Positions 1-64,000 of a DNA stretch of 64,000 nt are shown here, piece after piece. Every line of letters starts with the position of its first letter. The stretch's first letter is position 1. The DNA lies in the NCBI RefSeq assembly GCF_003337245.1, contig NZ_QPJE01000001.1, forward strand, positions 62,001-126,000, written 5' to 3'. Under the pieces are notes generated by a model that ran no database searches, was not told the DNA's origin, and saw only the letters and a program-made list of their open reading frames with translations. Both the position numbers and the translations under genes were made by a program. Source of the DNA: Halanaerobium sp. MA284_MarDTE_T2. Its GTDB lineage: Bacteria > Bacillota > Halanaerobiia > Halanaerobiales > Halanaerobiaceae.

Positions 1-499
1 AGAAATTTTTGTAAATCCAACCGGAAGATTTGTAATTGGAGGACCTAATGGTGACACAGGACTTACTGGCCGAAAAATTATTGTAGATACATATGGAGGT
101 TCAGCACGACATGGTGGAGGAGCTTTTTCCGGAAAAGACCCAACCAAAGTTGACAGGTCAGCTTCTTATGCAGCCCGATATATTGCTAAAAATATTGTAG
201 CAGCAGAGCTTGCCAGAAGATGTGAAGTACAGATTTCATATGCAATTGGGGTTGCAAAACCTCTTTCTGTAATGATAGAGACTTTTGGTACAGGTGTTAT
301 AGATGATTATCAGCTAGAAAAATTTGTGAAAGAAGAATTTGATTTAAGACCGGCCAAAATAATAGAAAATTTGAATCTGAGAAGGCCTATTTATAGGCAG
401 ATAGCGGCTTATGGTCATTTTGGAAGAGATGATCTAAATCTACCATGGGAAAAAATTGATAGAGTGGAAAATTTGCGCAGAAGAGCAGGATTAAATTAA
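1..499 (+). CDS. metK: S-adenosylmethionine synthetase, C-terminal part (5' end outside window)
   Basis: MetK makes S-adenosylmethionine from methionine and ATP in the cytosol. The frame is open from base 2 and gives 166 C-terminal residues, so roughly the last 40 percent of a protein usually near 390-400 residues. Visible family motifs, in order, are the [12 protein letters not shown] segment, DTYGG and the GGGAFSGKD nucleotide and metal-binding loop, followed by the conserved [16 protein letters not shown] tail. The start and any upstream S-box riboswitch lie outside the window. A hairpin with a short T-run follows the stop, so it is probably the end of its own transcript. The identification is secure; only the N-terminal half is unseen. 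Confidence 0.97.
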
Positions 500-512
500 A
501 TACATCATTTTG

Positions 513-540
513 CCGGAGGTGGAGGTCTGCCTTCGGTTTT
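513..540 (+). terminator. Probable Rho-independent terminator after metK
   Basis: A 7-bp stem, CCGGAGG with CCTTCGG (one G:U pair), encloses a 10-base loop and is followed by TTTT. It lies 14 bases after the metK stop and before priA. The T-run is short, so read-through is possible. Confidence 0.55.
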
Positions 541-581
541 CAATTATATATAAAATAATACAATAGTAGTGGTGAAATTAA

Positions 582-2816
582 ATGAATAGTACTGTCAGAG
601 TAATAGTTGATATTCCAATTGCAGATCTGGATCGACCTTTTGATTATCTGCTGCCTGAGGAATTAGAAGGGGAAATTAAGATAGGTCACCTGGTAAAAGT
701 ACCTTTTGGTAAACGAAAAATTTCTGCTTTTGTGGTAGATATAAATGTAAAAGTGGAGATAGATCCAAAAAAATTAAAAAAAATTGATAATAAAGTATAT
801 GATGAATCATTTTTTGATAGAAAAATGCTGAACCTCTACAGGTGGACAGCAAAATACTACCATAGTTATTTGATACAGGTTATTAAGGCAGCACTGCCTC
901 CGGGTGTCCTTGATAAAAGAGTTAGGAAAAAGACAGTTAGATATTTAAGATTAACTTCAAAAGCAAAAAAGAAAACAGAAGAAATCAAAAAACTTAAAAA
1001 AAGAGCTCCAAAACAGTATTTAATTTTAAAATATTTTTTTGAAAATGAGGAGAATAAAATAACAGTAAAAGAAGCGGCACAGGCGGCTGAAACATATCCG
1101 AAAACTGTATATAGTTTACTAGAAAAAGATCTGCTTGAGTATTATAATATAGAAGTATGGAGAAAACCAGAAATTTTTAAAGGTGATTTTTTATCAGATG
1201 ATTTCAAACTGGATAAAATGCAGTCAGAAGTATTTAATGAAATTTCAAAATCAATACAGCAGGAAAACCAAACTTTTTTATATAAAGAAGTGTTGAAAGA
1301 AAAAAGAAATATATTATACTTTAAACTTATTGAAAAATTGGTTGAGGAAAATAAAGGTGGAATTTTACTGGTGCCAGAAATTATGATGGCATCTAAAATA
1401 GTTAAAAAACTAAAAAATATTTTTAACGAAAAAATTGCCATAATCCACAGTCAGCTTTCTGCAGGTGAGCAGTTTGATGAATGGCGCAGAATTAGATCGG
1501 GACAGGCATTTATTGCAGTTGGAACACGTTCTGCAGTATTTGCTCCTGTTAAAAATCTCAGCTTAATAATAATTGACCAAGAACATGATGAAAATTATAA
1601 ACAGAATGAATTTCCAACCTATCATGCCCGTCAGGTTGCTGCAAGACGTGTGCAGGATAACAATTCTGTACTTTTTTTGTCTTCTCCCACCCCCTCGATT
1701 GAAACAGAATATTTAGCTGCAGTTAATAAATATCAAAAACTTATGCCTGATGATGAATATATTAATAATAGTATTCCTTCTGCTGAAATAGTTGATATGA
1801 AATTGGAATCTGAAAAAGGGAATTTGAGCAATTTCAGCACTGTGCTGATTGAAAATATGAAAAAAACTTTGTCAGAAAAAAAACAGGTATTTCTTTTTAT
1901 GAACAGGAGAGGTTTTGCAAATTATATAATTTGCAAAAAATGTGGTCATGTTATAAAATGTGATAATTGTGATATAACTTTAACCTATCATAAAGAAGAA
2001 AAAAAGCTTATCTGCCACTACTGTGGAAAAGAAAGCAAGATTCCAGAAAAATGTTCGGAATGTGGAAGTGAATTTATTGGCGTATCTGGAATGGGCACAG
2101 AAAAAATTGCTGATGAAATAAGAGAGATATTTCCAGATAAAATGATAGCCAGGCTGGACGCAGATGTTTCTGATGATAAAGATAAATATAATAATATATT
2201 AAAAAAATTAAAAAATAAAGAAATTGATATACTGGTTGGGACCAGAATGGCTGTAAAAAGTGAGTATTATACCAATGTAGGTTTAATAGGTATAATTTCT
2301 GCAGATACAATTTTGAATATTCCTGAATTCAGATCAGCCGAAAGAACTTTTCAGCTTTTGACACAGCTTTTATTGATAGATCAAAATTATGAAAGAAAAT
2401 TAGTAATACAGACATTTAATCCTGATCATTACAGTATTAAAATGGCAGCTGATTTTAATTACAGTGACTTTTATAATATAGAAATTAATATAAGAAAAAA
2501 GAGAAATTATCCACCTTTCAGCAGGCTGGTTAATATAATTATTCAGGGAGATAATGAGAAAAATGTTATTCATACTTCAGAAAAATTAGATAGATTTATT
2601 GATATACACGGCAGTTATGATGAAAAGATTGGAGCGGCTCCAGCTTATTTAAAAAAAATAAGAAATAAATTTAGATGGCAGATCATTTTAAAATTTGGAT
2701 CCTTTCGCAGTAGAGAATATCTTCTGCGGTTAATTGAAAAAAAATTTCATAAAAAAAGTGAAGTGTTTGATGATGTAAATATTCGTATTGATGTAGATCC
2801 ATATAAAATGTTATAA
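582..2816 (+). CDS. priA: Primosomal protein N' (PriA) with eroded helicase motifs
   Basis: PriA recognises stalled replication forks and reloads the replisome; the usual protein is a superfamily-2 3'-5' helicase. The 744-residue length and the overall order of domains are normal. The N-terminal DNA-binding domain is present, the eight zinc-site cysteines are intact (about residues 451-494: CKKCG, CDNCD, CHYCG, CSECG), and the ERTFQLLTQ and YPPFSRL segments are recognisable. The ATPase motifs are not. Where family members have GVTGSGKTE (about residues 230-245) this reads LYKEVLKEKRNILYF, with no Walker A. DEEH is DQEH, SAT is SPT, and the arginine-finger motif QVAGRAGRG after LLTQ is replaced by LLLIDQNYERK. 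The frame is continuous and the protein is full length, so this is not a pseudogene by truncation. It is likely the first gene of the operon running to thiN. I infer a structural primosome loader without helicase activity, as has been described for actinobacterial PriA-like proteins. Confidence 0.93.
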   Translation: MNSTVRVIVDIPIADLDRPFDYLLPEELEGEIKIGHLVKVPFGKRKISAFVVDINVKVEIDPKKLKKIDNKVYDESFFDRKMLNLYRWTAKYYHSYLIQVIKAALPPGVLDKRVRKKTVRYLRLTSKAKKKTEEIKKLKKRAPKQYLILKYFFENEENKITVKEAAQAAETYPKTVYSLLEKDLLEYYNIEVWRKPEIFKGDFLSDDFKLDKMQSEVFNEISKSIQQENQTFLYKEVLKEKRNILYFKLIEKLVEENKGGILLVPEIMMASKIVKKLKNIFNEKIAIIHSQLSAGEQFDEWRRIRSGQAFIAVGTRSAVFAPVKNLSLIIIDQEHDENYKQNEFPTYHARQVAARRVQDNNSVLFLSSPTPSIETEYLAAVNKYQKLMPDDEYINNSIPSAEIVDMKLESEKGNLSNFSTVLIENMKKTLSEKKQVFLFMNRRGFANYIICKKCGHVIKCDNCDITLTYHKEEKKLICHYCGKESKIPEKCSECGSEFIGVSGMGTEKIADEIREIFPDKMIARLDADVSDDKDKYNNILKKLKNKEIDILVGTRMAVKSEYYTNVGLIGIISADTILNIPEFRSAERTFQLLTQLLLIDQNYERKLVIQTFNPDHYSIKMAADFNYSDFYNIEINIRKKRNYPPFSRLVNIIIQGDNEKNVIHTSEKLDRFIDIHGSYDEKIGAAPAYLKKIRNKFRWQIILKFGSFRSREYLLRLIEKKFHKKSEVFDDVNIRIDVDPYKML

Positions 2817-2841
2817 TTATTTATAGAAGGAGGTTTTGTCA

Positions 2842-3291
2842 TTGGCAATTTTGCAGATTAGAAAATTGGGAGATCCTGTCCTTAGAAGTAGAGCAAAAGA
2901 AGTGGAAAAAATAACTGAAAAAACTAATGAACTGCTTGATAATATGATAGATACCATGTATGCTGAAGATGGAGTTGGACTTGCAGCACCACAGGTTGGT
3001 ATACTGCAGAGAATAGCGGTAGTTGATATTGGCGAAAATTTAATAGAATTAATAAATCCAGAAATCATTTCAGAATCAGGCAAATCTATTATGGAAGAGG
3101 GCTGTCTGAGTGTACCAGATGAAACAGGAGAGGTTATCAGGTCAGAAAAAATTAAAGTAAAAGCATTAAATAGAGAAGGTGAAGAAATAACATTTGAAGC
3201 TGAAAATTTTGAGGCAAGAGCAATTCAACACGAAATTGATCATTTAGAAGGAATACTATTTATTGATAAAACTGTAAAAATTATGGAGTGA
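2842..3291 (+). CDS. def: Peptide deformylase
   Basis: Removes the formyl group from the N-terminal methionine of nascent proteins, using an iron or zinc ion. All three family motifs are present: GVGLAAPQVG (about residues 44-53), EGCLSVP (about 87-93) and HEIDH (about 130-134), which supply the Gln, Cys and two His ligands plus the catalytic Glu. I place the start at a TTG at 2842, 8 bases after the GAAGGAGG ribosome site at 2826-2833; an in-frame TTG at 2836 sits only 2 bases from that site. At 149 residues it is a typical type 1 enzyme. It lies between priA and fmt, the standard order in clostridia. Confidence 0.96.
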   Translation: MAILQIRKLGDPVLRSRAKEVEKITEKTNELLDNMIDTMYAEDGVGLAAPQVGILQRIAVVDIGENLIELINPEIISESGKSIMEEGCLSVPDETGEVIRSEKIKVKALNREGEEITFEAENFEARAIQHEIDHLEGILFIDKTVKIME

Positions 3292-3296
3292 TTTTG

Positions 3297-4247
3297 ATGG
3301 ATATTATCTTTATGGGGACACCTATTTTTGCTGTTCCCAGTCTGAAAGAACTAATATTTAATGATACAATTAATGTTAGAGCTGTTGTTACACAGCCTGA
3401 CAGAAAAAAAGGGAGAGGACAGCAATTAACACCTTCTCCGGTTAAAAGAACTGCCGAAAAATTTGATATACCTGTTCTTCAGTCCGAAAATATAAATAAT
3501 GAAAGTTTTATTAGAAAGTTAAATTCCTATAAATTAGATTTTATAGTAGTAGTTGCTTTTGGACAAAAATTATCCAAAACCATTCTTAATATACCTAAAT
3601 ATGGCTGTATAAATCTTCACGCTTCTTTACTTCCAAAGTATAGAGGAGCCAGCCCAATTCATCAGGCTGTTATAAATGGTGATAAAAAAACAGGTAATAC
3701 CACAATGTATATGGGAGAAGGACTTGACGATGGAGATATAATATATCAGCAGGAGATGGAAATAAAAAATACAGATACAGTAGGCACTGTTCACGACAAA
3801 CTGGCTGTTAAAGGTGCCAAACTGATTATTAAAACTTTAAATGATATTAAAAGTGGTGCTGCCCCCCGAATAAAACAGGATGATTCTAAAGCAACATATG
3901 TGCATAAGATAGACAAAGATATTGGCGAAATAAACTGGGAAGATGATGCAACAGAGATATTTAACCTGGTTAGAGGTGTAAATCCCTGGCCGGGCGCATA
4001 TACCTATCTTGATGGTGATAGGCTAAAAATATGGAAAGTAGAAGTAATTGATGAAGAAAAAGAAGCAGAGGAATATGAATCAGGAACCATAGTAACTGCA
4101 GATCAGTCTGAGGGCTTAATTGTACAGTGTGGTAGTGGACTTATCAATATCAAAAAGCTTCAGCTGCCCGGCCGAAAAAAAATGCAGACAGAAGATTTTC
4201 TCTGTGGACATGATTTAAAAATAGTACAAAAATTAGGCAAAAAATAA
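3297..4247 (+). CDS. fmt: Methionyl-tRNA formyltransferase
   Basis: Transfers a formyl group from 10-formyltetrahydrofolate to initiator Met-tRNA. The N-terminal domain has the folate-enzyme signature HASLLPKYRGASPIHQA (about residue 108 onward), followed by the GEGLDDGDI segment. The C-terminal OB-like domain contains the VRGVNPWPGAY motif. I chose the ATG at 3297 because GGAG at 3285-3288 is well spaced from it; in-frame GTG (3288) and TTG (3294) lie on or next to that site. It follows def by 5 bases, so the two are co-transcribed and functionally paired (formylation and deformylation). Confidence 0.96.
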   Translation: MDIIFMGTPIFAVPSLKELIFNDTINVRAVVTQPDRKKGRGQQLTPSPVKRTAEKFDIPVLQSENINNESFIRKLNSYKLDFIVVVAFGQKLSKTILNIPKYGCINLHASLLPKYRGASPIHQAVINGDKKTGNTTMYMGEGLDDGDIIYQQEMEIKNTDTVGTVHDKLAVKGAKLIIKTLNDIKSGAAPRIKQDDSKATYVHKIDKDIGEINWEDDATEIFNLVRGVNPWPGAYTYLDGDRLKIWKVEVIDEEKEAEEYESGTIVTADQSEGLIVQCGSGLINIKKLQLPGRKKMQTEDFLCGHDLKIVQKLGKK

Positions 4248-4281
4248 ATAAGAAGGATAAATAAGAAAGGAGTGATTTTAT

Positions 4282-4977
4282 ATGTATTTTCCATTTTTTT
4301 ATGATCCAACTATATTGATGATAATACCGGCACTTCTGCTCTCAGCCTATGCTCAGTATAAAGTTAAAAGCACTTTTAATAAATACAGTGATGTTTACAG
4401 CGATTCCGGTCTAACCGGTTCAGAAGTAGCTGCTAAAATAATGAAAGAAAGTGGTATTTCTAGAGTGTCTGTAAATCAGATAAAAGGAAAGTTAAGTGAT
4501 CATTATGATCCTAAAGATAAAGTGCTAAACCTTTCCTCAAATGTATATAACAGCAGTTCTATTGCCTCTATAGGTGTAGCTGCACATGAAGCAGGTCATG
4601 CAATACAGGATGCAAAATCATATAAACCTTTAAATATAAGAGCTAAATTGGTTCCAGCTGCTAATATTGGTTCCAGTATGGGGCTGCCTATGGCTATATT
4701 TGGATTTTTTATTAGAGTGGATTTTTTAATTTTAACAGGATTTGTTTTGTTTTTTGCAGCTTTTTTATTTCACCTTGTTACTCTGCCGGTGGAATTTAAT
4801 GCTAGCAACAGGGCAATTTCTATCTTAAAATCAGGAAATTATCTTAATGATAAAGAAATACAGGGAGCTAAAAAAGTTCTCAGAGCAGCAGCTTTTACTT
4901 ATGTTGCAGCTACACTTGTTGCTCTAACAAATCTATTAAGGATTTTAGTGCTTTTTGGTATGGGTGGGGATGATTAA
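4282..4977 (+). CDS. YugP-type membrane zinc metallopeptidase
   Basis: A 231-residue membrane protein of the neutral zinc metallopeptidase family 2 (YugP/Zn_peptidase_2). The zinc-binding HEAGH is at about residues 102-106, in the context GVAAHEAGHAIQ. Hydrophobic segments are at the N-terminus, at about 130-175 (two helices) and at the C-terminus. The LPVEFNASNRA stretch near residues 170-180 is typical of the family and may supply the third zinc ligand (Glu). The substrate is unknown. A strong AGAAAGGAG site precedes the ATG. It is followed with a 1-base overlap by another membrane protein. A homologue commonly sits beside fmt and rsmB in clostridia. Confidence 0.85.
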   Translation: MYFPFFYDPTILMIIPALLLSAYAQYKVKSTFNKYSDVYSDSGLTGSEVAAKIMKESGISRVSVNQIKGKLSDHYDPKDKVLNLSSNVYNSSSIASIGVAAHEAGHAIQDAKSYKPLNIRAKLVPAANIGSSMGLPMAIFGFFIRVDFLILTGFVLFFAAFLFHLVTLPVEFNASNRAISILKSGNYLNDKEIQGAKKVLRAAAFTYVAATLVALTNLLRILVLFGMGGDD

Positions 4978-5597
4978 TGATTTTTTTTCTGCTTCCATTT
5001 TTTATATTCTTTTTGTTTCTGTTAATTTTACTGCCATTTAAATTCACTTTAGATTCATTAATAAATATTATATATATACCGGGCCAGATTTATAAAATAG
5101 CGACTAATAAAAAATTACGTAAAAATCACAGTATTGAACATGCAGCAGTTAATATTCTGGAAAAACAGTATGGGTACAGAAATTTGGCCGGTTATGCAGA
5201 AGAAGATGGATTTTATATAATGGGCGCTCGTTATCCAGAACAGGTGTTAGAAGCTGCAAAAATAGGCCTTAATGCTTTAAAATCTGGTAGAGCCGATCTG
5301 GCTATCCATAAAAGATGTGGTACGAGTATAACAGCTGCCAACCTAATATCATCTCTTTTATTTTTAATACTTTTATTTATTACAAAAACGTTTAGTATTT
5401 TTAATATAATTATAGCTTTAATTTTTGCTAATGCTGCCGGCCCATGGCTTGGAGTATATCTTCAAAAATACTTAACTACTTATACTGATGTAAAAGACTT
5501 AGAAATTACAGGGGTGAGGTGGGCAGGACATTCCCAATTAAGAAGCTCATCTAAAATATTTGTTGAAACACAATCCATACCATATTTAAATAGGTGA
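4977..5597 (+). CDS. DUF6391-like membrane protein of unknown function
   Basis: I do not know its function. The 206-residue product has a hydrophobic N-terminus (residues 1-25), a soluble part and a strongly hydrophobic stretch at about 120-160. The soluble part contains NHSIEHAAVNILE (about residues 50-62) and AIHKRCGTS (about 110-118), which resemble the DUF6391 family core. The conserved His-Glu-His pattern suggests a metal site, but that is inference. The ATG overlaps the TAA of the preceding protease gene (TAATG), so the two are translationally coupled and may act together at the membrane. No signal peptidase site is evident. Confidence 0.7.
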   Translation: MIFFLLPFFIFFLFLLILLPFKFTLDSLINIIYIPGQIYKIATNKKLRKNHSIEHAAVNILEKQYGYRNLAGYAEEDGFYIMGARYPEQVLEAAKIGLNALKSGRADLAIHKRCGTSITAANLISSLLFLILLFITKTFSIFNIIIALIFANAAGPWLGVYLQKYLTTYTDVKDLEITGVRWAGHSQLRSSSKIFVETQSIPYLNR

Positions 5598-5605
5598 ATT
5601 AATAA

Positions 5606-6949
5606 ATGAAAACAGCAAGAGAAAAATTAATTGAAGCATTAATAAAAATAGATCTGGGATATTATTCAGATCAAATATTAGCTAAACACTTGCATACTAT
5701 AGCAGATAAGAGAGATAGAGGACTTTTTACAGAAATTTTTTATGGTGTATTGAGGAAAAGGATCTATCTGGATTATATTATTGATAAATTTTCTAAAACT
5801 GACATTTCTAAACTTGATAAAGAAGTTCTGCAGGGGCTGAGGATTGGTATATATCAGCTCTTTTTTCTTGATAAAATTCCAGAAAGAGCCGCTGTGTTTG
5901 AAACTGTGGAAGCTGTAAAAAAATCCTGTGGGAAAAAAGGTAAAAAAATTTCTGGATTTGTAAATGGTATTTTAAGAGAAGTTATCAGAAAAAAAGATAC
6001 TGTTAGACTTCCTAATAAAAATAAAAATAAGGTAAAATATTTATCTATAAAATATTCTCATCCAGAATGGCTTGTTAAAAGATGGATTACACAGTACGGC
6101 ATATCAATAACAGAGAAAATATTAAGTGCAAATAATGATCGACCGAATATGTATTTTAGACATAATTCACTGAAATTTTCTGAAAGTGATTTTATTAAAC
6201 TGTTGTGCAAAGATAAGATTGAATTTGAAAGAATTTTTTTGCCCGGATTTTATAAAGTAAAAAGCAGCATTAATCCTGTACAGACAGAGATTTTTAAAAA
6301 AGGTGGTGCATATATACAGGGTATTGCAGCAGGTTTAGCAGCATTTTTGCTTGATGTTGATCTGGAGATGCAGATTCTGGATCTTGCAGCTGCGCCTGGT
6401 GGGAAAACAGCTCATATAGCAGAAAAAATGAATAATACAGGTTATATAAAAGCTGTCGATATAAGTTCAGAGAGATTAAAAATGGTTCAAGAAAATATTG
6501 TTAGGCTGGGAATAAAAAATGTTGAAACCGAAAATGTTGACAGTAGAAAATTAAACGATGAAAAAAAATATGATAGAATACTGGCTGATCTTCCCTGCAG
6601 TGGACTGGGGCTGATTTCTTCCAAACCAGAGATAAAATGGCAGCGAACGGAAAAAGACATAAATAAACTTGCTGATCTACAGTATAGTATATTGAGTCAT
6701 AATTTGAATAGATTGAGGGTAGGGGGAAAACTATTATATTCTACCTGTACACTCAACCGCGAAGAAAATCAGAATATAATAAATAAAATATTGACTGAAA
6801 ATAATAATTTCATTTTAGAAGATATCAGTGAAACTATAAAAGGATTGGGTTCTGTTTATTCTAAAGAGGAAAAATACCTGGAATTAATTCCAGGTATAAA
6901 TAATACAGAAGGGTTCTTTTATGCACGTATTAAAAAAATTGGAGAGTGA
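5606..6949 (+). CDS. rsmB: 16S rRNA (cytosine-967-C5) methyltransferase RsmB
   Basis: Methylates C967 of 16S rRNA with S-adenosylmethionine. The protein has 447 residues. The N-terminal third is a NusB-like RNA-binding domain (RGLFTEIFYGVLRKR, LRIGIYQLFFLDKIPERAAV). The C-terminal Rossmann domain has the SAM motif LDLAAAPGGKT (about 258-268), the catalytic cysteine in ADLPCSGLG (about 327-335) and the second cysteine in YSTCTLNREEN (about 377-387). It starts 8 bases after the DUF6391 gene and precedes rlmN by 12 bases, so it sits inside the operon. The long form with a NusB domain separates it from single-domain RsmF-like enzymes. Confidence 0.95.
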   Translation: MKTAREKLIEALIKIDLGYYSDQILAKHLHTIADKRDRGLFTEIFYGVLRKRIYLDYIIDKFSKTDISKLDKEVLQGLRIGIYQLFFLDKIPERAAVFETVEAVKKSCGKKGKKISGFVNGILREVIRKKDTVRLPNKNKNKVKYLSIKYSHPEWLVKRWITQYGISITEKILSANNDRPNMYFRHNSLKFSESDFIKLLCKDKIEFERIFLPGFYKVKSSINPVQTEIFKKGGAYIQGIAAGLAAFLLDVDLEMQILDLAAAPGGKTAHIAEKMNNTGYIKAVDISSERLKMVQENIVRLGIKNVETENVDSRKLNDEKKYDRILADLPCSGLGLISSKPEIKWQRTEKDINKLADLQYSILSHNLNRLRVGGKLLYSTCTLNREENQNIINKILTENNNFILEDISETIKGLGSVYSKEEKYLELIPGINNTEGFFYARIKKIGE

Positions 6950-6961
6950 ATTAATTTTATT

Positions 6962-8005
6962 ATGAAGGATTTAAAAAGTTTAACAAGAAATGAATTAATG
7001 GAATCTATTAATAATTTGGGCTATCCAAATTATAGAGGTGAGCAAGTTTTTAATTGGATTTATAGAAACGGTATTTCGGATTATGATCTAATGACAAATA
7101 TACCAAAAAAAATGAGGAAAGATCTGCAGACTGATTTTAAAATAACAGATATTGAACTACTGGAAAAAAAGAAAGCTGCAGATGGTACAATTAAATATCT
7201 GTGGAAGTTAAAAGATGGAGAAAATATTGAGAGTGTTTATATTCCCTTTGAAGAATCAGGACGTCACAGTATATGTATTTCTTCTCAGGTTGGATGTGCT
7301 CTTGGATGCTCTTTTTGTGCCACAGGAATAGATGGTCTGCAGAGAGATCTCAATACAGGAGAGATAATAGATCAGGTTTTAAAAATACAGCAGGATATAA
7401 GTAAAGAAACATTTGGAAGTCCTCGTATTAGTAATATTGTTTATATGGGGATGGGAGAACCACTGGCAAATCTAAAGAATGTATTAAAATCAGCTGAGAT
7501 TATTAATGAAAATGATGGATTAAATATTGGTATGAGGAAAATGACGATATCTACTGCTGGGCTTGTACCTGAAATAAAAGAACTGGCCGAAAAAAATAAT
7601 CAAATTGGACTGGCTGTTTCTCTTCATGCACCCAATGATAGACTGAGAAACAAATTAATGCCTGTCAATAGAAAATACAGCATAACCCAGCTTTTGTCAG
7701 CAGTTAATTATTATATAGAAAAAACAGGCAGACGGGTAACTTTTGAATATGTTTTAATGGATGGAGTTAATGATAGTCCAGAATTAGCTATTCAGCTTGC
7801 TGATTTGTTGAGAGGAATTAACTGCCATATTAATCTAATTCCTGCCAATCCTGTTCCAGCTTTAAATATAAAAAAACCTGTCCAAAAAGTGCTTGATAAA
7901 TTTTATGAAATTCTCGTCAATAGAGGTCTGCAGGTTACTGTTAGAAAAGAAATGGGTAGTGAGATAGAAGCTGCCTGTGGCCAGCTCAAAAGAAAACACA
8001 GTTAG
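6962..8005 (+). CDS. rlmN: Dual-specificity RNA methyltransferase RlmN
   Basis: A radical-SAM enzyme that makes 2-methyladenosine at A2503 of 23S rRNA and, in some bacteria, at A37 of tRNAs. The [4Fe-4S] motif CALGCSFC is at about residues 112-119. The GMGEPLANL motif (about 161-169) and the C-terminal VTVRKEMGSEIEAACGQL segment carry the second catalytic cysteine. The N-terminal YRGEQVFNWIY helix-turn region is also standard. Length, 347 residues, is normal. The ATG has no close Shine-Dalgarno sequence; the nearest GGAG is about 14 bases upstream, inside the end of rsmB, so translation may be coupled. Confidence 0.96.
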   Translation: MKDLKSLTRNELMESINNLGYPNYRGEQVFNWIYRNGISDYDLMTNIPKKMRKDLQTDFKITDIELLEKKKAADGTIKYLWKLKDGENIESVYIPFEESGRHSICISSQVGCALGCSFCATGIDGLQRDLNTGEIIDQVLKIQQDISKETFGSPRISNIVYMGMGEPLANLKNVLKSAEIINENDGLNIGMRKMTISTAGLVPEIKELAEKNNQIGLAVSLHAPNDRLRNKLMPVNRKYSITQLLSAVNYYIEKTGRRVTFEYVLMDGVNDSPELAIQLADLLRGINCHINLIPANPVPALNIKKPVQKVLDKFYEILVNRGLQVTVRKEMGSEIEAACGQLKRKHS

Positions 8006-8016
8006 GAGGAAATTAA

Positions 8017-8730
8017 ATGCGGTTTAAAGCTGTTACGCACAAAGGGAAGGTAAGAAAAAGTAATGAAGATAATTATTTTGTTGATAAAGAAAGCTCTTTT
8101 TTTCTGGTAGCTGATGGAATGGGAGGCCATGCTGCTGGTGAAGTGGCAAGTAAAATAGCTGTCGAAAAAAGCAGCGATTTCAATTTACCTAAAAAAAATA
8201 ATAATATACTGGTGAATTTAAAAAAGCTGATAAATAATGTAAATGAACAAATTATTGAAGAAAGCCAGAGAAACTCTGAATATCTTGGTATGGGTACTAC
8301 CTATTCTGCAGCTCTTATCAGAGAAGGAAGGCTTTATTATGCTCATGTAGGTGACAGCCGCATTTATATTTTTCGTAAAGGAAAGCTAAAACAGGTTAAT
8401 AAAGAACATTCTTTAGTAGCTGATTTGATAAGAAATGGAAAGTTAGAAAAAAAAGAAGCTTTTAATCATCCGCAAAAACATATTTTGACTCAGGCGCTGG
8501 GTCTGGAAAAAGAGCTGGAAATAGATGCTGGCAAAGAGGATATCTCTACAGGGGATATTATTCTTTTATGTACTGATGGTTTAAGTGATCTTATAAGAGA
8601 AGAAGAAATAGAGGATTTAATTAATGTATTTAACAGAGATTTAGATCTGCTGGCAGAAAATTTATTAAATACTGCTTTAAAAAATGGAGGCAGTGATAAT
8701 ATTACATTTATTTTAATTTTAAATTCTTAA
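8017..8730 (+). CDS. prpC: PP2C-type Ser/Thr protein phosphatase (PrpC/Stp)
   Basis: Metal-dependent phosphatase that reverses phosphorylation by the adjacent PASTA kinase. PP2C motifs are visible in order: RKSNEDNY (about residues 13-20), VADGMGGHAAGE (about 32-43), GDSRIY (about 112-117), LCTDGLSD (about 188-195) and GGSDNITF (about 224-231); the aspartates bind the two catalytic metals. Length, 237 residues, fits the minimal cytosolic bacterial type with no membrane segment. It follows rlmN by 11 bases and precedes prkC by 33 bases, the conserved phosphatase-kinase order of Firmicutes. Confidence 0.95.
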   Translation: MRFKAVTHKGKVRKSNEDNYFVDKESSFFLVADGMGGHAAGEVASKIAVEKSSDFNLPKKNNNILVNLKKLINNVNEQIIEESQRNSEYLGMGTTYSAALIREGRLYYAHVGDSRIYIFRKGKLKQVNKEHSLVADLIRNGKLEKKEAFNHPQKHILTQALGLEKELEIDAGKEDISTGDIILLCTDGLSDLIREEEIEDLINVFNRDLDLLAENLLNTALKNGGSDNITFILILNS

Positions 8731-8763
8731 ATTCCTGTTTTAATATATGATTGAGGTGAATTT

Positions 8764-10743
8764 ATGCAGGGGAAAATTATTAATGAACGATATAAAATTA
8801 TAGAAGAAATTGGAAAAGGCGGTATGGCTATAGTTTATTCTGCCCATGATACCCTTCTTGACAGAAAAGTAGCTATAAAAATGCTACGTCCGGAACATTA
8901 TTCTGATAATGATTTTAAAGAAAAATTTAGGCAGGAAGCACGAGCGGTTGCCAGGTTGTCTCATCCAAATGTTGTAAGTATATATGATATTGGTATTGAT
9001 GATGATTATATATTTTTAGTTATGGAAATAATAAAAGGTAAAAATTTAAAAGATTTAATAAAAGAAAGAGGGCACCTTTCTTTAGTAGAAGCACTTGAAA
9101 TAGGAAAACAGATTGCGTCAGCTTTAGATGCTGCTCATAAAAATAATATTATTCATTGTGATATTAAACCACATAACATTATTTTAACTGATGATATGGA
9201 AGTTAAAGTAACAGATTTTGGTATTGCCAGAGCTGTTAATTCAGCAACAATGAAAGTAACAGATACTATTGTAGGAAGTGCCCATTATTTTTCTCCTGAA
9301 CAGGCAAAAGGAGGAGATATAAAGGCATATTCTGATTTATATTCACTTGGAATTGTTCTCTATGAAATGACTACAGGTGAGCTGCCATTTCATGGAGAAA
9401 GTCCTATTTCCGTTGCATTAAAACATCTTCAGCAGGAAGCAGTAAGGCCTGCTCAAATAAACAAAGATATTCCTGTGGATGTGGATAATCTAATTATGAA
9501 AGCAATGGAAAAAAATCCATCTGATAGATTTCAGAGTGCTTCTCAGATGAGAGAAGCGATAACTTTGGCTCTTAAAAATTTAAAAAACAGTCAAAACCAT
9601 ATAAATATCATTAATAAAAAATCCGATCCAGGTGAAACTAAAATTTTGAAAAAAACAGATATTTTTTTTAGAAAAAACAATGATAAAAAATATAATGAAT
9701 CAAATGATGATTCTGGAATAAAAAAAGTTGATAAAAATAATGTTAAGAAAAGCCTTTTTAAAAATAAAGAAGGAAAAAATGAAAAATTTTTTTTAAAGAG
9801 AACATCAGTCTGGATATTAGTGATAATTCTATTTTTCTCTGCAGCTGTATTTGGAGGTTATTTTTTCTTTAATTCTTACACAAATGTACCAGTAGTTGAA
9901 GTTCCAGATATTGTTGGATTGAGTTTTGAAGAAGCTGAAAAAGAATTGGGGCAGGTTGGATTAAAGTTTGAGGAAAACAAAGAAAAAGTTTTTAGTGAGG
10001 AAGTTCCAGAAAACCATATTATTTCACAATTTCCAGCTCCAGGAGAACGAGTTAGACAGACTCGAAAAATTAATATAACAATTAGCAAAGGACCTGAATT
10101 AATAAAATTACCTGATCTGAGTGGTATGGAACTGAGAGAAGCTTTAGTAGAATTAGAAAATTTATCACTGAATAAATATGAAATAGAATATGTATTTAGA
10201 CTCTCAATAAAAGCTGGTAGAGTTATAGAACAAATTCCAGCAGCTGGTGCAGAAATAAAAAGTGATGAACTTATAACACTATTTGTCAGCAGAGGAGAAA
10301 GAGATATGTCAGTCAGCATGCCTGATTTAACTGGTATGGATCGAACAAAAGCTTTTCAAAGGCTCAGGGAATTGGGGCTTAATGTTGGGAAAATAAAGCT
10401 GGAGAATTCAACCCGTTTTTCTGATGGGCAGATAATATCTCAGAGTTATAATCCTGGTGATATGCTTCCAGAAGGTACACCAGTTGATTTAGTTATCAGC
10501 AGAGGACTCCTCAATCCAGAAAATGCAGAAATATACAGCAGCAGTATCAAAGTTAATGTTAATAATATAAAAGCAACAGAAGTAAAGATTGTAGTTAAGG
10601 ATAATAGTGGTAAAGATGTAGTATATAATGCAGTCCATCAACCTGGTGAAAGTATAATGCGGAATATTACAAGTGTCGGCCCAACTGAAATTAAAATATA
10701 TTTTGACAATAGGCTGATAAGGACTAAAAAAATAGGAGGTTGA
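8764..10743 (+). CDS. prkC: Membrane Ser/Thr protein kinase with three PASTA domains (PrkC)
   Basis: Sensor kinase of cell-wall state. Residues 1 to about 275 form a Hanks-type kinase domain: GKGGMAIVY glycine loop, catalytic lysine in VAIKML (about residue 40), HCDIKPHN catalytic loop (about 131-138), TDFGIA metal site, and an activation segment with several threonines ending in SPEQAKG. The catalytic loop has HCD rather than HRD, so it is a non-RD kinase. A lysine-rich linker (about 275-345) leads to one membrane helix (about 347-370). Three extracellular PASTA repeats follow (about 375-440, 442-510, 512-580), then a tail of about 80 residues of unclear fold. The PASTA repeats are known to bind muropeptides or lipid II. 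It is co-transcribed with prpC and rsgA. Confidence 0.95.
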   Translation: MQGKIINERYKIIEEIGKGGMAIVYSAHDTLLDRKVAIKMLRPEHYSDNDFKEKFRQEARAVARLSHPNVVSIYDIGIDDDYIFLVMEIIKGKNLKDLIKERGHLSLVEALEIGKQIASALDAAHKNNIIHCDIKPHNIILTDDMEVKVTDFGIARAVNSATMKVTDTIVGSAHYFSPEQAKGGDIKAYSDLYSLGIVLYEMTTGELPFHGESPISVALKHLQQEAVRPAQINKDIPVDVDNLIMKAMEKNPSDRFQSASQMREAITLALKNLKNSQNHINIINKKSDPGETKILKKTDIFFRKNNDKKYNESNDDSGIKKVDKNNVKKSLFKNKEGKNEKFFLKRTSVWILVIILFFSAAVFGGYFFFNSYTNVPVVEVPDIVGLSFEEAEKELGQVGLKFEENKEKVFSEEVPENHIISQFPAPGERVRQTRKINITISKGPELIKLPDLSGMELREALVELENLSLNKYEIEYVFRLSIKAGRVIEQIPAAGAEIKSDELITLFVSRGERDMSVSMPDLTGMDRTKAFQRLRELGLNVGKIKLENSTRFSDGQIISQSYNPGDMLPEGTPVDLVISRGLLNPENAEIYSSSIKVNVNNIKATEVKIVVKDNSGKDVVYNAVHQPGESIMRNITSVGPTEIKIYFDNRLIRTKKIGG

Positions 10744-10752
10744 TATTTTTAG

Positions 10753-11613
10753 ATGAAAGGTATATTAATTAAATCTATTGGAGGATTTTTCTTTGTTGCT
10801 GATGAAAAGGAAAAAATATATCAGACAAGAATTAGAGGTAAAATCAGAGAAAAAATATATCCAGGAGATATTGTTGAAATAAATGAAGAAAAATTAACTC
10901 TGGAAAAAGTATATGCCCGCAAAAACCTTCTTATAAGACCAAAAGTAGCTAATGTTGATCAGGTTTTAATAATGCAGTCAATAAATAATCCAAAATTTAA
11001 ACAATCACTTTTAGATAGATTTCTGCTGCTTATTGAAAGTTCAGGTTTTGAGCCAATTATTGTAATAAATAAGATTGACTGTACTGATTTAGACTACAAA
11101 AAAGAGTTTAAAGATTACAAAAAAGCTGGTTATAAAATATATTTTATAAGTGTTAAAAAAAATATTAATATTGATAGTTTTATGGATATCTTTAATGATA
11201 AAATAAGTGTTTTAACAGGTCCATCTGGAGTAGGAAAATCTTCTTTTTTAAATAAAGTTATTGAAGAGGCAGATTTACCTACTGCAGGAGTAAGTAAAAA
11301 ACTGAAAAAAGGTGTTCATACTACTCGTATGGTAGAACTGCTTCCTATTTCAGAACGTGGTTGGATTGCTGATACTCCTGGTTTTTCTTCCATGGAAAAT
11401 ATAGATTTAAATATTGAAGCAGATGACCTATTCTGGTATTTTCCGGAAATAGCTCAATACAGCAGAAGCTGTAAATTCAATAGATGTACCCATACACATG
11501 AACCAAACTGTACTGTACAGGATAAAGTAAAAGAAGGAGAAATTTCCAGAAGAAGATATGAAAGTTACTATCAAATTTATAAAGAATTAAGGGAGAAGGA
11601 GAATGAATACTGA
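10753..11613 (+). CDS. rsgA: Small ribosomal subunit biogenesis GTPase RsgA
   Basis: Circularly permuted GTPase that checks late 30S assembly. An N-terminal OB-fold (residues 1-70) is followed by G4 NKID (about 105-108), then G1 GPSGVGKSS (about 156-164), switch THTTR-like segment VHTTRMVEL and G3 DTPGF (about 208-212). The C-terminal zinc motif has Cys and His ligands in CKFNRCTHTHEPNC (about 240-253). At 286 residues it is normal. It starts 9 bases after prkC, and its TGA overlaps the rpe ATG (ATGATG context), so translation is coupled. Confidence 0.95.
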   Translation: MKGILIKSIGGFFFVADEKEKIYQTRIRGKIREKIYPGDIVEINEEKLTLEKVYARKNLLIRPKVANVDQVLIMQSINNPKFKQSLLDRFLLLIESSGFEPIIVINKIDCTDLDYKKEFKDYKKAGYKIYFISVKKNINIDSFMDIFNDKISVLTGPSGVGKSSFLNKVIEEADLPTAGVSKKLKKGVHTTRMVELLPISERGWIADTPGFSSMENIDLNIEADDLFWYFPEIAQYSRSCKFNRCTHTHEPNCTVQDKVKEGEISRRRYESYYQIYKELREKENEY

Positions 11614-12269
11614 TGAGAACACAATTTTCACCTTCGTTGTTATCTGCAGATTTCAGCATCCTGCAGCAGGAAATAAAAAAAGTGCAAAAAGCGGACTATC
11701 TTCATCTTGATGTAATGGATGGTGTTTATGTTCCTAATATTACTTTTGGTCCAAAATTAATAGCTGATATTAAAAAACATACTAACTTAAGTTTTGATAC
11801 CCATCTTATGATAATTAATCCTGAAAAATATATTTATCAATTTGTTAGAGCAGGTAGTGATATTTTAACAGTGCATGCAGAGTCTACTCAGCATGTGCAT
11901 AGAGTTATACAGATGATTAAAGACTATAATATAAAAGCGGGATGTTCTCTTAATCCAGCAACACCTTTGGATGAGATAGAGTATATTTTACCTGATCTGG
12001 ATCTTGTTTTAATCATGTCTGTAAATCCCGGTTTTGGGGGTCAGACTTATATACCACAGATAACTAAAAAAATTAAAAAACTGAGAAAGATAATTGATGA
12101 AAATAATTATAATGTCAAAATTGAAGTTGATGGCGGAATTAATACAGATAATTTATCTGAAATAATTTGTGCAGGAGCGGATATTATAGTTTCTGGATCT
12201 TCAATTTTTGGTAAGGAAAATCCTGCTGCTGCAATAGAAGAAATGAGGGAAATAGCTGCAGATGTATAA
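11613..12269 (+). CDS. rpe: Ribulose-phosphate 3-epimerase
   Basis: Interconverts ribulose 5-phosphate and xylulose 5-phosphate in the pentose phosphate pathway. The TIM-barrel signatures are complete: SLLSADF at the N-terminus, LHLDVMDGVYVPNITFG (about residues 29-46) with metal ligands His and Asp, THLMI, MSVNPGFGGQ (about 138-147) and EVDGGIN (about 171-177) followed by ADIIVSGSSIF for phosphate binding. The 218-residue length is standard. The gene overlaps rsgA by one base and thiN by 8 bases. Confidence 0.96.
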   Translation: MRTQFSPSLLSADFSILQQEIKKVQKADYLHLDVMDGVYVPNITFGPKLIADIKKHTNLSFDTHLMIINPEKYIYQFVRAGSDILTVHAESTQHVHRVIQMIKDYNIKAGCSLNPATPLDEIEYILPDLDLVLIMSVNPGFGGQTYIPQITKKIKKLRKIIDENNYNVKIEVDGGINTDNLSEIICAGADIIVSGSSIFGKENPAAAIEEMREIAADV

Positions 12270-12921
12270 ACAAAAAGCATTTGTTTTTTTAAATGGGATA
12301 TTTAATTTTTCTCAGAAAAAAATTCTAACAATTGTTGAAAGCTGTGAAAATAAATTGATTATTGCTGTAGATGGTGGAGCAGATATATTATATGAGGCCG
12401 GTATAGTTCCAGATGTAATTATTGGAGATCTTGATTCTATTTCAGAACAGGTATTTAATAATTTTAGAGATAATGACAGAGTTAAAGTAGTTAAATTTCC
12501 TGTTGAAAAAGATAAAACAGATAGTGAACTGGCTGTAGATTATTGTCGAGAAAATGGTATTAAAGAAATCTTAATTTTTGCTGCTCTTGGCGGCAGAATT
12601 GATCAGGAATTGGGAAATATTAATCTTTTAGAATATATAGCTGATTTTAATATAGAGGGCAGAATTATTGAAGAAAATCTTGAAATAGGTATAATAACAG
12701 ATAAAAAAATTTTCAAAGATAATTCAGGTGATGAGTTATCTTTAATTCCTCAGACTGATTCAGTGGATGCAGTTTATATTTCCGGTTGTAAATATAATGT
12801 TGAAAATCAGTGCTTTATTAGAAGCAGAACCCGGGGGATAAGCAATGAAATTATTGAGAAAGAAGCGAAAGTAGAAGTTGGTATAGGAATATTAATCTAT
12901 ATATTGAGAAAAGGAAGTTAA
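12262..12921 (+). CDS. thiN: Thiamine pyrophosphokinase
   Basis: Transfers pyrophosphate from ATP to thiamine, forming thiamine diphosphate. Motifs of the catalytic domain are IAVDGGADIL (about residues 34-43), PDVIIGDLDSIS (about 50-61), EKDKTDSELA (about 78-87) and AALGGRIDQELGN (about 102-114). The C-terminal half forms the beta-sandwich that binds thiamine. Its start lies inside the end of rpe (8-base overlap). It is the last gene of the operon, and a terminator overlaps its stop codon. Confidence 0.93.
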   Translation: MYKQKAFVFLNGIFNFSQKKILTIVESCENKLIIAVDGGADILYEAGIVPDVIIGDLDSISEQVFNNFRDNDRVKVVKFPVEKDKTDSELAVDYCRENGIKEILIFAALGGRIDQELGNINLLEYIADFNIEGRIIEENLEIGIITDKKIFKDNSGDELSLIPQTDSVDAVYISGCKYNVENQCFIRSRTRGISNEIIEKEAKVEVGIGILIYILRKGS

Positions 12922-12946
12922 CTAGTCCAAGCCAACTCCCTTTTTG
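12909..12946 (+). terminator. Rho-independent terminator after thiN
   Basis: AAAGGAAGTT (12910-12919) pairs with AACTCCCTTT (12934-12943) with one mismatch, and TTTTT follows the stem. It overlaps the thiN stop and lies between the converging thiN and rpmB genes. Confidence 0.7.
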
Positions 12947-12960
12947 TAAATATCAATTAT

Positions 12961-13191
12961 TTAGTATGCTCTTTCCACCTTACCTGACTTGAGGCACTGA
13001 GTACATACTTTAATTCTTTTTGGTGAACCGTCAACTATTGCTTTAACCTTCTTTAGGTTTGGGCGCTGAGTTCTTTTGGAAACACTCGTGATGTTTTTAC
13101 CAACACCACCTTTTTTCTTAGCTTTACCACGTCTCTGTATGCTATTGGCTTTATTACCACCCTTACCACAAATTTCACAGACTCTGGACAT
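12961..13191 (-). CDS. rpmB: 50S ribosomal protein L28
   Basis: Large-subunit protein L28. The product MSRVCEICGKGG... has zinc-ligand cysteine pairs CEIC (residues 5-8) and CTQC near the C-terminus, so it is the zinc-binding form of L28. The basic KRTQRPNLKKVK segment is typical. I chose the ATG at 13191, 8 bases from an AAGGAGG site; an in-frame GTG at 13200 lies on that site. It is 76 residues. It is a single gene on the minus strand, divergent from asp23, which is the classic Firmicute arrangement of rpmB and the asp23-fakA operon. Confidence 0.96.
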   Translation of the reverse strand: MSRVCEICGKGGNKANSIQRRGKAKKKGGVGKNITSVSKRTQRPNLKKVKAIVDGSPKRIKVCTQCLKSGKVERAY

Positions 13192-13236
13192 AGAAAACAC
13201 CTCCTTGAAAATATAAAAAATTTATGTCAGCTTTTA

Positions 13237-13265
13237 TTTTAACATACATTGCTGCTGGTTGGCAA
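13237..13265 (-). promoter_or_regulatory. Putative sigma-A promoter for rpmB
   Basis: On the minus strand, TTGCCA (13265-13260) is separated by 17 bases from TTAAAA (13242-13237). The -35 box is good and the -10 box is weak. It lies about 45 bases upstream of the rpmB start. Confidence 0.45.
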
Positions 13266-13402
13266 ATTTTAGTGCTGAAATGAATTTCCTTATATTTATT
13301 TTTGATTAATTTAAAATAATTTATAAACTTCTTTTATAATGTATGAGCAGGAAAGTGAAATGGGATGTTGAAGTAATTAATAACTAACAGAATATTTGAA
13401 TT

Positions 13403-13432
13403 TTGGCTAAAAGTTGCAACGGTGACTATAAT
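13403..13432 (+). promoter_or_regulatory. Putative sigma-A promoter for asp23-fakA-fakB-recG
   Basis: TTGGCT (13403-13408) and a perfect TATAAT (13427-13432) are separated by 18 bases. The site lies about 40 bases upstream of asp23 and faces away from the rpmB promoter. The rest of 13201-13470 shows no gene. Confidence 0.55.
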
Positions 13433-13470
13433 ATTGTAGAATAATTATGTATGAAAAGAGGTGTTAACTT

Positions 13471-13833
13471 ATGGAAAAAGAAATTGAAAATAAACTTGGT
13501 AAAATAATAATTGATGAAGAGGTAATAGCAAAAACAGCAGGTCTTGCTGTAATGGAATGTTATGGGCTTGTTGGAATGTCATCTAGAGGAGTACAGGATG
13601 GACTGGCAGATTTACTTGGATGGGACAATATAAGCAAAGGTGTTGCTGTAAATATTGAGGATGAAGATGTACATTTAGAACTCAACATTATTGTTGAATA
13701 CGGTACTAATATACACGAAGTTGCACATAATGTTATTGAAAGAGTTCGTTACACCCTCGAAAAAAAAGTAGGAATTGAAATTAATACAATAGATGTAAAT
13801 GTAAGGGGAGTGAGGGTTGGCGATGCCACATAA
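13471..13833 (+). CDS. Asp23/Gls24-family envelope stress protein
   Basis: A 120-residue Asp23/Gls24 family protein (YloU type). Family features are the IIIDEEVIAKTAGLAVMECYGLVGMSSRG-type N-terminal region and the LNIIVEYGTNIHEVA and INTIDVNVRGV segments (quoted here in parts). Some members attach to the membrane through a partner; no membrane helix is present here. Its precise role is unknown, but it almost always precedes fakA in Firmicutes, which suggests a link with fatty-acid or envelope metabolism. The ATG follows an AAGAGGTG site. It overlaps the start of fakA by about 11 bases. Confidence 0.9.
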   Translation: MEKEIENKLGKIIIDEEVIAKTAGLAVMECYGLVGMSSRGVQDGLADLLGWDNISKGVAVNIEDEDVHLELNIIVEYGTNIHEVAHNVIERVRYTLEKKVGIEINTIDVNVRGVRVGDAT

Positions 13834-15559
13834 TGAGAGCATACAAAAAGAAATTAAAATTATAGATGGTGTGAAATTTAAGCAAATTATGTTCTCTTCT
13901 TTATATTGGTTAAAAGAGCAGCAGTCATTTATTGATTCACTGAATGTTTTCCCGGTTCCTGATGGAGATACAGGCACAAATATGTATTTAACTTTTAAAG
14001 AAGCTGTAAGCTCTATTGAGAAGCTGGAAAGCAGTAATGTGGGAGAGTTAGCTTCTGCATTATCTAAAGGTGCTCTTATGGGAGCTAGAGGTAATTCGGG
14101 GGTAATTCTTTCACAGTTAATAAGGGGTTTTGCTTTATCTTTAAAAAACAAAAAAACAATAAGAACTAGTGATTTCGCAGAGGGGTTAAAAAAGGCTTCT
14201 GAAGTGGCATATCACGGTGTTTTAAAACCGGTTGAGGGAACTATATTAACTGTATCTAGAGAAACTTCAGAGGCAGCTATGATCGCTTCTGAGAAATACA
14301 CTGATTTTATGCGGTTTTTACCTGTTATTATAAAAGAAGCAGGTAAATCATTAAATAGAACACCAGATCTACTGCAGACATTAAAAGAAGCAGAAGTGGT
14401 GGATGCTGGAGGACAGGGATATCTAACTATGCTTGAAGGTCTTTTAAAAGGATTAAAAGATAAAAAAATTAAAATTACTGGAGAAAATAAAATAAGTAAA
14501 AGAACTGATAAAGCTAAAAAAAAGAAAGATATTAAATTTATTTACTGTACACAGATGTTGATTGGAAATGGAGATAGTGAAAGTGAATTGAATAGAAGAA
14601 TAGAAAAGATGCGCAGAGATCTTCAGAGTTATGGTGACTCAATAATGGTAGTAGGCAGTGAAGGTATTATAAAAGTTCATATCCATACAAACCACCCTGG
14701 TGTTGTACTTGAATATGGTCTAAAACAGGGTGGTATATTTGATATAAAAATTGATAATATGGAAAAACAGCATGAAAAAATGCAGGCGGAAAAAATAGCT
14801 GCTGCTCTTCCGAACCATCCGGATCATGTCAGAGATGATGAAGGTTTTTTAGCTGAAGAATCTGTAAATACTAATGTTCCGAAGGAACAATTAAAGATGA
14901 AAAAAAATTATGGCATTATATCAGTGGGTAATGGAGAAGGTATAAAAAATATTTTAAAAGAACTTGGTGTTGATTATATTATTGAAGGTGGGCAGTCTAT
15001 GAATCCATCTACAAACGATTTTATACAGGCTTTGGAGCAGATTGATTCAGATAATATAATAATTCTACCCAATAATAAAAACATCATTTCTGCTGCTAAT
15101 CAGGCAGCAGAGGTAAGTCAAAAAAATATTGTGGTAGTAGAAACACGAACAATTCCACAGGCTGTATCTGCACTGATGGTTTATGATGATGACAATATAG
15201 ATATCAATCAATTGAAACAAAAGATGGAAAATGAAATACAGTATGTAAAAACTCTGGAAATCACAAAAGCAGTTAAGGATTCCAAAATTAATGGAATGAA
15301 AATTAATGAAAATGATATTATAGGTATTTCTGATGGTAAGATAATAAACAGTGGAAATAATTATAATGATGTGATATTAGAATTAATAAAAAAAACTATT
15401 GAAGATGAAGAACTTATAACCATTTATTATGGACAGGATATAGAAAATCAGGATGCAGAAGATATTAAAAAATTAATTACAGATAACTTTGATTTTGATG
15501 AAATAGAAATATATTCAGGGGGGCAACCTCTCTACCCATATATAATTTCAATGGAATAA
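13823..15559 (+). CDS. fakA: Fatty acid kinase ATP-binding subunit FakA (DAK2 domain)
   Basis: Phosphorylates fatty acids presented by the FakB subunit, making acyl-phosphate for PlsX and PlsY. The N-terminal DhaL/DAK2 domain has NVFPVPDGDTGTNMYLT (about residues 36-52), whose aspartates hold the ATP magnesium ions, GARGNSGVI (about 92-100) and EGTILTV. A central domain contains the histidine-bearing IKVHIHTNHPG motif (about 285-295). The C-terminal domain is DegV-like. At about 578 residues it matches YloV/FakA. The start is not certain: ATG at 13823 or TTG at 13817, both just after weak ribosome sites. The adjacent degV gene is its expected FakB partner. Confidence 0.92.
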   Translation: MPHNESIQKEIKIIDGVKFKQIMFSSLYWLKEQQSFIDSLNVFPVPDGDTGTNMYLTFKEAVSSIEKLESSNVGELASALSKGALMGARGNSGVILSQLIRGFALSLKNKKTIRTSDFAEGLKKASEVAYHGVLKPVEGTILTVSRETSEAAMIASEKYTDFMRFLPVIIKEAGKSLNRTPDLLQTLKEAEVVDAGGQGYLTMLEGLLKGLKDKKIKITGENKISKRTDKAKKKKDIKFIYCTQMLIGNGDSESELNRRIEKMRRDLQSYGDSIMVVGSEGIIKVHIHTNHPGVVLEYGLKQGGIFDIKIDNMEKQHEKMQAEKIAAALPNHPDHVRDDEGFLAEESVNTNVPKEQLKMKKNYGIISVGNGEGIKNILKELGVDYIIEGGQSMNPSTNDFIQALEQIDSDNIIILPNNKNIISAANQAAEVSQKNIVVVETRTIPQAVSALMVYDDDNIDINQLKQKMENEIQYVKTLEITKAVKDSKINGMKINENDIIGISDGKIINSGNNYNDVILELIKKTIEDEELITIYYGQDIENQDAEDIKKLITDNFDFDEIEIYSGGQPLYPYIISME

Positions 15560-15573
15560 GGAGTGTTTTTATT

Positions 15574-16446
15574 ATGATAGCTTTGGTAACAGACAGCACA
15601 TGTGATTTATCTGAAAAGATTCTTAATAAATATAAAGTAGAGGTTGTACCATTAAGTGTACATTTTGGGGAAAAAGTTTATCAGGATAAAATAGACTTAA
15701 AAACTGATGATTTTTTTTCCATGATGGAAAAATCTCAAAAACTTCCAACTACTTCTCAACCGTCTGTGGGAATGTTTTTGGAAAAATATGAAAAGCTGGC
15801 TGAAAATTATGATCAAATTATATCAATACATCTTTCAGCAGCATTAAGTGGAACTTATAAATCTGCCAAATTAGCTTCATCAGAGATCGAAAAAATAGAT
15901 GTTGCGGTTTTAGACTCTAAATCAACCACAGCCGGACTTGGCTTTCTGGTTATTATGGCAGCAAAATTAATAAATAAAGGTCTTAAATTTAACGAAATTA
16001 TCAAAAAAATTGAGAGTGCCAGAGAAAAACTGACTATTTTTTTTACAGTAAATGAACTGACTTATTTAGAAAAAGGTGGAAGAATAGGTAAAGCTCAGTC
16101 ATTAATTGGAAATATATTGAACTTCAATCCTGTTCTTGAAATATCAGGTTTAACTGGAGAAGTGGAGCCTAAAGAAAAGGTGAGGGGCTATAAAAGAACA
16201 AATAGAAGATTAACAGAACTGACAAATGATTATATTGCAGATAGTTCTCAGGTAAATATTTCTTTTGTATATGGGCGTAAAACAGATAATTATAATCAAT
16301 TTAAAAATTTTTTGCAGGCTAGTTTGTTGGAAAAAGAAAATCTTGATTATAATATTTTTTCTAATAAAATAGGGGCAGTGTTAGGCTGTCATGCTGGACC
16401 ACTTGTTTATGGTGTAGTTGTGTTAAAAGGAGAATTACTAGACTAA
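15574..16446 (+). CDS. DegV-family fatty acid-binding protein, FakB-like
   Basis: Binds a fatty acid and presents it to FakA for phosphorylation. The 290-residue product has the DegV family features: N-terminal VTDSTCDLS (about residues 4-12), the TTSQPSVG loop (about 58-65), HLSAALSGTY (about 88-97) and the LTYLEKGGRIGKAQ segment (about 161-174). A strong AAGGAG site precedes the ATG, 14 bases after fakA. Its stop overlaps the recG ATG (TAATG). Ligand chain preference cannot be read from the sequence. Confidence 0.9.
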   Translation: MIALVTDSTCDLSEKILNKYKVEVVPLSVHFGEKVYQDKIDLKTDDFFSMMEKSQKLPTTSQPSVGMFLEKYEKLAENYDQIISIHLSAALSGTYKSAKLASSEIEKIDVAVLDSKSTTAGLGFLVIMAAKLINKGLKFNEIIKKIESAREKLTIFFTVNELTYLEKGGRIGKAQSLIGNILNFNPVLEISGLTGEVEPKEKVRGYKRTNRRLTELTNDYIADSSQVNISFVYGRKTDNYNQFKNFLQASLLEKENLDYNIFSNKIGAVLGCHAGPLVYGVVVLKGELLD

Positions 16447-18503
16447 TGAACATTCAGTTAGAAAAAGAAGTACAGTATGTAAAAGGTGTTGGTCCAAAAT
16501 GGGCTGAATTTCTTGAAAAATTAAATATCAAAACAGTTAAAGATCTGCTGTATTATTTCCCCCGAGAATATGAAGATCGCCGCCAGATTACTGAAATGAG
16601 ATATGCCAGTCCAGGTCAGCAAGTAAATCTAAAAGGTAGAGTGCTTAAGGTTGAGTTAAAAAAAATCAGAAAAGGTTTTGATATTTTAAAAGTAACTTTT
16701 TCTGATGATACTGATGCTGTAAATGGTATATGGTTTAATCAGAATTATCTTCAGAGTAATTTTAAAAAGGGGGAATTTTATTTATTAACAGGTAAAATAA
16801 GTGAAAAGAATTGGAGAAAATATAAAAGTAAAGATATTAATAATCCTGTTTACGAAAAACTGGATGTAGATTATCCTATTTTAAATACGGGCAGAATTGT
16901 ACCTATATATTCACTGACTGAAGGAATTAGTCAGCGAAAGCTAAGAAGAATAATATCCAATGCTTTAATTGATTTAAATGATAATCTTAAAGAACTGCTG
17001 CCTGATTATATTTTAAAAAAATACCATTTTCCTACTTTAAAAAAATCACTGTCTGCAGTACATTTTCCAAAAAATAAAAAAGATTATATTTCTGCCCATA
17101 TGAGGCTTGCTTTTGAAGAGTTATTTCTTTTTCAGCTTTATTTTTTAAATGAAAAAAAGAAATATAATATTGAAGATGGAATAAAACATGATTACAAAAA
17201 AGAAAAAATGGATAGTTTTATCAATAGTCTGAAATTTGATCTTACAGATGCACAAAAAAGAGTTTGGCAGGAGATAAGAAATGATTTAGAAAGAAAACAG
17301 CCTATGTTACGTCTGCTGCAGGGGGATGTCGGTTCCGGTAAAACAATTATTGCTGCACTTGCATTATTAGAAACAATTGCAAATGGTTATCAGGGTGTAT
17401 TTATGGCTCCAACAGAAATTTTGGCTGAACAGCACTATTTAAAATTCAAAGAACTATTTGCTGATTTTAACTATAATATTGAAATTATTGTGGGAAGTTT
17501 AAAATCTTCAAAAAGAGATTCACTAGAAAAAGCAGTAGCAAATGGAGAAATCGATTTAATAATAGGTACCCATGCCCTTTTTCAGGAAAGCATAAACTAT
17601 CATAAAATCGGTTTAATAGTTATAGATGAACAGCACCGCTTTGGAGTTGAACAGAGGCATAAATTAAAAGAAAAAGGAGATAGACCTGACCTTTTAATAA
17701 TGACTGCTACTCCGATTCCGCGGTCTATGGCAATGCTGATTTATGGTGATCTGGATCTTTCAATAATAGATGAGATGCCTCCAGGTAGAAAAACAATTGC
17801 TACTTTCTGGAGGAGAAAAAATAGAAGACCAAAAATTTATAGTTTTGTTCGAGACAAAGTAAAAGAAGGCAGACAGGCATATATAGTATGTCCCCTCATT
17901 GAACCTTCAGAAGAAATGCCGGAGCTTGTTTCTGCTGAAGAACTTTATGAAATTTTGGGTGATAGTATTTTTAAATATTTTGAAATTGCTTTAATTCACA
18001 GCCAGATAAATGCTGAAGAAAAGAAAGATATTATGGATGCTTTTAGAGATGGGAAAATAGATATACTTGTTGCAACAACTGTTATTGAAGTAGGGGTTGA
18101 TGTTTCTAATGCTACAATAATGGTTATAGAAAATGCTGAACGATTTGGGTTGGCACAGCTGCATCAGCTGCGGGGAAGGGTTGGAAGAGGGAAAACACAG
18201 TCATTTTGTATTTTGATATCTGATCCTCCTGGAGAAGATGCGGAAAGAAGGCTGGAGATAATGACCCACAGCAGTGATGGTTTTTTAATTGCAGAAGAAG
18301 ATTTAAAAATGAGGGGACCAGGTGAATTTTTTGGCACTAGGCAGCATGGTATTGATGATTTGAAAGCTGCCAACCTTATTGAAGATAAACATATTCTAAA
18401 AAAAGCTAGAGAAGAAGCTTTGAAAATGGTAAAAGACATTAGATGGGAAGAAAAATATCCTCTTCTCAAAGAAAAAATAGAAAATATAAAATTAAAGATA
18501 TAG
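16446..18503 (+). CDS. recG: ATP-dependent DNA helicase RecG
   Basis: Reverses stalled forks and branch-migrates Holliday junctions. The wedge OB domain occupies the first 240 residues or so. The helicase motifs are intact, in contrast to priA in this window: Walker A GDVGSGKT (about 293-300), APTEILAEQH, DEQHRFGVEQR (about 394-404), TATPIPRS, and motif VI QLRGRVGRG (about 574-582). The TRQHG segment near the C-terminus is the usual RecG tail. Length, 685 residues, is normal. It is translationally coupled to the degV gene by a one-base overlap. Confidence 0.97.
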   Translation: MNIQLEKEVQYVKGVGPKWAEFLEKLNIKTVKDLLYYFPREYEDRRQITEMRYASPGQQVNLKGRVLKVELKKIRKGFDILKVTFSDDTDAVNGIWFNQNYLQSNFKKGEFYLLTGKISEKNWRKYKSKDINNPVYEKLDVDYPILNTGRIVPIYSLTEGISQRKLRRIISNALIDLNDNLKELLPDYILKKYHFPTLKKSLSAVHFPKNKKDYISAHMRLAFEELFLFQLYFLNEKKKYNIEDGIKHDYKKEKMDSFINSLKFDLTDAQKRVWQEIRNDLERKQPMLRLLQGDVGSGKTIIAALALLETIANGYQGVFMAPTEILAEQHYLKFKELFADFNYNIEIIVGSLKSSKRDSLEKAVANGEIDLIIGTHALFQESINYHKIGLIVIDEQHRFGVEQRHKLKEKGDRPDLLIMTATPIPRSMAMLIYGDLDLSIIDEMPPGRKTIATFWRRKNRRPKIYSFVRDKVKEGRQAYIVCPLIEPSEEMPELVSAEELYEILGDSIFKYFEIALIHSQINAEEKKDIMDAFRDGKIDILVATTVIEVGVDVSNATIMVIENAERFGLAQLHQLRGRVGRGKTQSFCILISDPPGEDAERRLEIMTHSSDGFLIAEEDLKMRGPGEFFGTRQHGIDDLKAANLIEDKHILKKAREEALKMVKDIRWEEKYPLLKEKIENIKLKI

Positions 18504-18519
18504 CTGGGGGTTATTACCT

Positions 18520-19062
18520 ATGAGAATCATAGCAGGTTCAGCAGGTGGTATTAAATTGAAATCTATAAAAAGCAGGCAGGTAAGACCAACTTTAGATAGA
18601 GTAAAAGAGGCTCTTTTTAATATGCTGGGCCAGTCTATCCTGGATTCTGTTTTTTTGGATCTTTATGCCGGTTTTGGTGGTATTGGAATTGAAGCACTGA
18701 GCCGGGGAGCAAAAAAAGTTGATTTTGTAGAAAAAAATAGAAAATTCGCTTCTATTATAAAAAGAAATTTAAATAAAACCAATCTCATAAATTTTGGAGA
18801 AATATACTGTGAAGATGTTTATAATTTTCTGCAGAAAACTTCAACTCAGTATGATATTATTTTTATGGATCCACCTTATAATAAAGGTTATGTTAAAAAA
18901 ACTATAAATATTATATTAGAAAATAGGATTTTAAACTCCAGGGGATTAATAGTTATAGAAACTGCTTCTGATGAAAAAATAGATTTAGGCAAAAAATTTC
19001 AGATGATTCGCGAACGTAAATACGGTAGTTCTCAAATATATATTTATAAGTTGAGTTTATAG
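18520..19062 (+). CDS. rsmD: 16S rRNA (guanine-966-N2) methyltransferase RsmD
   Basis: Methylates G966 of 16S rRNA. The 180-residue Rossmann methyltransferase begins with the characteristic MRIIAGSAGG and RPTLDRVKEALFN segments, has the SAM-binding LDLYAGFGGIGIEALSRGA (about residues 46-64) and the catalytic DPPYNKGY (about 117-124). It follows recG by 16 bases and precedes coaD by 12 bases; recG-rsmD-coaD is the common Firmicute order. Confidence 0.95.
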   Translation: MRIIAGSAGGIKLKSIKSRQVRPTLDRVKEALFNMLGQSILDSVFLDLYAGFGGIGIEALSRGAKKVDFVEKNRKFASIIKRNLNKTNLINFGEIYCEDVYNFLQKTSTQYDIIFMDPPYNKGYVKKTINIILENRILNSRGLIVIETASDEKIDLGKKFQMIRERKYGSSQIYIYKLSL

Positions 19063-19074
19063 AGGGAGGTTGTT

Positions 19075-19584
19075 ATGATAAATAAAATAGTATATCCAGG
19101 CAGTTTTGATCCAGTAACTTATGGGCATTTAGATATAGTTGAAAGGGCAGCGAATATTTTTGATGAGGTTATAATTTCTGTTTTTTTAAATCCCAATAAA
19201 GATCCGGTGTTTACCATGGAGGAAAGAGTTAATTTGCTTAAAGAATCTACTAAACATATTAAAAATGTTAGTGTGGATTCCTTTTCGGGTCTTACAACAG
19301 AATATGTTAAATCAGTTGGTGGTGAAGCAATATTGAGAGGGCTCAGAGCTGTTTCAGATTTTGAAGGTGAATTTCAGATGTCATCAATGAATAAATATCT
19401 CAATAAAGAAATAGAAACTATTTTTTTGATGACAGATTCTAAATATGCTTTTTTAAGTTCAACAGTAATCAGAGAAGCCGCTTATTTTGGTGGAGATATA
19501 AGTGATCTGGTGCCTGAATTTGTAGCAGAAAAATTAAAAAATAAAATGGCTGCTGTTCGGAGTGATCAAGATGGAAAAAATTAA
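19075..19584 (+). CDS. coaD: Phosphopantetheine adenylyltransferase
   Basis: Penultimate step of coenzyme A synthesis: 4'-phosphopantetheine plus ATP gives dephospho-CoA. The nucleotidyltransferase signature GSFDPVTYGHLD is at about residues 9-20, and the second ATP motif FLSSTVIREAA at about 127-137. The 169-residue length is normal. AGGGAGG precedes the ATG. The following 107 bases (19585-19691) hold only a short hairpin-like CTGCA/TGCAG repeat and the ribosome site of the next gene. Confidence 0.96.
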   Translation: MINKIVYPGSFDPVTYGHLDIVERAANIFDEVIISVFLNPNKDPVFTMEERVNLLKESTKHIKNVSVDSFSGLTTEYVKSVGGEAILRGLRAVSDFEGEFQMSSMNKYLNKEIETIFLMTDSKYAFLSSTVIREAAYFGGDISDLVPEFVAEKLKNKMAAVRSDQDGKN

Positions 19585-19691
19585 AATTATAACTGTGAGT
19601 ACTTCAGGTCTGCAGTATTCATAATGCAGGATTTGCCATTCCAAAATTTTAGGATAAAATATGTTTTATACCATACAGGAGGAGTTAACAA

Positions 19692-20642
19692 ATGACATTA
19701 ACCAGTTTTTTAAAACTGGTAGAGATAAGAACCAAAATTGCCAGTATTACTCCCTTTATACTGGGAAACATATATGCTTTTTATTTTTACAGGAGCTTTA
19801 ATTTACATAATTTTTTGCTTATGTTTTTATCTCTTCTTTCTATAGATATGGCTACAACAGCGATTAATAATTATCAGGATTACAAAAAAGCACAGCAGAA
19901 AAAAGGATATAATTATGAATCACATAATGCAGTTGTAAAATATAATTTATCGGTAAAAAATGTTAAAATTGTTATTGGATCACTACTGACTGCTGCTTCA
20001 GCTTTTGGCGTTTTGCTGTTTTTAAATACTGATATTGTTGTTCTGCTTTTGGGTGTGATATCTTTTTTAATAGGTATTTTATATACTTGTGGCCCGATTC
20101 CAATTTCGAGAACACCTGCTGGTGAAATTTTTTCTGGGTTTTTAATGGGTTTTTTAATTCCAATGCTGACTATTTATATACATAATATGAGTTTAATCAA
20201 TATTTTTACAGAAGGAGTATTTTTTACTGTTCAATTCAATTGGATAGAGATATTAAAAATATTTTTAGCAACATTCCCTCTTACTGCAGGTATTGCTAAT
20301 ATTATGCTTGCCAATAATATTTGTGATATAGAAGATGATTTAGAAAACAATAGATATACTCTGCCAATATATATTGGCAGAGATAAATCTCTAAAATTAT
20401 TTAAAATTTTTTATTATTTATGTTATTTATTTATACTGATTACAGCTGTTTTTAAGATAGTTCCTTTTTATTCTCTTTTAACTTTTGTAACTATTCCTGC
20501 AGTAGTAAAAAATATAAATTATTTTTTGCAAAAACAGGACAAAAAAGAAACTTTTATACTGTCTATTAAAAACTTTATTATAATAAATTACAGCTATATT
20601 ATTTCTTTCTTAATTGCTTTTATTATTAAATATAAATTTTAG
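19692..20642 (+). CDS. UbiA-family membrane prenyltransferase (MenA-like)
   Basis: An integral membrane protein of 316 residues with about eight hydrophobic segments. UbiA-family enzymes transfer a polyprenyl group to an aromatic or other acceptor. The two aspartate-rich regions are visible but the first is modified: INNYQDYKKAQ (about residues 57-67) and NNICDIEDDLENNRY (about 218-232), followed by TLPIYIGR, a pattern typical of the MenA branch. No other menaquinone genes are in the window, and the organism looks fermentative, so the acceptor is uncertain. An ACAGGAGG site precedes the ATG. It begins the accessory block between coaD and the NhaC operon. Confidence 0.78.
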   Translation: MTLTSFLKLVEIRTKIASITPFILGNIYAFYFYRSFNLHNFLLMFLSLLSIDMATTAINNYQDYKKAQQKKGYNYESHNAVVKYNLSVKNVKIVIGSLLTAASAFGVLLFLNTDIVVLLLGVISFLIGILYTCGPIPISRTPAGEIFSGFLMGFLIPMLTIYIHNMSLINIFTEGVFFTVQFNWIEILKIFLATFPLTAGIANIMLANNICDIEDDLENNRYTLPIYIGRDKSLKLFKIFYYLCYLFILITAVFKIVPFYSLLTFVTIPAVVKNINYFLQKQDKKETFILSIKNFIIINYSYIISFLIAFIIKYKF

Positions 20643-20761
20643 TTAAAATAAAACTGTACCTACTTTTTGTAATAGTTTATTATTTGTCAGCGTTTATTGT
20701 CGTAAATAAAACAAATACAATGTTATTTGACGTAACGGAATTTAACGAAGGAGGAAATAAT

Positions 20762-20932
20762 ATGAGTTTATTAGGAAATATTATCTGGTTTATTTTTGGG
20801 GGATTTATAGAAGCTGTAGGCTGGTGGTTTTTTGGGATATTATGGTATGCAACAATAATTGGAATTCCGGTGGGTAAACAGTGTTTTAAACTTGCTAAAA
20901 TGCAGCTTGCTCCTTTTGGAAAAAAGTGGTAG
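20762..20932 (+). CDS. YccF-domain membrane protein, first half
   Basis: The 56-residue product is one DUF307/YccF repeat: LLGNIIWFIFGGF at the start, a tryptophan-rich helix, then TIIGIPVGKQCFKLAK and the PFGKK end. YccF proteins normally carry two such repeats in one chain of about 120 residues. Here the frame stops at a TAG (20930-20932) directly after GGA AAA AAG TGG, and the second repeat continues in the -1 frame. The ATG at 20762 follows an AAGGAGG site; the longer upstream reading frame has no ribosome site. The function of YccF is unknown. It is either one half of a two-gene pair or the short product of a frameshifting gene. Confidence 0.8.
   Translation: MSLLGNIIWFIFGGFIEAVGWWFFGILWYATIIGIPVGKQCFKLAKMQLAPFGKKW
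20920..20926 (+). promoter_or_regulatory. A AAA AAG slippery heptamer, candidate -1 frameshift site
   Basis: The heptamer is in exactly the phase required for simultaneous slippage (zero frame GGA AAA AAG TGG TAG). A -1 shift bypasses the TAG and reads through GTG GTA GAA into the second YccF repeat. A short AGTGG/CCACT inverted repeat begins at the end of the site; it is a weak stimulator at best. An indel in the A-run would look the same. Confidence 0.45.
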
Positions 20933-21123
20933 AAAAAGAAAGTTCCACTATTGGATTTATTGCCAATATAATCTGGATAATATTTTTTGGCTGGGAACTT
21001 GCTGTGGCAAATCTAATATCTGCTTTAATATTTGCTGTTACAATTATCGGCATTCCCTTTGCCAAACAGAGTTTAAAATTGGCTTATTTATCTTTAATGC
21101 CGTTTGGTAAAGATATAAAATAA
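20926..21123 (+). CDS. YccF-domain membrane protein, second half
   Basis: The 65-residue frame encodes the second YccF repeat: TIGFIANIIWIIFFGWE, a hydrophobic helix, then TIIGIPFAKQSLKLAY and LSLMPFGKDIK. It parallels the first half residue by residue, which identifies it as the other repeat. The only candidate independent start is a GTG at 20926 that overlaps the end of the first half and lacks a clear ribosome site; the purine-rich GGAAAAAA just before it is a poor match. Translation is therefore more likely by a -1 frameshift from the first half or by coupled re-initiation. Confidence 0.75.
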   Translation: MVEKESSTIGFIANIIWIIFFGWELAVANLISALIFAVTIIGIPFAKQSLKLAYLSLMPFGKDIK

Positions 21124-21146
21124 AGAAATTTATGAGGTGAGTTTTT

Positions 21147-22007
21147 TTGTATATTGAAGACTGTGCACTTGTGCTGGAAGGTGGAGGAATGAGAGGTGCT
21201 TTTACAGCAGGTATTATAAAATTTTTGCTGGAAAAGAATCTTATATTTGAATATGTTGTTGGAGTTTCAGCTGGGGCAAATAATGGAGCTAATTATGTTT
21301 CCAGACAGGTTGATAGAAACAAAAAAATATTTGTTGATTTAGTGGAAGATGAGAGGTATATGGGTATAAAAAATCTTATTAAAGAAGGCAATTATTTTGG
21401 TATGGATTTTTTGTTTCATGAGCTTCCACATAAAATACTTCCTTTTGATTATGAAAACTTTTTAAAATCAAACAGCAAACTGGTTGTTGGTGTTACAGAC
21501 TGTACAGCAGGAAAAGCTGTTTTTTTACAACCTAAAAATTGCGGCAGCCAGAAAAAAATAGACAAGATTTTTAAAGCTACAAGCAGTCTGCCTTTAATTT
21601 CTACTCCTGTTAAAATGGGAGGGAGAGTATATTTTGATGGTGGAATTACAGCACCTATACCGGTTAATAGGGCTGAGGCTGATGGATATAAAAAAAATCT
21701 GATCGTTTTAACACGAGAAAATAATTACAGGAAAAAACCTTTAAAAGCGGGTTTTTTATTGAATTTTTTTCTTAAAGATTATCCACAACTGGTTGATCAA
21801 CTTAAAAATCGCTATAAAGTTTATAACCGAACTATAGATTATATCAGAAAGAAAGAAAAAAAAGGAGATTTTTTTGTTTTTAGACCGCAAAATTTGGCTA
21901 TAGATAGATTTAGTAAAGATAAAGAAAAATTAAAAGAACTTTATAATTCGGCTTATAAAATTGCAGAAAATCGTTCTAAAGAACTATTAGACTGGCTGAA
22001 AAGCTGA
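21147..22007 (+). CDS. Patatin-like phospholipase family protein
   Basis: A 286-residue cytosolic hydrolase of the patatin fold, probably a lipid acyl hydrolase. The oxyanion loop GGGMRGAF is at about residues 12-19, the nucleophile serine in GVSAGANNG (about 37-45) and the catalytic aspartate in YFDGGITAPIPV (about 168-179). The C-terminal part beyond residue 200 matches the YjjU/RssA-like group. The start is TTG at 21147, 6 bases after GAGGTGA. It lies 24 bases after YccF and 29 bases before the TtcA-like gene. A second, distinct patatin gene is at 37.7 kb. The substrate is unknown. Confidence 0.87.
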   Translation: MYIEDCALVLEGGGMRGAFTAGIIKFLLEKNLIFEYVVGVSAGANNGANYVSRQVDRNKKIFVDLVEDERYMGIKNLIKEGNYFGMDFLFHELPHKILPFDYENFLKSNSKLVVGVTDCTAGKAVFLQPKNCGSQKKIDKIFKATSSLPLISTPVKMGGRVYFDGGITAPIPVNRAEADGYKKNLIVLTRENNYRKKPLKAGFLLNFFLKDYPQLVDQLKNRYKVYNRTIDYIRKKEKKGDFFVFRPQNLAIDRFSKDKEKLKELYNSAYKIAENRSKELLDWLKS

Positions 22008-22035
22008 CTGATGAATTTAAAAGGGAGTTTTTAAT

Positions 22036-22815
22036 ATGGAGTTGAGGTTGGAAAGGTGGATAAATCATCGAATTGTTAAAGCAATGGCTGAATTTGAAAT
22101 GATTGAAGAAGGAGATAATGTTTTGGTTGGACTTTCCGGTGGTAAAGACAGCAGTTTTTTGCTTTATGCTCTGGCAGTATTAAAAAAATATTTTTCTGTT
22201 CAATTTAATTTGAAAGCAGCAACTGTTAACCCTGGCTTTAATGATAAAGAAATTTATGATGATTTATCTTTTTTTGCAGATGAATTAAATATACAGTATG
22301 AGATTATTGAAACTGAAATTGCTCAATATATTTTAAATGAAGATGTAGATAATCCATGTTCAAAATGTGCACATTTTCGAAAAGGAGCACTTGTCAGCTA
22401 TATGAAAGAAAACAATTGTAATAAACTGGCTTTTGGTCATCATTATGATGATGCTGTGGAAACTTTTTTGATGAGTATTATTTATTCAGGGCAGATATCT
22501 TCACTGCAGCCTTTTCGCTATTTAAGCCAGAATAATGTTTATATAATTCGTCCACTGATTTTTCTGCGTGAAGATACAATAATTAGGGAGATCAAAAAAC
22601 TGGATATAAATATTTTAGAAAGTAATTGTCCTTATGATAAAATGAACAAAAGAGCTGAAATAAAAGAAAGTTTTGCTGATTTATTTAGGAATAAACAGCT
22701 TTTTTATAATACTGCCGCTGCAATGAGGGCTGGAAGAAGAATAGAACTCTGGCCTGAAAAAAAAGATGAAAAAATGATAAGTGAAAAGATGAATTATTTT
22801 TGGAAAGGTAAATGA
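22036..22815 (+). CDS. TtcA-family tRNA 2-thiolation protein
   Basis: PP-loop ATP pyrophosphatase related to TtcA, which thiolates cytidine 32 of tRNA with an iron-sulfur cluster. The PP-loop VGLSGGKDSSF is at about residues 33-43. The paired cysteines CSKC are at about 111-114, and a third cysteine lies in LESNCPYDK near 198, as in the cluster-binding enzymes. AFGHHYDDAVETF is the conserved second ATP-site motif. The length, 259 residues, suits the short TtcA group. An AAAAGGGAG site precedes the ATG. The assignment to the family is firm; the exact tRNA position is not shown by the sequence. Confidence 0.85.
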   Translation: MELRLERWINHRIVKAMAEFEMIEEGDNVLVGLSGGKDSSFLLYALAVLKKYFSVQFNLKAATVNPGFNDKEIYDDLSFFADELNIQYEIIETEIAQYILNEDVDNPCSKCAHFRKGALVSYMKENNCNKLAFGHHYDDAVETFLMSIIYSGQISSLQPFRYLSQNNVYIIRPLIFLREDTIIREIKKLDINILESNCPYDKMNKRAEIKESFADLFRNKQLFYNTAAAMRAGRRIELWPEKKDEKMISEKMNYFWKGK

Positions 22816-22833
22816 GATATAAAATCATTTTAT

Positions 22834-22962
22834 GCCAGTATTGAAGCATCCCTTAGAGATTGGGATTCTTTTGAAGTACCTCATTTTTAATACAGCCTGT
22901 ATACTGTGTTAAAAGAAAATTATAATCGAATTCACAGTACAATTGGAGGACATAAAAAATGA
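22834..22962 (+). pseudogene. Probable transposase C-terminal remnant
   Basis: One frame reads ASIEASLRDWDSFEVPHF, a stop at 22888-22890, then YSLYTVLKENYNRIHSTIGG and HKK before another stop. The YNRIHSTIGG part resembles the YN-R-HS-LGY end of the DDE/integrase-core transposases (IS3-like group), which supports an IS remnant. No start, no DDE core and no inverted repeats remain. The rest of 22816-23169 (354 bases) is AT-rich; it holds a 22-codon reading frame after an ATTGGAGGA site (from 22959), which I do not consider a supported gene, and the ribosome site of the nitroreductase gene. Confidence 0.35.
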
Positions 22963-23169
22963 ATTATGACAGAGGAAATAAAAAAGGCAGATTAATTTTG
23001 GAAGCTTGTAATTTTGGGAGCTTGTAATATTGTAAATTTAATTGAAGAGTAATTAGATTTATTTTTAGCAGTAATTTGAAGGAATTAGACAGCATTTGTA
23101 GAAATTAATAATTAAAGCTGTTCGGCTGATCTTTATACAAATTTTATTATTATAAAAAGGGGAGATAAT

Positions 23170-23733
23170 GTGTTAAAAGATCTGGTATTAAAAAACAGAA
23201 GTGTAAGACGATTTCAGGAAAAGAAGAAAATTGGCAGAAAAACTCTTGAAGAACTTATTGATTTTGCACGAATAACACCCTCGGCATCCAATCTGCAGCC
23301 CTTAAAATATTTAATTTTTGAGAGTGAAGGTAATGATAAAATTTTTCCATATACAAACTGGGCAGGATATTTAAAAGACTGGGATGGACCTGAAGAAGGT
23401 GAAAGACCAGCTGCATATATTGTAGTTGTGGGAGACAGGGAAATTTCCACAAATTACTGGGCTGATCCTGGAATAGCAATGCAGACAATTTTATTGAGAG
23501 CAGTAGAAAAAGGATTCAATGGGTGCATTTTGGGAGCAATTGATAAAAAAGGAATTCGAACTAAAATTGAGCTTGATGAAAGGTATGATATTTTATATGT
23601 AGTTGCTCTTGGTTATCCAGCTGAAGAAGTGGTTCTGGAAAAATGCGAGGATGATGATATTAAATACTGGCGTGATAATAATGATCTTCATCATGTTCCA
23701 AAGAGGAAACTTGAGGATATTATATTAAATTAG
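23170..23733 (+). CDS. Nitroreductase family protein
   Basis: An FMN-dependent NAD(P)H oxidoreductase of 187 residues. The N-terminal NRSVRRFQE (about residues 9-17) and TPSASNLQPLKYLIF (about 37-51) are FMN-phosphate binding segments, and the GCILGAIDKKGIR and VALGYPAEE motifs near the C-terminus are typical. It is close to the short single-domain nitroreductases of clostridia; its physiological substrate is not evident. The start is GTG at 23170 after GGGGAG. A terminator follows, so it is probably a separate transcription unit. Confidence 0.88.
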   Translation: MLKDLVLKNRSVRRFQEKKKIGRKTLEELIDFARITPSASNLQPLKYLIFESEGNDKIFPYTNWAGYLKDWDGPEEGERPAAYIVVVGDREISTNYWADPGIAMQTILLRAVEKGFNGCILGAIDKKGIRTKIELDERYDILYVVALGYPAEEVVLEKCEDDDIKYWRDNNDLHHVPKRKLEDIILN

Positions 23734-23759
23734 AATAAAGTTAAGATAAAGTTACGATA

Positions 23760-23784
23760 AACTGCCGCTTCAGCGGCAGTTTTA
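23760..23784 (+). terminator. Rho-independent terminator after the nitroreductase gene
   Basis: A perfect 9-bp stem, AACTGCCGC with GCGGCAGTT, a TTCA loop and a TTTT run at the end of the stem. It is the strongest hairpin of this section and separates the nitroreductase gene from the GGDEF/EAL gene. Confidence 0.85.
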
Positions 23785-23810
23785 ATAATTATATTTATAG
23801 GGTGATAATA

Positions 23811-25904
23811 TTGATATCAAGAAGAGATCAGAATAAAATTGATAAAAATGAGTATAATAAAAAAAAATTGGACTTGATTTGTTTTCATTTACAATCTGCC
23901 ATTATTTCCTGGAACAGAGAAGGGAAAATCATTGATTGGAATAGAGCTGCTGAAGAACTTTTTGGCTGGAAAAAGGAAGAAATTATAGGTAGAGATTTTC
24001 TAACAACTTTAATAGTTGACAAAGACCGTGATAAATGGAAAAAAATTCAGGATAAATTATACAGTAAAGTTTCAAATGAAATAAAATCTGAAGCTGTAGA
24101 TAAAAAGGGAAATTTTATTATATGCAGGTGGAAAAATTTTGTAATCAAAGAAGAAGAAAATATAAAAGAAATAATCTCAATAGGCGAAAATATCAGTCAG
24201 GAAATAGATAAAGAAAATAAGATTTCAAATCTAATCAAAGCTATAAATGAAACTGATAATTGGGTTGTTATAACAGATCCAGATGGAAATATTGAATATG
24301 CTAACACTACAGTAGAAGATGTGACAGGATATAAAAAAGAAGAAATTATAGGTAAAAATCCATCTATTTTTAAATCAGGAAAACACAAAAAATCTTTTTA
24401 TAAAAATATGTGGGAAACTATCAAATCAGGTAATGTTTTTAATGATATTTTAATAAATAAAAAAAGGAACGGAGAACTTTTCTATTCTGAACAGACAATT
24501 ACTCCCATTCAGTCAGATGATGGTGAACTATTAAATTTTATATCAGTGGGAAAAGATATAACTAAAAATGAAAAATTAAGAAAAAAATTAATATATATCT
24601 CTAATTATGATATTTCATCCGGCCTGCCAAACAAAAGAGCTTTTAAGACAAAATTAGAAAAATTAATTGAATTTGAAGAGGAAAAAGTCAAAGCTGTATT
24701 TGTTATAAGTATAAGTGATGTAAAATATTTTAATGATATTTATCGAAAAAATGATGATGAGAAAAACTTTATTAGAGCTGCAGCTGATTGGATTATGGAA
24801 TATCTTGAAGAAGATAGTTTGCTGGTAAATATTGATGAAAATTATTTTATTTCATATTTGGAAGGAAATGAATTTGCTTTACTGGTAAATGATTTTGACA
24901 GCAGTAATGATATTTATGGACTGGCTGAAAAAATAATAGAAATTTTTAAAAATCCGATTGTTTTTAATAACGAATATTTAATGCTTTCTGTGAAAATTGG
25001 TATATCATTATATCCTGAAGATGACACTACAGCTGAAGAACTGATCTCTAAGGCAGAAATTGCTACTATAACAATTTCTAAAAACAGATATGCTTTTTTT
25101 GATGAAAAAAATAATATTTATATTAAAAAATACAGCAAAATGGAAGCAGAGATGAAGAGAGCTCTGGAAAAAGATGAATTTTTGCTGTATTATCAGCCTT
25201 ACTATAATGGGAAGACTGAAGAAGTTTTTGCTGCTGAAGCACTGCTGAGGTGGAGAGATCCTAACAAAGGAATTATATCTCCAGCAGAATTTATACCTGT
25301 ACTGGAAGAGTCAGGGATGATAATAGATGTTGGGCTGCTTGTTGTTAAAAAAGTATTAGAAATGTTTTATAAAATTGAAAATAATAATATAAATTCTGTA
25401 CCTTTATCTATTAATTTATCACCTATACAGCTCAATGATTCTGCACATCTGGAATCAATATTTGAAATTGTTTCTGATAGTAATATTAGTTCTGATTTAA
25501 TCACCTTTGAAATTACAGAATCAAGTGTGATGGAAAATGTGCAATATACATTTGAAATTATGAAAAAAATGAAAGAAAATAAATTTTCTATATCTATAGA
25601 TGATTTTGGAACTGGATATTCCTCTTTAAGTTACCTTCAAAAATTTCCAGTTGATTTTTTAAAAATTGATTTAAGCTTTATCCAAAATATGAGAAAAGGA
25701 AAAGAGGCAGAAAGTATAGTAGAATTTATAATTAAGATGGCCCATCTTTTGGGAATGAAAACAATAGCTGAAGGTGTTGAAAATAAGTTTGAATTAAAAA
25801 AATTGAATTCATATAATAATGATTTTATTCAGGGATTTTATTTTAGTCCTCCATTAGAAGAAGATAAGTTTATCTCATATCTGCTGAAGGAGAAAAATAG
25901 ATAA
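23811..25904 (+). CDS. PAS-PAS-GGDEF-EAL protein, probable cyclic-di-GMP phosphodiesterase
   Basis: A soluble signalling protein of about 697 residues with no membrane helix. Two PAS domains occupy about residues 10-125 and 135-255, each with an N-R-A-E-type core and an IIG turn. A GGDEF domain follows (about 265-425), but its signature is EGNEF, so diguanylate cyclase activity is unlikely; it may bind GTP. The EAL domain (about 440-690) keeps EALLRW, SINLSPIQL, FEITESS, IDDFGTGYSSL, LKIDLSFI and AEGVE, so hydrolysis of cyclic-di-GMP is expected. The start is probably TTG at 23811, 5 bases after AGGGTGA; GTG at 23802 is an alternative that overlaps this site. It is followed by yhaO with 1 intervening base, which is likely transcriptional linkage only. 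Confidence 0.9.
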   Translation: MISRRDQNKIDKNEYNKKKLDLICFHLQSAIISWNREGKIIDWNRAAEELFGWKKEEIIGRDFLTTLIVDKDRDKWKKIQDKLYSKVSNEIKSEAVDKKGNFIICRWKNFVIKEEENIKEIISIGENISQEIDKENKISNLIKAINETDNWVVITDPDGNIEYANTTVEDVTGYKKEEIIGKNPSIFKSGKHKKSFYKNMWETIKSGNVFNDILINKKRNGELFYSEQTITPIQSDDGELLNFISVGKDITKNEKLRKKLIYISNYDISSGLPNKRAFKTKLEKLIEFEEEKVKAVFVISISDVKYFNDIYRKNDDEKNFIRAAADWIMEYLEEDSLLVNIDENYFISYLEGNEFALLVNDFDSSNDIYGLAEKIIEIFKNPIVFNNEYLMLSVKIGISLYPEDDTTAEELISKAEIATITISKNRYAFFDEKNNIYIKKYSKMEAEMKRALEKDEFLLYYQPYYNGKTEEVFAAEALLRWRDPNKGIISPAEFIPVLEESGMIIDVGLLVVKKVLEMFYKIENNNINSVPLSINLSPIQLNDSAHLESIFEIVSDSNISSDLITFEITESSVMENVQYTFEIMKKMKENKFSISIDDFGTGYSSLSYLQKFPVDFLKIDLSFIQNMRKGKEAESIVEFIIKMAHLLGMKTIAEGVENKFELKKLNSYNNDFIQGFYFSPPLEEDKFISYLLKEKNR

Positions 25905-25905
25905 T

Positions 25906-27231
25906 ATGAAAAATAATATAAAATTTATCCATGCTGCGGATATTCATCTTGGTAGTTCACTTCATTATTCCGGAAATTATTCCACAAATATTCGTAATAT
26001 GGCTGATAATGCACTACAGAGAGCCTGGAATAATTTAATAGAATGCTGCTGTAAAAATGAGGTGGATTTTTTGCTGCTGGCTGGCGATATTCTTGACAGT
26101 GATCAAAGATCTATAAAAGCTCTTGATATATTCATTGATGGCTGTAAGAGATTAAGTGAACAAAATATTGAAATTTATATGATTACAGGAAATCACGATA
26201 GTGGAGCAGATTTTGATGATTTAATAGAGCTGCCGAAAAATTTAAATATTTTTTCTGCCAAAAATCCTGAGTTAAAAAAATTCAAAAAAAATGGCAGAGA
26301 AAGAGTGAATTTAATCGGCCAGTCATATTCTGGCCATCAGGAACGGGATCCAATTTTTGAAAATTATATTTTTCCTCAAAATGAACTTTTGAATATTGCT
26401 TTACTTCATACACAGCTTGAGGGTAAAAACAGCAAATATGTACCTGTTTCCAGAAATGAATTAACTGCCGTAAAAAAAGTTGATTATTGGGCATTAGGAC
26501 ATATTCATCAGGCTCAAATCATTAATCATAAAAATCCTGCCGTTTTTTTCTCGGGCAACATACAGGGAAGAGATTTTGGAGAACAGCTGCAGGGAGGTGC
26601 CCTGCTGGTTGAATTTGAGAATAAAAAGCTGACAGATGTACAATTTCTTGCTCTTTCTGATACTATTTATATGGATCTATATGTAGATATTACTGGTAAA
26701 AAGATAAAAAATCTTACCGAAATGATGGATTTAATGGTCAGTAAATTTAAGTCAGCTTTTGCAGAAATGAAATTTATTCCTGATTCTTTTAAAAATAATT
26801 ATAAAAAGCAGCATATTCAAATTGTTCTGCTGAGGTGGATTATTAAAGGCAGGGGAGATGCTGCAGAAATTTTATTAGAAGATGAAGAAGGGGTTAATGA
26901 ATATTTAACAAAAAAATTAAACAGAAATTTAAATGATAAAGATGGCTTTTTTTTGACAGAAGAAATTGTCAATTTGACAGAAAATATTTTTTTAGATAAT
27001 GAAATGGAAAATAAAATTAAAGAAAGTGAAATTTTTAGAGAAATTGATGCAGTAAAAAATGATTTATTAAATAAAGAAGATATGGTTTTAATATCTGAAA
27101 TAATGGGAGAAATCTGGCAGCTTAATGATTCATCAGACCCCCATTATTTTGAAATAGACAAAAATTTAATTGAAAGGCTTTTAAATAAGGCGGAATTTGA
27201 AATACTTAAATCTCTCTTTGGGGGGAGGTAA
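25906..27231 (+). CDS. SbcD/YhaO-type DNA double-strand break nuclease
   Basis: A calcineurin-like metallophosphoesterase of 441 residues. Phosphoesterase motifs are HAADIHLGSS (about residues 8-17), LLAGDILDSDQ (about 56-66), TGNHDSG (about 92-98), ALLHTQLEG and WALGHIHQA (about 194-202), which bind two manganese ions. The C-terminal third is a capping domain. It resembles B. subtilis YhaO more than SbcD in its pairing with a membrane-anchored AAA partner. It partners with the gene 5 bases downstream. The likely role is processing of DNA ends. Confidence 0.88.
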   Translation: MKNNIKFIHAADIHLGSSLHYSGNYSTNIRNMADNALQRAWNNLIECCCKNEVDFLLLAGDILDSDQRSIKALDIFIDGCKRLSEQNIEIYMITGNHDSGADFDDLIELPKNLNIFSAKNPELKKFKKNGRERVNLIGQSYSGHQERDPIFENYIFPQNELLNIALLHTQLEGKNSKYVPVSRNELTAVKKVDYWALGHIHQAQIINHKNPAVFFSGNIQGRDFGEQLQGGALLVEFENKKLTDVQFLALSDTIYMDLYVDITGKKIKNLTEMMDLMVSKFKSAFAEMKFIPDSFKNNYKKQHIQIVLLRWIIKGRGDAAEILLEDEEGVNEYLTKKLNRNLNDKDGFFLTEEIVNLTENIFLDNEMENKIKESEIFREIDAVKNDLLNKEDMVLISEIMGEIWQLNDSSDPHYFEIDKNLIERLLNKAEFEILKSLFGGR

Positions 27232-27236
27232 TTGAT

Positions 27237-30086
27237 TTGTACATAAAAAATTTATATATAAAAGATTTTGGAGTTTTTCGCATTTCAGAGCTCAAAGGAC
27301 TTATTAACGGATTAAATATCATAGCAGGAGAAAATAGATCTGGGAAAACTACACTTTATAAAATTATGATGAACTTGGGTTATGGATTTAGTAAAAGTAT
27401 GAATATACCAAATCCAGTTAATAAATATGTTGTAGAAGCTGAAATAATAGATAATAGCAAGGATTACAGTGTACAGTTAAATGGATATTCTTATCCTGTA
27501 GTACAGATCAAAAATAATTGTGAGAGTAAAGCTTCAGTTAAAGAAACTGCAAAACAGCTTTACGGAAATATGGATGAATTTTCCTATCAAAATATTTTTG
27601 GAATTTCTCTGGATTATCTCCGCACATTTCCGGTTGGATATACAAATAAAGAACTGTCCAAACTTCAATCTGTTTTACTTGGAGCCGGATTTAATCAGAT
27701 AAAGAAAATTCCAGAAATTAAAGAAAAATATTTAAAAGAAGCTAAAAATATTGGTGGGAAATATGGCAGAACAAATGTAGGTGAATTTAAACCCTATTAC
27801 AGTCAAATAGATGAAGGATTGGAACTGCAGGAAAAAGCAAGAAATGATTTTGATAAATATTACAGGTTAAAAAAAGAGAGAAAAAGTTTGCTTCAGGAAA
27901 AAGAAGAAACCGCTTTAAAAATTGATCAAAAAAACAAAAAACTTGATTTTTTGGATCTGCTGGAAAAAAACTATGATTCAATTGAAAAATATATTAGATT
28001 AAACAATAAAATCAAAAAATTTTCTCATCTTAACAATTTACAGATTGATGAAGATAAAATAAAGGAGTTTGAAAAACTAAAAGAAAAATATAAAAATAAT
28101 AATAAAAAAATATCAGAGCTTAAACTGGAATCAAGAAAAGTTTCTTCTTTGAATATTGAAGAACAGCAGAATATTTTAAATTATAAGAATAAAATTATAC
28201 ATAATGCCAGAAATATATCATTTTATCTGGAAAAAATAAGGAACTGGTACAAATCTGCATCAGAATTAAAAGATGAGAAAACAGAAATTATATTTAGATT
28301 TGAAAGTTTGCTGAAAAAGAATTTAACTGTTTCTACAAAAATTGATAAGGTTGTGAATTCAGAAATTAAAAGATCACGGCAGGATGCTGAAAAAATTGAC
28401 AGTATAAAAATAGAGTTGGAGAGGCTGAATCTGGAAAAATATAGCAGAAAAAGAGAAATAGATGATTTAAAAGAAAAAATTGAAGAATTGAAAAATTATA
28501 CTTCAGATAAAAATTGGTTTTTTTATTCTATAGTATTCCTATTAATTTTAAGTGGAGTCTTACTTTCTTTTTTTAGTAAAAATTTTTTGGCTGGAATTTT
28601 ATCAATATTTTCTGGAACAATTATTTTTAGTTATTTTATATATAATGAATATAGGATTAAAAAGGAAAAAAAGAAAGATATCGAAGAAATAGAAGAAAAA
28701 ATAAAACTAGTCAAAATAGAAAAGGATAGTCTAGAAAAAAATATTTATGCTAAAAATAAAAAATTAGAAATTCTAAAAAATAGATTAGATATTTATAGTA
28801 AAACTTTCTGTTTTCCTGAAACATTAGATTACAGTTTATTACCTGATTTTATAGAGGAATTATATGATCTGCAAAATGACTGGAGAAATTGGCTCAGCAA
28901 TGCAAGAAAATTTAAAGACATCACTGATGATATTATTTCTAAATATAGAGCTGTAAATAACCTATATAGAGATCTTAATAAATTTAGTGATGATATATAT
29001 TGCTTTGATAAAATAAGTGAATTTAAAGCTTATAGGAAGCATACAGAGCAGTTTGATTTACTTGAAAAAATACTGGTATCTAATACAAAACTACAGAAAA
29101 TAAAAAATGAAAATAAAGAAATTATACATTCTATTAAATTAATATATAATGAAATTTTTAATGCAAGTAAATATGAAGATAGAACAATGATTGAAGATTT
29201 GGAAAAATTTTTTAATGATTATAATAAATTTTTGATTTTAAAAGAAGAAAAAAACAGTATCTATGAGAAGATAACATACAGTCTATATTCAAAAAATAAT
29301 GATGAAAATGGGTTTGATTCTAAAGGTGAATTTGAAAAAATTCTGCGGGGTTTTTCTCAATATAATTCTAAAAAAAGGGTAGAAACTGAAAGACAGGATA
29401 CAGAAGTTGAATTAAATAATCTTAAAAAAAGAAGAGAAAATATTATATTAAAAGTTCAGGATATTGAGACTAAATTAGAAGAATTAAGTTCCCAAGCAAA
29501 ATTAAATGAAAGCAGGAGGAAAATAGATAAAGCTCGAAAAAACCTAAAAAAAATTGCTGAAAAATATGCGGTAAATAAACTGGTTTGCTTAATATTGGAT
29601 AAACTTCAGGAAAATTTTTATAAAAAAATCAAAAATGAATATTTAAAAGATGCTTCAGAAATATTTAAATATCTAAGCAACAATGATTATAATAAGATAG
29701 TTCCTGGAGATGATCTCTGGTCTGCTAAATTGGATATTGTAAATAATGAAGATAAAATATATCACAGTCATGATATGCTGAGTAGAGGTACAGAAGAACA
29801 GTTGTTTTTGTCTGTAAGACTGAGTAGAATAAGAAAGATAAAACCACCACTTCCTGTTATTATTGATGATTCTCTGGTCAATTTTGATATTAAACATTTA
29901 GAAAGGGCTGTTGATGAAATTTTAAAATTGTCCAAACAAAATCAGATTATTCTATTGACCTGTCACAAAAGAATTATAGAAATGGTTGAGAAAAAAGAAA
30001 CAGCCAGCAAGAGCTGGCTGCTAAAAAAAGGCAGCTTTGTAGAAAAAGATTTAAAGCATCTTAAAAAAGAAATGTCTTTTTTTTAA
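27237..30086 (+). CDS. YhaN-like SMC/SbcC-type ATPase with membrane segment
   Basis: A 949-residue split ATPase. Walker A GENRSGKTT is at about residues 32-40, the ABC signature LSRGTEEQLFLS at about 848-859 and Walker B LPVIIDDSL at about 878-886. Long lysine- and glutamate-rich coiled coils fill the middle. They are interrupted at about 425-470 by two hydrophobic helices, which would place the coiled-coil tip in the membrane; this is the hallmark of the YhaN branch and differs from soluble SbcC/Rad50. The start is TTG at 27237, with GGGGAGG just upstream inside the end of the nuclease gene. With that gene it should form a DNA end-processing complex at the membrane. The gene ends 15 bases before the converging NhaC gene. 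Confidence 0.87.
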   Translation: MYIKNLYIKDFGVFRISELKGLINGLNIIAGENRSGKTTLYKIMMNLGYGFSKSMNIPNPVNKYVVEAEIIDNSKDYSVQLNGYSYPVVQIKNNCESKASVKETAKQLYGNMDEFSYQNIFGISLDYLRTFPVGYTNKELSKLQSVLLGAGFNQIKKIPEIKEKYLKEAKNIGGKYGRTNVGEFKPYYSQIDEGLELQEKARNDFDKYYRLKKERKSLLQEKEETALKIDQKNKKLDFLDLLEKNYDSIEKYIRLNNKIKKFSHLNNLQIDEDKIKEFEKLKEKYKNNNKKISELKLESRKVSSLNIEEQQNILNYKNKIIHNARNISFYLEKIRNWYKSASELKDEKTEIIFRFESLLKKNLTVSTKIDKVVNSEIKRSRQDAEKIDSIKIELERLNLEKYSRKREIDDLKEKIEELKNYTSDKNWFFYSIVFLLILSGVLLSFFSKNFLAGILSIFSGTIIFSYFIYNEYRIKKEKKKDIEEIEEKIKLVKIEKDSLEKNIYAKNKKLEILKNRLDIYSKTFCFPETLDYSLLPDFIEELYDLQNDWRNWLSNARKFKDITDDIISKYRAVNNLYRDLNKFSDDIYCFDKISEFKAYRKHTEQFDLLEKILVSNTKLQKIKNENKEIIHSIKLIYNEIFNASKYEDRTMIEDLEKFFNDYNKFLILKEEKNSIYEKITYSLYSKNNDENGFDSKGEFEKILRGFSQYNSKKRVETERQDTEVELNNLKKRRENIILKVQDIETKLEELSSQAKLNESRRKIDKARKNLKKIAEKYAVNKLVCLILDKLQENFYKKIKNEYLKDASEIFKYLSNNDYNKIVPGDDLWSAKLDIVNNEDKIYHSHDMLSRGTEEQLFLSVRLSRIRKIKPPLPVIIDDSLVNFDIKHLERAVDEILKLSKQNQIILLTCHKRIIEMVEKKETASKSWLLKKGSFVEKDLKHLKKEMSFF

Positions 30087-30100
30087 AAGAAAATATATTT

Positions 30101-31672
30101 TTAAGCTGTTTTTGTATTTTGAACTTCAGAAGATACATCTTCATTTTCTGCTTTAGAACCTGCAAAGTTTACGATTAAATAAAGTATCAATGTTCCAATC
30201 GGAAGTAAATAAAATGCTGATATGCCAAATCCAGCAGGTAGAAAACCGAATAAAGCTGCTACTGAACCTACAGTAAGCGCATAAGGCATTTGTGTTTTTA
30301 CATGATCCATATGGTCTACCGCAGATGCAGTTGAGGACATTATGGTTGTATCAGATATAGGTGAACAGTGATCTCCCATTACTCCTGCTGTTAAAACTGC
30401 ACCTATTGTTGGCAGCATAGGGATACCTATGGAATTTGCCAGTGGAATTGCTAGTGGCATTACTATAGCAACAGTTCCCCAGGAACTTCCAATAGTAAAA
30501 GCTATAAATGAAGAAATAATAAATAAAAGCATCGGAACTATTTCTGGCATTATATTTCCTTCCAGAATTCCTACAATATAATTAGCTGTACCTAAATCTT
30601 CTGTTATACTTCCAATTGACCAGGCAAGAATTAGTATCATACAGGCAATAAACATAGATTTTGCCCCATCAATCCAGCCGTTTAATATTTCCGAGATATT
30701 TAAAATTCTTCTACTTAATGCCAGAATACCTGCAATTAAGCTGCCGCTTATTGCTGCCCAGAGAAGAACAATACTTGCATCAGCATTCCCAAAAGCATCC
30801 TGAATAGAAGTACCTTCAGTCATTCCTCCACCATTGTACCAGAGGCCGATAATTGTAATCACTATAACACCCAAAATAGGTAAAAATGAATTGGAGAAAG
30901 AAAAACTCTGACCTTCAGGCTGTTCAATTTCTTCCATTTCCTGTGATACCATTGGTGTTGAACCGGGTCTTAATGTTTCACCAGTTTTTCTTGCTCTTTT
31001 TTCTGCTGCCAGCATCGGTCCAAAATCTTTTCCACTGAAAATAATGATTAGTGCAAAAACAAGAGCTAAAATGCTGTAAAATCTAAAGGGAATTGTCTGT
31101 ACAAAAGTTGCATATGCATTTAGTTCAATATTTAATGCATCAAATCCATCTTTAATCAAACCTACTTCAAAGGCTATCCAGGTTGAAATAGGAACAATAC
31201 TCGAAACAGCTGCTGCCGTTAAATCAACCAGAAAGGCAAGCTTTTCTCGAGAAATTTTCATTCTATCTGTAATCGGGCGCATTGTGTTACCTACAATTAA
31301 TGTATTGGCATAATCATCAAAGAATATCAGTACCCCCATAAGCCAGGCGGCAAATTGAGTTTTTCTAATTGACTGAGCTTTTCGGGCAACATATTCACCA
31401 ATCGCCAGTATCCCTCCAGCTTTATTAATAATTCCTATCATTCCTCCCATAGCCAGTAAAAATAATATAATCCCGGCATTCCATGAGTCGGCTAGAGAGG
31501 CCAGTATATAATTATCAAGTGTATGCATAAAAGCAGTAATTGGATTAATGTTAATTATAACTGCACCAGCAAAAACTCCAAGAAATAATGATAATATAAC
31601 TTCCTTACTCCACCAGGCAAGCAGAATTGCCAGCATTGGTGGAATCAGTGACAAAATTCCATAATTATCCAT
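30101..31672 (-). CDS. NhaC-family antiporter, candidate lysine transporter (LysW-like)
   Basis: A 523-residue membrane protein with about 11-12 hydrophobic helices. Family motifs include FDDYANTLIVGNTM in the first half and MGDHCSPISDTTIMSS in the second half, both characteristic of the NhaC superfamily. Such proteins exchange sodium for protons or take up amino acids. Comparative work on lysine regulons predicted that NhaC-type proteins behind lysine riboswitches (LysW) carry lysine. This gene is the last of the operon that starts with a lysine riboswitch, so lysine transport is a reasonable inference but is not shown by the sequence. An AGGAAGGATG site precedes its ATG. A charged C-terminal tail ends the protein. 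Confidence 0.88.
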   Translation of the reverse strand: MDNYGILSLIPPMLAILLAWWSKEVILSLFLGVFAGAVIININPITAFMHTLDNYILASLADSWNAGIILFLLAMGGMIGIINKAGGILAIGEYVARKAQSIRKTQFAAWLMGVLIFFDDYANTLIVGNTMRPITDRMKISREKLAFLVDLTAAAVSSIVPISTWIAFEVGLIKDGFDALNIELNAYATFVQTIPFRFYSILALVFALIIIFSGKDFGPMLAAEKRARKTGETLRPGSTPMVSQEMEEIEQPEGQSFSFSNSFLPILGVIVITIIGLWYNGGGMTEGTSIQDAFGNADASIVLLWAAISGSLIAGILALSRRILNISEILNGWIDGAKSMFIACMILILAWSIGSITEDLGTANYIVGILEGNIMPEIVPMLLFIISSFIAFTIGSSWGTVAIVMPLAIPLANSIGIPMLPTIGAVLTAGVMGDHCSPISDTTIMSSTASAVDHMDHVKTQMPYALTVGSVAALFGFLPAGFGISAFYLLPIGTLILYLIVNFAGSKAENEDVSSEVQNTKTA

Positions 31673-31713
31673 ATTTAAACATCCTTCCTGTTATCTTTTA
31701 TAAACTAGTTATT

Positions 31714-33306
31714 TTAATTCCAGTAAACTTTTCCATTTATAGATACAGCGGCAACCTTTATATTTCTAATTTCTTCTTCTGCAGTCAAAAAGGGATTATT
31801 ATCTAATATAACAAAATCAGCTTTATAATCCTTTTTAATCTGACCAATTTGATTATCCATAAAACAATTATATGCAGCATTTTTTGTGTAAAGTTTAAGA
31901 GCTTCCTGGACAGTTAATTTTTCCCATGGTTGCCACCCTCCAGCTGGATTATAATCTCTGTCCTGTCTAGTAACAGCACAGGAGATACCCCAGATTGGAT
32001 TCGGAGATTCTACAGGACAGTCAGAACCACCTGCAGCATTAATACCAAGATTAAACATTGTCTTCCAGGCGTATGTTCCAATTTCTCTTTCCTTACCAAT
32101 TCTTTTAGAAACAATAGTCCAGTCAGTGGCAGTAAAAGGCGGCTGAATGTCAGCCTGCAGATTAAGTTCTGCCATTCTGTTCAATAAATCATAATCAGTA
32201 ATCTGACAGTGGATTATTCTATTCCTCAAACCACTTCCATATCTTTTTTGAAGTCTCTCCATAATATCAATAAAGAGAGCAACAGTTCTATCACCAATTG
32301 CATGACAGGCAATCTGCATTCCATTTTTTAGAGCTATTTCTGATAAATTATATAATTTCTGTTTTCCATAGACAAGTTTTCCAAATTGATTTTCTTCATC
32401 AGCATAACTTTCCCGTAAAGCAGCAGTTCTTGCTCCCAGAGAGCCATCAGCTAGCACTTTTAGAGGTCCAAGAGTTAAGTAGTCATCATAATAAGTTATC
32501 AGATTATTTTTTAAAAATTCATTAATTTCTTCAGGGGTTTTCAGCCTAAGCTGTAGATTAAATTTAATAGGTAATTTATTTTCATCGGCCAGCTCATAAT
32601 AGGCCTGCAGTACTTTCTGAAAATCGACATTTGCACTATCAAGATCATCTGTTTGAACAGCAGTTATACCTTTTTTTCTCAGCATTTTTCCGGCTTTAAC
32701 TAGATAATTTTTTATATCTTCAACAGATAGAGGTGGCATATTTTCATAAATTAAATCCATTGCTTTTTCTGCAAAAATTCCATTAGGATTTTCATTATCA
32801 TCCAAATAGATTTTTCCACCATCAATATATGTATCAGAATCTATATCAATTTTTTTTAAAGCAGCCGAATTTGCAGTTAATAAATGTCCACAGGTTCGGG
32901 TCAAAACAATTGGTCTTGATGTTGAAATTTTATCAAGATCACATCTTGTAGGCATTCTTTTTTCAATAAAATTTTCCTGATTCCAGCCTCTGCCAAAAAT
33001 CCATTCATTTTCTTTCGGTTTTTTTTCTTCAATAAATTTTTGTACAGCTGAAATCATTTCTTCAATTGAATTTACACTGTTTAAATCAACCATATCCAGT
33101 GTCATACCATAGGCTAATACATGCATATGACTGTCATTAAATCCAGGCAGAAGAGTTTGTCCGTTTAGATCAATTAACTGGTATTCATCTTTGATTTTAG
33201 TATTGAAATCAATTATCTTATCATTTTCTATAAGCACATTATTTACAGTAGGATTTTTTTCATCCATTGTATATATATAACCATTATAAAAGAGCTTTTT
33301 TGTCAT
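31714..33306 (-). CDS. Amidohydrolase, YtcJ-like
   Basis: A metal-dependent hydrolase of the amidohydrolase-3 group, about 530 residues. The N-terminal metal motif GFNDSHMHV (about 56-64), DGSLGARTAAL (about 290-300), ACHAIGDRTV (about 336-345) and GSDCPVESPNP (about 437-447) are all present, so the enzyme looks active. Substrates of this group are N-acyl or amide compounds. In this operon a peptide or N-acyl amino acid brought in by the ABC transporter is an appealing substrate (inference). The ATG at 33306 is preferred because AAAGGA lies 8 bases upstream; another ATG at 33315 overlaps the dppC stop (ATGA). No signal peptide. Confidence 0.85.
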   Translation of the reverse strand: MTKKLFYNGYIYTMDEKNPTVNNVLIENDKIIDFNTKIKDEYQLIDLNGQTLLPGFNDSHMHVLAYGMTLDMVDLNSVNSIEEMISAVQKFIEEKKPKENEWIFGRGWNQENFIEKRMPTRCDLDKISTSRPIVLTRTCGHLLTANSAALKKIDIDSDTYIDGGKIYLDDNENPNGIFAEKAMDLIYENMPPLSVEDIKNYLVKAGKMLRKKGITAVQTDDLDSANVDFQKVLQAYYELADENKLPIKFNLQLRLKTPEEINEFLKNNLITYYDDYLTLGPLKVLADGSLGARTAALRESYADEENQFGKLVYGKQKLYNLSEIALKNGMQIACHAIGDRTVALFIDIMERLQKRYGSGLRNRIIHCQITDYDLLNRMAELNLQADIQPPFTATDWTIVSKRIGKEREIGTYAWKTMFNLGINAAGGSDCPVESPNPIWGISCAVTRQDRDYNPAGGWQPWEKLTVQEALKLYTKNAAYNCFMDNQIGQIKKDYKADFVILDNNPFLTAEEEIRNIKVAAVSINGKVYWN

Positions 33307-33311
33307 TTTAA

Positions 33312-34136
33312 TCATCCTTTTTTATGTGGATCCAGATAGTCTCTAATACCATCACCCATTAAGTTTAATCCTAAGATTGTCATCACTATAGCAATACCTG
33401 GATAAATCATAATCCAGGGAGCAGTCCATATATAATCCCTGCCATTACTCAACATAGTTCCCCAACTGGGAGTTGGAGGTTGAGCTCCTATACCCAGAAA
33501 ACTCAAACTGGATTCTATTAAAATTGCTGAGGCTACTCCAAAAGTTGCAATAACTAATACCGGTCCAATAATATTGGGAAGAATATGCTTAAAAATGATT
33601 CTGAAGTTTGAAGCTCCAATAGCTCTGGCTGCAGAAATATATTCCTTTTTTTTAATAGAAAGTGTCTGTGCTCTTGTGACACGGCAGGTATAAGTCCAGA
33701 GAGTAAATCCTAAAGCAATAAAAATATTAATCAAACCCGGTCCCAGCACTGCCATAATTGCCAGAGCCAAAATTAGTGGAGGAATAGAGAGCATAATATT
33801 TGTAATATTCATTATAAGATCATCTATTTTTCCACCAGCATATCCAGCAATAAGTCCCAGGCTAACACCTATAAAAGTGTTAATTATTTGAGTAATTATG
33901 CCGATACTCAAAGAAATTCTTGCTCCAAAAATTATTCTGCTGAAAATGTCGCGTCCCTGTCGGTCGGTTCCCAGCTTAAATTCACTGCCGGGAGATTCCA
34001 GGCTGTTTAATAAATTGGCATCATCAATAGGATCATAAGGAGCAATAAGCGGGGCAAAAACTGCAGCAAATATGACAATAACTGTAATAAATAAACCAAT
34101 TGTAAGCTGTGGATTTTTCTTTATTTTTTTAATCAT
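33312..34136 (-). CDS. Peptide ABC transporter permease (DppC-like)
   Basis: Inner-membrane permease subunit of 274 residues. The N-terminal helix is followed by PLIAPYDP and GTDRQGRDIFSRII, typical for the DppC/OppC type, and the EAA loop that contacts the ATPase is EYISAARAIGASNFRI (about residues 165-180). About six membrane helices are visible. It is downstream of the DppB-like gene by 11 bases. No ATP-binding subunit is encoded in this operon. The substrate could be peptides; the riboswitch suggests lysine-containing ones. Confidence 0.92.
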   Translation of the reverse strand: MIKKIKKNPQLTIGLFITVIVIFAAVFAPLIAPYDPIDDANLLNSLESPGSEFKLGTDRQGRDIFSRIIFGARISLSIGIITQIINTFIGVSLGLIAGYAGGKIDDLIMNITNIMLSIPPLILALAIMAVLGPGLINIFIALGFTLWTYTCRVTRAQTLSIKKKEYISAARAIGASNFRIIFKHILPNIIGPVLVIATFGVASAILIESSLSFLGIGAQPPTPSWGTMLSNGRDYIWTAPWIMIYPGIAIVMTILGLNLMGDGIRDYLDPHKKG

Positions 34137-34147
34137 ATATAGGCCCC

Positions 34148-35080
34148 CTAACTATAAGAAATACGTGGATCTAAAAATGCATATAAAATATCAACAAATA
34201 AATTAATTAAAATAAAGCAGAGTGCAAAGACCAAGATACATCCCTGTATAGCAGGAATATCTCTCTTGAAAATCGAATTAACAACAAGGTCTCCAATTCC
34301 AGGCCAGGCAAAAACTTTTTCCACCACAACGGTATTGGCAAAAACTGTCCCCAGCTGAAGACCCACTATAGTTATAATAGATAGTAATGAATTTCTAAAA
34401 ATATGTTTAATATTTACAGCAGAATTTGAAAGTCCTTTAGCGCGGGCAGTTCTAACATGGTCATGATTAATTTCATCCAGAACAGCAGACCTGGTAGTTC
34501 TTGCAATAAGAGCTATCATGGGAATACTTAAAGTTAAAGCGGGCAGAATAATAAATAGAAAAGAACCATCTCCAGTTCCTGATGCTGGAAGAAAATTATG
34601 TATAACTGCAAAATAATACATAAGCATTAAACCAAGCCAGAATCGGGGCATTGAAATTCCTAAAATAGCAATTATCATTAAAATTACATCGATCAAAGTA
34701 CCTCTATATAATGCTGCCATAAATCCAAGAAAAATCCCGACAATAACTGCTGCAATAAATGCTGTGATAACAATTTTGATGGTGCTGAATAATTTTGGAA
34801 TAATTAAATCAATAACTTTATTTGACGTTCTATAAGAGGTACCCAGATCACATCTTAGGAGATTTCCCATATAAGTCAAATATCTAATATGAAGTGGTTT
34901 GTCCAGTCCCCATTTTGCTCTGATATTTGCAATTACCTCTTCATTTTTGGCCATTCTTAAATCTCCGGCCAGTAAGGCAGCATCTCCTGGAAGAACATTA
35001 AGAACAACAAATAATAGTGTTAGTAAAATTAAAATTGCTGCTGCAGATTGTGCAATTCGTCTTATTACATATATTAACAT
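34148..35080 (-). CDS. Peptide ABC transporter permease (DppB-like)
   Basis: Partner permease of DppC, about 310 residues with six membrane helices. The N-terminus MLIYVIRRIAQS is characteristic of DppB, followed by LPGDAALL and the DKPLHIRYLTYMGNLLRCDLG-type segment (named here by its first residues only). The EAA loop is HVRTARAKGLSNSAV (about 209-223). I set the start at the ATG at 35080 by this homology. A GTG at 35128 would add 16 residues but it lies inside the AGGAGG site. Between that site and the ATG there is a 9-bp hairpin, described separately. Confidence 0.9.
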   Translation of the reverse strand: MLIYVIRRIAQSAAAILILLTLLFVVLNVLPGDAALLAGDLRMAKNEEVIANIRAKWGLDKPLHIRYLTYMGNLLRCDLGTSYRTSNKVIDLIIPKLFSTIKIVITAFIAAVIVGIFLGFMAALYRGTLIDVILMIIAILGISMPRFWLGLMLMYYFAVIHNFLPASGTGDGSFLFIILPALTLSIPMIALIARTTRSAVLDEINHDHVRTARAKGLSNSAVNIKHIFRNSLLSIITIVGLQLGTVFANTVVVEKVFAWPGIGDLVVNSIFKRDIPAIQGCILVFALCFILINLFVDILYAFLDPRISYS

Positions 35081-35086
35081 TGTTAT

Positions 35087-35123
35087 TTTCGAGAGCAGAA
35101 AGATTATCTCCCCACTCTCGAAA
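35087..35123 (-). other. Hairpin between the dppA and dppB coding regions
   Basis: CTCTCGAAA (35115-35123) and TTTCGAGAG (35087-35095) form a perfect 9-bp stem with a 19-base loop. It sits between the AGGAGG site and the best DppB start. It could bring the ribosome site close to the ATG or set the dppA/dppB ratio. Confidence 0.5.
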
Positions 35124-35134
35124 TTCACCTCCTG

Positions 35135-36766
35135 CTATTTGCGCGGACTGGAATCATCAATCCAGATTTTATGAAATGGCTGATACGTCATTTCTAAAGC
35201 ATTTCCTGTAATGCCATGAACCCAGGGCTTATGAATCATTACAGCCTTGTTGTAGTTAAAAAACCAGACTCCAGGATCTTCTACCAGAACTTTTTCTGCC
35301 ATCTGTACATATTCTATACGCTGTTCTAAATCGACAGTATTCATTGCTTTTTCAATATATTTATCAAATTCTTTGTTGTGGTAATTTCCATAATTCCCTG
35401 CATTTCTGGGTATTTCTGACCAAAATGTTGTTGCAAGCTGTTTTACTGGAGAAGAATGCCCTCCCAGCGAGAAAATAAAGGCCTCAAAATCTCCCTGTCT
35501 TGCTCTGGTAGCCCAGGTAGCACCATCTACTACTTCAGAAGTGATTTTAAAACCAACATCCTCTAAATAAGGTCTTGCAGCTTCAATAATTGGTATACCC
35601 CAGGAAGGATTTGTGGTGCCTATAATATGAATTTTCAGTGGATTTTCCGGTGTATATCCTGCTTCTTCCATTAAACTTCTTGCTTTTTCTGGATTGAATT
35701 CATATGCTTCTAATTCTGGATTGTAAGCTATACTACTCGGCGGCAGCCATCCTGTTGCAGCAAATGCTTTTCCATTTAATAACCTATCCACTATAAGCTG
35801 TTTGTCAATGGCATAGTTAAATGCCTGTCTAACTCTTTTATCTTTAAATTTTTCTTTATCCATATTAAACATCACATTTCTTATCCATACTTCAGCAACT
35901 TCAATAAGCTGGTCTTCATACTGAGGATCATTTTTGAAAACTTTATATTGAGCTGGAGAAACAAGATCAACATCCAGCTGTCCAGATCTAAAAGAAGCAG
36001 TGCGTGTAGATGCTTCAGGCATAACTAAAAATTTTATCTGATCAAGATATGGACGGCCATTATAATAATCTTCAAATGCTTCTACTATTACATTTTCGTC
36101 CTGGTTCATTTCTACAAACTGGAAAGGACCTGTTCCAACTGGATTCATGCCGAAATCATTTCCAACCTTTTCAGTATAATCTTTTGGCATAATTGCTGCC
36201 AGTTCATCTGCCATAGAATTTAAAAATCCAACATCCAGTTCAGAAAGTGTTATTTTGAGTGTATAATCATCAATAATTTTTAATCCAGATAGGTGTTCAG
36301 TTTTCCCTTCTGCATACTCTTTTGCTCCAGCAATGCCCTGCACTGTAGGCACAGCGATTGAAGCCTGCTTTGGATCCAGAATTCTTTCAAATGTAAACTG
36401 AACATCCTCGGCTGTAAAAGCTTCACCATTGTGAAAAGTTACACCTTCTCTTAAATAAAATGTATAAACTAATCCATTTTCACTTATTTCCCATGATTTT
36501 GCTAGATCTGGTTCTATTTTCCCCGAAGATTCGTTATAGCGAACAAGATTGGAGAAAATAGCTTTTGTTATAATCGCCTGTGTTACATCACCTGATTGAC
36601 CTGGTTCAAGAGTCGTTATACTCTGCTGATAAGGAAGAGGATAATTTAAAGTTCCTCCATATTTTCCACTTTCTTCTGCCAGGACTGAGATTGAGAAACT
36701 GAACATAACCATTATTATTATTGAAATAATAAAAATCGAATTATTAGCTCTGTTTATTCTGTGCAT
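35135..36766 (-). CDS. Peptide ABC transporter substrate-binding protein (DppA-like)
   Basis: Extracytoplasmic solute-binding protein of family 5, 543 residues. An N-terminal signal peptide (hydrophobic residues 11-28) ends in SVLA-EE; there is no lipobox cysteine, so the anchoring differs from the lipoprotein form usual in Firmicutes. The body contains RYNESSGKIEPDLAKSWE, FTAEDVQFTFERI and RVRQAFNYAIDK (about residue 312 onward), all typical of peptide-binding proteins. A good AAAGGAG site precedes the ATG. It is first in the operon dppA-dppB-dppC-amidohydrolase-NhaC behind the lysine riboswitch. The bound ligand is not known. Confidence 0.92.
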   Translation of the reverse strand: MHRINRANNSIFIISIIIMVMFSFSISVLAEESGKYGGTLNYPLPYQQSITTLEPGQSGDVTQAIITKAIFSNLVRYNESSGKIEPDLAKSWEISENGLVYTFYLREGVTFHNGEAFTAEDVQFTFERILDPKQASIAVPTVQGIAGAKEYAEGKTEHLSGLKIIDDYTLKITLSELDVGFLNSMADELAAIMPKDYTEKVGNDFGMNPVGTGPFQFVEMNQDENVIVEAFEDYYNGRPYLDQIKFLVMPEASTRTASFRSGQLDVDLVSPAQYKVFKNDPQYEDQLIEVAEVWIRNVMFNMDKEKFKDKRVRQAFNYAIDKQLIVDRLLNGKAFAATGWLPPSSIAYNPELEAYEFNPEKARSLMEEAGYTPENPLKIHIIGTTNPSWGIPIIEAARPYLEDVGFKITSEVVDGATWATRARQGDFEAFIFSLGGHSSPVKQLATTFWSEIPRNAGNYGNYHNKEFDKYIEKAMNTVDLEQRIEYVQMAEKVLVEDPGVWFFNYNKAVMIHKPWVHGITGNALEMTYQPFHKIWIDDSSPRK

Positions 36767-36850
36767 TGTAAAACTCCTTTCAGATTTTTGATGGTTTTTT
36801 AATGTGAGTGTGAATTGATTTCTAATTACTATCTACTCTCGGCTTCATAT

Positions 36851-36877
36851 TCAGCGAATCTGTTTAAGCTTGTTCAT
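36851..36877 (-). CDS. Candidate 8-codon leader peptide, MNKLKQIR
   Basis: A minimal reading frame between the riboswitch terminator and dppA: ATG AAC AAG CTT AAA CAG ATT CGC TGA. It has a strong ribosome site, GGGGGGAG, ending 5 bases before the ATG. The peptide has two lysines and one arginine. TTTTTGAT and ATCAAAAA, about 130 bases apart, flank the frame and could pair. It may be a translated leader or a chance frame. The remaining leader (36767-36930) has no other gene. Confidence 0.35.
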   Translation of the reverse strand: MNKLKQIR

Positions 36878-36930
36878 TTTTACTCCCCCCAAAATTAGTT
36901 GTAAATGCACTATCAAAAATATTCAAGAAA

Positions 36931-36960
36931 TAAAAAATACCCGGCGATTTAGCCGGGTTA
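36931..36960 (-). terminator. Riboswitch expression-platform terminator
   Basis: On the minus strand ACCCGGC pairs with GCCGGGT (7 bp, loop of 6) and is followed by ATTTTTTA. It lies 45 bases downstream of the lysine aptamer. A 16-base palindrome, GGTTAATATATTAACC (36956-36971), overlaps its upstream arm and may be part of the switching structure. I could not resolve the antiterminator pairing by eye. Confidence 0.8.
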
Positions 36961-37004
36961 ATATATTAACCAGAAAAAATCACCTCTTCCAATATCCGTT
37001 TTAT

Positions 37005-37192
37005 GTGAGATAGCGCAACATTATAAGCCCGGATTAGAACTTATAATGACAGTCCTGCATATATTATATACAGACCCAGCAGCAGTTTTTTGAACCGAAA
37101 AAACTGTGCTTCGGCAAAACAGCCTTTCACTCTAAAGCAATTAGGTTCTTAAATCTTTAGAGTTACTGATCAGTTCTGCGCCTCTACCTCAC
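37005..37192 (-). ncRNA. Lysine riboswitch (L box) aptamer
   Basis: The minus strand carries the conserved L-box blocks in order: GAGGTAGAGGCGC, the AGTAAC segment, GTGAAAGGCTGTTTTGCCGA, CTGCTGGGTCTG, GCAGGACTGTCA and GCGCTATCTCAC. The closing helix P1 is GTGAGGTAG (37192-37184) with CTATCTCAC (37013-37005), 9 pairs with one G:U. The 188-nt aptamer has the usual five-helix size. It binds lysine and, in the standard mechanism, favours termination when lysine is abundant. It controls the dppA operon. The remaining part of the 36767-37714 gap holds the terminator, promoter and repeats listed separately. Confidence 0.95.
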
Positions 37193-37248
37193 CCAGAATT
37201 GGATGAGGCATTTTTCTATTAAGTTTAACAGTATTTTATTTGTATAAA

Positions 37249-37277
37249 AGTATAACTGACATAATAATTTTTGTCAA
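37249..37277 (-). promoter_or_regulatory. Sigma-A promoter of the lysine-riboswitch operon
   Basis: On the minus strand TTGACA (37277-37272) is a perfect -35 box, followed after 17 bases by TATACT (37254-37249). Transcription would start near 37242, about 50 bases upstream of the aptamer. Confidence 0.8.
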
Positions 37278-37325
37278 GGAAAAATAAAATTTTTTTTAGA
37301 AAACATTTTTTAATAAAAATGCTTT

Positions 37326-37374
37326 CCCCATTTTTCAGCTTTAAAAATAATTTTGGAGAAACTCTATTTTATTA
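37326..37374 (+). repeat. Left copy of a ~50-bp direct repeat
   Basis: Starts CCCCATTTTTCAGCTT and ends TTTTATTAA. It aligns along its full length, with a few substitutions and small indels, with 37598-37649. That second copy covers the right end of the structured element and the sequence beyond it. The left copy may be the remnant of another element. Confidence 0.6.
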
Positions 37375-37402
37375 ACTGGACTTTCCCCATTTTTTATATA
37401 CT

Positions 37403-37611
37403 GCTGCAAAAAGGGGAGATACAGGAATATTGAAATTTTTAGTCAATGAATCTTAACGAAATGAAGGAAGAAATAGGGTTGAACTGCAGGATGGAGTGAG
37501 CTAATCATGAGTCAGGAGGACTCATTGATTAGTGTGCCCTATTTCACACCCGAATTGAGTTTTAGATAAATCTAAAAATTTCGTTGATGACTAAAGCCCC
37601 CTTTTTGCAGC
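37403..37611 (+). repeat. 209-bp structured inverted-repeat element, copy 1
   Basis: The ends pair perfectly over 14 bp: GCTGCAAAAAGGGG (37403-37416) with CCCCTTTTTGCAGC (37598-37611). Inside are GAAATTTTTAG with CTAAAAATTTC (37432-37442 and 37572-37582), GAAATAGGG with CCCTATTTC (37470-37478 and 37537-37545), and a central hairpin CTAATCATGAGTC with GACTCATTGATTAG (37501-37532). About 22 unpaired bases lie left of the central hairpin, leaving room for a further arm. No reading frame of note. It is homologous to 40912-41119 in reverse orientation, with shared blocks AATCTTAA, GAAATA, CTAATC, CGAATT and CTTTTTG. It lies between divergent dppA and the patatin gene. It may be a structured RNA or a MITE-like element; I do not recognise a known family. 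Confidence 0.75.
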
Positions 37612-37649
37612 TTGAAAATAAATTTTGGGGAAACTCCTAATTTTATTAA
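37598..37649 (+). repeat. Right copy of the ~50-bp direct repeat
   Basis: Matches 37326-37374 and overlaps the right terminal arm of the 209-bp element. It continues about 38 bases beyond the element (AAATTTTGGGGAAACTCC and following). Confidence 0.6.
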
Positions 37650-37714
37650 ATCTTGCTCTAAACTCTTTGAACATATATAATAAATTTAATGGATTAAATA
37701 GAGGTGAAGGTGTT

Positions 37715-38530
37715 ATGAATGATAAAAACTGCAAACTTGGTCTTGCTCTTGGCTCTGGTGGTGCAAGAGGTCTGGCACATATAGGTTTTTTAGAGGTTAT
37801 GGAAAGGGAAAATATCAAAATCGATTTTATTAGTGGATGCAGTATGGGAAGTTTAATTGGGGGTCTTTATGCAGCTGGAGTTTCGCTTAGATATATTAAA
37901 GGACTTGCAGAAGAGATTGACTGGGAACATCTTTCTGATTTAACTTTTCCCAAAAAAGGTCTGCTTAAAGGTGAGAAATTGCTGTTTTTTTTGGAAATAT
38001 TGAGCAAAAAGAAAGATATAAGTGAACTTAATATACCTTTTTCTGCAGTGGCCTGTGATATTGAACGGGGTGAACATATTGTGTTAAATAGTGGTTCTAC
38101 AGCTAAGGCTATTCGGGCCAGCACTGCGATACCTGGAGTTTATATTCCTTATAAATATCAAGGTAGACAGCTTGTTGATGGCGGTATAATAGATCCAGTT
38201 CCAGTAAAAACATGTTATGACATGGGAGCAGATATTGTTATCGGTGTGGATGTAAGTATTAAAGATATTAATACACCTGTAAATAATATTTTTGATGTTT
38301 TGTTAAACACTTTTGATATAATGCAGCTTAACTTTACTGTCAATTATGATTTTAATGCAGATTTATTTATTCAGCCTGAGCTGGGTAATCTTTCGGCTTT
38401 TAATCTGGACAAAACTGATTTTTGTATCAAAGCAGGCAGAAGAGCAGCTGAAGATAATTTGGAAAAAATAAAAAAAATAATAGGGAAAGGTAATGATATT
38501 AAAGATGAGCAGCAGAATACGAACAAATAA
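37715..38530 (+). CDS. Patatin-like phospholipase family protein (RssA/YlbK-like)
   Basis: A 271-residue cytosolic protein of the patatin fold. The glycine-rich oxyanion motif LGSGGARGLAHIG is at about residues 12-24, the nucleophile serine in GCSMGSLIGG (about 41-50) and the aspartate of the dyad in LVDGGIIDPVPV (about 153-164). The start is ATG at 37715 after GAGGTGAAGG; a longer reading frame from 37625 lacks a ribosome site. Its partner ylbL overlaps its end. The cluster patatin-ylbL-tmcAL corresponds to B. subtilis ylbK-ylbL-ylbM, which supports the YlbK identity. Substrate unknown. Confidence 0.88.
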   Translation: MNDKNCKLGLALGSGGARGLAHIGFLEVMERENIKIDFISGCSMGSLIGGLYAAGVSLRYIKGLAEEIDWEHLSDLTFPKKGLLKGEKLLFFLEILSKKKDISELNIPFSAVACDIERGEHIVLNSGSTAKAIRASTAIPGVYIPYKYQGRQLVDGGIIDPVPVKTCYDMGADIVIGVDVSIKDINTPVNNIFDVLLNTFDIMQLNFTVNYDFNADLFIQPELGNLSAFNLDKTDFCIKAGRRAAEDNLEKIKKIIGKGNDIKDEQQNTNK

Positions 38531-39515
38531 AGTATTATCAAGAATAATTGGAATTATATTTATATTTTACATATTAATTCATTTTATTCCAACTCCATAT
38601 TATGTTATGTCTCCAGGGATAGCCCAGAAACTTTCTTCAGTTATAAATGTTGAGGGGGGTTACCAGCACAAGGGGGAATTTTTATTAACAGCAGTAGCTT
38701 CTAAAAAAGCAACTGTATGGGACTATCTTTATATTAATATATTTAGCCCGAAAGGAAAAGAGCTGGAGCTGATGTCAGAACAGCTCCCCGAAGGAATGGA
38801 AATGCAGGAATATATAGAACTTATGGCAAAGATGATGGAAGAAAGCAAGCTGCAGGCACAGGCTGTTGCTTTCAAAAAAGCCGGATATAATGTTGAAGTA
38901 AGTGGTGAAGGAGTAGAGGTTGTAGAAGTTATGAAAGATGGAACTGCAGCTGGAAATCTCCAAAAAGGGGACATTATTATAGAAGTAGATGGGAAATCCG
39001 TGGAACTGGCAGCTGATGCAGTAAATATCATCAGAAATAGAAAAATTGGAGATAATGTTAAATTAACAGTATTACGAGGTGATGAAAAATTAAAATTTAA
39101 ATTGAAGACTTTGGAATTGGAAGGAAATCCCGGCAACCCTTCTATAGGTGTTTTAATTACAAGTAAAAATTTAAATTATGATATACCGAGAAAAGTTGAA
39201 TTTAAAACAGATAATATAATCGGTCCATCTGCCGGCAGTGTATTTGCTCTGGAAATCTATAATCAGCTGACAGAAAAAGATATTACAGGAGGACTTAAAA
39301 TTGCTGGAACAGGAACAATAAATCTTGATGGAACAGTTGGTCAAATTGATGGTGTTGAACAAAAAATCATTGCCGCTCAAAAAGCTGAAGTTGATTTATT
39401 TATTGTTCCAAAAAAGAATTTTTCGGAAGCAGAAAAATATGCGGGAAATCTGCAGCTGCTTTCAGTTAATAATATAGATGATGTTTTAGATTATTTAAAG
39501 GAGAATAATGAATAA
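38493..39515 (+). CDS. ylbL: PDZ and Lon-like protease domain membrane protein (YlbL)
   Basis: A membrane-anchored serine protease, about 340 residues. One N-terminal membrane helix (about 18-36) is followed by the TPYYVMSPGIA segment. A PDZ domain occupies about 130-205 (GDIIIEVDGKSV). A Lon-type proteolytic domain follows at about 225-335, with the nucleophile serine in IIGPSAGSVFALE and the lysine of the dyad in the QKIIAAQKA helix. B. subtilis YlbL is linked to cell-division checkpoint control. The start is either ATG 38493, which is only 2 bases from GGGAAAGG, or ATG 38505. It overlaps the patatin gene. Confidence 0.88.
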   Translation: MILKMSSRIRTNKVLSRIIGIIFIFYILIHFIPTPYYVMSPGIAQKLSSVINVEGGYQHKGEFLLTAVASKKATVWDYLYINIFSPKGKELELMSEQLPEGMEMQEYIELMAKMMEESKLQAQAVAFKKAGYNVEVSGEGVEVVEVMKDGTAAGNLQKGDIIIEVDGKSVELAADAVNIIRNRKIGDNVKLTVLRGDEKLKFKLKTLELEGNPGNPSIGVLITSKNLNYDIPRKVEFKTDNIIGPSAGSVFALEIYNQLTEKDITGGLKIAGTGTINLDGTVGQIDGVEQKIIAAQKAEVDLFIVPKKNFSEAEKYAGNLQLLSVNNIDDVLDYLKENNE

Positions 39516-39599
39516 AATTAGCCTAAAAAAATTGAATTGTTTGAGTAGATTTCTGCAGCTTTTTATAATATGATTTTAAAGATAGGATAAGAAAATGAT

Positions 39600-40880
39600 T
39601 TAGATTTTAATTAGTTTTTTATGATAATCTTCTCTTGCTTTTCTTTCTGAAGCTGACTTTCGAAGTAGAGAGTATAGGTCATCAGCCATTATTTCGAAGC
39701 TTAAAGTGAGTTTTACAGGATCATCTGTATCAAAATCAGGACTTCTTAATATTTCTGAAGGATTAATAATAAGTGGTAATGCAGAATTATGTTTAATTTG
39801 TGTGAGAAGATTTTCGTTTCCTTTTTTAAGACCGAGAATGCGAATATATGGAGGACTGTATTTGTCTATAGTTTTAAGTTCTTTCTTTTTAATATTCAGC
39901 CATATATATAATAATGAACGCATGATTCGGGTATTTGTATAATTTTTAGTATGTATCTGTTTTAAAAACTCTGTCAGTTCACCTGTGTTTAAAGCTGATG
40001 TAAATATTCTGTTTTCCAGTCCATTTGCTATTTCTGGATATTTCAGCAGCTTTTCTGGAGATAATCTCCTTATTTTTTCAATGATCTGTCTAATAAGCAG
40101 CTGGTTATCTGGAATAAATCTACCCTTATTAAGTTCTCTGCTTAGAATATCTAAGGCAGAAGGGGGTACTAAATTTTTGATTTTTTCCCTGGATTTTTTT
40201 ATGTCATTTTCCCGTATAATTTTCCGGATCAGGCTGGCACTTGCGAATTTTCCTTCTATGAGAGAACTGTGGTAGTCAGGTCCTTTTCTTTTTATATTTC
40301 TAATATTTATATTTATGTTGTTTTTCTGTACTGCCTTTAAATATTCTATTCCCAAAATATTGTTTGGATTGGAGACAGCATATTTTATTTCATTTTCTGA
40401 ATATCTGCTAATATTATTATATAATTTACGGCATTCAATTAAGGCTTTATTTCTAGCTGTCGGATAGTTTAAACCCTGATTTAAATATTCTTTTATCTTT
40501 TTTTTGTAAGTTTTGTTTTCATTATTAAAAACATAGGCTATATCTTTAAGAATATCTATATTTTCGTTTTCACTGCCAAAAACAATAGTGTCTATTAGTC
40601 CGGTTTCTTTGATCAGGTTAACAGCTGCAGAGGCAAAAAATTTTGCACTGCGCAGACCATAGAGGAGAGGCAGTTCTATAACAAGATCAACACCTGACTT
40701 TAAGGCCTGTTCAGTTCTGGCCCATTTATCAATAATTGCTGGAATTCCTCTTTGCGTAAAATTACCGTTCATTACAGCAACTGCAGATTCACTGTCGGTT
40801 ATCTCTTTAGCCTTGAGAAGATGATAATAATGTCCATTATGGAAAGGATTATATTCAGTAATTAAAGCACATCGTTTCAC
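39600..40880 (-). CDS. tmcAL: tRNA(Met) cytidine acetate ligase TmcAL
   Basis: Makes N4-acetylcytidine at the wobble position of elongator tRNA(Met), using acetate and ATP; formerly YlbM. The nucleotidyltransferase-like N-terminus ITEYNPFHNGHYYHL (about residues 7-21) holds the HxGH-type ATP site, followed by AVMNGNFTQRG (about 33-43) and LVIELPLLYGLRSAKFFA (about 66-83). The C-terminal part is helical and basic, for tRNA binding. Length is 426 residues. The start is GTG at 40880 after GGATGGTGA. It converges with ylbL; the 84 bases between them show no gene. The neighbouring pta-ackA genes govern acetate metabolism. Confidence 0.93.
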   Translation of the reverse strand: MKRCALITEYNPFHNGHYYHLLKAKEITDSESAVAVMNGNFTQRGIPAIIDKWARTEQALKSGVDLVIELPLLYGLRSAKFFASAAVNLIKETGLIDTIVFGSENENIDILKDIAYVFNNENKTYKKKIKEYLNQGLNYPTARNKALIECRKLYNNISRYSENEIKYAVSNPNNILGIEYLKAVQKNNININIRNIKRKGPDYHSSLIEGKFASASLIRKIIRENDIKKSREKIKNLVPPSALDILSRELNKGRFIPDNQLLIRQIIEKIRRLSPEKLLKYPEIANGLENRIFTSALNTGELTEFLKQIHTKNYTNTRIMRSLLYIWLNIKKKELKTIDKYSPPYIRILGLKKGNENLLTQIKHNSALPLIINPSEILRSPDFDTDDPVKLTLSFEIMADDLYSLLRKSASERKAREDYHKKLIKI

Positions 40881-40911
40881 ATTAAATCACCATCCAGTAT
40901 TTTAAGGTTCT

Positions 40912-41119
40912 CCCACAAAAAGGTTATTTGCGTCTCTAACTCATTTTTCGGTCAAACTAAAATTCGTTTACAAGCGAAATAAAGACTTCCTAATCAAATG
41001 AGACGTCCTGCATCAGGATTAGTTCAGCACATCATGTGTTGAGGTCTTATTTCTCTTTCTAACTCATTAAGATTGATTAACGAAAAATGCCTAATGTTCC
41101 GCAAATACCCTTTTTGTGG
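40912..41119 (-). repeat. 208-bp structured inverted-repeat element, copy 2
   Basis: The ends (around 40912-40932 and 41100-41119) pair over about 20 positions with a bulge: CCACAAAAAGG with CCTTTTTGTGG, extended by TATTTGCG with CGCAAATA. Inside are CATTTTTCG with CGAAAAATG (40942-40950 and 41080-41088), GAAATAAAGAC with GTCTTATTTC (40976-40986 and 41044-41053), a central hairpin between CTAATC and GATTAG (40990-41022), and an extra arm around ACACATGATGTG (minus strand). Read on the minus strand it aligns with copy 1 at 37403-37611, block by block. The terminal arms differ between copies yet remain paired within each. It lies between tmcAL and pta; the rest of 40881-41288 holds only the pta promoter and ribosome site. 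Confidence 0.75.
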
Positions 41120-41197
41120 ACACATCATTTTAAATAAATTTAAATAAATTTTTAAAAGTTTTATTATTTTTATTTTCAAAGTTTTTAAAGGAAATTT

Positions 41198-41225
41198 TTG
41201 TTTAATATAGTATTATATATATAAT
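41198..41225 (+). promoter_or_regulatory. Putative promoter of pta-ackA
   Basis: TTGTTT (41198-41203), a 16-base spacer and TATAAT (41220-41225). The region is very AT-rich, so other -10 boxes are possible. It lies 64 bases before the pta start. Confidence 0.45.
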
Positions 41226-41288
41226 ACCAGAAGATTATTATTTTCACAAATTATAAAATCTGGTCAAATACAGGGGGAGGGAATAAAT

Positions 41289-42284
41289 ATGGATTTAATT
41301 AAAAATTTTAAAGCCAAAGCCGCAGATGATCCTCAAATCATTGTACTGCCTGAAGGTGGAGATGAAAGGGTAATAAGTGCTGCAGAGCAGATTAAAAAAG
41401 AAAATTTTGCAGTACCAATTGTGCTCGGAACTGCAGAAGAAGTTGCCGCAGCAGCAGAAAAATCAGGTTCGGATTTATCCGGAATTGAAGTGATTAATCC
41501 TAAATATTCAGATCTCAAAGAGAAATTTACGGATGAATTTTTTGAGATTAGAAAACACAAAGGTATAAGCAAAAAAGATGCAGAAAATGCAGTTCTGGAT
41601 CCGCTTTATTTTGGAACCATGATGATTTATACTGGAGCGGCAGATGGAATGGTAGCTGGAGCTGCTAATGCCACTGGAAATGTTCTGAGACCTGCATTTC
41701 AGATTGTAAAGACCAAAGAAGGTATATCTGTTGTTTCCAGTGTATTTATTATGGTGGTAAATGACAAAAGCTATGGTGAAGACGGTGTAATTTTATTTGC
41801 GGATTGTGCCGTTAATCCAAATCCTGATGCTGAACAGCTGTCTGAAATTGCAGTTTCTACTGCAGAAACTGCAGAAAAATTATTAGGATTTGAACCTAAA
41901 GTTGCAATGCTTTCTTTTTCAACTCGGGGAAGTGCAAAACACGAATTCGTTGATAAAGTTAAGAAGGCTGTTGAATTAGCTCAAAAACAGGCTCCAGATA
42001 TTGATATTGATGGAGAAATGCAGGCAGATGCAGCACTTGTTCCATCAGTTGCAGAAAGAAAAGCCCCTGACAGCAGTGTATCAGGAAAAGCCAATGTATT
42101 AATTTTTCCTGATCTTCAGTCAGGCAATATAGGATATAAACTTGTGCAGAGGCTTGCAGGTGCACAGGCAGTTGGTCCTGTTATGCAGGGACTTGCAAAA
42201 CCTATTAATGATCTTTCCAGAGGATGTTCGGTGGAAGATATAGTTAACCTTGCTGCTATTACATCAGTTCAAGCACAAAAATAA
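41289..42284 (+). CDS. pta: Phosphate acetyltransferase
   Basis: Converts acetyl-CoA and phosphate to acetyl phosphate, the first step of acetate formation with ATP yield. It is the short single-domain form of 331 residues. Family segments include IVLPEGGDERV at the N-terminus, DGMVAGAANATGNVLRPAFQ (about residues 118-137), VLIFPDLQSGNIGYKL (about 285-300) and a GPVMQGLAKPINDLSRGC tail. A strong GGGGGAGGG site precedes the ATG. It is followed by ackA after 34 bases, making the acetate operon. Confidence 0.97.
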   Translation: MDLIKNFKAKAADDPQIIVLPEGGDERVISAAEQIKKENFAVPIVLGTAEEVAAAAEKSGSDLSGIEVINPKYSDLKEKFTDEFFEIRKHKGISKKDAENAVLDPLYFGTMMIYTGAADGMVAGAANATGNVLRPAFQIVKTKEGISVVSSVFIMVVNDKSYGEDGVILFADCAVNPNPDAEQLSEIAVSTAETAEKLLGFEPKVAMLSFSTRGSAKHEFVDKVKKAVELAQKQAPDIDIDGEMQADAALVPSVAERKAPDSSVSGKANVLIFPDLQSGNIGYKLVQRLAGAQAVGPVMQGLAKPINDLSRGCSVEDIVNLAAITSVQAQK

Positions 42285-42318
42285 TATAAAAAGATAAAAC
42301 ACAGGAGGAAATTATTAA

Positions 42319-43515
42319 ATGAAAATTTTAGTTATTAATTGTGGTAGTTCTTCAATTAAGTACAAGCTTTTTCAGATGAAAAACGAAAAAGTACTTGCAG
42401 ATGGTCTTGTTCAGAGAATTGGTATTGAAGATTCCTTTCTGGAATATGAAAACTTTTCTGGGGATGAAATTAAAATTGAAAAGGATATTCCTGACCATAA
42501 AACAGGATTAAAAATGGTAATAGATACACTTCTTTCTGATGAACATGGAGTTGTGGAAAATGTAGATGAAATTGAGGCAGTAGGACACAGAGTAGTTCAT
42601 GGTGCAGAAGAATTTGCAGATTCTGTTTATATTACAGATGAAGTAATTAAAAAATTGGAAGAATGTTCAGATTTAGCTCCTCTACATAATCCGCCCAATC
42701 TTGTTGGAATCAAAGTCTGTCAAGAATTATTCCCGGGCAAACCTCAAATTGGTGTATTTGATACTGCTTTTCATCAGACAATGCCGGAAAAAGCATATAT
42801 TTATGCTCTTCCATATGAGTTTTATGAAAAACATGGTATAAGAAGATATGGATTTCACGGCACATCACACAGATATGTATCCCAACGTGCTTCTGAATTG
42901 CTTGAAAAACCCCTATCTGAACTAAAAATTATTACATGTCATTTGGGTAATGGAGCAAGTATTGCAGCTGTAAAAAATGGTAAGTCAGTGGATACAAGTA
43001 TGGGTTTAACTCCTTTAGAAGGACTTGTTATGGGTACCCGCTGTGGTGATATAGATCCAGCAATCGTACCCTTTATAATGAAAAAGGAAAATCTATCTGC
43101 TTCTGAAATAGACACTATAATGAATAAAGAAAGTGGTCTATATGGAGTTTCTGGAGTAAGCAGTGATTGTAGAGATATTGAAGAAGCAGCTAAATCTGGA
43201 AATCACAGAGCTGAAATTGCACTTAAGTTATTTAATTATCGTGTTAAAAAATATATTGGAGCTTATACAGCTGCCATGGGTGGTGTTGATGTCATAGTGT
43301 TTACTGCTGGTATTGGAGAAAATGCTGTTGAAACAAGAGAGAAAATAATATCCGGACTTGAATATCTGGGAATAGAATTTGATAAAGATGCCAATAACTG
43401 CCGTGGTAAAGAAGTAATCATTAGCAGCGAAAGTTCTAAAGTAAAGGTTATGGTTATACCAACAAATGAAGAGCTTGTTATTGCCAGAGATACAAAAGAA
43501 ATTGTTGCAGAATAA
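42319..43515 (+). CDS. ackA: Acetate kinase
   Basis: Transfers phosphate from acetyl phosphate to ADP, giving acetate and ATP. At 398 residues it is full length. ASKHA-fold signatures are visible: [13 protein letters not shown] (about residues 4-16), RVVHGAEEF (about 91-99), [10 protein letters not shown] (about 148-157) with the catalytic aspartate, [11 protein letters not shown] (about 178-188), [11 protein letters not shown] and FTAGIGENA (about 328-336). It is co-transcribed with pta and has an AGGAGG site. It is followed by a consensus promoter for yceD-rpmF, so the acetate operon ends here or reads on. Confidence 0.97.
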
Positions 43516-43540
43516 ATTCCCTATCATTTTAAGTTTTTGC

Positions 43541-43569
43541 TTGACAGTCATCTCTTCATTTTATATAAT
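43541..43569 (+). promoter_or_regulatory. Consensus sigma-A promoter for yceD-rpmF
   Basis: A perfect TTGACA (43541-43546), 17-base spacer and perfect TATAAT (43564-43569). It lies 31 bases before the start of the DUF177 gene. Confidence 0.88.
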
Positions 43570-43599
43570 TAACTGTGGCTATTTACAGGGGTGATTAAA

Positions 43600-44073
43600 T
43601 TGTATATAAACCTCAGTGATTTAAAAGACATTGGTGCTTGCAAACATGTAGTACTGGATTTCGAGTTTAATGACTTCAAATATCAGGATAGAGAAATTGG
43701 AATTAATAAACCCCTCCATCTTGATGTCGACATTTTTAATACTAAAGATTCTTTTCAATTAAGCGGCAATTTGAAAGGAGAACTTATTCTGGAATGCAGT
43801 CGCTGTCTGGAAAAGTACAATTCTGAACTTAATTTAAAAATTGAAGAAGAAGTGCTTAAAGAAGAAATGGAAGATGCTGATGAACTTCATCTTGCGGATA
43901 TTATTAGAGATAATATCCTGCTGTCACTTCCAATAAAAACTCTCTGTTTTGCAGACTGTAAAGGTATATGTCCATACTGTGGGCAAAATCTAAACAGAGG
44001 TGACTGTGATTGTGAAGTTAAACAGGTTGATCCGCGTCTTGCAAAATTGAAGGATTTTTTTGATACTGAGTAA
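43600..44073 (+). CDS. DUF177/YceD-family protein
   Basis: A 157-residue protein of the YceD/DUF177 family, which is nearly always encoded ahead of rpmF and is associated with 23S rRNA or ribosome biogenesis. The core contains GELILECSRCLEKY (about residues 60-73), and a cysteine-rich C-terminal part CFADCKGICPYCGQ and GDCDCE (about 115-145) probably binds zinc. I prefer the TTG at 43600, which follows AGGGGTGA; the GTG at 43591 lies within that site. The rpmF start is 19 bases downstream of its stop. Confidence 0.88.
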   Translation: MYINLSDLKDIGACKHVVLDFEFNDFKYQDREIGINKPLHLDVDIFNTKDSFQLSGNLKGELILECSRCLEKYNSELNLKIEEEVLKEEMEDADELHLADIIRDNILLSLPIKTLCFADCKGICPYCGQNLNRGDCDCEVKQVDPRLAKLKDFFDTE

Positions 44074-44092
44074 TTGAAGGAGGTGGGAGAGT

Positions 44093-44266
44093 ATGGCTGT
44101 ACCAAAGAAACGGACTTCTAAAACAAGAAAGCGTAAGAGACGTACACACAAGAAATTAACAGGCCCTACCCTGATTGAATGTTCACACTGCCATTCTATG
44201 GTTTTACCTCATCGTGTATGTCCAGATTGTGGACATTACAAAGGTGAAAAGGTGGTCAGCAAATAA
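44093..44266 (+). CDS. rpmF: 50S ribosomal protein L32
   Basis: A 57-residue ribosomal protein. The sequence starts [17 protein letters not shown], has a zinc pair CSHC and a second pair CPDC (about residues 30-33 and 43-46), so it is the zinc-binding form. An AAGGAGGTGGGAG site precedes the ATG. The downstream hairpin terminates the yceD-rpmF unit. The small L28 in this window is also of the zinc type. Confidence 0.97.
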
Positions 44267-44280
44267 TTTAAGATTTTATG

Positions 44281-44325
44281 AGAAAAAGCAGAGCAGCCCT
44301 AAAAAGGAGCTCTGCTTTTTTCTCT
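44281..44325 (+). terminator. Rho-independent terminator after rpmF
   Basis: AGAAAAAGCAGAGC (44281-44294) pairs with GCTCTGCTTTTTTCT (44309-44323), and the 3' arm holds the T-run. It lies 14 bases after rpmF. Confidence 0.85.
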
Positions 44326-44327
44326 TC

Positions 44328-44362
44328 TCAAACTTGCATTTGACCGCCGGTTGAGATATAAT
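44328..44362 (+). promoter_or_regulatory. Putative plsX promoter with overlapping inverted repeat
   Basis: TTGCAT (44334-44339), a 17-base spacer and TATAAT (44357-44362). The -35 box lies inside TCAAACTTGCATTTGA (44328-44343), whose ends TCAAA and TTTGA form an inverted repeat. It could be an operator for a fatty-acid regulator, but it does not match the FapR box and has the opposite arm order to a FabT box. Confidence 0.45.
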
Positions 44363-44418
44363 AATTTCCAAATGGAGTACTGAAATTTTAGCTTTCATTG
44401 GATTAGGAGGCGTAAGTA

Positions 44419-45420
44419 TTGTACAGAATTGTTGTTGATGTTATGAGCGGAGATAATTCTCCCTCTGAATTAATAAAAGGAGCGGTAAGGGCCTGCACTG
44501 AAGACACTGATATAAGTTTGACCCTTATCGGCAGATATGATATTATAAATCGAGGATTAGATAACTTAGAATATGACAATAAGCGGGTAAAAATTGTTTC
44601 TGCTGATGAAATTATTGAAATGGATGAATCACCAATAAGAGCTTTAAGAAAAAAGAAAAATTCAACAATAAATGTTGGCACAAATTTAGTTAAAAATTCT
44701 GAAGCTGACGCATTTATATCTCCTGGCAATACAGGAGCAGTTATGGCTGCTGGATTATTAAATATTGGCAGAATAAAAGGAATTTTGCGTCCACCCATTG
44801 CTGTTAACTTTCCAGCTAGAGAAGGAAGTACACTTATACTGGATAATGGTGCAAATACAGATTGTAAGCCAGAGTATATGCTGCAGTTTGCATTTATGGG
44901 TCAGCTTTATGCAGAAAATGTTATGGGAATTAAAAACCCCAAAATAGGTCTGTTAAATATAGGTGAGGAAAAAAGTAAAGGTAATAATTTAACTAAGGAG
45001 AGCTATCAGATATTTGAACAGGATGACAGAATAAAAAATTTTATAGGTAATATAGAAGGAAGAGATATATTTACAGAGAAATGTGATATAGCTGTAACAG
45101 ATGGTTTTGTGGGAAATATAATCTTAAAAACAGCAGAAGGAGCGGCCTCATTTTTTTTTGATTTACTGAAAGAAAGTTTTAAAACGAATATTATAAGTAA
45201 AAGTGCAGCTTTTTTGTTAAAACCATATCTAAAAACTGTATTAAAAAAGATAGATTACAGACAATATGGTGGAGCACCACTGCTCGGTCTGAAAGGAGTA
45301 GTTGTTATAAGCCACGGTAGTTCTGATGCCACAGCTATTTATAATGCCGTAAAAGTTGCCAGGAAAGCAGTAAAAAAAAATATTGTTTCATTAATAAAAA
45401 TAGAAGTAGAGAACAGATAG
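44419..45420 (+). CDS. plsX: Phosphate acyltransferase PlsX
   Basis: Interconverts acyl-ACP and acyl-phosphate, the donor for PlsY in phosphatidic acid synthesis. Product of 333 residues with VVDVMSGDNSPSE at the N-terminus, SPGNTGAVMAAGL (about residues 95-107) and DGFVGNIILKTAEG (about 232-245). The usual DxMGGD reads DVMSGD here. The start is TTG at 44419, 8 bases after AGGAGG. Acyl-phosphate from FakA/FakB (13.8-16.4 kb) feeds the same pool. It heads the plsX-fabK-fabG-acpP operon; fapR, fabH, fabD and fabF are not next to it. Confidence 0.95.
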   Translation: MYRIVVDVMSGDNSPSELIKGAVRACTEDTDISLTLIGRYDIINRGLDNLEYDNKRVKIVSADEIIEMDESPIRALRKKKNSTINVGTNLVKNSEADAFISPGNTGAVMAAGLLNIGRIKGILRPPIAVNFPAREGSTLILDNGANTDCKPEYMLQFAFMGQLYAENVMGIKNPKIGLLNIGEEKSKGNNLTKESYQIFEQDDRIKNFIGNIEGRDIFTEKCDIAVTDGFVGNIILKTAEGAASFFFDLLKESFKTNIISKSAAFLLKPYLKTVLKKIDYRQYGGAPLLGLKGVVVISHGSSDATAIYNAVKVARKAVKKNIVSLIKIEVENR

Positions 45421-45434
45421 GGAGTTGTATTTAG

Positions 45435-46382
45435 ATGCAGTTAAAAACAGAATTAACCCAGTTATTAGATATAGAGATACCAATTATACAGGGAGGAATG
45501 GCATGGGTTGCTACAGGTGAGCTGGCAGCAGCGGTATCTGCAGCTGGTGGACTTGGGGTTATTGGAGCTGGGAATGCACCGGCAGATGTTATCGAAAAAG
45601 AAATTGATAAAGTTGAAAAATTAACAGATAAACCCTTTGGTTTAAATATAATGCTTCTTTCTCCATTTGCAGAAGATATAGTAAAACTTGCTTTAAGAAG
45701 AAATGTACCTGTAATAACAACTGGAGCAGGGAATCCTGGAAAATATGTTAAGATGTTTCAGGAAAATGGAAGTAAAGTTATTCCTGTTATCCCTTCAGTA
45801 GCGTTGGCAAAAAGAATGGAAAGATTAAATGTTGATGCAGTTATAGCTGAAGGAACAGAAGCTGGAGGACATATTGGAGAACTTACAACAATGACACTGG
45901 TACCTCAGGTTGCTGATGCAGTTGATATTCCTGTTATTGCGGCAGGTGGAGTTGCTGACGGACGAGGACTTGCAGCAGTATTTTCATTAGGAGCTGTAGG
46001 GGCACAAATAGGAACAAGATTTGTCTGCTCTGAAGAGTGTATTGCTTCAGAGCAGTATAAAAAAGCTATTTTACAGGCTGGAGATAGAGATGCTATTGTA
46101 ACAGGGAGAAGCACCGGTCATCCTGTTAGAAATCTAAAAAACAGTCTTACTAGAGAACTTGATGCACTTGAAAAAAAGTGTGTTGATCCAAAAAAAATAG
46201 AAGAAATTGGATCGGGAAAATTAAGGGAAGCAGTTATTGAAGGGAATGTAGATCACGGTAGTGTAATGGCAGGGCAGATAGCCGGCATGATAAAAGATAT
46301 CAAAACAGTTAAAATGATTTTGGATGAAATAACTGAAAACTGTATAGAAGTTTTAGAAGAAAAATTGAATTTAATAAAATGA
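45435..46382 (+). CDS. fabK: Enoyl-ACP reductase II (FabK)
   Basis: An FMN-dependent enoyl-ACP reductase that completes each fatty acid elongation cycle, in place of FabI. It is 315 residues with a TIM-barrel fold. Diagnostic segments are IPIIQGGMAWVATGELAAAV (about residues 15-34), GLNIMLLSPF, AEGTEAGGHIGE (about 137-148) and AAGGVADGRGLAA with GAQIGTRF (about 176-200). The NPD family also includes nitronate monooxygenases, but the gene context settles FabK. It is 14 bases after plsX. Confidence 0.93.
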   Translation: MQLKTELTQLLDIEIPIIQGGMAWVATGELAAAVSAAGGLGVIGAGNAPADVIEKEIDKVEKLTDKPFGLNIMLLSPFAEDIVKLALRRNVPVITTGAGNPGKYVKMFQENGSKVIPVIPSVALAKRMERLNVDAVIAEGTEAGGHIGELTTMTLVPQVADAVDIPVIAAGGVADGRGLAAVFSLGAVGAQIGTRFVCSEECIASEQYKKAILQAGDRDAIVTGRSTGHPVRNLKNSLTRELDALEKKCVDPKKIEEIGSGKLREAVIEGNVDHGSVMAGQIAGMIKDIKTVKMILDEITENCIEVLEEKLNLIK

Positions 46383-46470
46383 GTTGATTTTTAACTAAAT
46401 TATATAAAGTTATAATAAATAAGATTATATAAATAGAATTTTAAGGTTGGTCCAATTTAAAGGAGGAAAT

Positions 46471-47217
46471 ATGATAGATATTTCTGAAAAAAAAGCACTT
46501 GTCACAGGAAGCTCCCGTGGAATTGGTGCAGAAATAGTTAAAAAATTAGCAGAAGCTGGAGCAGAAGTAGTTATTAATTATGCCAATTCTAAAGATAAAG
46601 CCGATAATGTTAAAAATATAATTAAAAAAAATGGTGGTAGAGCTCATGTTATTCAGGCAGATGTTTCTAATTTTGATGAAGCAAAAGTTTTGGTAGAAGA
46701 AAGTTATAAATTGATGAATGGTCTGGATATACTTATTAATAATGCTGGAATAACTACTGACAAACTTTTGTTGAGAATGAAAGAAGAAGACTGGGATAAA
46801 GTTGTTGATATTAATCTAAAAGGTGTTTTTAACTGCACAAAACATGCAGTAAGGTATTTATTAAAATCAGATTCTGGCAGAATTATAAACATAAGTTCTG
46901 TAGTAGCTTTAATGGGCAATGCGGGACAGGCCAATTACTGTGCAGCAAAAGCTGGAATTATTGGTTTTACCCGTTCTAATGCACGTGAACTTGCAGGTAA
47001 AGGTGTGAGAGTGAATGCTGTGGCTCCCGGTTACATAATGACAGAAATGACAGAAGACCTAAAAGATGATATAAAAGATATGATGCTTAATAATATACCG
47101 GTTGGACGTTTTGGTAAAGCTGAAGAAGTAGCAAATGTAGTTTTATTTCTTGCTTCATCAATGGCTGATTATATAAATGGTCAGGTTATAAATGTAGATG
47201 GTGGTATGTTAATGTAA
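46471..47217 (+). CDS. fabG: 3-oxoacyl-ACP reductase FabG
   Basis: NADPH-dependent reduction of 3-ketoacyl-ACP. The 248-residue short-chain dehydrogenase has the cofactor motif TGSSRGIG (about residues 12-19), NNAG (about 88-91), and the catalytic Ser-Tyr-Lys set in INISSVVAL (about 136-144) and YCAAK (about 154-158). The C-terminus ends VINVDGGMLM. The start is ATG at 46471 after AAAGGAGGAAAT; a longer frame from 46447 has no better site. The 88 bases between fabK and fabG are AT-rich, without a gene; fabD, often found here, is absent. A 58-bp tandem repeat follows. Confidence 0.95.
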   Translation: MIDISEKKALVTGSSRGIGAEIVKKLAEAGAEVVINYANSKDKADNVKNIIKKNGGRAHVIQADVSNFDEAKVLVEESYKLMNGLDILINNAGITTDKLLLRMKEEDWDKVVDINLKGVFNCTKHAVRYLLKSDSGRIINISSVVALMGNAGQANYCAAKAGIIGFTRSNARELAGKGVRVNAVAPGYIMTEMTEDLKDDIKDMMLNNIPVGRFGKAEEVANVVLFLASSMADYINGQVINVDGGMLM

Positions 47218-47345
47218 TAAAATGAAGACAAGTGCGACGGGCTCGATGCCCTAGTGCTGAGTCGACCTTGCGTTATAAAATGAAGACAAGTGCGACGGGC
47301 TCGATGCCCTAGTGCTGAGTCGACCTTGCGTTATAAAATGAAGAC
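47217..47345 (+). repeat. Two identical 58-bp GC-rich tandem repeats plus a partial third
   Basis: The unit from TGAAGACAAGTGCGACGGGC to CTTGCGTTATAAAA begins at 47223 and again at 47281, with no difference. A third copy begins at 47339 and breaks off after TGAAGAC. GC content is 30 of 58 bases, well above the surroundings. Each unit can fold: GGGC TCGAT GCCC inside CGAC and GTCG, closed by AAG and CTT. It fills the gap between fabG and acpP. The identity suggests recent duplication. Function unknown; possibly an RNA-processing or attenuation element that sets acpP level. Confidence 0.9.
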
Positions 47346-47367
47346 TCAGTGAAAGGAGGTGAACTTG

Positions 47368-47601
47368 ATGAGTAATGTTTTAGATAAAGTTATTGATATT
47401 GTTGTTGAAGAATTAGCAGTTGACAGGGATGAAGTAACTGAAAACTCTTCATTTATAGATGACCTCGGAGCAGATTCTTTAGATGTGGTTGAATTAGTCA
47501 TGGCATTTGAAGAAGAGTTTGATGTTGAAATACCTGATGAGGATGTGGAGAAAATTCGTACAGTAGAGGATGCTGTAAATTATCTTGAAGATATTCTTTA
47601 A
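47368..47601 (+). CDS. acpP: Acyl carrier protein
   Basis: A 77-residue acidic carrier protein. The phosphopantetheine attachment serine is S37 in [13 protein letters not shown]. The start is ATG at 47368 after AAAGGAGGTGA, the best ribosome site in the region, as expected for a highly expressed gene. It follows fabG and the tandem repeats, and is followed by its own terminator and rnc. fabF, common next to acpP, is absent. Confidence 0.97.
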
Positions 47602-47608
47602 TAGATAT

Positions 47609-47646
47609 GGATGGAGCTCCGCTTGCGGAGTTTTCATCCCTTTTTA
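47609..47646 (+). terminator. Rho-independent terminator after acpP
   Basis: GGATG and CATCC enclose CTCCGC-TT-GCGGAG (47617-47630); TTTTT follows at 47641-47645. It lies 7 bases beyond the acpP stop and 29 bases before rnc. Confidence 0.85.
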
Positions 47647-47674
47647 GGTTATATCTAGGAAAGGTGAGAGTGAG

Positions 47675-48385
47675 ATGGCAGAATTATTTAATGAAGATAA
47701 ACTTTTGAAATTCGAAAAGAAAATTGATGTTAATTTTAATAATAAAAAATTAATCCAGAGGGCTTTAACCCATAAATCTTTTCCAAATGAAAATAGGTGC
47801 CAATCTCTAAAGGATAATGAGAGATTGGAGTTTTTGGGAGATTCTGTTTTGAGTCTGGCTATCAGCACTCATATTTTTAAGGAATTTCCGGAATATCCTG
47901 AAGGTGAACTTGCAAAAATGAGAGCCGTCCTTGTAAGTGCACCAGTTTTAGCAGAACTGGCACAAAATTTAAATCTTGGTGATTATCTATTTTTAGGAAA
48001 AGGAGAGGAAATGACAGGGGGGCGAGAAAGAGATTCAATTTTGGCAGATACTATGGAAGCAATTTTTGGTGCTTTATATCTGGATAAAGGTTTTGCAGCT
48101 GCAAGCCAGTTAATAATTAAACTTTTTGCAGAAGATATAGAATATGCTGCTGAAGGAAAACATATTCAGGATTACAAAACAATGCTGCAGGAAGTTGTGC
48201 AGAAAGATGGAAATGATCGTCCTGAATATGAAGTTATTGATGAGAAAGGACCTGACCATAATAAAACATTTGTAGTTAAAGTAATGCTAAATGAAGATAA
48301 TTTGGGTTCAGGTCAGGGTTCAAGCAAAAAAGAAGCTGAACAGGAAGCAGCAAAAGTTGCTTTACACAGATTAAATAAGATATAA
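47675..48385 (+). CDS. rnc: Ribonuclease III
   Basis: Cleaves double-stranded RNA, including rRNA precursors. The 236-residue protein has the RNase III signature ERLEFLGDSVL (about residues 50-60), the second acidic motif DTMEAIFGALYLD (about 127-139) with catalytic Asp and Glu, and a C-terminal dsRNA-binding domain (about 165-235) ending GSSKKEAEQEAAKVAL. It starts after a terminator, so it may depend on read-through or its own promoter. Confidence 0.96.
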   Translation: MAELFNEDKLLKFEKKIDVNFNNKKLIQRALTHKSFPNENRCQSLKDNERLEFLGDSVLSLAISTHIFKEFPEYPEGELAKMRAVLVSAPVLAELAQNLNLGDYLFLGKGEEMTGGRERDSILADTMEAIFGALYLDKGFAAASQLIIKLFAEDIEYAAEGKHIQDYKTMLQEVVQKDGNDRPEYEVIDEKGPDHNKTFVVKVMLNEDNLGSGQGSSKKEAEQEAAKVALHRLNKI

Positions 48386-48395
48386 TAATTTTTGT

Positions 48396-48424
48396 CCCTC
48401 CAAATATGAAGACTTTTTGGAGGG
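48396..48424 (+). other. Hairpin between rnc and aroH
   Basis: CCCTCCAAA (48396-48404) pairs perfectly with TTTGGAGGG (48416-48424), with an 11-base loop. There is no T-run on either side in the right place, so termination is uncertain; a regulatory or RNase III-sensitive stem is possible. Confidence 0.4.
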
Positions 48425-48464
48425 GCTAACTATATTATATATATTATAACGAGGAGGAATTATT

Positions 48465-48824
48465 TTGTATGCTATAAGAGGGGCTGTGGATGTTGATAGT
48501 AATACTGAAGATGATATATTAAAAGCTTCAGGTCTGCTCTTTAGAAAAATTATAGAAAAAAACAATCTTTCGGAAGTGGATTTAGTAAGCATTATAAGCT
48601 CAGCTACTGATGATTTAAATAAGGCCTATCCGGGGAAAGCAGTAAGAGATCTTGGATATACCAATACACCAATACTGTGTCTGCAGGAAATGAATGTAGA
48701 AAAAAGCAGCAGGAAAATGATAAGATTTTTAATCCATGTGGATGGGAAAATCGATAAGGAGAATGTCAGACATCAGTATTTAGGAAAGGCCAGAAATCTT
48801 CGTCCCGATTTAGCAGATAAATAA
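48465..48824 (+). CDS. aroH: Chorismate mutase, AroH type
   Basis: Converts chorismate to prephenate on the way to phenylalanine and tyrosine. The 119-residue product matches the trimeric AroH class of B. subtilis: YAIRGAVDVDSNTEDDI at the start, IISSATDDLNKAYPGKAVRD (about residues 43-62) and the ARNLRPDL tail. The arginines of the active site are present. The start is TTG at 48465 after GAGGAGG. It lies 16 bases before cmk, another common clostridial pairing. Confidence 0.93.
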   Translation: MYAIRGAVDVDSNTEDDILKASGLLFRKIIEKNNLSEVDLVSIISSATDDLNKAYPGKAVRDLGYTNTPILCLQEMNVEKSSRKMIRFLIHVDGKIDKENVRHQYLGKARNLRPDLADK

Positions 48825-48840
48825 AAATGGAGTTGAAATT

Positions 48841-49488
48841 ATGAAAAATGTCATTGCAATTGATGGACCTGGAGGTGCCGGTAAAAGTACTATTTCAAAG
48901 CTTTTGGCTGAAGAATTGAATTATAAATATTTAGATACAGGAGCTATGTATAGAGCTGTAACTTTTAAAGTACTGAAAAATAAAGTAGAATTAGATAATA
49001 TTGAAAAAATAATTGAAACAGCTAAAAATATAAAATTTGATTTTAATGAAAATGATAAAATGTATGTAGACAATAAAGACCTGAGTAATTATCTTAGAAG
49101 CCAAAAAGTAAATGAACATGTTTCTGAAGTTGCCGGTATTAAAGAAGTTAGAGATATTCTGGTAAAAAAGCAGCAGGAAATTGCTGCTGTTGGTCAGGTA
49201 GTAATGGATGGGAGAGATATAGGCACAAGAGTGCTGCCTAATGCTGAATACAAAATATTTCTTACTGCGTCTTTAGAAGAAAGAGCTAGAAGAAGATGGA
49301 ATGAATTAAGAGAAAAAGGTAAAAATATAGATTATAATGAAGTAAAAAGAAGTATTAAAAAACGAGATCAAATTGACCGCACCAGAAAACATTCACCATT
49401 AAGAAAAGCTGAAGATGCAGTAGAACTGGACACAAGCAATTTGACAATCAAAGAAGTAATAGATAAGATAAAGAAAATAATTGAATAA
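48841..49488 (+). CDS. cmk: Cytidylate kinase
   Basis: Phosphorylates CMP and dCMP. The 215-residue protein has the P-loop DGPGGAGKSTISK (about residues 8-20), YLDTGAMYRAVT (about 30-41) and GRDIGTRVLPNAEYKIFLTA (about 124-143), all standard for the bacterial enzyme. The ATG is preceded by TGGAG. plsC follows after 14 bases, so cmk-plsC form one unit. Confidence 0.96.
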   Translation: MKNVIAIDGPGGAGKSTISKLLAEELNYKYLDTGAMYRAVTFKVLKNKVELDNIEKIIETAKNIKFDFNENDKMYVDNKDLSNYLRSQKVNEHVSEVAGIKEVRDILVKKQQEIAAVGQVVMDGRDIGTRVLPNAEYKIFLTASLEERARRRWNELREKGKNIDYNEVKRSIKKRDQIDRTRKHSPLRKAEDAVELDTSNLTIKEVIDKIKKIIE

Positions 49489-49502
49489 ATTGGGTGGATA
49501 TT

Positions 49503-50090
49503 ATGAAAAATTTTACTTATCAGTTTGTTAGAAAAATTCTCTGGTTGATTTTTACAATTGTTTTTCGCTGGGATGTAAATGGTAGAAATAATATTCCGGA
49601 TAATGGAAAAGTGATAGTCATGTCAAACCATATCAGCAATCTGGATCCACCAATTCTCTGTACAGTGCTGAAAAGACCAATACGTTTTATGGCAAAGAAA
49701 GAGCTTTTTACTAATCCTCTAATGCGGTTTATATTAAATATAGCAGAAGCATTTCCGGTTGACAGAAGTAAAACAGATATAAAAGCTTTTAGACATGCAT
49801 TAAGAATTCTTGCAGATGGTGAAATACTTGGTATATTTCCAGAAGGAACACGCTGTCCGGAAGGAAAACCGGGACAGCCAAAAAGTGGTTCTGTTATGCT
49901 TGCAGTTAAAAGTGAAGCACCTATTGTTCCTGTAGGGATAAAAAATATCAAAAGAAAAGGAAAAGTCACAGTAAATATAGGTGAACCATTTACTTTAGAT
50001 AATTATTACAATAAAAAACTTTCTGAAGCTGAAAGAGATAAAGCAGGAAAGATTATAATGACCAAAATTATTGAACAAATTAATTTATAA
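49503..50090 (+). CDS. plsC: 1-acyl-sn-glycerol-3-phosphate acyltransferase PlsC
   Basis: Adds the second acyl chain in phosphatidic acid synthesis. The 195-residue membrane-associated protein has the HX4D catalytic motif SNHISNLDPP (about residues 40-49), FMAKKELF, and the acceptor-binding FPEGTRCPEGKPGQPKSG (about 117-134). I chose ATG at 49503, 5 bases from GGGTGG. It works downstream of PlsX/PlsY, both in this window. The following 130 bases hold AT-rich sequence and the ribosome site of ispH. Confidence 0.93.
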   Translation: MKNFTYQFVRKILWLIFTIVFRWDVNGRNNIPDNGKVIVMSNHISNLDPPILCTVLKRPIRFMAKKELFTNPLMRFILNIAEAFPVDRSKTDIKAFRHALRILADGEILGIFPEGTRCPEGKPGQPKSGSVMLAVKSEAPIVPVGIKNIKRKGKVTVNIGEPFTLDNYYNKKLSEAERDKAGKIIMTKIIEQINL

Positions 50091-50242
50091 GTTGAAATTT
50101 GAAGTATTTTGTCTAAATTTTTCACTTTTTTTGATAATAAGGAAGGATTTTATCTATAAATAGAGAAAGACTAATAAGAGGCATAAATTAGTGTTTTTGT
50201 TATATTTATTCCTCAGTTTTATTGTTGTTGTGCTGGAAGGAG

Positions 50243-52477
50243 GTGAGGGTTCTGGAGATTATTACAGCAGAAGAAGCGGGGTTTTGTTTTGGTGTTGAGA
50301 GAGCGATAGATATGGTTCTGGAAGCTGTCGATAATTATAATAATATGACAGTTTATACACTTGGTCCACTGATTCACAACCCACAGGCTGTAGAAAAACT
50401 AGAAAAAAAGAATGTGCAGGTTGTCCAATCATTAGATGAAATAGATTCTGGAATAGTAATTATTCGTTCACACGGTGTAGAACCAGAAGTTATTAGAAAA
50501 GCTGAAGAAAAAAATCTAAAAATTATAGATGCTACCTGTCCATTTGTAAAAAATGCTCAAAAGTATGCTAAAAAACTTGTGGATGAAGGTTATCAGACAT
50601 TTATATATGGTGACGAAGATCATCCAGAAGTAAAAGGTATATATGGTGCTACAGACAAAAAGGCAGTTATTATAAATAGTATGGAAGAATTTGCTCAGCA
50701 AAATCTGAAAAAAAGGGTTGGTTTTATAGCTCAGACAACAAAATCGCCTGAATCGTTTAAAAATATAATTAGTTCTGTTATTATTAAAATAAAAGAACTT
50801 AAAGTTTTTAATACTATATGTAATACTACAGAAATTAGACAGAGGTCGGCATCAGATCTGGCCCAAAAAGTGGATATTATGTTTGTAATAGGGGGACGAA
50901 ATAGTGCTAATACTAACAGGCTGGCAGAAATATGTTCAGCTACCGGAACCCCTACTTATCATATAGAAACAGCTGGTGAGATAAATTTTAACTGGCTGAA
51001 AGGAAAAAATAAAGTTGGAATTACAGCTGGAGCTTCAACTCCAGACTGGTTAATAAGGGAGGTTATTCAGTTAATGAGCGAAGAAAAAGAAGAAAAAAAA
51101 GAAATTGAAGTACAGTCGACTGAAAATGAAGAAAATGAAGAAAAAGTTGTAGAGGAGGTTAGTAAAGACAAACAGGAAGCTGCTCCAATTGAAGCTTCAG
51201 AAAAAGCGGAAGAAACCAAAGAAGCTGCACCAGTAGAAGCAGCAGAGGAATCAGCTGAAACAAAAAAGGCTGCACCAGTAGAAGCGGAAGAAATAGAAGA
51301 TGCAGATACTGAAGGTGCAGGCGAATTTAAATATAGTGATAATGATATTGCAGATCTAAAAAAAGGACAAAAAGTAGAAGGAACTGTAGTAGAAATAAAT
51401 GAAAATGGAGTATATGTAGATGTTAATTATAAGACAGATGGATTTATTCCTCTGCGCCATTTGAGTCATCGTTCTGTTGAAGATGCACATGATGTTGTAA
51501 GTATGGATGAAAAGATTGAAGTTGTTATACTTACTCTGGAAGATGATGAAGGAAATATGATTTTATCTAAAAAACAGGCTGATTATGAAAAAGCCTGGGA
51601 AAAAATTGTAGAAGCATATGAAAATGATGAAATCATTGAAGCAGAAGTTACTAAAGAAGTTAAGGGTGGTCTTGTAGTAGATGTTGGGGTAAGAGGATTT
51701 ATTCCGGCTTCACATGTTGCTATCGGCTATGTTGATGATTTGAGCGAATATGTTGGGAAAACTCTAAAATTAAAAGTAATTGAAGTTGAAAGAGATAATA
51801 ATAATGTTGTTTTATCTGCCAAGAAGGTTCTTGAAGAAGAACGGGCTGAGCAGAAAGAAGAAACACTTAATTCCCTAGAAGAAGGACAGACAGTTAATGG
51901 TAAAGTAACCAAACTAGTTGATTTTGGTGCATTTATTGATCTTGGTGGAATTGAAGGACTGCTGCACATTTCAGAAATGTCATGGGGCAGAATAGAACAT
52001 CCTTCTGAAGTTCTTTCGGAAGGGGAAGAAGTAGAAGTAAAAGTTCTTGGAGTTAATAAAGAAGAAGAAAGAATTTCTCTTGGATTAAAACAGCTTTTAC
52101 CTGACCCATGGGAAGAGTTTGCCGAAAAGCACTATGAAGGAGAAATAATAGAAGGAAAAATAACAAAAATAGTAGATTTTGGTGCCTTTATGGAAGTTGA
52201 AAAAGGTATTGAAGGTTTAATCCATATATCTCAGCTTTCTAACCGGCATGTAAAAACAGCTGATGAGGTAGTTACTGTAGGTGAAGAAAGAAAAGCTAAG
52301 ATTATTAACATTGATGCTGATCAGGAAAGAGTTGGACTCAGCTTGAAAGAACTGGAAGAAAATAAGCCGGAGAAATCCGCACCCTCTAAATCAAAAAAGG
52401 AGAAAAAAGAAGAAGGTTCTTCAGGTGGGGCAACCATTAGAGAAATAGTTGGAGATATTTTTGAACAGGATGAATAA
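50243..52477 (+). CDS. ispH: IspH (HMB-PP reductase) fused to ribosomal protein S1-like domains
   Basis: Residues up to about 285 are IspH, the [4Fe-4S] enzyme that makes IPP and DMAPP in the MEP pathway; cluster cysteines lie in AGFCFGVERA (near residue 15), DATCPFV (near 98) and NTICNTTEIRQR (near 190). An acidic, Ala/Pro/Glu-rich linker with repeated AAPVEA follows (about 285-355). Four S1 RNA-binding domains follow: two diverged and two close to consensus (KVTKLVDFGAFIDL, KITKIVDFGAFMEV). The same fusion is known in clostridia. Start uncertain: the AAGGAGG site (50237-50243) fits best with a CTG at 50252 (product beginning EIITAEEAGF), 8 bases away; the GTG at 50243 overlaps the site. It ends in a strong terminator. 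Confidence 0.94.
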   Translation: MRVLEIITAEEAGFCFGVERAIDMVLEAVDNYNNMTVYTLGPLIHNPQAVEKLEKKNVQVVQSLDEIDSGIVIIRSHGVEPEVIRKAEEKNLKIIDATCPFVKNAQKYAKKLVDEGYQTFIYGDEDHPEVKGIYGATDKKAVIINSMEEFAQQNLKKRVGFIAQTTKSPESFKNIISSVIIKIKELKVFNTICNTTEIRQRSASDLAQKVDIMFVIGGRNSANTNRLAEICSATGTPTYHIETAGEINFNWLKGKNKVGITAGASTPDWLIREVIQLMSEEKEEKKEIEVQSTENEENEEKVVEEVSKDKQEAAPIEASEKAEETKEAAPVEAAEESAETKKAAPVEAEEIEDADTEGAGEFKYSDNDIADLKKGQKVEGTVVEINENGVYVDVNYKTDGFIPLRHLSHRSVEDAHDVVSMDEKIEVVILTLEDDEGNMILSKKQADYEKAWEKIVEAYENDEIIEAEVTKEVKGGLVVDVGVRGFIPASHVAIGYVDDLSEYVGKTLKLKVIEVERDNNNVVLSAKKVLEEERAEQKEETLNSLEEGQTVNGKVTKLVDFGAFIDLGGIEGLLHISEMSWGRIEHPSEVLSEGEEVEVKVLGVNKEEERISLGLKQLLPDPWEEFAEKHYEGEIIEGKITKIVDFGAFMEVEKGIEGLIHISQLSNRHVKTADEVVTVGEERKAKIINIDADQERVGLSLKELEENKPEKSAPSKSKKEKKEEGSSGGATIREIVGDIFEQDE

Positions 52478-52486
52478 ACAGCTGAT

Positions 52487-52517
52487 ACCCGCCGTCCGGC
52501 CGGATGGCGGGTTTTTT
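52487..52517 (+). terminator. Rho-independent terminator after ispH-rpsA
   Basis: ACCCGCCGTCC pairs with GGATGGCGGGT (11 bp, one G:U) around GGCC, followed by TTTTTT. It is the most GC-rich stem of the window. Confidence 0.92.
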
Positions 52518-52603
52518 CTTGCGTATTTTTTAATTACCTGCAGCAGAAATTGCCTGAGACCTTTAAATATGATATTATCAAGCTTACAGGAGGACTTTTA
52601 ATT

Positions 52604-53908
52604 ATGGTAAAAATCAAAAAAATAGATCCCGAGTCTACGGCAGCAGAAGAAGGTATTAAAATCGGTGACAAAATTATCAGCATAAATGGTAAAAAAATTA
52701 AAGATTATATAGATTTTTTATATGAAACATCAGAGCCATATATTGAACTGATGCTTAAAAAAGAAAATGGAGATATTGTTAAAAAAGAAATTTATAGAAA
52801 AGCTGGTCAGCCATTTGGTATTGAATTTGATAAAATTGTGTTTGATGGGCTTAAACAGTGTACAAATGACTGTATTTTCTGTTTTGTAAAACAGCAGCCT
52901 TCAGGAATGAGGGAAAGTTTAAATCAAAAAGATGATGATTATAGATTTTCTTTTCTCCAGGGGAGTTTTATTACCTTAACAAATTTAAATGATCAGGAAA
53001 TAAATCGTATTATAGAAAAAAGACTTGGACCTTTAAATATTTCTGTTCATACGACAAATCCAAAATTAAGAGTTAAAATGATGAAAAATCCTGATGCAGC
53101 CAGAATTATGGAATTGCTTAAGTTGTTTAAAGAAAATGATATAGAATTTAATACACAGATTGTACTATGTCCTAATTACAATAATTCTGAAGAACTTGAT
53201 CATACGATTTCTGATTTAATAAACCTATATCCACATATATTATCAATTGGTATAGTACCTGTTGGCCTTACCAAATATAGAGATGGACTGACAGATTTAA
53301 GAACTCTGACTGAAAAAGAGATGGATTATGCGTTACAGCAGATTAAAAGCTGGCAGAAACGGCTTATAAATAATTACGGCATGAGAAACTTTATTTATGC
53401 TGCTGATGAGTTTTATTTAAATACTGATAGTAAATTACCTGGATATGAAGAATACCATGATTTTCCACAGCTAGAAAACGGTATTGGATTAACTCGTCTT
53501 CTATGGGATGAGCTGGATGAGTTAGAAGAAAAGATTCCAAAAAAAATCGGGAAAAAAACCAATATTATTTTAATTACTTCTGAACTTGGATATAAAGCTC
53601 TAAAAAAGGTTTTGAAAAGATTAAATAAAATAAATAACTTAGATATAGAAGCAGCTGTTGTAAAAAATGAATTTTTTGGTGAAGATGTAACTGTTACTGG
53701 TCTCCTAACTGCAAAGGATATTAAAAATACAATTAATAATTTAAATAAAAAGTATGATAAAATTATTTTACCTGAAGTTATATTTAACGATGATGAAATT
53801 TTTTTGGATAATATAAGTTTTACTGAATTTAGAAATGATATTAAAAAGTATAGAATAGAAAAAGCTTGTGATATAAAGGCACTGCTGGAGGTGATACAAG
53901 ATGAATAA
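52604..53908 (+). CDS. DUF512 radical-SAM-like iron-sulfur protein with PDZ domain
   Basis: A 434-residue protein of unknown function, conserved in clostridia and cyanobacteria next to der. Residues 1-75 resemble a PDZ domain (AAEEGIKIGDKIISINGKKI). A radical-SAM-like cysteine motif CTNDCIFCFVKQ (CxxxCxxC, about residues 86-93) follows, then SVHTTNPKLRVKMM. The C-terminal half is the DUF512 domain. I chose ATG at 52604 after AGGAGG; a TTG-started extension has no site. Its stop overlaps the der start by 8 bases, so it is tied to ribosome assembly by neighbourhood only. Substrate unknown. Confidence 0.88.
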   Translation: MVKIKKIDPESTAAEEGIKIGDKIISINGKKIKDYIDFLYETSEPYIELMLKKENGDIVKKEIYRKAGQPFGIEFDKIVFDGLKQCTNDCIFCFVKQQPSGMRESLNQKDDDYRFSFLQGSFITLTNLNDQEINRIIEKRLGPLNISVHTTNPKLRVKMMKNPDAARIMELLKLFKENDIEFNTQIVLCPNYNNSEELDHTISDLINLYPHILSIGIVPVGLTKYRDGLTDLRTLTEKEMDYALQQIKSWQKRLINNYGMRNFIYAADEFYLNTDSKLPGYEEYHDFPQLENGIGLTRLLWDELDELEEKIPKKIGKKTNIILITSELGYKALKKVLKRLNKINNLDIEAAVVKNEFFGEDVTVTGLLTAKDIKNTINNLNKKYDKIILPEVIFNDDEIFLDNISFTEFRNDIKKYRIEKACDIKALLEVIQDE

Positions 53909-55217
53909 TTATACAGTTGCAATTGTTGGCAGACCTAATGTAGGTAAATCAACTTTGTTTAATCGTTTTATAGGGGGAAGAAAAGCGATTGTAGAGGGAG
54001 AACCAAATGTAACAAGAGATAGAATATATGGAAAAGCTGAATGGCAGGGAAGAGTATTTAATGTTATTGATACTGGTGGTATAGTTCCAAGAGAAGCAGA
54101 TATAATTAAGAATAAAATTAAATATCAGGCAGAACTGGCAATGGAGGAAGCAGATGTAATATTATATGTTGTGGATGGCAGAACCGGTATAACAACCATT
54201 GATCAGGAAATTGCACAGATTCTCTACAGAACAAATAAAGAAGTTATACTTGTTGTAAATAAAGTAGAAGATTTTTCCCGCCAGGAGGAAATAAGCTGGG
54301 AGTTTTATTCACTTGGCTTTGGTGATCCAGTATTAATTTCTGCAGAACACGGTAAAAATACAGGTGAATTATTGGAAATAATTTGTGATAAACTACCAAG
54401 AGAAGAAAGAGTAGATACAGAAGACGATATTATAAATGTTTCTATAATCGGTAAACCTAATGTTGGGAAGTCAAGCCTTGTTAATTATTTAGTGGGAAAA
54501 GAACGTGTTATTGTAAGTGATATACCTGGTACTACAAGGGATGCAGTAGATACACTTATAGAATGGAAAGATATTAAATTTAATCTAATCGATACTGCCG
54601 GTCTGCGGAAAAAATCGCGTGTTAAAGAATCTATTGAATATTACAGTAATTTACGAGCTTTGAATTCTGTAGATAGAGCTGATGCAGTTTTAATGGTGAT
54701 AGATGCTCAAAAGGGGATAACAGAACAGGACAAAAAAATTGCCGGATATGCCCACGATGAAGGGAAGGCAATTGTTATTGCTGTTAATAAATGGGATTTG
54801 ATAGAAAAAGAAAATAAAACAATAGTCAGGTATACAGATGAAATATATTATCAGATGAAATTTCTTAATTATGTACCTATAACATATATTTCTGCTTTAA
54901 CCGGAGAGAGAATTGAAGAGATGCTTTCACTTCTGGAATATGTTGTTGATCAGAGCAATTTAAGAATAAAAACTGGAGTTTTAAATGAAGTTATCAATGA
55001 GGCTGTACAGCTTAGAGAACCACCAAGCCACAAAGGAAAAAGGTTAAAGCTATATTATGCAAGTCAGGTTGATATAAAACCACCTACTTTTGTCTTTTTT
55101 GTTAATAATCCAGAGCTGATGCATTTTGCATATCAGCGTTATCTTGAAAATGTTCTTCGGGAAGCTTTTGGATATGTAGGTAATCCTTTAAAATTTAAAT
55201 TAAAGCAGAGAAAATAA
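53901..55217 (+). CDS. der: Ribosome biogenesis GTPase Der (EngA)
   Basis: A double GTPase needed for 50S maturation. The 438-residue product has two G domains: G1 GRPNVGKST (about residues 9-17), DTGG and NKVE for the first; GKPNVGKSS (about 185-193), DTAGLRKK and NKWD (about 296-299) for the second. The C-terminal KH-like domain ends GNPLKFKLKQRK. The start is within the end of the DUF512 gene, after CTGGAGGTG. plsY and gpsA follow closely, the usual clostridial order. Confidence 0.97.
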   Translation: MNNYTVAIVGRPNVGKSTLFNRFIGGRKAIVEGEPNVTRDRIYGKAEWQGRVFNVIDTGGIVPREADIIKNKIKYQAELAMEEADVILYVVDGRTGITTIDQEIAQILYRTNKEVILVVNKVEDFSRQEEISWEFYSLGFGDPVLISAEHGKNTGELLEIICDKLPREERVDTEDDIINVSIIGKPNVGKSSLVNYLVGKERVIVSDIPGTTRDAVDTLIEWKDIKFNLIDTAGLRKKSRVKESIEYYSNLRALNSVDRADAVLMVIDAQKGITEQDKKIAGYAHDEGKAIVIAVNKWDLIEKENKTIVRYTDEIYYQMKFLNYVPITYISALTGERIEEMLSLLEYVVDQSNLRIKTGVLNEVINEAVQLREPPSHKGKRLKLYYASQVDIKPPTFVFFVNNPELMHFAYQRYLENVLREAFGYVGNPLKFKLKQRK

Positions 55218-55227
55218 GGAGGATAAT

Positions 55228-55848
55228 ATGAAATTAGTAATTTCTTTACTGCTAAGTTATCTAATTGGTTCTATTCCATCTGGTTTTCTTTTAACAAAGT
55301 TTGTCATGAAAAAGGATGTACGGGAGTATGGAAGTGGGAATATTGGTGCTACAAATGTAGCTAGAGTTATGGGACTTAAAGCAGGTATACTTGTAGCAAT
55401 TTTTGATATCCTAAAAGGATATATTGCACTGATGGTGGGCCAGTATATTTTAGGATCTTCTGCACCAGAATTATATATATTACTGATAGCAGCTGCCTCT
55501 ATTGCAGGTCATGACTGGTCTGTTTTTCTCGGATTTTCTGGCGGCAAAGGAGTTGCTACTACTTTTGGAGTTATATTAAGACTCTATCCAGCAGCATTTG
55601 TTGTTTATGCTGTCATCTGGATTTTGATAGTGTTTAAAACAAGATATGTTTCTCTTGGATCAATTCTCGGCTCAATAACTTTACCTTTTACAGTTTTCTT
55701 TACCGGCTACAGCAGAATAAATATATATTTTGCAGTACTACTTTCTCTATTTATTATTTATACCCACAGAGCTAATATAAAGAGATTAATAAACGGCAAT
55801 GAAAATAGAATGGATCCCAAGAAATTAGGAAGTAGTGGAAAAAAATGA
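55228..55848 (+). CDS. plsY: Glycerol-3-phosphate acyltransferase PlsY
   Basis: Transfers the acyl group from acyl-phosphate to glycerol 3-phosphate in the membrane. The 206-residue protein has five hydrophobic helices and the three family motifs: YLIGSIPSGFLLTK (about residues 10-23), REYGSGNIGATNVAR (about 33-47) and FLGFSGGKGVATTFG (about 101-115). It takes acyl-phosphate from PlsX and glycerol 3-phosphate from GpsA; the gpsA gene overlaps its stop by 4 bases (ATGA). AAGGAGG precedes the ATG. Confidence 0.95.
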   Translation: MKLVISLLLSYLIGSIPSGFLLTKFVMKKDVREYGSGNIGATNVARVMGLKAGILVAIFDILKGYIALMVGQYILGSSAPELYILLIAAASIAGHDWSVFLGFSGGKGVATTFGVILRLYPAAFVVYAVIWILIVFKTRYVSLGSILGSITLPFTVFFTGYSRINIYFAVLLSLFIIYTHRANIKRLINGNENRMDPKKLGSSGKK

Positions 55849-56876
55849 GTAAAAAAATAGCTGTCATAGGTGGAGGAAGCTGGGGAACTGCCCTGGCCAA
55901 TATACTTGCACATAATGGTAATGATGTGCAGATTTATTGCAGAGATAAAAAACAGGTTGAAGTAATAAATCACTACCATATAAACAAAAAATATTTTCCA
56001 GATAAAAAATTAAAGAATACTCTTCAGGCTACAAATGATCTCGAGTCTGCTGTTCTTTTTGCAGATACTGTAATTATGTCTGTTCCAACTCAGGTTACAA
56101 GAAGTGTAATGAAAAATATTTCTAATTATATTAATGATAGTAAAATAATTATTTCGACTGCAAAAGGAATTGAAGAGAAAACATATATGGTTAACTCTGA
56201 TATCATAAAAAGTTTTGGGGTAGATAAAGTAGCTGTACTTTCCGGACCAACACATGCAGAGGAAGTTATAAATGAGCTGCCGACAGCAATTGTTGCAGCT
56301 TCTCCAGATCAAGAGTTAGCTGAATATGTACAGGATCTTTTTATGGCTCCAAGTTTCAGAGTTTATACCAATCCAGATATAATCGGTGTGGAACTGGGCG
56401 GGGCTGTAAAAAATATAATTGCAGTTGCTAGTGGTATTTGTGATGGACTAAATTTTGGTGATAATACTCGTGCAGCCCTTATTACAAGAGGACTTATGGA
56501 ATTGAGTCGTCTTGGTGTTTCACAGGGCGGGCGACCGATGACATTTGCCGGTTTAGCTGGTATGGGTGATCTGGTTGTTACCTGTACCAGTATACACAGC
56601 CGTAATAGAAGATTTGGAATTCAAATCGGAAAAGGTTTATCTCTTGAGGACGCAAAAAAAGAAGTAAAACAGGTAGTAGAAGGGGTAAAAACCACAGCAG
56701 CAATAACAAACTGGAAGAAAAATAATACTTTTGACTTCGAAATGCCGATTACTGATGAAGTATATGATGTTCTTTTTAATGATAAAGATCCTTATCTAGC
56801 TGTTGAAGATTTAATGCTTAGAGGACCCAAGCACGAAATGGAAGAAGTAGTTGATAATCATTTTTGGGATATTTAG
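55845..56876 (+). CDS. gpsA: Glycerol-3-phosphate dehydrogenase [NAD(P)+]
   Basis: Reduces dihydroxyacetone phosphate to glycerol 3-phosphate for phospholipids. The 343-residue protein has the nucleotide motif GGGSWGTALANILAHNG (about residues 8-24), STAKGIE (about 105-111), VLSGPTHAEEV (about 132-142), ELGGAVKNIIAVASG (about 185-199) with the catalytic lysine, and GLAGMGDLVVTCTS (about 240-253). Translationally coupled to plsY. The 133 bases to hup hold AT-rich sequence and a weak hairpin. Confidence 0.96.
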   Translation: MSKKIAVIGGGSWGTALANILAHNGNDVQIYCRDKKQVEVINHYHINKKYFPDKKLKNTLQATNDLESAVLFADTVIMSVPTQVTRSVMKNISNYINDSKIIISTAKGIEEKTYMVNSDIIKSFGVDKVAVLSGPTHAEEVINELPTAIVAASPDQELAEYVQDLFMAPSFRVYTNPDIIGVELGGAVKNIIAVASGICDGLNFGDNTRAALITRGLMELSRLGVSQGGRPMTFAGLAGMGDLVVTCTSIHSRNRRFGIQIGKGLSLEDAKKEVKQVVEGVKTTAAITNWKKNNTFDFEMPITDEVYDVLFNDKDPYLAVEDLMLRGPKHEMEEVVDNHFWDI

Positions 56877-57009
56877 TTTTTTATCCCTTAAAATTATAAA
56901 AAACTCATTTTTTACAGTTTTTTTACTTTTAATGCAGGAGATTGCTGTTATAACACGAATAATAAATAATGACATACATAAGTTTAAGACTAAAAGGAGG
57001 TGAAGCTGC

Positions 57010-57309
57010 ATGACCAAAAATGAATTAATTGATGTAGTAGCTGAAAAAACTGGTATGACTAAAAAAGATACTGGTGTGGTTGTCAATGAAATGATTGATA
57101 CCATTATGGATCACCTTAAAGATGAGGCTGCTAAGCCTGAAGACAAAAGAGATAAGGTACAGCTGATCGGTTTTGGCACATTTGAAGTTAGAGATAGAAG
57201 TGCGAGAAAGGGAAGAAATCCAAAAACCAATGAAGAAATTATGATTCCTGCCCGCAAAGTACCTGTATTTAGAAGTGGGAAATCATTTAAAGAAAATGTT
57301 GATGTGTAA
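57010..57309 (+). CDS. hup: DNA-binding protein HU
   Basis: A nucleoid protein that bends DNA. The 99-residue product has the N-terminal helix pair MTKNELIDVVAEKTGMTKKD, the QLIGFGTFEVRDRSARKGRN beta-arm region and the ARKVPVFRSGKSFKENV end. Typical HU is about 90 residues. The excess lies in a charged insert, EAAKPEDKRDK, between the second helix and the first strand (about residues 39-49). An AAAGGAGGTG site precedes the ATG. A strong hairpin follows. Confidence 0.96.
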   Translation: MTKNELIDVVAEKTGMTKKDTGVVVNEMIDTIMDHLKDEAAKPEDKRDKVQLIGFGTFEVRDRSARKGRNPKTNEEIMIPARKVPVFRSGKSFKENVDV

Positions 57310-57318
57310 AATATATTT

Positions 57319-57365
57319 AATATTAAAAGAGAGGATCACAAGAGGTTCTCTCTTTTAATATTATA
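57319..57365 (+). terminator. Hairpin terminator after hup
   Basis: AATATTAAAAGAGA (57319-57332) pairs perfectly with TCTCTTTTAATATT (57349-57362), 14 bp. Only two to four T residues follow, so it may act more as a stability element than a terminator. Confidence 0.65.
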
Positions 57366-57441
57366 AAAGAAGGAAAATATTATATTTTATAGAATACTAT
57401 TAAAAACAACATGATAAATAAAAAAACTGGGAGGATTTTGA

Positions 57442-58254
57442 ATGGATCAAATTCAGGGGGGATTGGCAAGTTTAGCTGTTAATTATGGGATGAAGGTTGT
57501 TCTTGCTTTAGTATTACTTATTGTTGGATTATGGGCAATAAAAATCATCACAAAGATGTTAGAAAAATCTATGCAGAGCAGATTTGAAAGAACTTTAACT
57601 GGATTTTTGGTTTCTATTGTTAAATCATTATTGATGGTTTTACTGGTAATTTCTATTGCATCTACTTTAGGCTTAGCAGTAACTTCATTTGTGGCAGTAT
57701 TAGGAGCAGCTTCATTTGCTGTTGGTTTTGCACTGCAGGGTAGTTTATCTAATTTTGCTGGTGGTGTTCTGCTGTTAATTTTTAAACCTTTTTCTGCTGG
57801 TGATGTAATTGAAGTAGATGGATATAAAGGCAAAGTACAGGAAATTCAAATTTTATATACAATAATTACTACTTTTGATAATAAAAAAGTTATGATACCA
57901 AACAGTAATATTTCCAACAATAGTATTACTAATTTTTCTGCTATGGAAACCAGAAGAGTTGATCTGACTTTTGGTATAGGTTATGATGATGATTTTCATG
58001 AAGCAATCTCATTATTAAAAGACCTTGCTGATAAACACGAATTAGTCTTAGATGATCCAGCACCATTAATTAGAGTTACAGAACATGCAAAAAGTTCAAT
58101 TAATATTGCCTGTAAACTGTGGGTTAAAGGTGCAGATTACTGGAATGTTTATTTTGATATGCACGAAGATGTAAAAGATGCATTTGATGCTGCTGGAATT
58201 GGTATTCCTTATCCACAGCTGGATGTACATTTTGATGAAGGTGCAAAATTTTGA
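57442..58254 (+). CDS. Small-conductance mechanosensitive channel MscS
   Basis: A tension-gated channel that releases solutes after hypo-osmotic shock; fits a halophile but is general. At 270 residues it is the minimal form: a short periplasmic end, three membrane helices (about 15-35, 55-75, 80-110) and the glycine- and alanine-rich pore helix AVLGAASFAVGFALQGSLSN (about 87-106). The VMIPNSNISNNSITNFS beta-domain signature (about 152-168) and the C-terminal alpha-beta domain follow. GGGAGG precedes the ATG. It is a single gene between hup and a 360-base gap. Confidence 0.94.
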   Translation: MDQIQGGLASLAVNYGMKVVLALVLLIVGLWAIKIITKMLEKSMQSRFERTLTGFLVSIVKSLLMVLLVISIASTLGLAVTSFVAVLGAASFAVGFALQGSLSNFAGGVLLLIFKPFSAGDVIEVDGYKGKVQEIQILYTIITTFDNKKVMIPNSNISNNSITNFSAMETRRVDLTFGIGYDDDFHEAISLLKDLADKHELVLDDPAPLIRVTEHAKSSINIACKLWVKGADYWNVYFDMHEDVKDAFDAAGIGIPYPQLDVHFDEGAKF

Positions 58255-58354
58255 AAGTTCCCGAAAAAAGAGGCAGAAATTAAATAAAATTAACAACAAT
58301 GAAAGAAAAAAATTAATTTTTTAATTTTTAATAACAAATCAAAACAAATTTTTA

Positions 58355-58398
58355 AAGCCCTGTCTAAAAATCCTCATTTTTTATTGTAGATAGGGCTT
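58355..58398. other. Long hairpin in the mscS-pgsA gap
   Basis: AAGCCCTGTCTA (58355-58366) pairs with TAGATAGGGCTT (58387-58398) over 12 bp with one G:U, and a 20-base loop. It may terminate mscS transcription although the T-run is poor. The gap 58255-58615 also holds a short GTCCT/AGGAC stem near 58567-58585 and several TATAAT boxes (for example 58506-58511) that could serve pgsA. No gene is visible in it. Confidence 0.45.
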
Positions 58399-58615
58399 AT
58401 TTAAAACAAAAAATTGTTGATGCAGAAGTACTTACAAAAAGTGGACTTATTATAATAAATCACAATTTATTGAACAGGTGCATGGATTTTAGATTGATAC
58501 TGCTGTATAATATAATTAATACGTTTAATATATTATAAATTAATTCTTATATAATCATATTGAAGCCTGTCCTTTTTCCAGGACCAGCTTATATCTTTTA
58601 TCTGGAGTGGTGCAA

Positions 58616-59122
58616 TTGTTTACAATTCCAAATTATATAACAATAATGAGAATATTTTTAATACCTGTATTTCTTTACTTTTTTATTAAAGGTGAATATT
58701 TTATATCAGGTCTTTTTTTTGCTATTTCTGGTCTGACTGATTTTTTGGACGGTTATCTGGCCAGAAAATATAATATGACTTCCAAAATAGGAAAAATTTT
58801 AGATCCACTTGCAGATAAATTAACCATTATAGGTATTTTGCTTGTTCTGGTAAAAATGAATATAATTCCCAGATTTATTTCTGTGATTCTTCTTTCTAGA
58901 GAGATATTTATACTTTTTTCTTCCGGGATTGCTTATCTTATGGGGAAAAATTTTATCAATCCCAGTTTGCTGGGTAAAACATCTATGTTTTTACTCTATG
59001 TTGCTATTGCAGTTAAACTGCTTAATATTCATGTGATCGATTTAGCTTTATTTTATATTGTAATTCCTCTTAATATAATATCTGCAGTTGATTATTTGAT
59101 TAAAGCATATAAAAAACTCTAA
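58616..59122 (+). CDS. pgsA: CDP-diacylglycerol-glycerol-3-phosphate 3-phosphatidyltransferase
   Basis: Makes phosphatidylglycerol phosphate. The 168-residue membrane protein has the CDP-alcohol phosphotransferase motif D-G-x2-A-R-x8-G-x3-D-x3-D, seen as FLDGYLARKYNMTSKIG (about residues 44-60) followed by KILDPLADK. N-terminal TIPNYITIMRI is typical of PgsA. I prefer TTG at 58616, 8 bases after TCTGGAG; GTG codons at 58607 and 58610 overlap the site. Related head-group enzymes share the motif, so PG specificity rests on similarity and length. Confidence 0.88.
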   Translation: MFTIPNYITIMRIFLIPVFLYFFIKGEYFISGLFFAISGLTDFLDGYLARKYNMTSKIGKILDPLADKLTIIGILLVLVKMNIIPRFISVILLSREIFILFSSGIAYLMGKNFINPSLLGKTSMFLLYVAIAVKLLNIHVIDLALFYIVIPLNIISAVDYLIKAYKKL

Positions 59123-59146
59123 AAAATACGATGGAGGTAATGTATT

Positions 59147-60445
59147 ATGAGAATATTAATTAAAAATATAAATGAAATTTATTCGGGTAAAAGAAATGAA
59201 ATTATAAAGGATGCTTATATTGAAATTATTGACAGCCATATTTCTGAAATAAATACTATGGAAAAATGTCCAAAAGAAGATATATTTGACAGAGTAATTG
59301 ATGGTCGGGGCAAGATTGCACTTCCTGGATTTATAAATACACATACACACACAGGTATGACTCTCATGAGAGGATATGCAGATGATCTTCCTCTAGAAAA
59401 TTGGCTGCAGGATAAAATTTGGCCATTTGAAGCTGAACTAAACAGAGAAGATATTTACTGGGGTTCAGCTCTTTCAATTGTTGAAATGATAAAAACAGGC
59501 ACAACACTTTTTACAGATATGTATTTTGAAATGGATAAAGTGGCAGAACTGGTTGGTAAAAGTGGAATAAGGGCTGCTCTTGCAGAAGGACTGATTGAAA
59601 AAAACGATGGGGAAGAAGGCCTAAAAAGATCATGTGAATTTGCAAAAAACTGGCAGGGAGCTGCAAATGGAAGAATAACAACCCTTATTGCTCCACATGC
59701 TCCATATACCTGTTCAACAGAATATCTAAATAAGATTAAAAAATGTGCAGATGAAAAAAAGTTAACAATTCATATTCATGTTTCAGAAACAAAAACAGAG
59801 CTGGAAAATTCAATTAAAGAAAAAGGAATGTCTCCAGTTAAATATCTTAATGAAATTGGACTTTTTGAGAACCCTGTGCTGGCAGCTCATTGTGTCAATT
59901 TAGAAGAAGGAGATATAGAAATATTGGCTGAAAAAAATATCTCTGTGGCTCACAACCCTTCCAGCAATACAAAACTTGCAAGTGGAATAGCTCCTGTTAC
60001 AAATTTAATTAATTCTGGTGTAAATGTAGCTATAGGTACAGATGGTGTTTCCAGCAACAACAATCTTGATATAATAGAAGAAGCAAGATTGGCTTCATAT
60101 CTACAGAAAGTATCTACTTCTGATCCAACAGCAGCTGATATATGGGATCTGCTTAAAATGCTGACTGTAAATGGAGCCAAAGCATTAAATTTAGAAAATT
60201 TAGGTATGTTGAAAGAAGGAAGTGCAGCAGATGTGATTTTAGTAGATATAACAAAAGATTCTGTTTCCTATCCTCACCATAATAATCTTTCTAATTTATT
60301 TTATGCTTCACATGGGAATCTGGTTGACACAGTAATTGTAGATGGAGAAATTTTAATGGAAAAAAGAATAATAAAGACACTGGATGTAGAGAGAATTTAT
60401 CATGAAGTGGATAAAAGATCAGCCTGGATTGCAGACAAATTTTAA
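59147..60445 (+). CDS. mtaD: 5-methylthioadenosine/S-adenosylhomocysteine deaminase (MtaD-like)
   Basis: A zinc amidohydrolase of the TrzN/MtaD group that removes the amino group from thioadenosine and related nucleosides. The 432-residue protein has the N-terminal metal motif GFINTHTHTGMTLMRG (about residues 58-73), APHAPYTCS (about 183-191), HIHVSETKTE (about 206-215), AAHCVNLE (about 245-252) and VAHNPSSNTKLASGIAPV (about 267-284) with IGTDGVSSNNNLD. A strong ATGGAGG site precedes the ATG. It supports methionine salvage, consistent with metK elsewhere in the window but not linked to it. Confidence 0.9.
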   Translation: MRILIKNINEIYSGKRNEIIKDAYIEIIDSHISEINTMEKCPKEDIFDRVIDGRGKIALPGFINTHTHTGMTLMRGYADDLPLENWLQDKIWPFEAELNREDIYWGSALSIVEMIKTGTTLFTDMYFEMDKVAELVGKSGIRAALAEGLIEKNDGEEGLKRSCEFAKNWQGAANGRITTLIAPHAPYTCSTEYLNKIKKCADEKKLTIHIHVSETKTELENSIKEKGMSPVKYLNEIGLFENPVLAAHCVNLEEGDIEILAEKNISVAHNPSSNTKLASGIAPVTNLINSGVNVAIGTDGVSSNNNLDIIEEARLASYLQKVSTSDPTAADIWDLLKMLTVNGAKALNLENLGMLKEGSAADVILVDITKDSVSYPHHNNLSNLFYASHGNLVDTVIVDGEILMEKRIIKTLDVERIYHEVDKRSAWIADKF

Positions 60446-60480
60446 GTTCAAAAATTCTTTAATTATGAAAGGGGAAAAAT

Positions 60481-63243
60481 ATGGCTAAATCTATTCGTTT
60501 TTTTATTTTTGCAGCCATTTTGATTTTTATTTTAATTTTTATAGTTCTTTCAGCAGGATCCAGTATTTTTACTGATTGGCTGTGGTTTAAAGAGCTTAAT
60601 TTTGAAAAGACTTTTATGATAATGTTTATGTCTAACTTTATTTTGCGTATAATTATTGGAGTAATATTTGCCTCAGTAATTTATTTAAATTTACATTTTA
60701 CCAAAAAACCAATTGTTAATTTTATTAATATTAAAACTGATAATCGGGTGGAAACTTTATTTGGTGAAGAAAGAAGTAATATTTTTAACTGGTTAAATAA
60801 AAAAAGAATAAATATTATTTATCTTACGATCAGTATTGTTTTCGGATTTTTATTTAGTTCTATAAGCAGTGAAAGCTGGAAGATGGTGCTGAAATTTTTA
60901 AACAGAACTTCATTTCAGACAGTAGACCCAATTTTCTCTAAAGATATAGGTTTTTATGTGTTCACACTTCCATTTTTACGTTTTGTGAGAGAAATGGGAA
61001 TGGTGTTGGTAATTATATCCCTTATTTTTACCGGGTTTATATACCTTATTTTTACCGGAGTTCATTCGTTTAATGATTTATCAATCAAACTGAGTAGTCG
61101 AGGGAAAAAGCACCTTTCGATACTGGTTTTTGTATTTCTGCTTTTTAAAGCCTGGGATTATAGAATTAAAATGTATGATATATTATTTTCTCCTCGCGGT
61201 GTTGTTTTTGGAGCCGGGTATACAGATGTAAATGCAAATCTTTTGGCATACAGAATACTTTTTTTTACAGTACTTTTTGTTGCAGCAGCAGTAGTTTTTA
61301 GTTTTATAAAAAATAATTATAAATTTGTTATCTGGGGAATTGGCGCCTGGATTGCAGTGTCTATTATTTTTTCTTCCCTTTATCCTGCTTTTATGCAGCA
61401 GTTTAGAGTTGAACCAAATGAAATTACTTTGGAGAGTAAATATATCAAAAATAATATTGATATGACACTTTCTGCTTATGGACTTGATGATGTAGAAGAA
61501 AAAGATTATGAAATTAAAAATGATCTAACTTATGACAAATTAATGGAGAATCCAGAAACAATCAACAATATACGCCTTTGGGACGACAGGCCACTGCTTG
61601 ATACCTACAGTCAGATACAGGAGTTGAGGCAGTATTATAAATTTATTAATGTAGATATAGATAGATATGAGATAAATAGTGAATACAGACAGGTAATGCT
61701 TGCAGCTAGAGAACTGGATCAGAGTTTATTATCTCCAGAGGCACAAACATGGGTAAATAAAACTCTAAAATATACACATGGCTTTGGAGTTGTTATGAGT
61801 CCTGTAAATAAAATAACTCCTGAAGGGCTGCCAGAATTTTATATTAAAGATATTCCACCCAAAATTGATGCAGATATTGAACTGAATAACAGTGCAGTTT
61901 ATTATGGAGAAAAAACAGATAATTATGTAATTGTCAATACTGAATCAACAGAATTTCATTATCCAATGGGTTCAGAAAACGTATATATTAATTATGATGG
62001 CAGTGGTGGTGTCAAAATTAATAACTTCCTCCGCAAAGCAATTTATGCAATGCGTTTGAGAAATATGAAGCTAATTCTTTCGACTGATATTAATAATGAC
62101 AGCCGTATTATGTACTACAGAAATATTAAAGAAAGAGTTCAGAAAGCTGCCCCATTTTTAAAATATGATAGTGACCCATATCTGGTCATAGATAAAGGGC
62201 GTCTGTTCTGGATTTATGATGCCTATACAACAACTAATTCTTATCCTTATTCACAACCTTATAATAAGGGAGATAATTATATCAGAAATTCTGTTAAAGT
62301 TGTTATAGATGCATATAATGGGGACATGGATTTTTATGTTATTGATGAAAAAGATCCGATAGCCAGGACTTATATGAAGATATTTGATGATCTTTTTACT
62401 CCTGGAGAAGAAATGTCAGATTCATTAAGAAAACATCTTCGCTATCCCAAGGATCTTTTTAAAATACAAACAGAATTATATGGAACCTATCATATGAAGG
62501 ATCCGGTTGTGTTTTATAATAAAGAGGATGTATGGAACATACCAAAGGAAACATATTCCAATACAGCAGTAAAAGTTGATCCATATTATATTATAAATAA
62601 CCTGCCTGGAGAAGAAGATTCCGAATTTATATTAATGTCACCATTTACACCTGCCAATAAAAATAATATGGTGTCCTGGATGGCAGCTCGATCTGATGGT
62701 GATAGATATGGGGATATTCTAGTATATAAATTTCCTAAAGATAATCTAATATATGGACCCACTCAGATAGAGTCCAGAATAGATCAGGAATCAGGAATTT
62801 CACAGCTGCTTACTCTGTGGAGTCAAAGAGGGTCTCAGGTGATTAGAGGAAACCTTTTAGTTATTCCAATAGATCATAATATATTGTATGTAGAACCAAT
62901 ATACCTGCAGGCTGAAACGAGCCGGCTGCCGGAGTTAAAGAGAATTGTAGCTGCATATAAAAATGATATTGTTATGCGGGAGTCTCTAGGAGCTGCATTT
63001 AGAGCTCTATTTGATGAAGATGAGCCAAAAATAGTTGGGCCAGGAGAAGAACCTGCAGCAGAAGATAAACTACAGGAAGATGAATCTGCTGTAATAAACA
63101 GTGTAGAATCACTTGCTGCTGAAGCAAACAGATTATTTAATGAGGCTCAAAATGCACTTAGAGAAGGAAATTTTTCCGAATATGGTAAACTGATAGATCA
63201 ATTAGGACAGATATTAAATCAATTGATTGAGACAGGAGAGTAA
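60481..63243 (+). CDS. UPF0182 family membrane protein
   Basis: I do not know its function. At 920 residues it matches the UPF0182 (COG1615) family of large membrane proteins. The first third has about seven hydrophobic helices (from residues 8-28 to about 275-320); the FTDWLWFKELNFEKTF segment near residue 35 is family-typical. A long extracellular domain follows, with segments such as WDDRPLLDTYSQIQELRQYY and VRDEF-like stretches, to about residue 840. The C-terminal end is acidic and helix-rich (EEPAAEDKLQEDESA). AAAGGGGA precedes the ATG. It is followed by an M16 family gene after 9 bases. Confidence 0.88.
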   Translation: MAKSIRFFIFAAILIFILIFIVLSAGSSIFTDWLWFKELNFEKTFMIMFMSNFILRIIIGVIFASVIYLNLHFTKKPIVNFINIKTDNRVETLFGEERSNIFNWLNKKRINIIYLTISIVFGFLFSSISSESWKMVLKFLNRTSFQTVDPIFSKDIGFYVFTLPFLRFVREMGMVLVIISLIFTGFIYLIFTGVHSFNDLSIKLSSRGKKHLSILVFVFLLFKAWDYRIKMYDILFSPRGVVFGAGYTDVNANLLAYRILFFTVLFVAAAVVFSFIKNNYKFVIWGIGAWIAVSIIFSSLYPAFMQQFRVEPNEITLESKYIKNNIDMTLSAYGLDDVEEKDYEIKNDLTYDKLMENPETINNIRLWDDRPLLDTYSQIQELRQYYKFINVDIDRYEINSEYRQVMLAARELDQSLLSPEAQTWVNKTLKYTHGFGVVMSPVNKITPEGLPEFYIKDIPPKIDADIELNNSAVYYGEKTDNYVIVNTESTEFHYPMGSENVYINYDGSGGVKINNFLRKAIYAMRLRNMKLILSTDINNDSRIMYYRNIKERVQKAAPFLKYDSDPYLVIDKGRLFWIYDAYTTTNSYPYSQPYNKGDNYIRNSVKVVIDAYNGDMDFYVIDEKDPIARTYMKIFDDLFTPGEEMSDSLRKHLRYPKDLFKIQTELYGTYHMKDPVVFYNKEDVWNIPKETYSNTAVKVDPYYIINNLPGEEDSEFILMSPFTPANKNNMVSWMAARSDGDRYGDILVYKFPKDNLIYGPTQIESRIDQESGISQLLTLWSQRGSQVIRGNLLVIPIDHNILYVEPIYLQAETSRLPELKRIVAAYKNDIVMRESLGAAFRALFDEDEPKIVGPGEEPAAEDKLQEDESAVINSVESLAAEANRLFNEAQNALREGNFSEYGKLIDQLGQILNQLIETGE

Positions 63244-63252
63244 TAATACATT

Positions 63253-64000
63253 ATGGATAATTTTAAATTCGAAAAAATAAAAAGCAAATACAGTATTCAC
63301 TATCTTGCAACTGATAAATTTAAAACTAATCTAATTCAAATATATTTTATGCTGCCTCTGACATCATGGTCAGAGGCAGCCATGAATGCATTAATACCGG
63401 CAGTATTAATAAGAGGCTCAAATAGATTTCCAGAAAGTCGAATAATAAAAACTGAGCTGAAAAAACTTTATGGAGCTGGTATTTCTTTTTCTGTATTAAA
63501 ACGGGGAGAAAATCAGCTGCTGAGATTTTCACTGGAATATGTTAATGAAAACTATCTGGATGAAAATATTAATTTAAGCCGAAAAAGTTTTGAGCTTTTG
63601 AGTGACTTGATTTTTAATCCTCTTCTTGAAGAAAAAAAATTTGTTGAAAAATATTACCTGCAGGAAAAGAAAAATCAAATAGAAAATATTAATAGTTTGA
63701 TCAATGATAAATACAATTATGCTGTAGAAAAATGTTTTCAAAACATGTGTAAAGATGAAAAATATGGAATATATAAGCTTGGAGATGTTAAATCTCTTAA
63801 AGAAAACAGCTGTGAAGAACTTTACAATCAATATAAAAAAATAAAAAGCAGTGCCAGAAGCAGTGTTTTTATGGTAGGAGACTTTAAAAAATCTTTTATT
63901 AGTAATGTTTTTGATGAAATAAAACTGCCTTCTACAGATGATATTATAGATAATTTTACTGATAAGACTGTACCGGAAAGAGAAGTACAGTATATTACTG
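63253..64000 (+). CDS. M16-family protein, YfmF-like (3' end outside window)
   Basis: The first 249 residues of a larger protein. It belongs to the M16 peptidase superfamily: VLIRGSNRFP, KKLYGAGISFSVLKRGENQ and LIFNPLLEEKKFVEKYYLQEK are typical. The HxxEH zinc motif expected near residue 45-50 is absent (ALIPAVLIRG here), as in the YfmF member of the YfmF/YfmH pair, which is linked to EF-P 5-aminopentanol modification in B. subtilis. A YfmH-type active partner would be expected downstream, beyond the window. The frame starts at ATG 63253 and stays open to the window end; there is no clear ribosome site, so coupling to the UPF0182 gene (stop at 63241-63243) is possible. Confidence 0.8.
   Translation, partial: MDNFKFEKIKSKYSIHYLATDKFKTNLIQIYFMLPLTSWSEAAMNALIPAVLIRGSNRFPESRIIKTELKKLYGAGISFSVLKRGENQLLRFSLEYVNENYLDENINLSRKSFELLSDLIFNPLLEEKKFVEKYYLQEKKNQIENINSLINDKYNYAVEKCFQNMCKDEKYGIYKLGDVKSLKENSCEELYNQYKKIKSSARSSVFMVGDFKKSFISNVFDEIKLPSTDDIIDNFTDKTVPEREVQYIT

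Follow-up and report, generated by a model that had tools for sequence, protein, structure and literature searches.

The priA Locus and Its Product

The window, by which the whole analysed stretch of 64,000 nucleotides is meant, carries a priA gene in the order metK-priA-def-fmt-rsmB-rlmN, which is usual for this gene. The metK-priA-def-fmt neighbourhood is common to the window genome and to relatives whose PriA is intact. The main features are as follows.

582..2816, + strand: priA, encoding a putative PriA pseudohelicase of 744 amino acids (TIGR00595, Pfam domains, AlphaFold model)
597..899 (aa 6-106), + strand: 3'-DNA-binding domain (3'BD), conserved (PF17764, E=5.5e-28)
1197..1871 (aa 206-430), + strand: helicase lobe 1, with its motor function apparently lost (site retention, rate)
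1932..2063, + strand: cysteine-rich zinc region, 8/8 cysteines kept (PF18319)
2502..2813 (aa 641-744), + strand: C-terminal domain (CTD), conserved (PF18074, E=1.4e-16)
16446..18503, + strand: recG, an intact SF2 helicase, used as a control and regarded as a candidate fork remodeller (motifs, rate)

The priA frame begins with ATG and runs through 744 codons without an internal stop. All eight zinc cysteines are present (positions 451, 454, 460, 463, 478, 481, 491, and 494), so that a full-length frame with an intact zinc site, as described in an earlier note made from the sequence of this DNA alone, is indeed found. The protein reaches 497.5 bits against TIGR00595 (cut-off 230.35) and scores under the cut-offs of the stricter PRK05580 equivalog models. 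The Pfam cut-offs are exceeded by PF17764 (3'BD), PF18319 (zinc ribbon), and PF18074 (PriA_C). The AlphaFold model (pLDDT 84) shows a confident PriA fold, and its best PDB matches in Foldseek are the PriA structures 4nl4, 6dgd, and 8fak. No second PriA was found in the window genome (2.47 Mb, 99.8% complete).

Erasure of the Motor Motifs

The sequences that mark an active SF2 helicase (Walker A GxTGSGKT, Walker B DEEH, motif VI QxxGRxGR) are absent from the window PriA. The motifs were read from an alignment that contained 18 intact, complete PriAs from the order of the window genome and one incomplete one.

1284..1319 (aa 235-246), + strand: erased Walker A, KEVLKEKRNILY in place of HGVTGSGKTEVY
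1575..1586 (aa 332-335), + strand: degraded Walker B (motif II), DQEH for DEEH
1587..1631 (aa 336-350), + strand: segment after motif II, DENYKQNEFPTYHAR, largely retained (invariant residues)
1680..1694, + strand: degraded motif III, SSPTP for GSATP
2238..2267, + strand: degraded motif V, GTRMAVKSEY for GTQMVAKGHD
2364..2390, + strand: erased motif VI, QLLLIDQNY for QVAGRTGRG, with 1-2 residues deleted

In the alignment, the Walker A sequence GVTGSGKTE is replaced by KEVLKEKRN (aa 236-243), with arginine at the position of the catalytic lysine, and AKGHD of motif V is replaced by VKSEY. The P-loop pattern [AG]x4GK[ST] does not occur anywhere in the window PriA. The decay of Walker A, DEEH, SAT, and motif VI, which had been noticed without any alignment, is thereby confirmed, and motif V is to be added to the list. 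The earlier note had also named two findings that would speak against its reading, a second intact priA and a Walker A elsewhere in the protein; neither was found. Judging from these motifs, the window PriA is predicted to be without ATPase activity.

The segment that follows motif II has a different fate, with Y339, K340, P345, Y347, and R350 invariant across 23 PriAs. This stretch (aa 336-350) is presumably the HD1 loop. The HD1 loop of PriA wedges into the fork junction (PMC10175261).

Distribution and Single Origin of the Loss

The genus of the window is represented by one genome, and Halanaerobium is the large genus of the family. The motifs are lost in all 11 full-length PriAs of these two genera, whereas the 18 other complete PriAs of the order are all intact: one is from G013, which represents the family's third genus, and 17 more were checked. 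The same motifs as in the window PriA are missing from each of the 10 full-length Halanaerobium proteins, which read LEEN, MEEN, or LDEG at the DEEH site. In the 11 species or strains, the full-length frame is open and the zinc cysteines are complete (8/8 in all). An eleventh Halanaerobium genome contains PriA fragments only, and from a twelfth (75% complete) no PriA was obtained. A second PriA was not found in the Halanaerobium genomes, in which weak extra matches cover a RecG-like motor region only. Because all ten full-length Halanaerobium PriAs share the same motif losses, in frame and in ten separate genomes, an error of sequencing or assembly, or a frameshift artefact, confined to a single genome can be dismissed as refuted. 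The earlier reading as a settled loss, applied to the ATPase motifs, is supported.

Trees were built with FastTree, and their branch lengths are approximate. The window genus and Halanaerobium form a monophyletic clade in the PriA tree and likewise in a tree of ten neighbouring genes (support 1.0 in both), and G013 branches next. In a larger tree of 133 proteins, the PriAs of this clade stay with the intact PriA of G013 (support 0.991). There are 16 sites common to the window PriA and at least 8 of the 10 Halanaerobium PriAs that are found in no intact PriA. These shared derived residues include the arginine at the Walker A lysine, Phe298, Tyr448, and Leu596. The simplest account is one motor loss in the common ancestor of the window genus and Halanaerobium. 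The comparison with Halanaerobiales PriAs and the mapping on a tree, which the earlier note had recommended, therefore place the loss clade-wide in both genera and as a single event. It probably began with the change of lysine to arginine in Walker A, which was followed by free drift of the ATP site. Such a first step is plausible because the same change is found fixed in Deinococcus-Thermus and, as K230R, abolishes the ATPase activity of E. coli PriA (PMC4504706).

Selection on the Remaining Protein

Rates come from branch lengths that were fitted on the tree of neighbouring genes and are given relative to these genes. The relative rate of PriA is about 1.0 on intact branches, 2.0 in the pseudohelicase clade, and 2.3 on its stem. 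For 12 other genes, including those of RecG, DnaB, DnaI, and DnaD, the ratio between pseudohelicase and intact branches ranges from 0.56 to 1.27 (RecG 1.09), and no acceleration of DnaB, DnaI, DnaD, or RecG together with PriA was seen. Within PriA, the same ratio is 3.41 for the helicase lobes (3.32 for lobe 1 alone) and is unchanged in the 3'BD (1.01) and the CTD (0.90). The cysteine-rich zinc region (1.63) and the winged-helix/linker region (1.33) are mildly accelerated, and therefore some contacts of PriA with its partners may have changed. Near-invariant sites are retained in the window PriA at 12/12 positions in the 3'BD, 17/18 in the cysteine-rich region, and 16/17 in the CTD, and at 58/84 in lobe 1 and 37/58 in lobe 2. 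The dN/dS values of PriA, usable for two close Halanaerobium pairs only, are 0.118 and 0.073.

PriA might simply be dispensable in these halophiles, with an open reading frame that is non-functional or dying and drifts. The doubled rate of the whole protein and the absence of the catalytic motifs could be understood in this way. Nevertheless, such an explanation is very improbable: a dying gene would hardly keep a full-length open frame in 11 species or strains, 8/8 cysteines in all of them, its gene order, and a dN/dS of 0.07-0.12, and the intact rate of the 3'BD and CTD is a domain-specific constraint that contradicts drift. The pattern is that of a PriA which is still under selection and of which the motor alone has been released, rather than that of a dying gene.

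It can also be asked whether ATP is still bound or hydrolysed by a rearranged, non-canonical site. The fold of the lobes is preserved in the AlphaFold model, and a few residues adjacent to the motifs are invariant (PE of PEI and the second Glu of DEEH), as might be expected of such a site. However, all five ATP-site and motor motifs are lost, the residues at the old Walker A site vary freely across the 11 pseudohelicase sequences, and the rate of the lobes has risen 3.4-fold. A cryptic site of this kind is regarded as improbable, though less so than a dying gene.

Putative Primosome Partners and Other Helicases

One gene row, or operon, of the window genome (L175:2749-6292) encodes DnaB, the replicative helicase, together with a DnaD-domain protein and an AAA+ protein of the DnaI/DnaC type whose P-loop is intact; the DnaD-domain protein is a weak match near the model cut-off, and the putative AAA+ loader scores under the DnaI/DnaC equivalog cut-offs. 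A DnaD-domain match is present in 37 of the 38 genomes of the order. DciA is absent from 37 of the 38, including the window genome, and was rejected as an alternative loader on this ground. The sole DciA-family match in the 38 genomes (L084, G030:C56:2778-3035) lies in a genome that has DnaD-domain genes too. The loss of a stand-alone DnaD was likewise rejected as a cause, since G013, with its intact PriA, also has just a single DnaD-domain open reading frame.

RecG of the window retains GSGKT, DEQH, TATP, and GRVGRG, in agreement with the earlier statement that it keeps its motifs, and RadA is present in the window genome. In a single-contig Halanaerobium genome, radA is split into two overlapping frames (G002:C1:2139962-2141307) by a frameshift or a sequencing error. 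Within the family (14 genomes), canonical RecQ is patchy in Halanaerobium (8/12 genomes), and neither the window genome nor G013 has it. RecQ was rejected as a replacement helicase, as the window genome lacks it.

These helicases bear on the possibility that the motor role has passed to another helicase, newly gained or specialised, that works with the PriA of this clade. RecG in the window and RadA in the genome would be at hand for it, and RadA/Sms of B. subtilis can expose the lagging strand (PMC10804225). Against such a hand-over, RecG shows no acceleration in the clade, RecQ is missing or patchy, RadA also occurs in the relative whose PriA is intact and has a split gene in one genome with a pseudohelicase PriA, and no gained helicase was found among the candidates checked. 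The hand-over is thus considered unlikely, although it is the strongest of the competing explanations.

Proposed Mechanism of Restart without a PriA Motor

It is very probable that the window protein is an orthologous, functional PriA turned pseudohelicase, which binds abandoned forks and nucleates helicase loading without ATP, its motor having been lost once. PriA would recognise abandoned forks or D-loops with the 3'BD and CTD, the zinc region, and those parts of the helicase lobes that still contact DNA. By way of the DnaD-domain protein and a AAA+ loader of the DnaI type, it would then nucleate the loading of the replicative helicase, with no ATP hydrolysis and no unwinding of the nascent lagging strand by PriA. 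If opening of the lagging strand is needed, it could be performed by RecG, RadA, or another helicase. The window PriA is predicted to retain fork binding and to perform the loading step, and replication restart in these Firmicutes apparently proceeds without the need for PriA unwinding.

Experimental work on other bacteria is consistent with such a division of functions. In E. coli, restart by PriA-PriB in vivo does not depend on the ATPase and helicase activities of PriA, and DnaB loading assays have been carried out with the K230A protein (PMC10175261). PriA of D. radiodurans, with its change of lysine to arginine, lacks ATPase and helicase activity, yet it binds ssDNA, forks, and DnaB (PMC4504706). 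From these precedents we infer that the window PriA recognises abandoned forks and passes them to DnaD-like and DnaI-like loaders without unwinding. According to a review, the importance of the motor for restart in B. subtilis is unclear given conflicting results on whether it is needed (PMC10804225). A broader proposal, to which we give slightly better than even chances, is that PriA of bacteria with DnaD/DnaI-type primosomes is an ATP-independent loading scaffold whose motor is optional and has been shed repeatedly through the lysine-to-arginine change in Walker A, with the whole genus Halanaerobium restarting replication motorless.

The value of this case lies in an independent loss in a Firmicute whose primosome appears to be of the DnaD/DnaI type, for which the need for the motor is disputed (PMC10804225). 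A Firmicute genus with a constrained but motorless PriA is a natural experiment on this need, and cultures of Halanaerobium species exist. Additionally, the contrast in rate between the lobes and the DNA-binding domains separates the needs of loading from those of unwinding, residue by residue.

Further Motorless PriAs beyond the Order

A sample of 104 PriAs from the phylum, in which the twenty weakest matches were deliberately included, was read by alignment. The Walker A lysine is kept in 102 of the 104. In the clades of the two exceptions, every readable PriA is motorless, 3/3 in the family of G270 and 15/15 in the order of G250, and the zinc region of these PriAs has at least eight cysteines. 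The first family (L160, L257, and L258, from G270, G333, and G332) has lost Walker A and motif VI, with sequences such as GDGRLE and DDEH, and has kept the zinc cysteines. In the order of G250 (L164, L260-L273), the former Walker A is occupied by a conserved replacement pattern, such as WGSxxFRWxxY, with arginine. Arginine aligns with the Walker A lysine in both Bacillota clades, the column being less certain in the order of G250, where there is a two-residue insertion. The PriAs of the two clades group together in the 133-protein tree (support 0.978), which reflects either one loss or long-branch attraction; the phylum thus holds one or two further losses. The earlier note called such a loss notable in a Firmicute; among Firmicutes it is not unique to the window clade.

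Outside the phylum, two PriAs from Nitrospirae MAGs (L218 and L219) are missing Walker A, Walker B, and motif VI, which is counted as one more loss. Like the window PriA, the pseudo-PriAs L160, L164, L218, and L219 have lost Walker A and motif VI and kept the zinc cysteines. Their origin is separate from the Halanaerobium loss, and all four have lost the FDY-motif Asp of the 3'BD, which the window PriA keeps.

Comparison with Known Systems

The earlier note regarded the loss of PriA helicase motifs as established in actinobacteria. No paper supporting this was found, although it may still be true, and the documented precedent is Deinococcus-Thermus (PMC4504706). Among the papers searched, none joins Halanaerobium, PriA, and helicase. 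One of the closest known systems is the Deinococcus-Thermus PriA (Lopper et al. 2015, PMC4504706), which is also full-length and has a Walker A lysine changed to arginine and a decayed Walker B. The window PriA resembles it in having lost the Walker A lysine and retained the DNA-binding domains. However, it belongs to a different phylum, and the distribution seen here points to a separate origin. The decay in the window clade is also more complete, with no trace of Walker A and with motifs III, V, and VI lost too, and its primosome has putative DnaD/DnaI-type loaders.

The canonical Firmicute PriA (B. subtilis type; G013 and other Halanaerobiales) is encoded by the orthologous gene, and gene order, domains, zinc site, and putative DnaD/DnaI partners are alike. 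In the window clade, by contrast, the ATPase motifs are all erased and the helicase lobes are released from constraint. The helicase-dead E. coli mutants K230R and K230A are altered at the same site, and they indicate that a primosome can be assembled without ATPase. Those are laboratory point mutants, whereas the loss described here is natural, old, genus-wide, and spread over several motifs. PriA pseudohelicases are already known, and Halanaerobium together with the window genus is a new, independent case.

Follow-up and report, generated by a model that had tools for sequence, protein, structure and literature searches.

A lysine riboswitch ahead of ABC importer, amidohydrolase and NhaC-type carrier genes in Halanaerobium: a proposed lysine-acquisition operon

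Results

The locus lies within a 64,000-nt stretch of the Halanaerobium sp. MA284_MarDTE_T2 genome, referred to here as the window, and comprises a leader and five genes, all on the minus strand. An Opp/Dpp-type substrate-binding protein (35135..36766; PF00496, 320 bits) is followed by permease B (34148..35128; PF00528), permease C (33312..34136; PF00528 and OppC_N), a YtcJ-type amidohydrolase of the Amidohydro_3 family (31714..33315; PF07969, 366 bits) and an NhaC-type, LysW-like carrier (30101..31672). The true start of permease B is perhaps about 16 codons downstream of the called one, as alignments to the NikB and Opp-B profiles do not start before residue 17. With the called starts, the gaps from binding protein to carrier are 6, 11, −4 and 41 bases, and this tight spacing of the five genes fits a single transcript. 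A hairpin scan places a terminator-like hairpin 3′ of the operon, within the convergent gene (29999..30022, minus strand). The best internal promoter-like sites on the minus strand, at 33311 and 32375, score 10/12 each, which is not above chance level; an internal promoter separating the hydrolase and carrier from the riboswitch, which the original prediction had set against its own reading, may nonetheless exist. A short reading frame, MNKLKQIR, lies between the leader terminator and the first gene; no counterpart was seen in the leaders of two other genomes (G003 and G001).

The leader contains a predicted lysine-binding aptamer (37003..37194), which a covariance-model search matched to the lysine riboswitch family RF00168 over its full length (model positions 1–182 of 182; 117 bits, gathering score 30; E 1.4e-30). 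This is the sole gathering-score match across the whole window. Upstream of the aptamer, a consensus scan identified the promoter-like site TTGACA-17-TATACT (37249..37277), which scores 11/12. Such sites number 26 window-wide, fewer than the shuffle mean of 31.7, and the promoter-like site at 37277–37249 is thus backed only by its own score and position. An expression platform is present downstream of the aptamer, where the hairpin scan found an intrinsic terminator whose hairpin (36939..36958) leads into a T-run. The original prediction of a promoter, aptamer and terminator ahead of ABC genes, a YtcJ-type hydrolase and an NhaC-type carrier is therefore borne out.

Two further strands may take part in switching. 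Located 5′ of the aptamer, the strand TGCCTCATCC (37201..37210) is complementary to the 5′ strand of helix P1 over 10 bp without gaps, a pairing equalled in 0 of 200 shuffles. An equivalent of 9–10 bp occurs in 30 of 31 leaders, 24 of them from the host's family and seven from other families of the order. The second, GAGGTGATTT (36977..36986), is a candidate antiterminator strand, considered in the constrained folds below; its GGTGATTT is able to form 8 bp with AAATCGCC in the 3′ arm of the terminator. Within the candidate strand, GGTG.TTT is invariant in five aligned leaders.

With the transcript start assumed, the lowest-energy fold of the leader combines P1 with the terminator (−103.3 kcal/mol). 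Constrained folds reach −98.7, −97.4 and −99.2 kcal/mol, so that the gaps are only 4–6 kcal/mol. In addition, the predicted energy of P1 together with the antiterminator (−99.2) is a little lower than that of the antiterminator with the alternative hairpin (−97.4), and the states are poorly separated by folding. In 24/24 leaders of the host's family, a terminator-like hairpin is found no more than 120 bases from the aptamer, a count made without a shuffled control, and these leaders include all 11 leaders that precede synthesis genes, which carry the same 5′ strand as the window leader. Because of these hairpins 3′ of the aptamer and the low energy of the P1/terminator fold, we infer that the riboswitch is of the OFF type, acting through the terminator. 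An ON-type switch, in which lysine is needed for expression, was considered on account of the GAGGTG strand, which could also form 6 bp with the 3′ strand of P1. It was set aside, as leaders ahead of synthesis operons in the family share that 5′ strand and have a terminator-like hairpin, and P1 with the terminator has the lowest energy.

The binding protein and permeases had been named dppA-dppB-dppC. The Opp/Dpp-type assignment stands; the names themselves are too precise, because these proteins fall short of every NCBIfam equivalog cut-off for Dpp, Opp and Nik, and no ATPase gene was found within 30101–37277 by gene calls and Pfam, against the two ATPase subunits expected for Dpp. The scores are 204.7 of 1005 bits for DppA, 219.4 of 590 for DppB and 263.5 of 483 for DppC; permease C comes near the Opp2C cut-off (297.3 of 300 bits). 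The original prediction was silent on the absent ATPases. A comparison with the Opp-type sets of the host genome, where 17 stretches match, showed their absence to be ordinary there. An ATPase pair adjoins only five of the 13 judgeable sets (L004, L145, L149, L151 and L154), and the other eight, like the window operon that is one of them, are without an adjacent pair (two in L144; one each in L146, L147, L148, L150 and L153); the count leaves out L152, which ends at a contig end, and L155, which is fragmented. L147 has a weaker ATPase-like gene about 2.5 kb on, and L144 a long, distant one.

The carrier contains a Na_H_antiporter domain (PF03553, 221 bits) and scores 44 bits for the NhaC equivalog proper (TIGR00931), below its curated cut-off of 370. 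Its sequence cluster sits under 26 of 62 surveyed lysine riboswitch loci. The carrier family is thus a usual target of this riboswitch, and lysine transport is predicted for it from sequence. As far as the relevant part of PMC5584792 describes it, lysW belongs to COG1757 (NhaC-type) and lies under a lysine riboswitch, so that the RNA family is the same and the downstream carrier shares the broad family PF03553; this likeness is at family level. The window operon differs in having four extra genes, for the binding protein, two permeases and amidohydrolase, between riboswitch and carrier. C. difficile, too, has a lysine riboswitch ahead of an NhaC-like gene, as described in the pertinent portion of PMC11477304.

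The first gene at the 62 loci belongs to lysine synthesis in 33 and is the NhaC-type carrier in 24, so the original view that such riboswitches usually act on lysine synthesis or on single transporters holds in general. Opp-type ABC sets take first place at just four loci, all from the host's family. The order ABC set, amidohydrolase, carrier recurs among the 62 solely in a second species (G003), which has the same five genes under its riboswitch; identities are 73–74% for the binding protein, 78% for permease B, 94% for permease C (over 182 aa) and 61% for the amidohydrolase. The closest binding protein and permeases in G001 (52–69%), also without ATPases, are under their own lysine riboswitch, and its carrier is under another. 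In G016 a related ABC set is followed by an M20 hydrolase and an amidohydrolase, with no Rfam match nearby, and G023 has an ABC set without a hydrolase and without an Rfam match within its 6.6 kb contig. Because of these two, the ABC set is not bound to lysine control. Partial parallels are found elsewhere. The sections of PMC11477304 on C. difficile place yfcC and an M20D amidohydrolase under one lysine riboswitch, likewise a carrier and an amidohydrolase-type enzyme, although both are of other families and ABC genes go unmentioned in those sections. The Mycoplasma locus in the corresponding section of PMC5584792 has a peptide-processing gene, oligoendopeptidase F, with a membrane protein under the switch; that section mentions no Opp-type ABC set.

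The closest solved structures to the amidohydrolase are 3icj and 3igh, both described as uncharacterised; its predicted model matches both, and the structure search gave no substrate. Across 61 genomes, 23 have both the amidohydrolase and lysine 5,6-aminomutase, two the amidohydrolase only, five the mutase only and 31 neither, where the 1e-60 threshold lets in paralogues and the association ignores phylogeny. The two amidohydrolase-only genomes are those with the amidohydrolase under the riboswitch. Of the 23 genomes with both, 12 have amidohydrolase relatives on one contig with the mutase, 2.9–12.3 kb away, and no close linkage was seen in the other 11. In G002, G008, G019 and others, they sit among lysine-fermentation genes; the G019 cluster passes NCBIfam cut-offs for KDD, KCE, KAL, both lysine 5,6-aminomutase subunits and lysine 2,3-aminomutase. 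A tree joins the window amidohydrolase to its G003 counterpart and to the two linked proteins of G002 and G008 (95/93), and the amidohydrolase of the G016 cassette forms the next branch (100/99). Literature searches, judged by title, brought up nothing relevant that connects an amidohydrolase to the fermentation of lysine or to 3-keto-5-aminohexanoate cleavage.

The host seems, from its sequence, to be without the usual lysine-making genes. Neither dapA nor dapF was found in its genome, and dapB had no match over cut-off; a weak dapB match (20.7 bits) lies in an ornithine cluster and is its 2,4-diaminopentanoate dehydrogenase. It retains lysA, so that diaminopimelate may be another lysine source. 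Near this lysA are a gene resembling L-Ala-D/L-Glu epimerases (235 bits against a cut-off of 500) and one whose product has a weak likeness to murein endopeptidases (about 22 bits). The lysA stretch has no Rfam match, and lysA is therefore not seen under a riboswitch. The host has a second lysine riboswitch, which precedes a complete peptide-type ABC operon; it and the dap absence concern the genome outside the window. In G001, the genes before lysA encode a binding protein and two permeases from the same superfamily. The DNPR motif, a mark of the diaminopimelate type, is present in MurE.

Discussion

We lean towards a lysine-acquisition operon under an OFF-type lysine riboswitch, in which the amidohydrolase would act on an imported conjugate to yield lysine. 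Under lysine scarcity, transcription would run past the terminator and two import routes would be made. The NhaC-type carrier would import free lysine, and the Opp/Dpp-type importer, presumably borrowing ATPases from elsewhere, would take up a lysine-containing compound such as a peptide or N-acyl lysine, from which the amidohydrolase may release lysine inside the cell. With ample lysine, P1 would form, the antiterminator strand would be unavailable and transcription would stop. The salvage route originally proposed is of this kind. Its co-regulation and its link to lysine acquisition are upheld by the carrier family, the leaders of synthesis operons and the fermentation neighbourhoods; the transported and hydrolysed substrates are still putative.

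An unlikely alternative is that the ABC set imports diaminopimelate-bearing murein peptides, the freed diaminopimelate being turned into lysine by LysA while the amidohydrolase cuts another bond. The missing dapA, dapB and dapF, a lysA kept beside epimerase-like and weakly endopeptidase-like genes, the place of lysA in G001 and the MurE motif are all consistent with it. The murein peptide operon dpp-ykf of Bacillus likewise has an Opp/Dpp-type importer, and the host lysA near an epimerase-like gene recalls it; this latter likeness lies outside the window operon. However, the lysA stretch is without an Rfam match, and relatives of the amidohydrolase (G002, G008, G019 and others) accompany lysine-fermentation genes. 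That same link of the enzyme family to lysine, made independently of this operon, argues against the equally improbable view that the ABC set and amidohydrolase are general scavengers of peptides or N-acyl amino acids, with lysine one product among several, which fell under an older carrier riboswitch. The riboswitch of the ABC set in G001 also speaks against general scavenging, whereas the related G016 cassette without a riboswitch match, the wealth of Opp-type sets in the host (17 stretches, 8/13 without adjacent ATPases) and the frequency of the carrier as first gene (24/62) agree with it. Some relatives of the amidohydrolase adjoin lysine 2,3-aminomutase, and beta-lysine is named as an osmoprotectant in the relevant part of PMC9337991. 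A beta-lysine connection is nevertheless very improbable, as the G019 neighbours are lysine-fermentation genes and salt adaptation of the host is a guess.

While the lysine riboswitch is of a well-known kind, the gene set beneath this one is unusual. Under the favoured reading of lysine acquisition, a broader and more tentative idea is that the lineage lost the diaminopimelate route and that its lysine riboswitch regulon, once devoted to synthesis, came to serve scavenging entirely. Of the two switches, one would control ABC genes, an amidohydrolase shared with fermentation clusters and a lysine carrier; the other would control a complete peptide-type ABC operon, and the ATPases encoded there may work with both importers. 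In a comparison of three genomes (G000–G002) beside relatives with both lysA and dap genes, targets in the family vary with the presence of these genes, which suggests how riboswitch regulons track changes in gene content. Lysine conjugates are proposed as a substrate class for an amidohydrolase family whose nearest structures are uncharacterised. If this is true, the enzyme would hydrolyse lysine conjugates, a role so far unrecognised, and in relatives would also supply lysine fermentation.

Organization of the window operon

The genome of Halanaerobium sp. MA284_MarDTE_T2 (69 contigs, 2,471,551 bases, 99.79% complete) carries a riboswitch-led unit on the minus strand of the window, at 30101–37277, where the G+C content of the whole window is 32%. 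The unit opens with a promoter-like site (37277–37249) placed 5' of a full lysine aptamer (37003–37194, 117 bits), and a terminator (36958–36939) lies between the aptamer and the first gene. This is followed on the same strand by genes for an Opp/Dpp-type binding protein, permease B, permease C, a YtcJ-type amidohydrolase and an NhaC-type carrier. Their spacing of 6, 11, −4 and 41 bases fits a single operon, and a terminator-like hairpin is present at its 3' side (30022–29999). A divergent patatin-like gene is found upstream, and downstream there are two convergent genes encoding an AAA-domain protein and, further out, an SbcD-like metallophosphoesterase.

In addition, the stretch from the terminator to the first gene (between 36939 and 36766) contains an eight-codon frame, MNKLKQIR, with a strong ribosome-binding-like site; inspection by eye of the leaders of two relatives, G003 and G001, revealed no counterpart. 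Upstream of the riboswitch promoter, a repeat some 260 bases long (approximately 37379–37638) is dispersed in six nearly identical copies among the own-genome stretches examined (the window and loci L146, L149, L151, L153 and L155). Its ends are complementary, and it resembles a small non-autonomous mobile element.

Folding of the leader

The lowest-energy fold of the leader, at −103.3 kcal/mol, contains P1, the closing helix of the aptamer, together with the terminator. P1 with the antiterminator gives −99.2 kcal/mol, and an alternative hairpin that occupies the 5' strand of P1 gives −98.7 kcal/mol with the terminator and −97.4 kcal/mol with the antiterminator. A terminator-like hairpin no more than 120 bases past the aptamer is found in 24/24 leaders of the family, among them all 11 that precede synthesis genes, a raw count made without a shuffled control. 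The folds and hairpins agree with, and do not prove, an OFF switch, in which transcription would be terminated when lysine is plentiful.

A strand like TGCCTCATC, situated directly 5' of the aptamer (37201–37210), can pair with the 5' strand of P1. This pairing spans 9–10 bases in 30 of the 31 near leaders (24 from the family and 7 from other families of the order) and 8 bases in the remaining one; among 31 more distant leaders, 3 reach 9–10 bases. In 11 of the near leaders the strand or its flank can also form at least 10 base pairs with the segment that separates aptamer from terminator (36977–36986 in the window; again a raw count, with no shuffled control). Judged by eye, some of the changes in the pairing appear to be compensating. 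The strand is not covered by the Rfam match and may belong to the switch.

Genes downstream of lysine riboswitches

A search of 61 genomes with RF00168, using filters that can lose weak matches, produced 69 matches spread over 38 genomes. The DNA around 63 of these, window included, was surveyed as 62 loci, with a tandem pair in G042 treated as one; the other six matches belong to G057 (both of its matches), G058 (all three) and G056 (one of its three). Here, a lysine synthesis gene comes first in 33 loci and an NhaC-type carrier in 24 (in two, behind another unclustered frame). The carrier also stands in fifth place in the window and G003 operons, which brings the loci that have it downstream to 26. 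An Opp-type binding protein is first in four loci, and in one the first gene is unreadable at a contig end.

The four are the window, the G003 locus, which has the same five genes, the G001 locus, which has the binding protein and two permeases, and L004 (C8:29500–45000), the own-genome stretch with the second lysine riboswitch. This second riboswitch precedes a complete peptide-type ABC operon, in which a binding protein and two permeases are joined by two ATPases. The ABC set of the window operon would draw its ATPases from elsewhere in the genome, and the L004 pair, under the other lysine riboswitch, would be the natural candidates, with four other pairs also seen.

Genes described under lysine riboswitches in the main text of one study include lysW, lysP, yvsH, lysXY-type transporters and oligoendopeptidase F; this text, supplementary tables aside, holds no word starting with "peptide" or "halanaerob" (PMC5584792). 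In C. difficile, lysine riboswitches are reported upstream of an NhaC-like gene and of yfcC, the latter together with an M20D amidohydrolase (PMC11477304). Among papers listed for lysine riboswitches together with oligopeptide transporters, no title or abstract opening describes the window arrangement, and none was listed for a lysine riboswitch in Halanaerobium; we make no claim that the arrangement is unreported.

Kinship of the ABC set

The transporter proteins of the window are 73–94% identical to those of G003, 52–69% to those of G001 and 24–48% to those of L004. Because identity to L004 is this low, the two sets of the own genome that lie under lysine riboswitches are not recent copies of each other. 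Binding protein matches at 1e-130 or better are limited to 5 of the 59 genomes of the class (the own genome, G003, G016, G001 and G023). In G016, genes for an M20-type hydrolase, so named by likeness to two scored own-genome proteins, and for an amidohydrolase come after the ABC set; in G023, on a 6.6 kb contig, neither follows. An Rfam scan of both ABC stretches gave no family at gathering score, and thus the set occurs apart from the riboswitch.

The patatin-like and SbcD/AAA-like genes around the window operon have counterparts (judged from N-termini) next to the G001 carrier, which lies under the other riboswitch of that genome. These shared surroundings suggest that riboswitch and carrier formed the older unit and that the ABC and amidohydrolase genes would have been added to it later, a direction that is inferred.

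The amidohydrolase and lysine fermentation genes

Amidohydrolase matches at E up to 1e-60 occur in 25 of the 61 genomes, and 28 have the alpha subunit of lysine 5,6-aminomutase at full length (PF09043, more than 800 bits; weaker hits, which presumably represent the related ornithine mutase, are not in this count). Both are present in 23 genomes and neither in 31; the own genome and G003 have the amidohydrolase only, and G012, G021, G041, G045 and G047 the mutase only (Fisher p 7.6e-10, which ignores shared ancestry). In the genus of G002–G013 alone, the counts are two with both, one with each alone and eight with neither.

The two genes are linked, 2.9–12.3 kb apart on one contig, in 12 of the 23 genomes and are far apart or on different contigs in the other 11. 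Neighbours in G019 that exceed NCBIfam cut-offs are 3,5-diaminohexanoate dehydrogenase, the cleavage enzyme KCE, the ammonia lyase KAL, both lysine 5,6-aminomutase subunits and lysine 2,3-aminomutase; KamB-like and ornithine-racemase-like genes fall under theirs. Names at other loci come from sequence clustering with G019.

In a tree of 25 rows, the window and G003 amidohydrolases group with the linked proteins of G002 and G008 (support 95/93), and the G016 protein joins next (100/99). Support for pairing the window protein with that of G003 is itself weak (82/60), and the tree does not set the 11 linked rows apart from the unlabelled ones as a single clade. With a mean pLDDT of 80.7, the predicted amidohydrolase model is closest to two uncharacterised structures, 3icj and 3igh, and weaker matches include prolidases and Lys/Arg carboxypeptidases.

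Lysine supply of the genome and its relatives

dapA has no match in the own genome, and all 13 other genomes searched matched (12 over cut-off). The single dapB match of the own genome (20.7 bits, below cut-off) was rejected as 2,4-diaminopentanoate dehydrogenase; dapB of G002, used as a query, found G003 and had no match in the own genome. dapF, searched in the own genome only, was likewise without a match, using a model that detects 9 of 14 controls. lysA is present (443.7 bits), and a gene near it is close to L-Ala-D/L-Glu epimerases, under that model's cut-off. MurE carries DNPR, which we take to be a mark of diaminopimelate addition. Elsewhere in the own genome, 2,4-diaminopentanoate dehydrogenase is part of a cluster for ornithine degradation (L140, C30), along with ornithine-racemase-like and ornithine-mutase-like genes, an AgcS carrier and two M20-type hydrolases.

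G001 has no dapB over cut-off, and its dapA adjoins dipicolinate synthase genes; this assembly and that of the own genome are drafts, so absent dap genes may reflect a missing stretch. G002 keeps dapA and dapB and has no recognisable lysA (best match 17.9 bits). Its sole lysine riboswitch precedes the carrier, and its dap operon (L157) has no lysine riboswitch match. From the gene content of these three genomes, the targets of the riboswitch vary with the lysine genes that are left.
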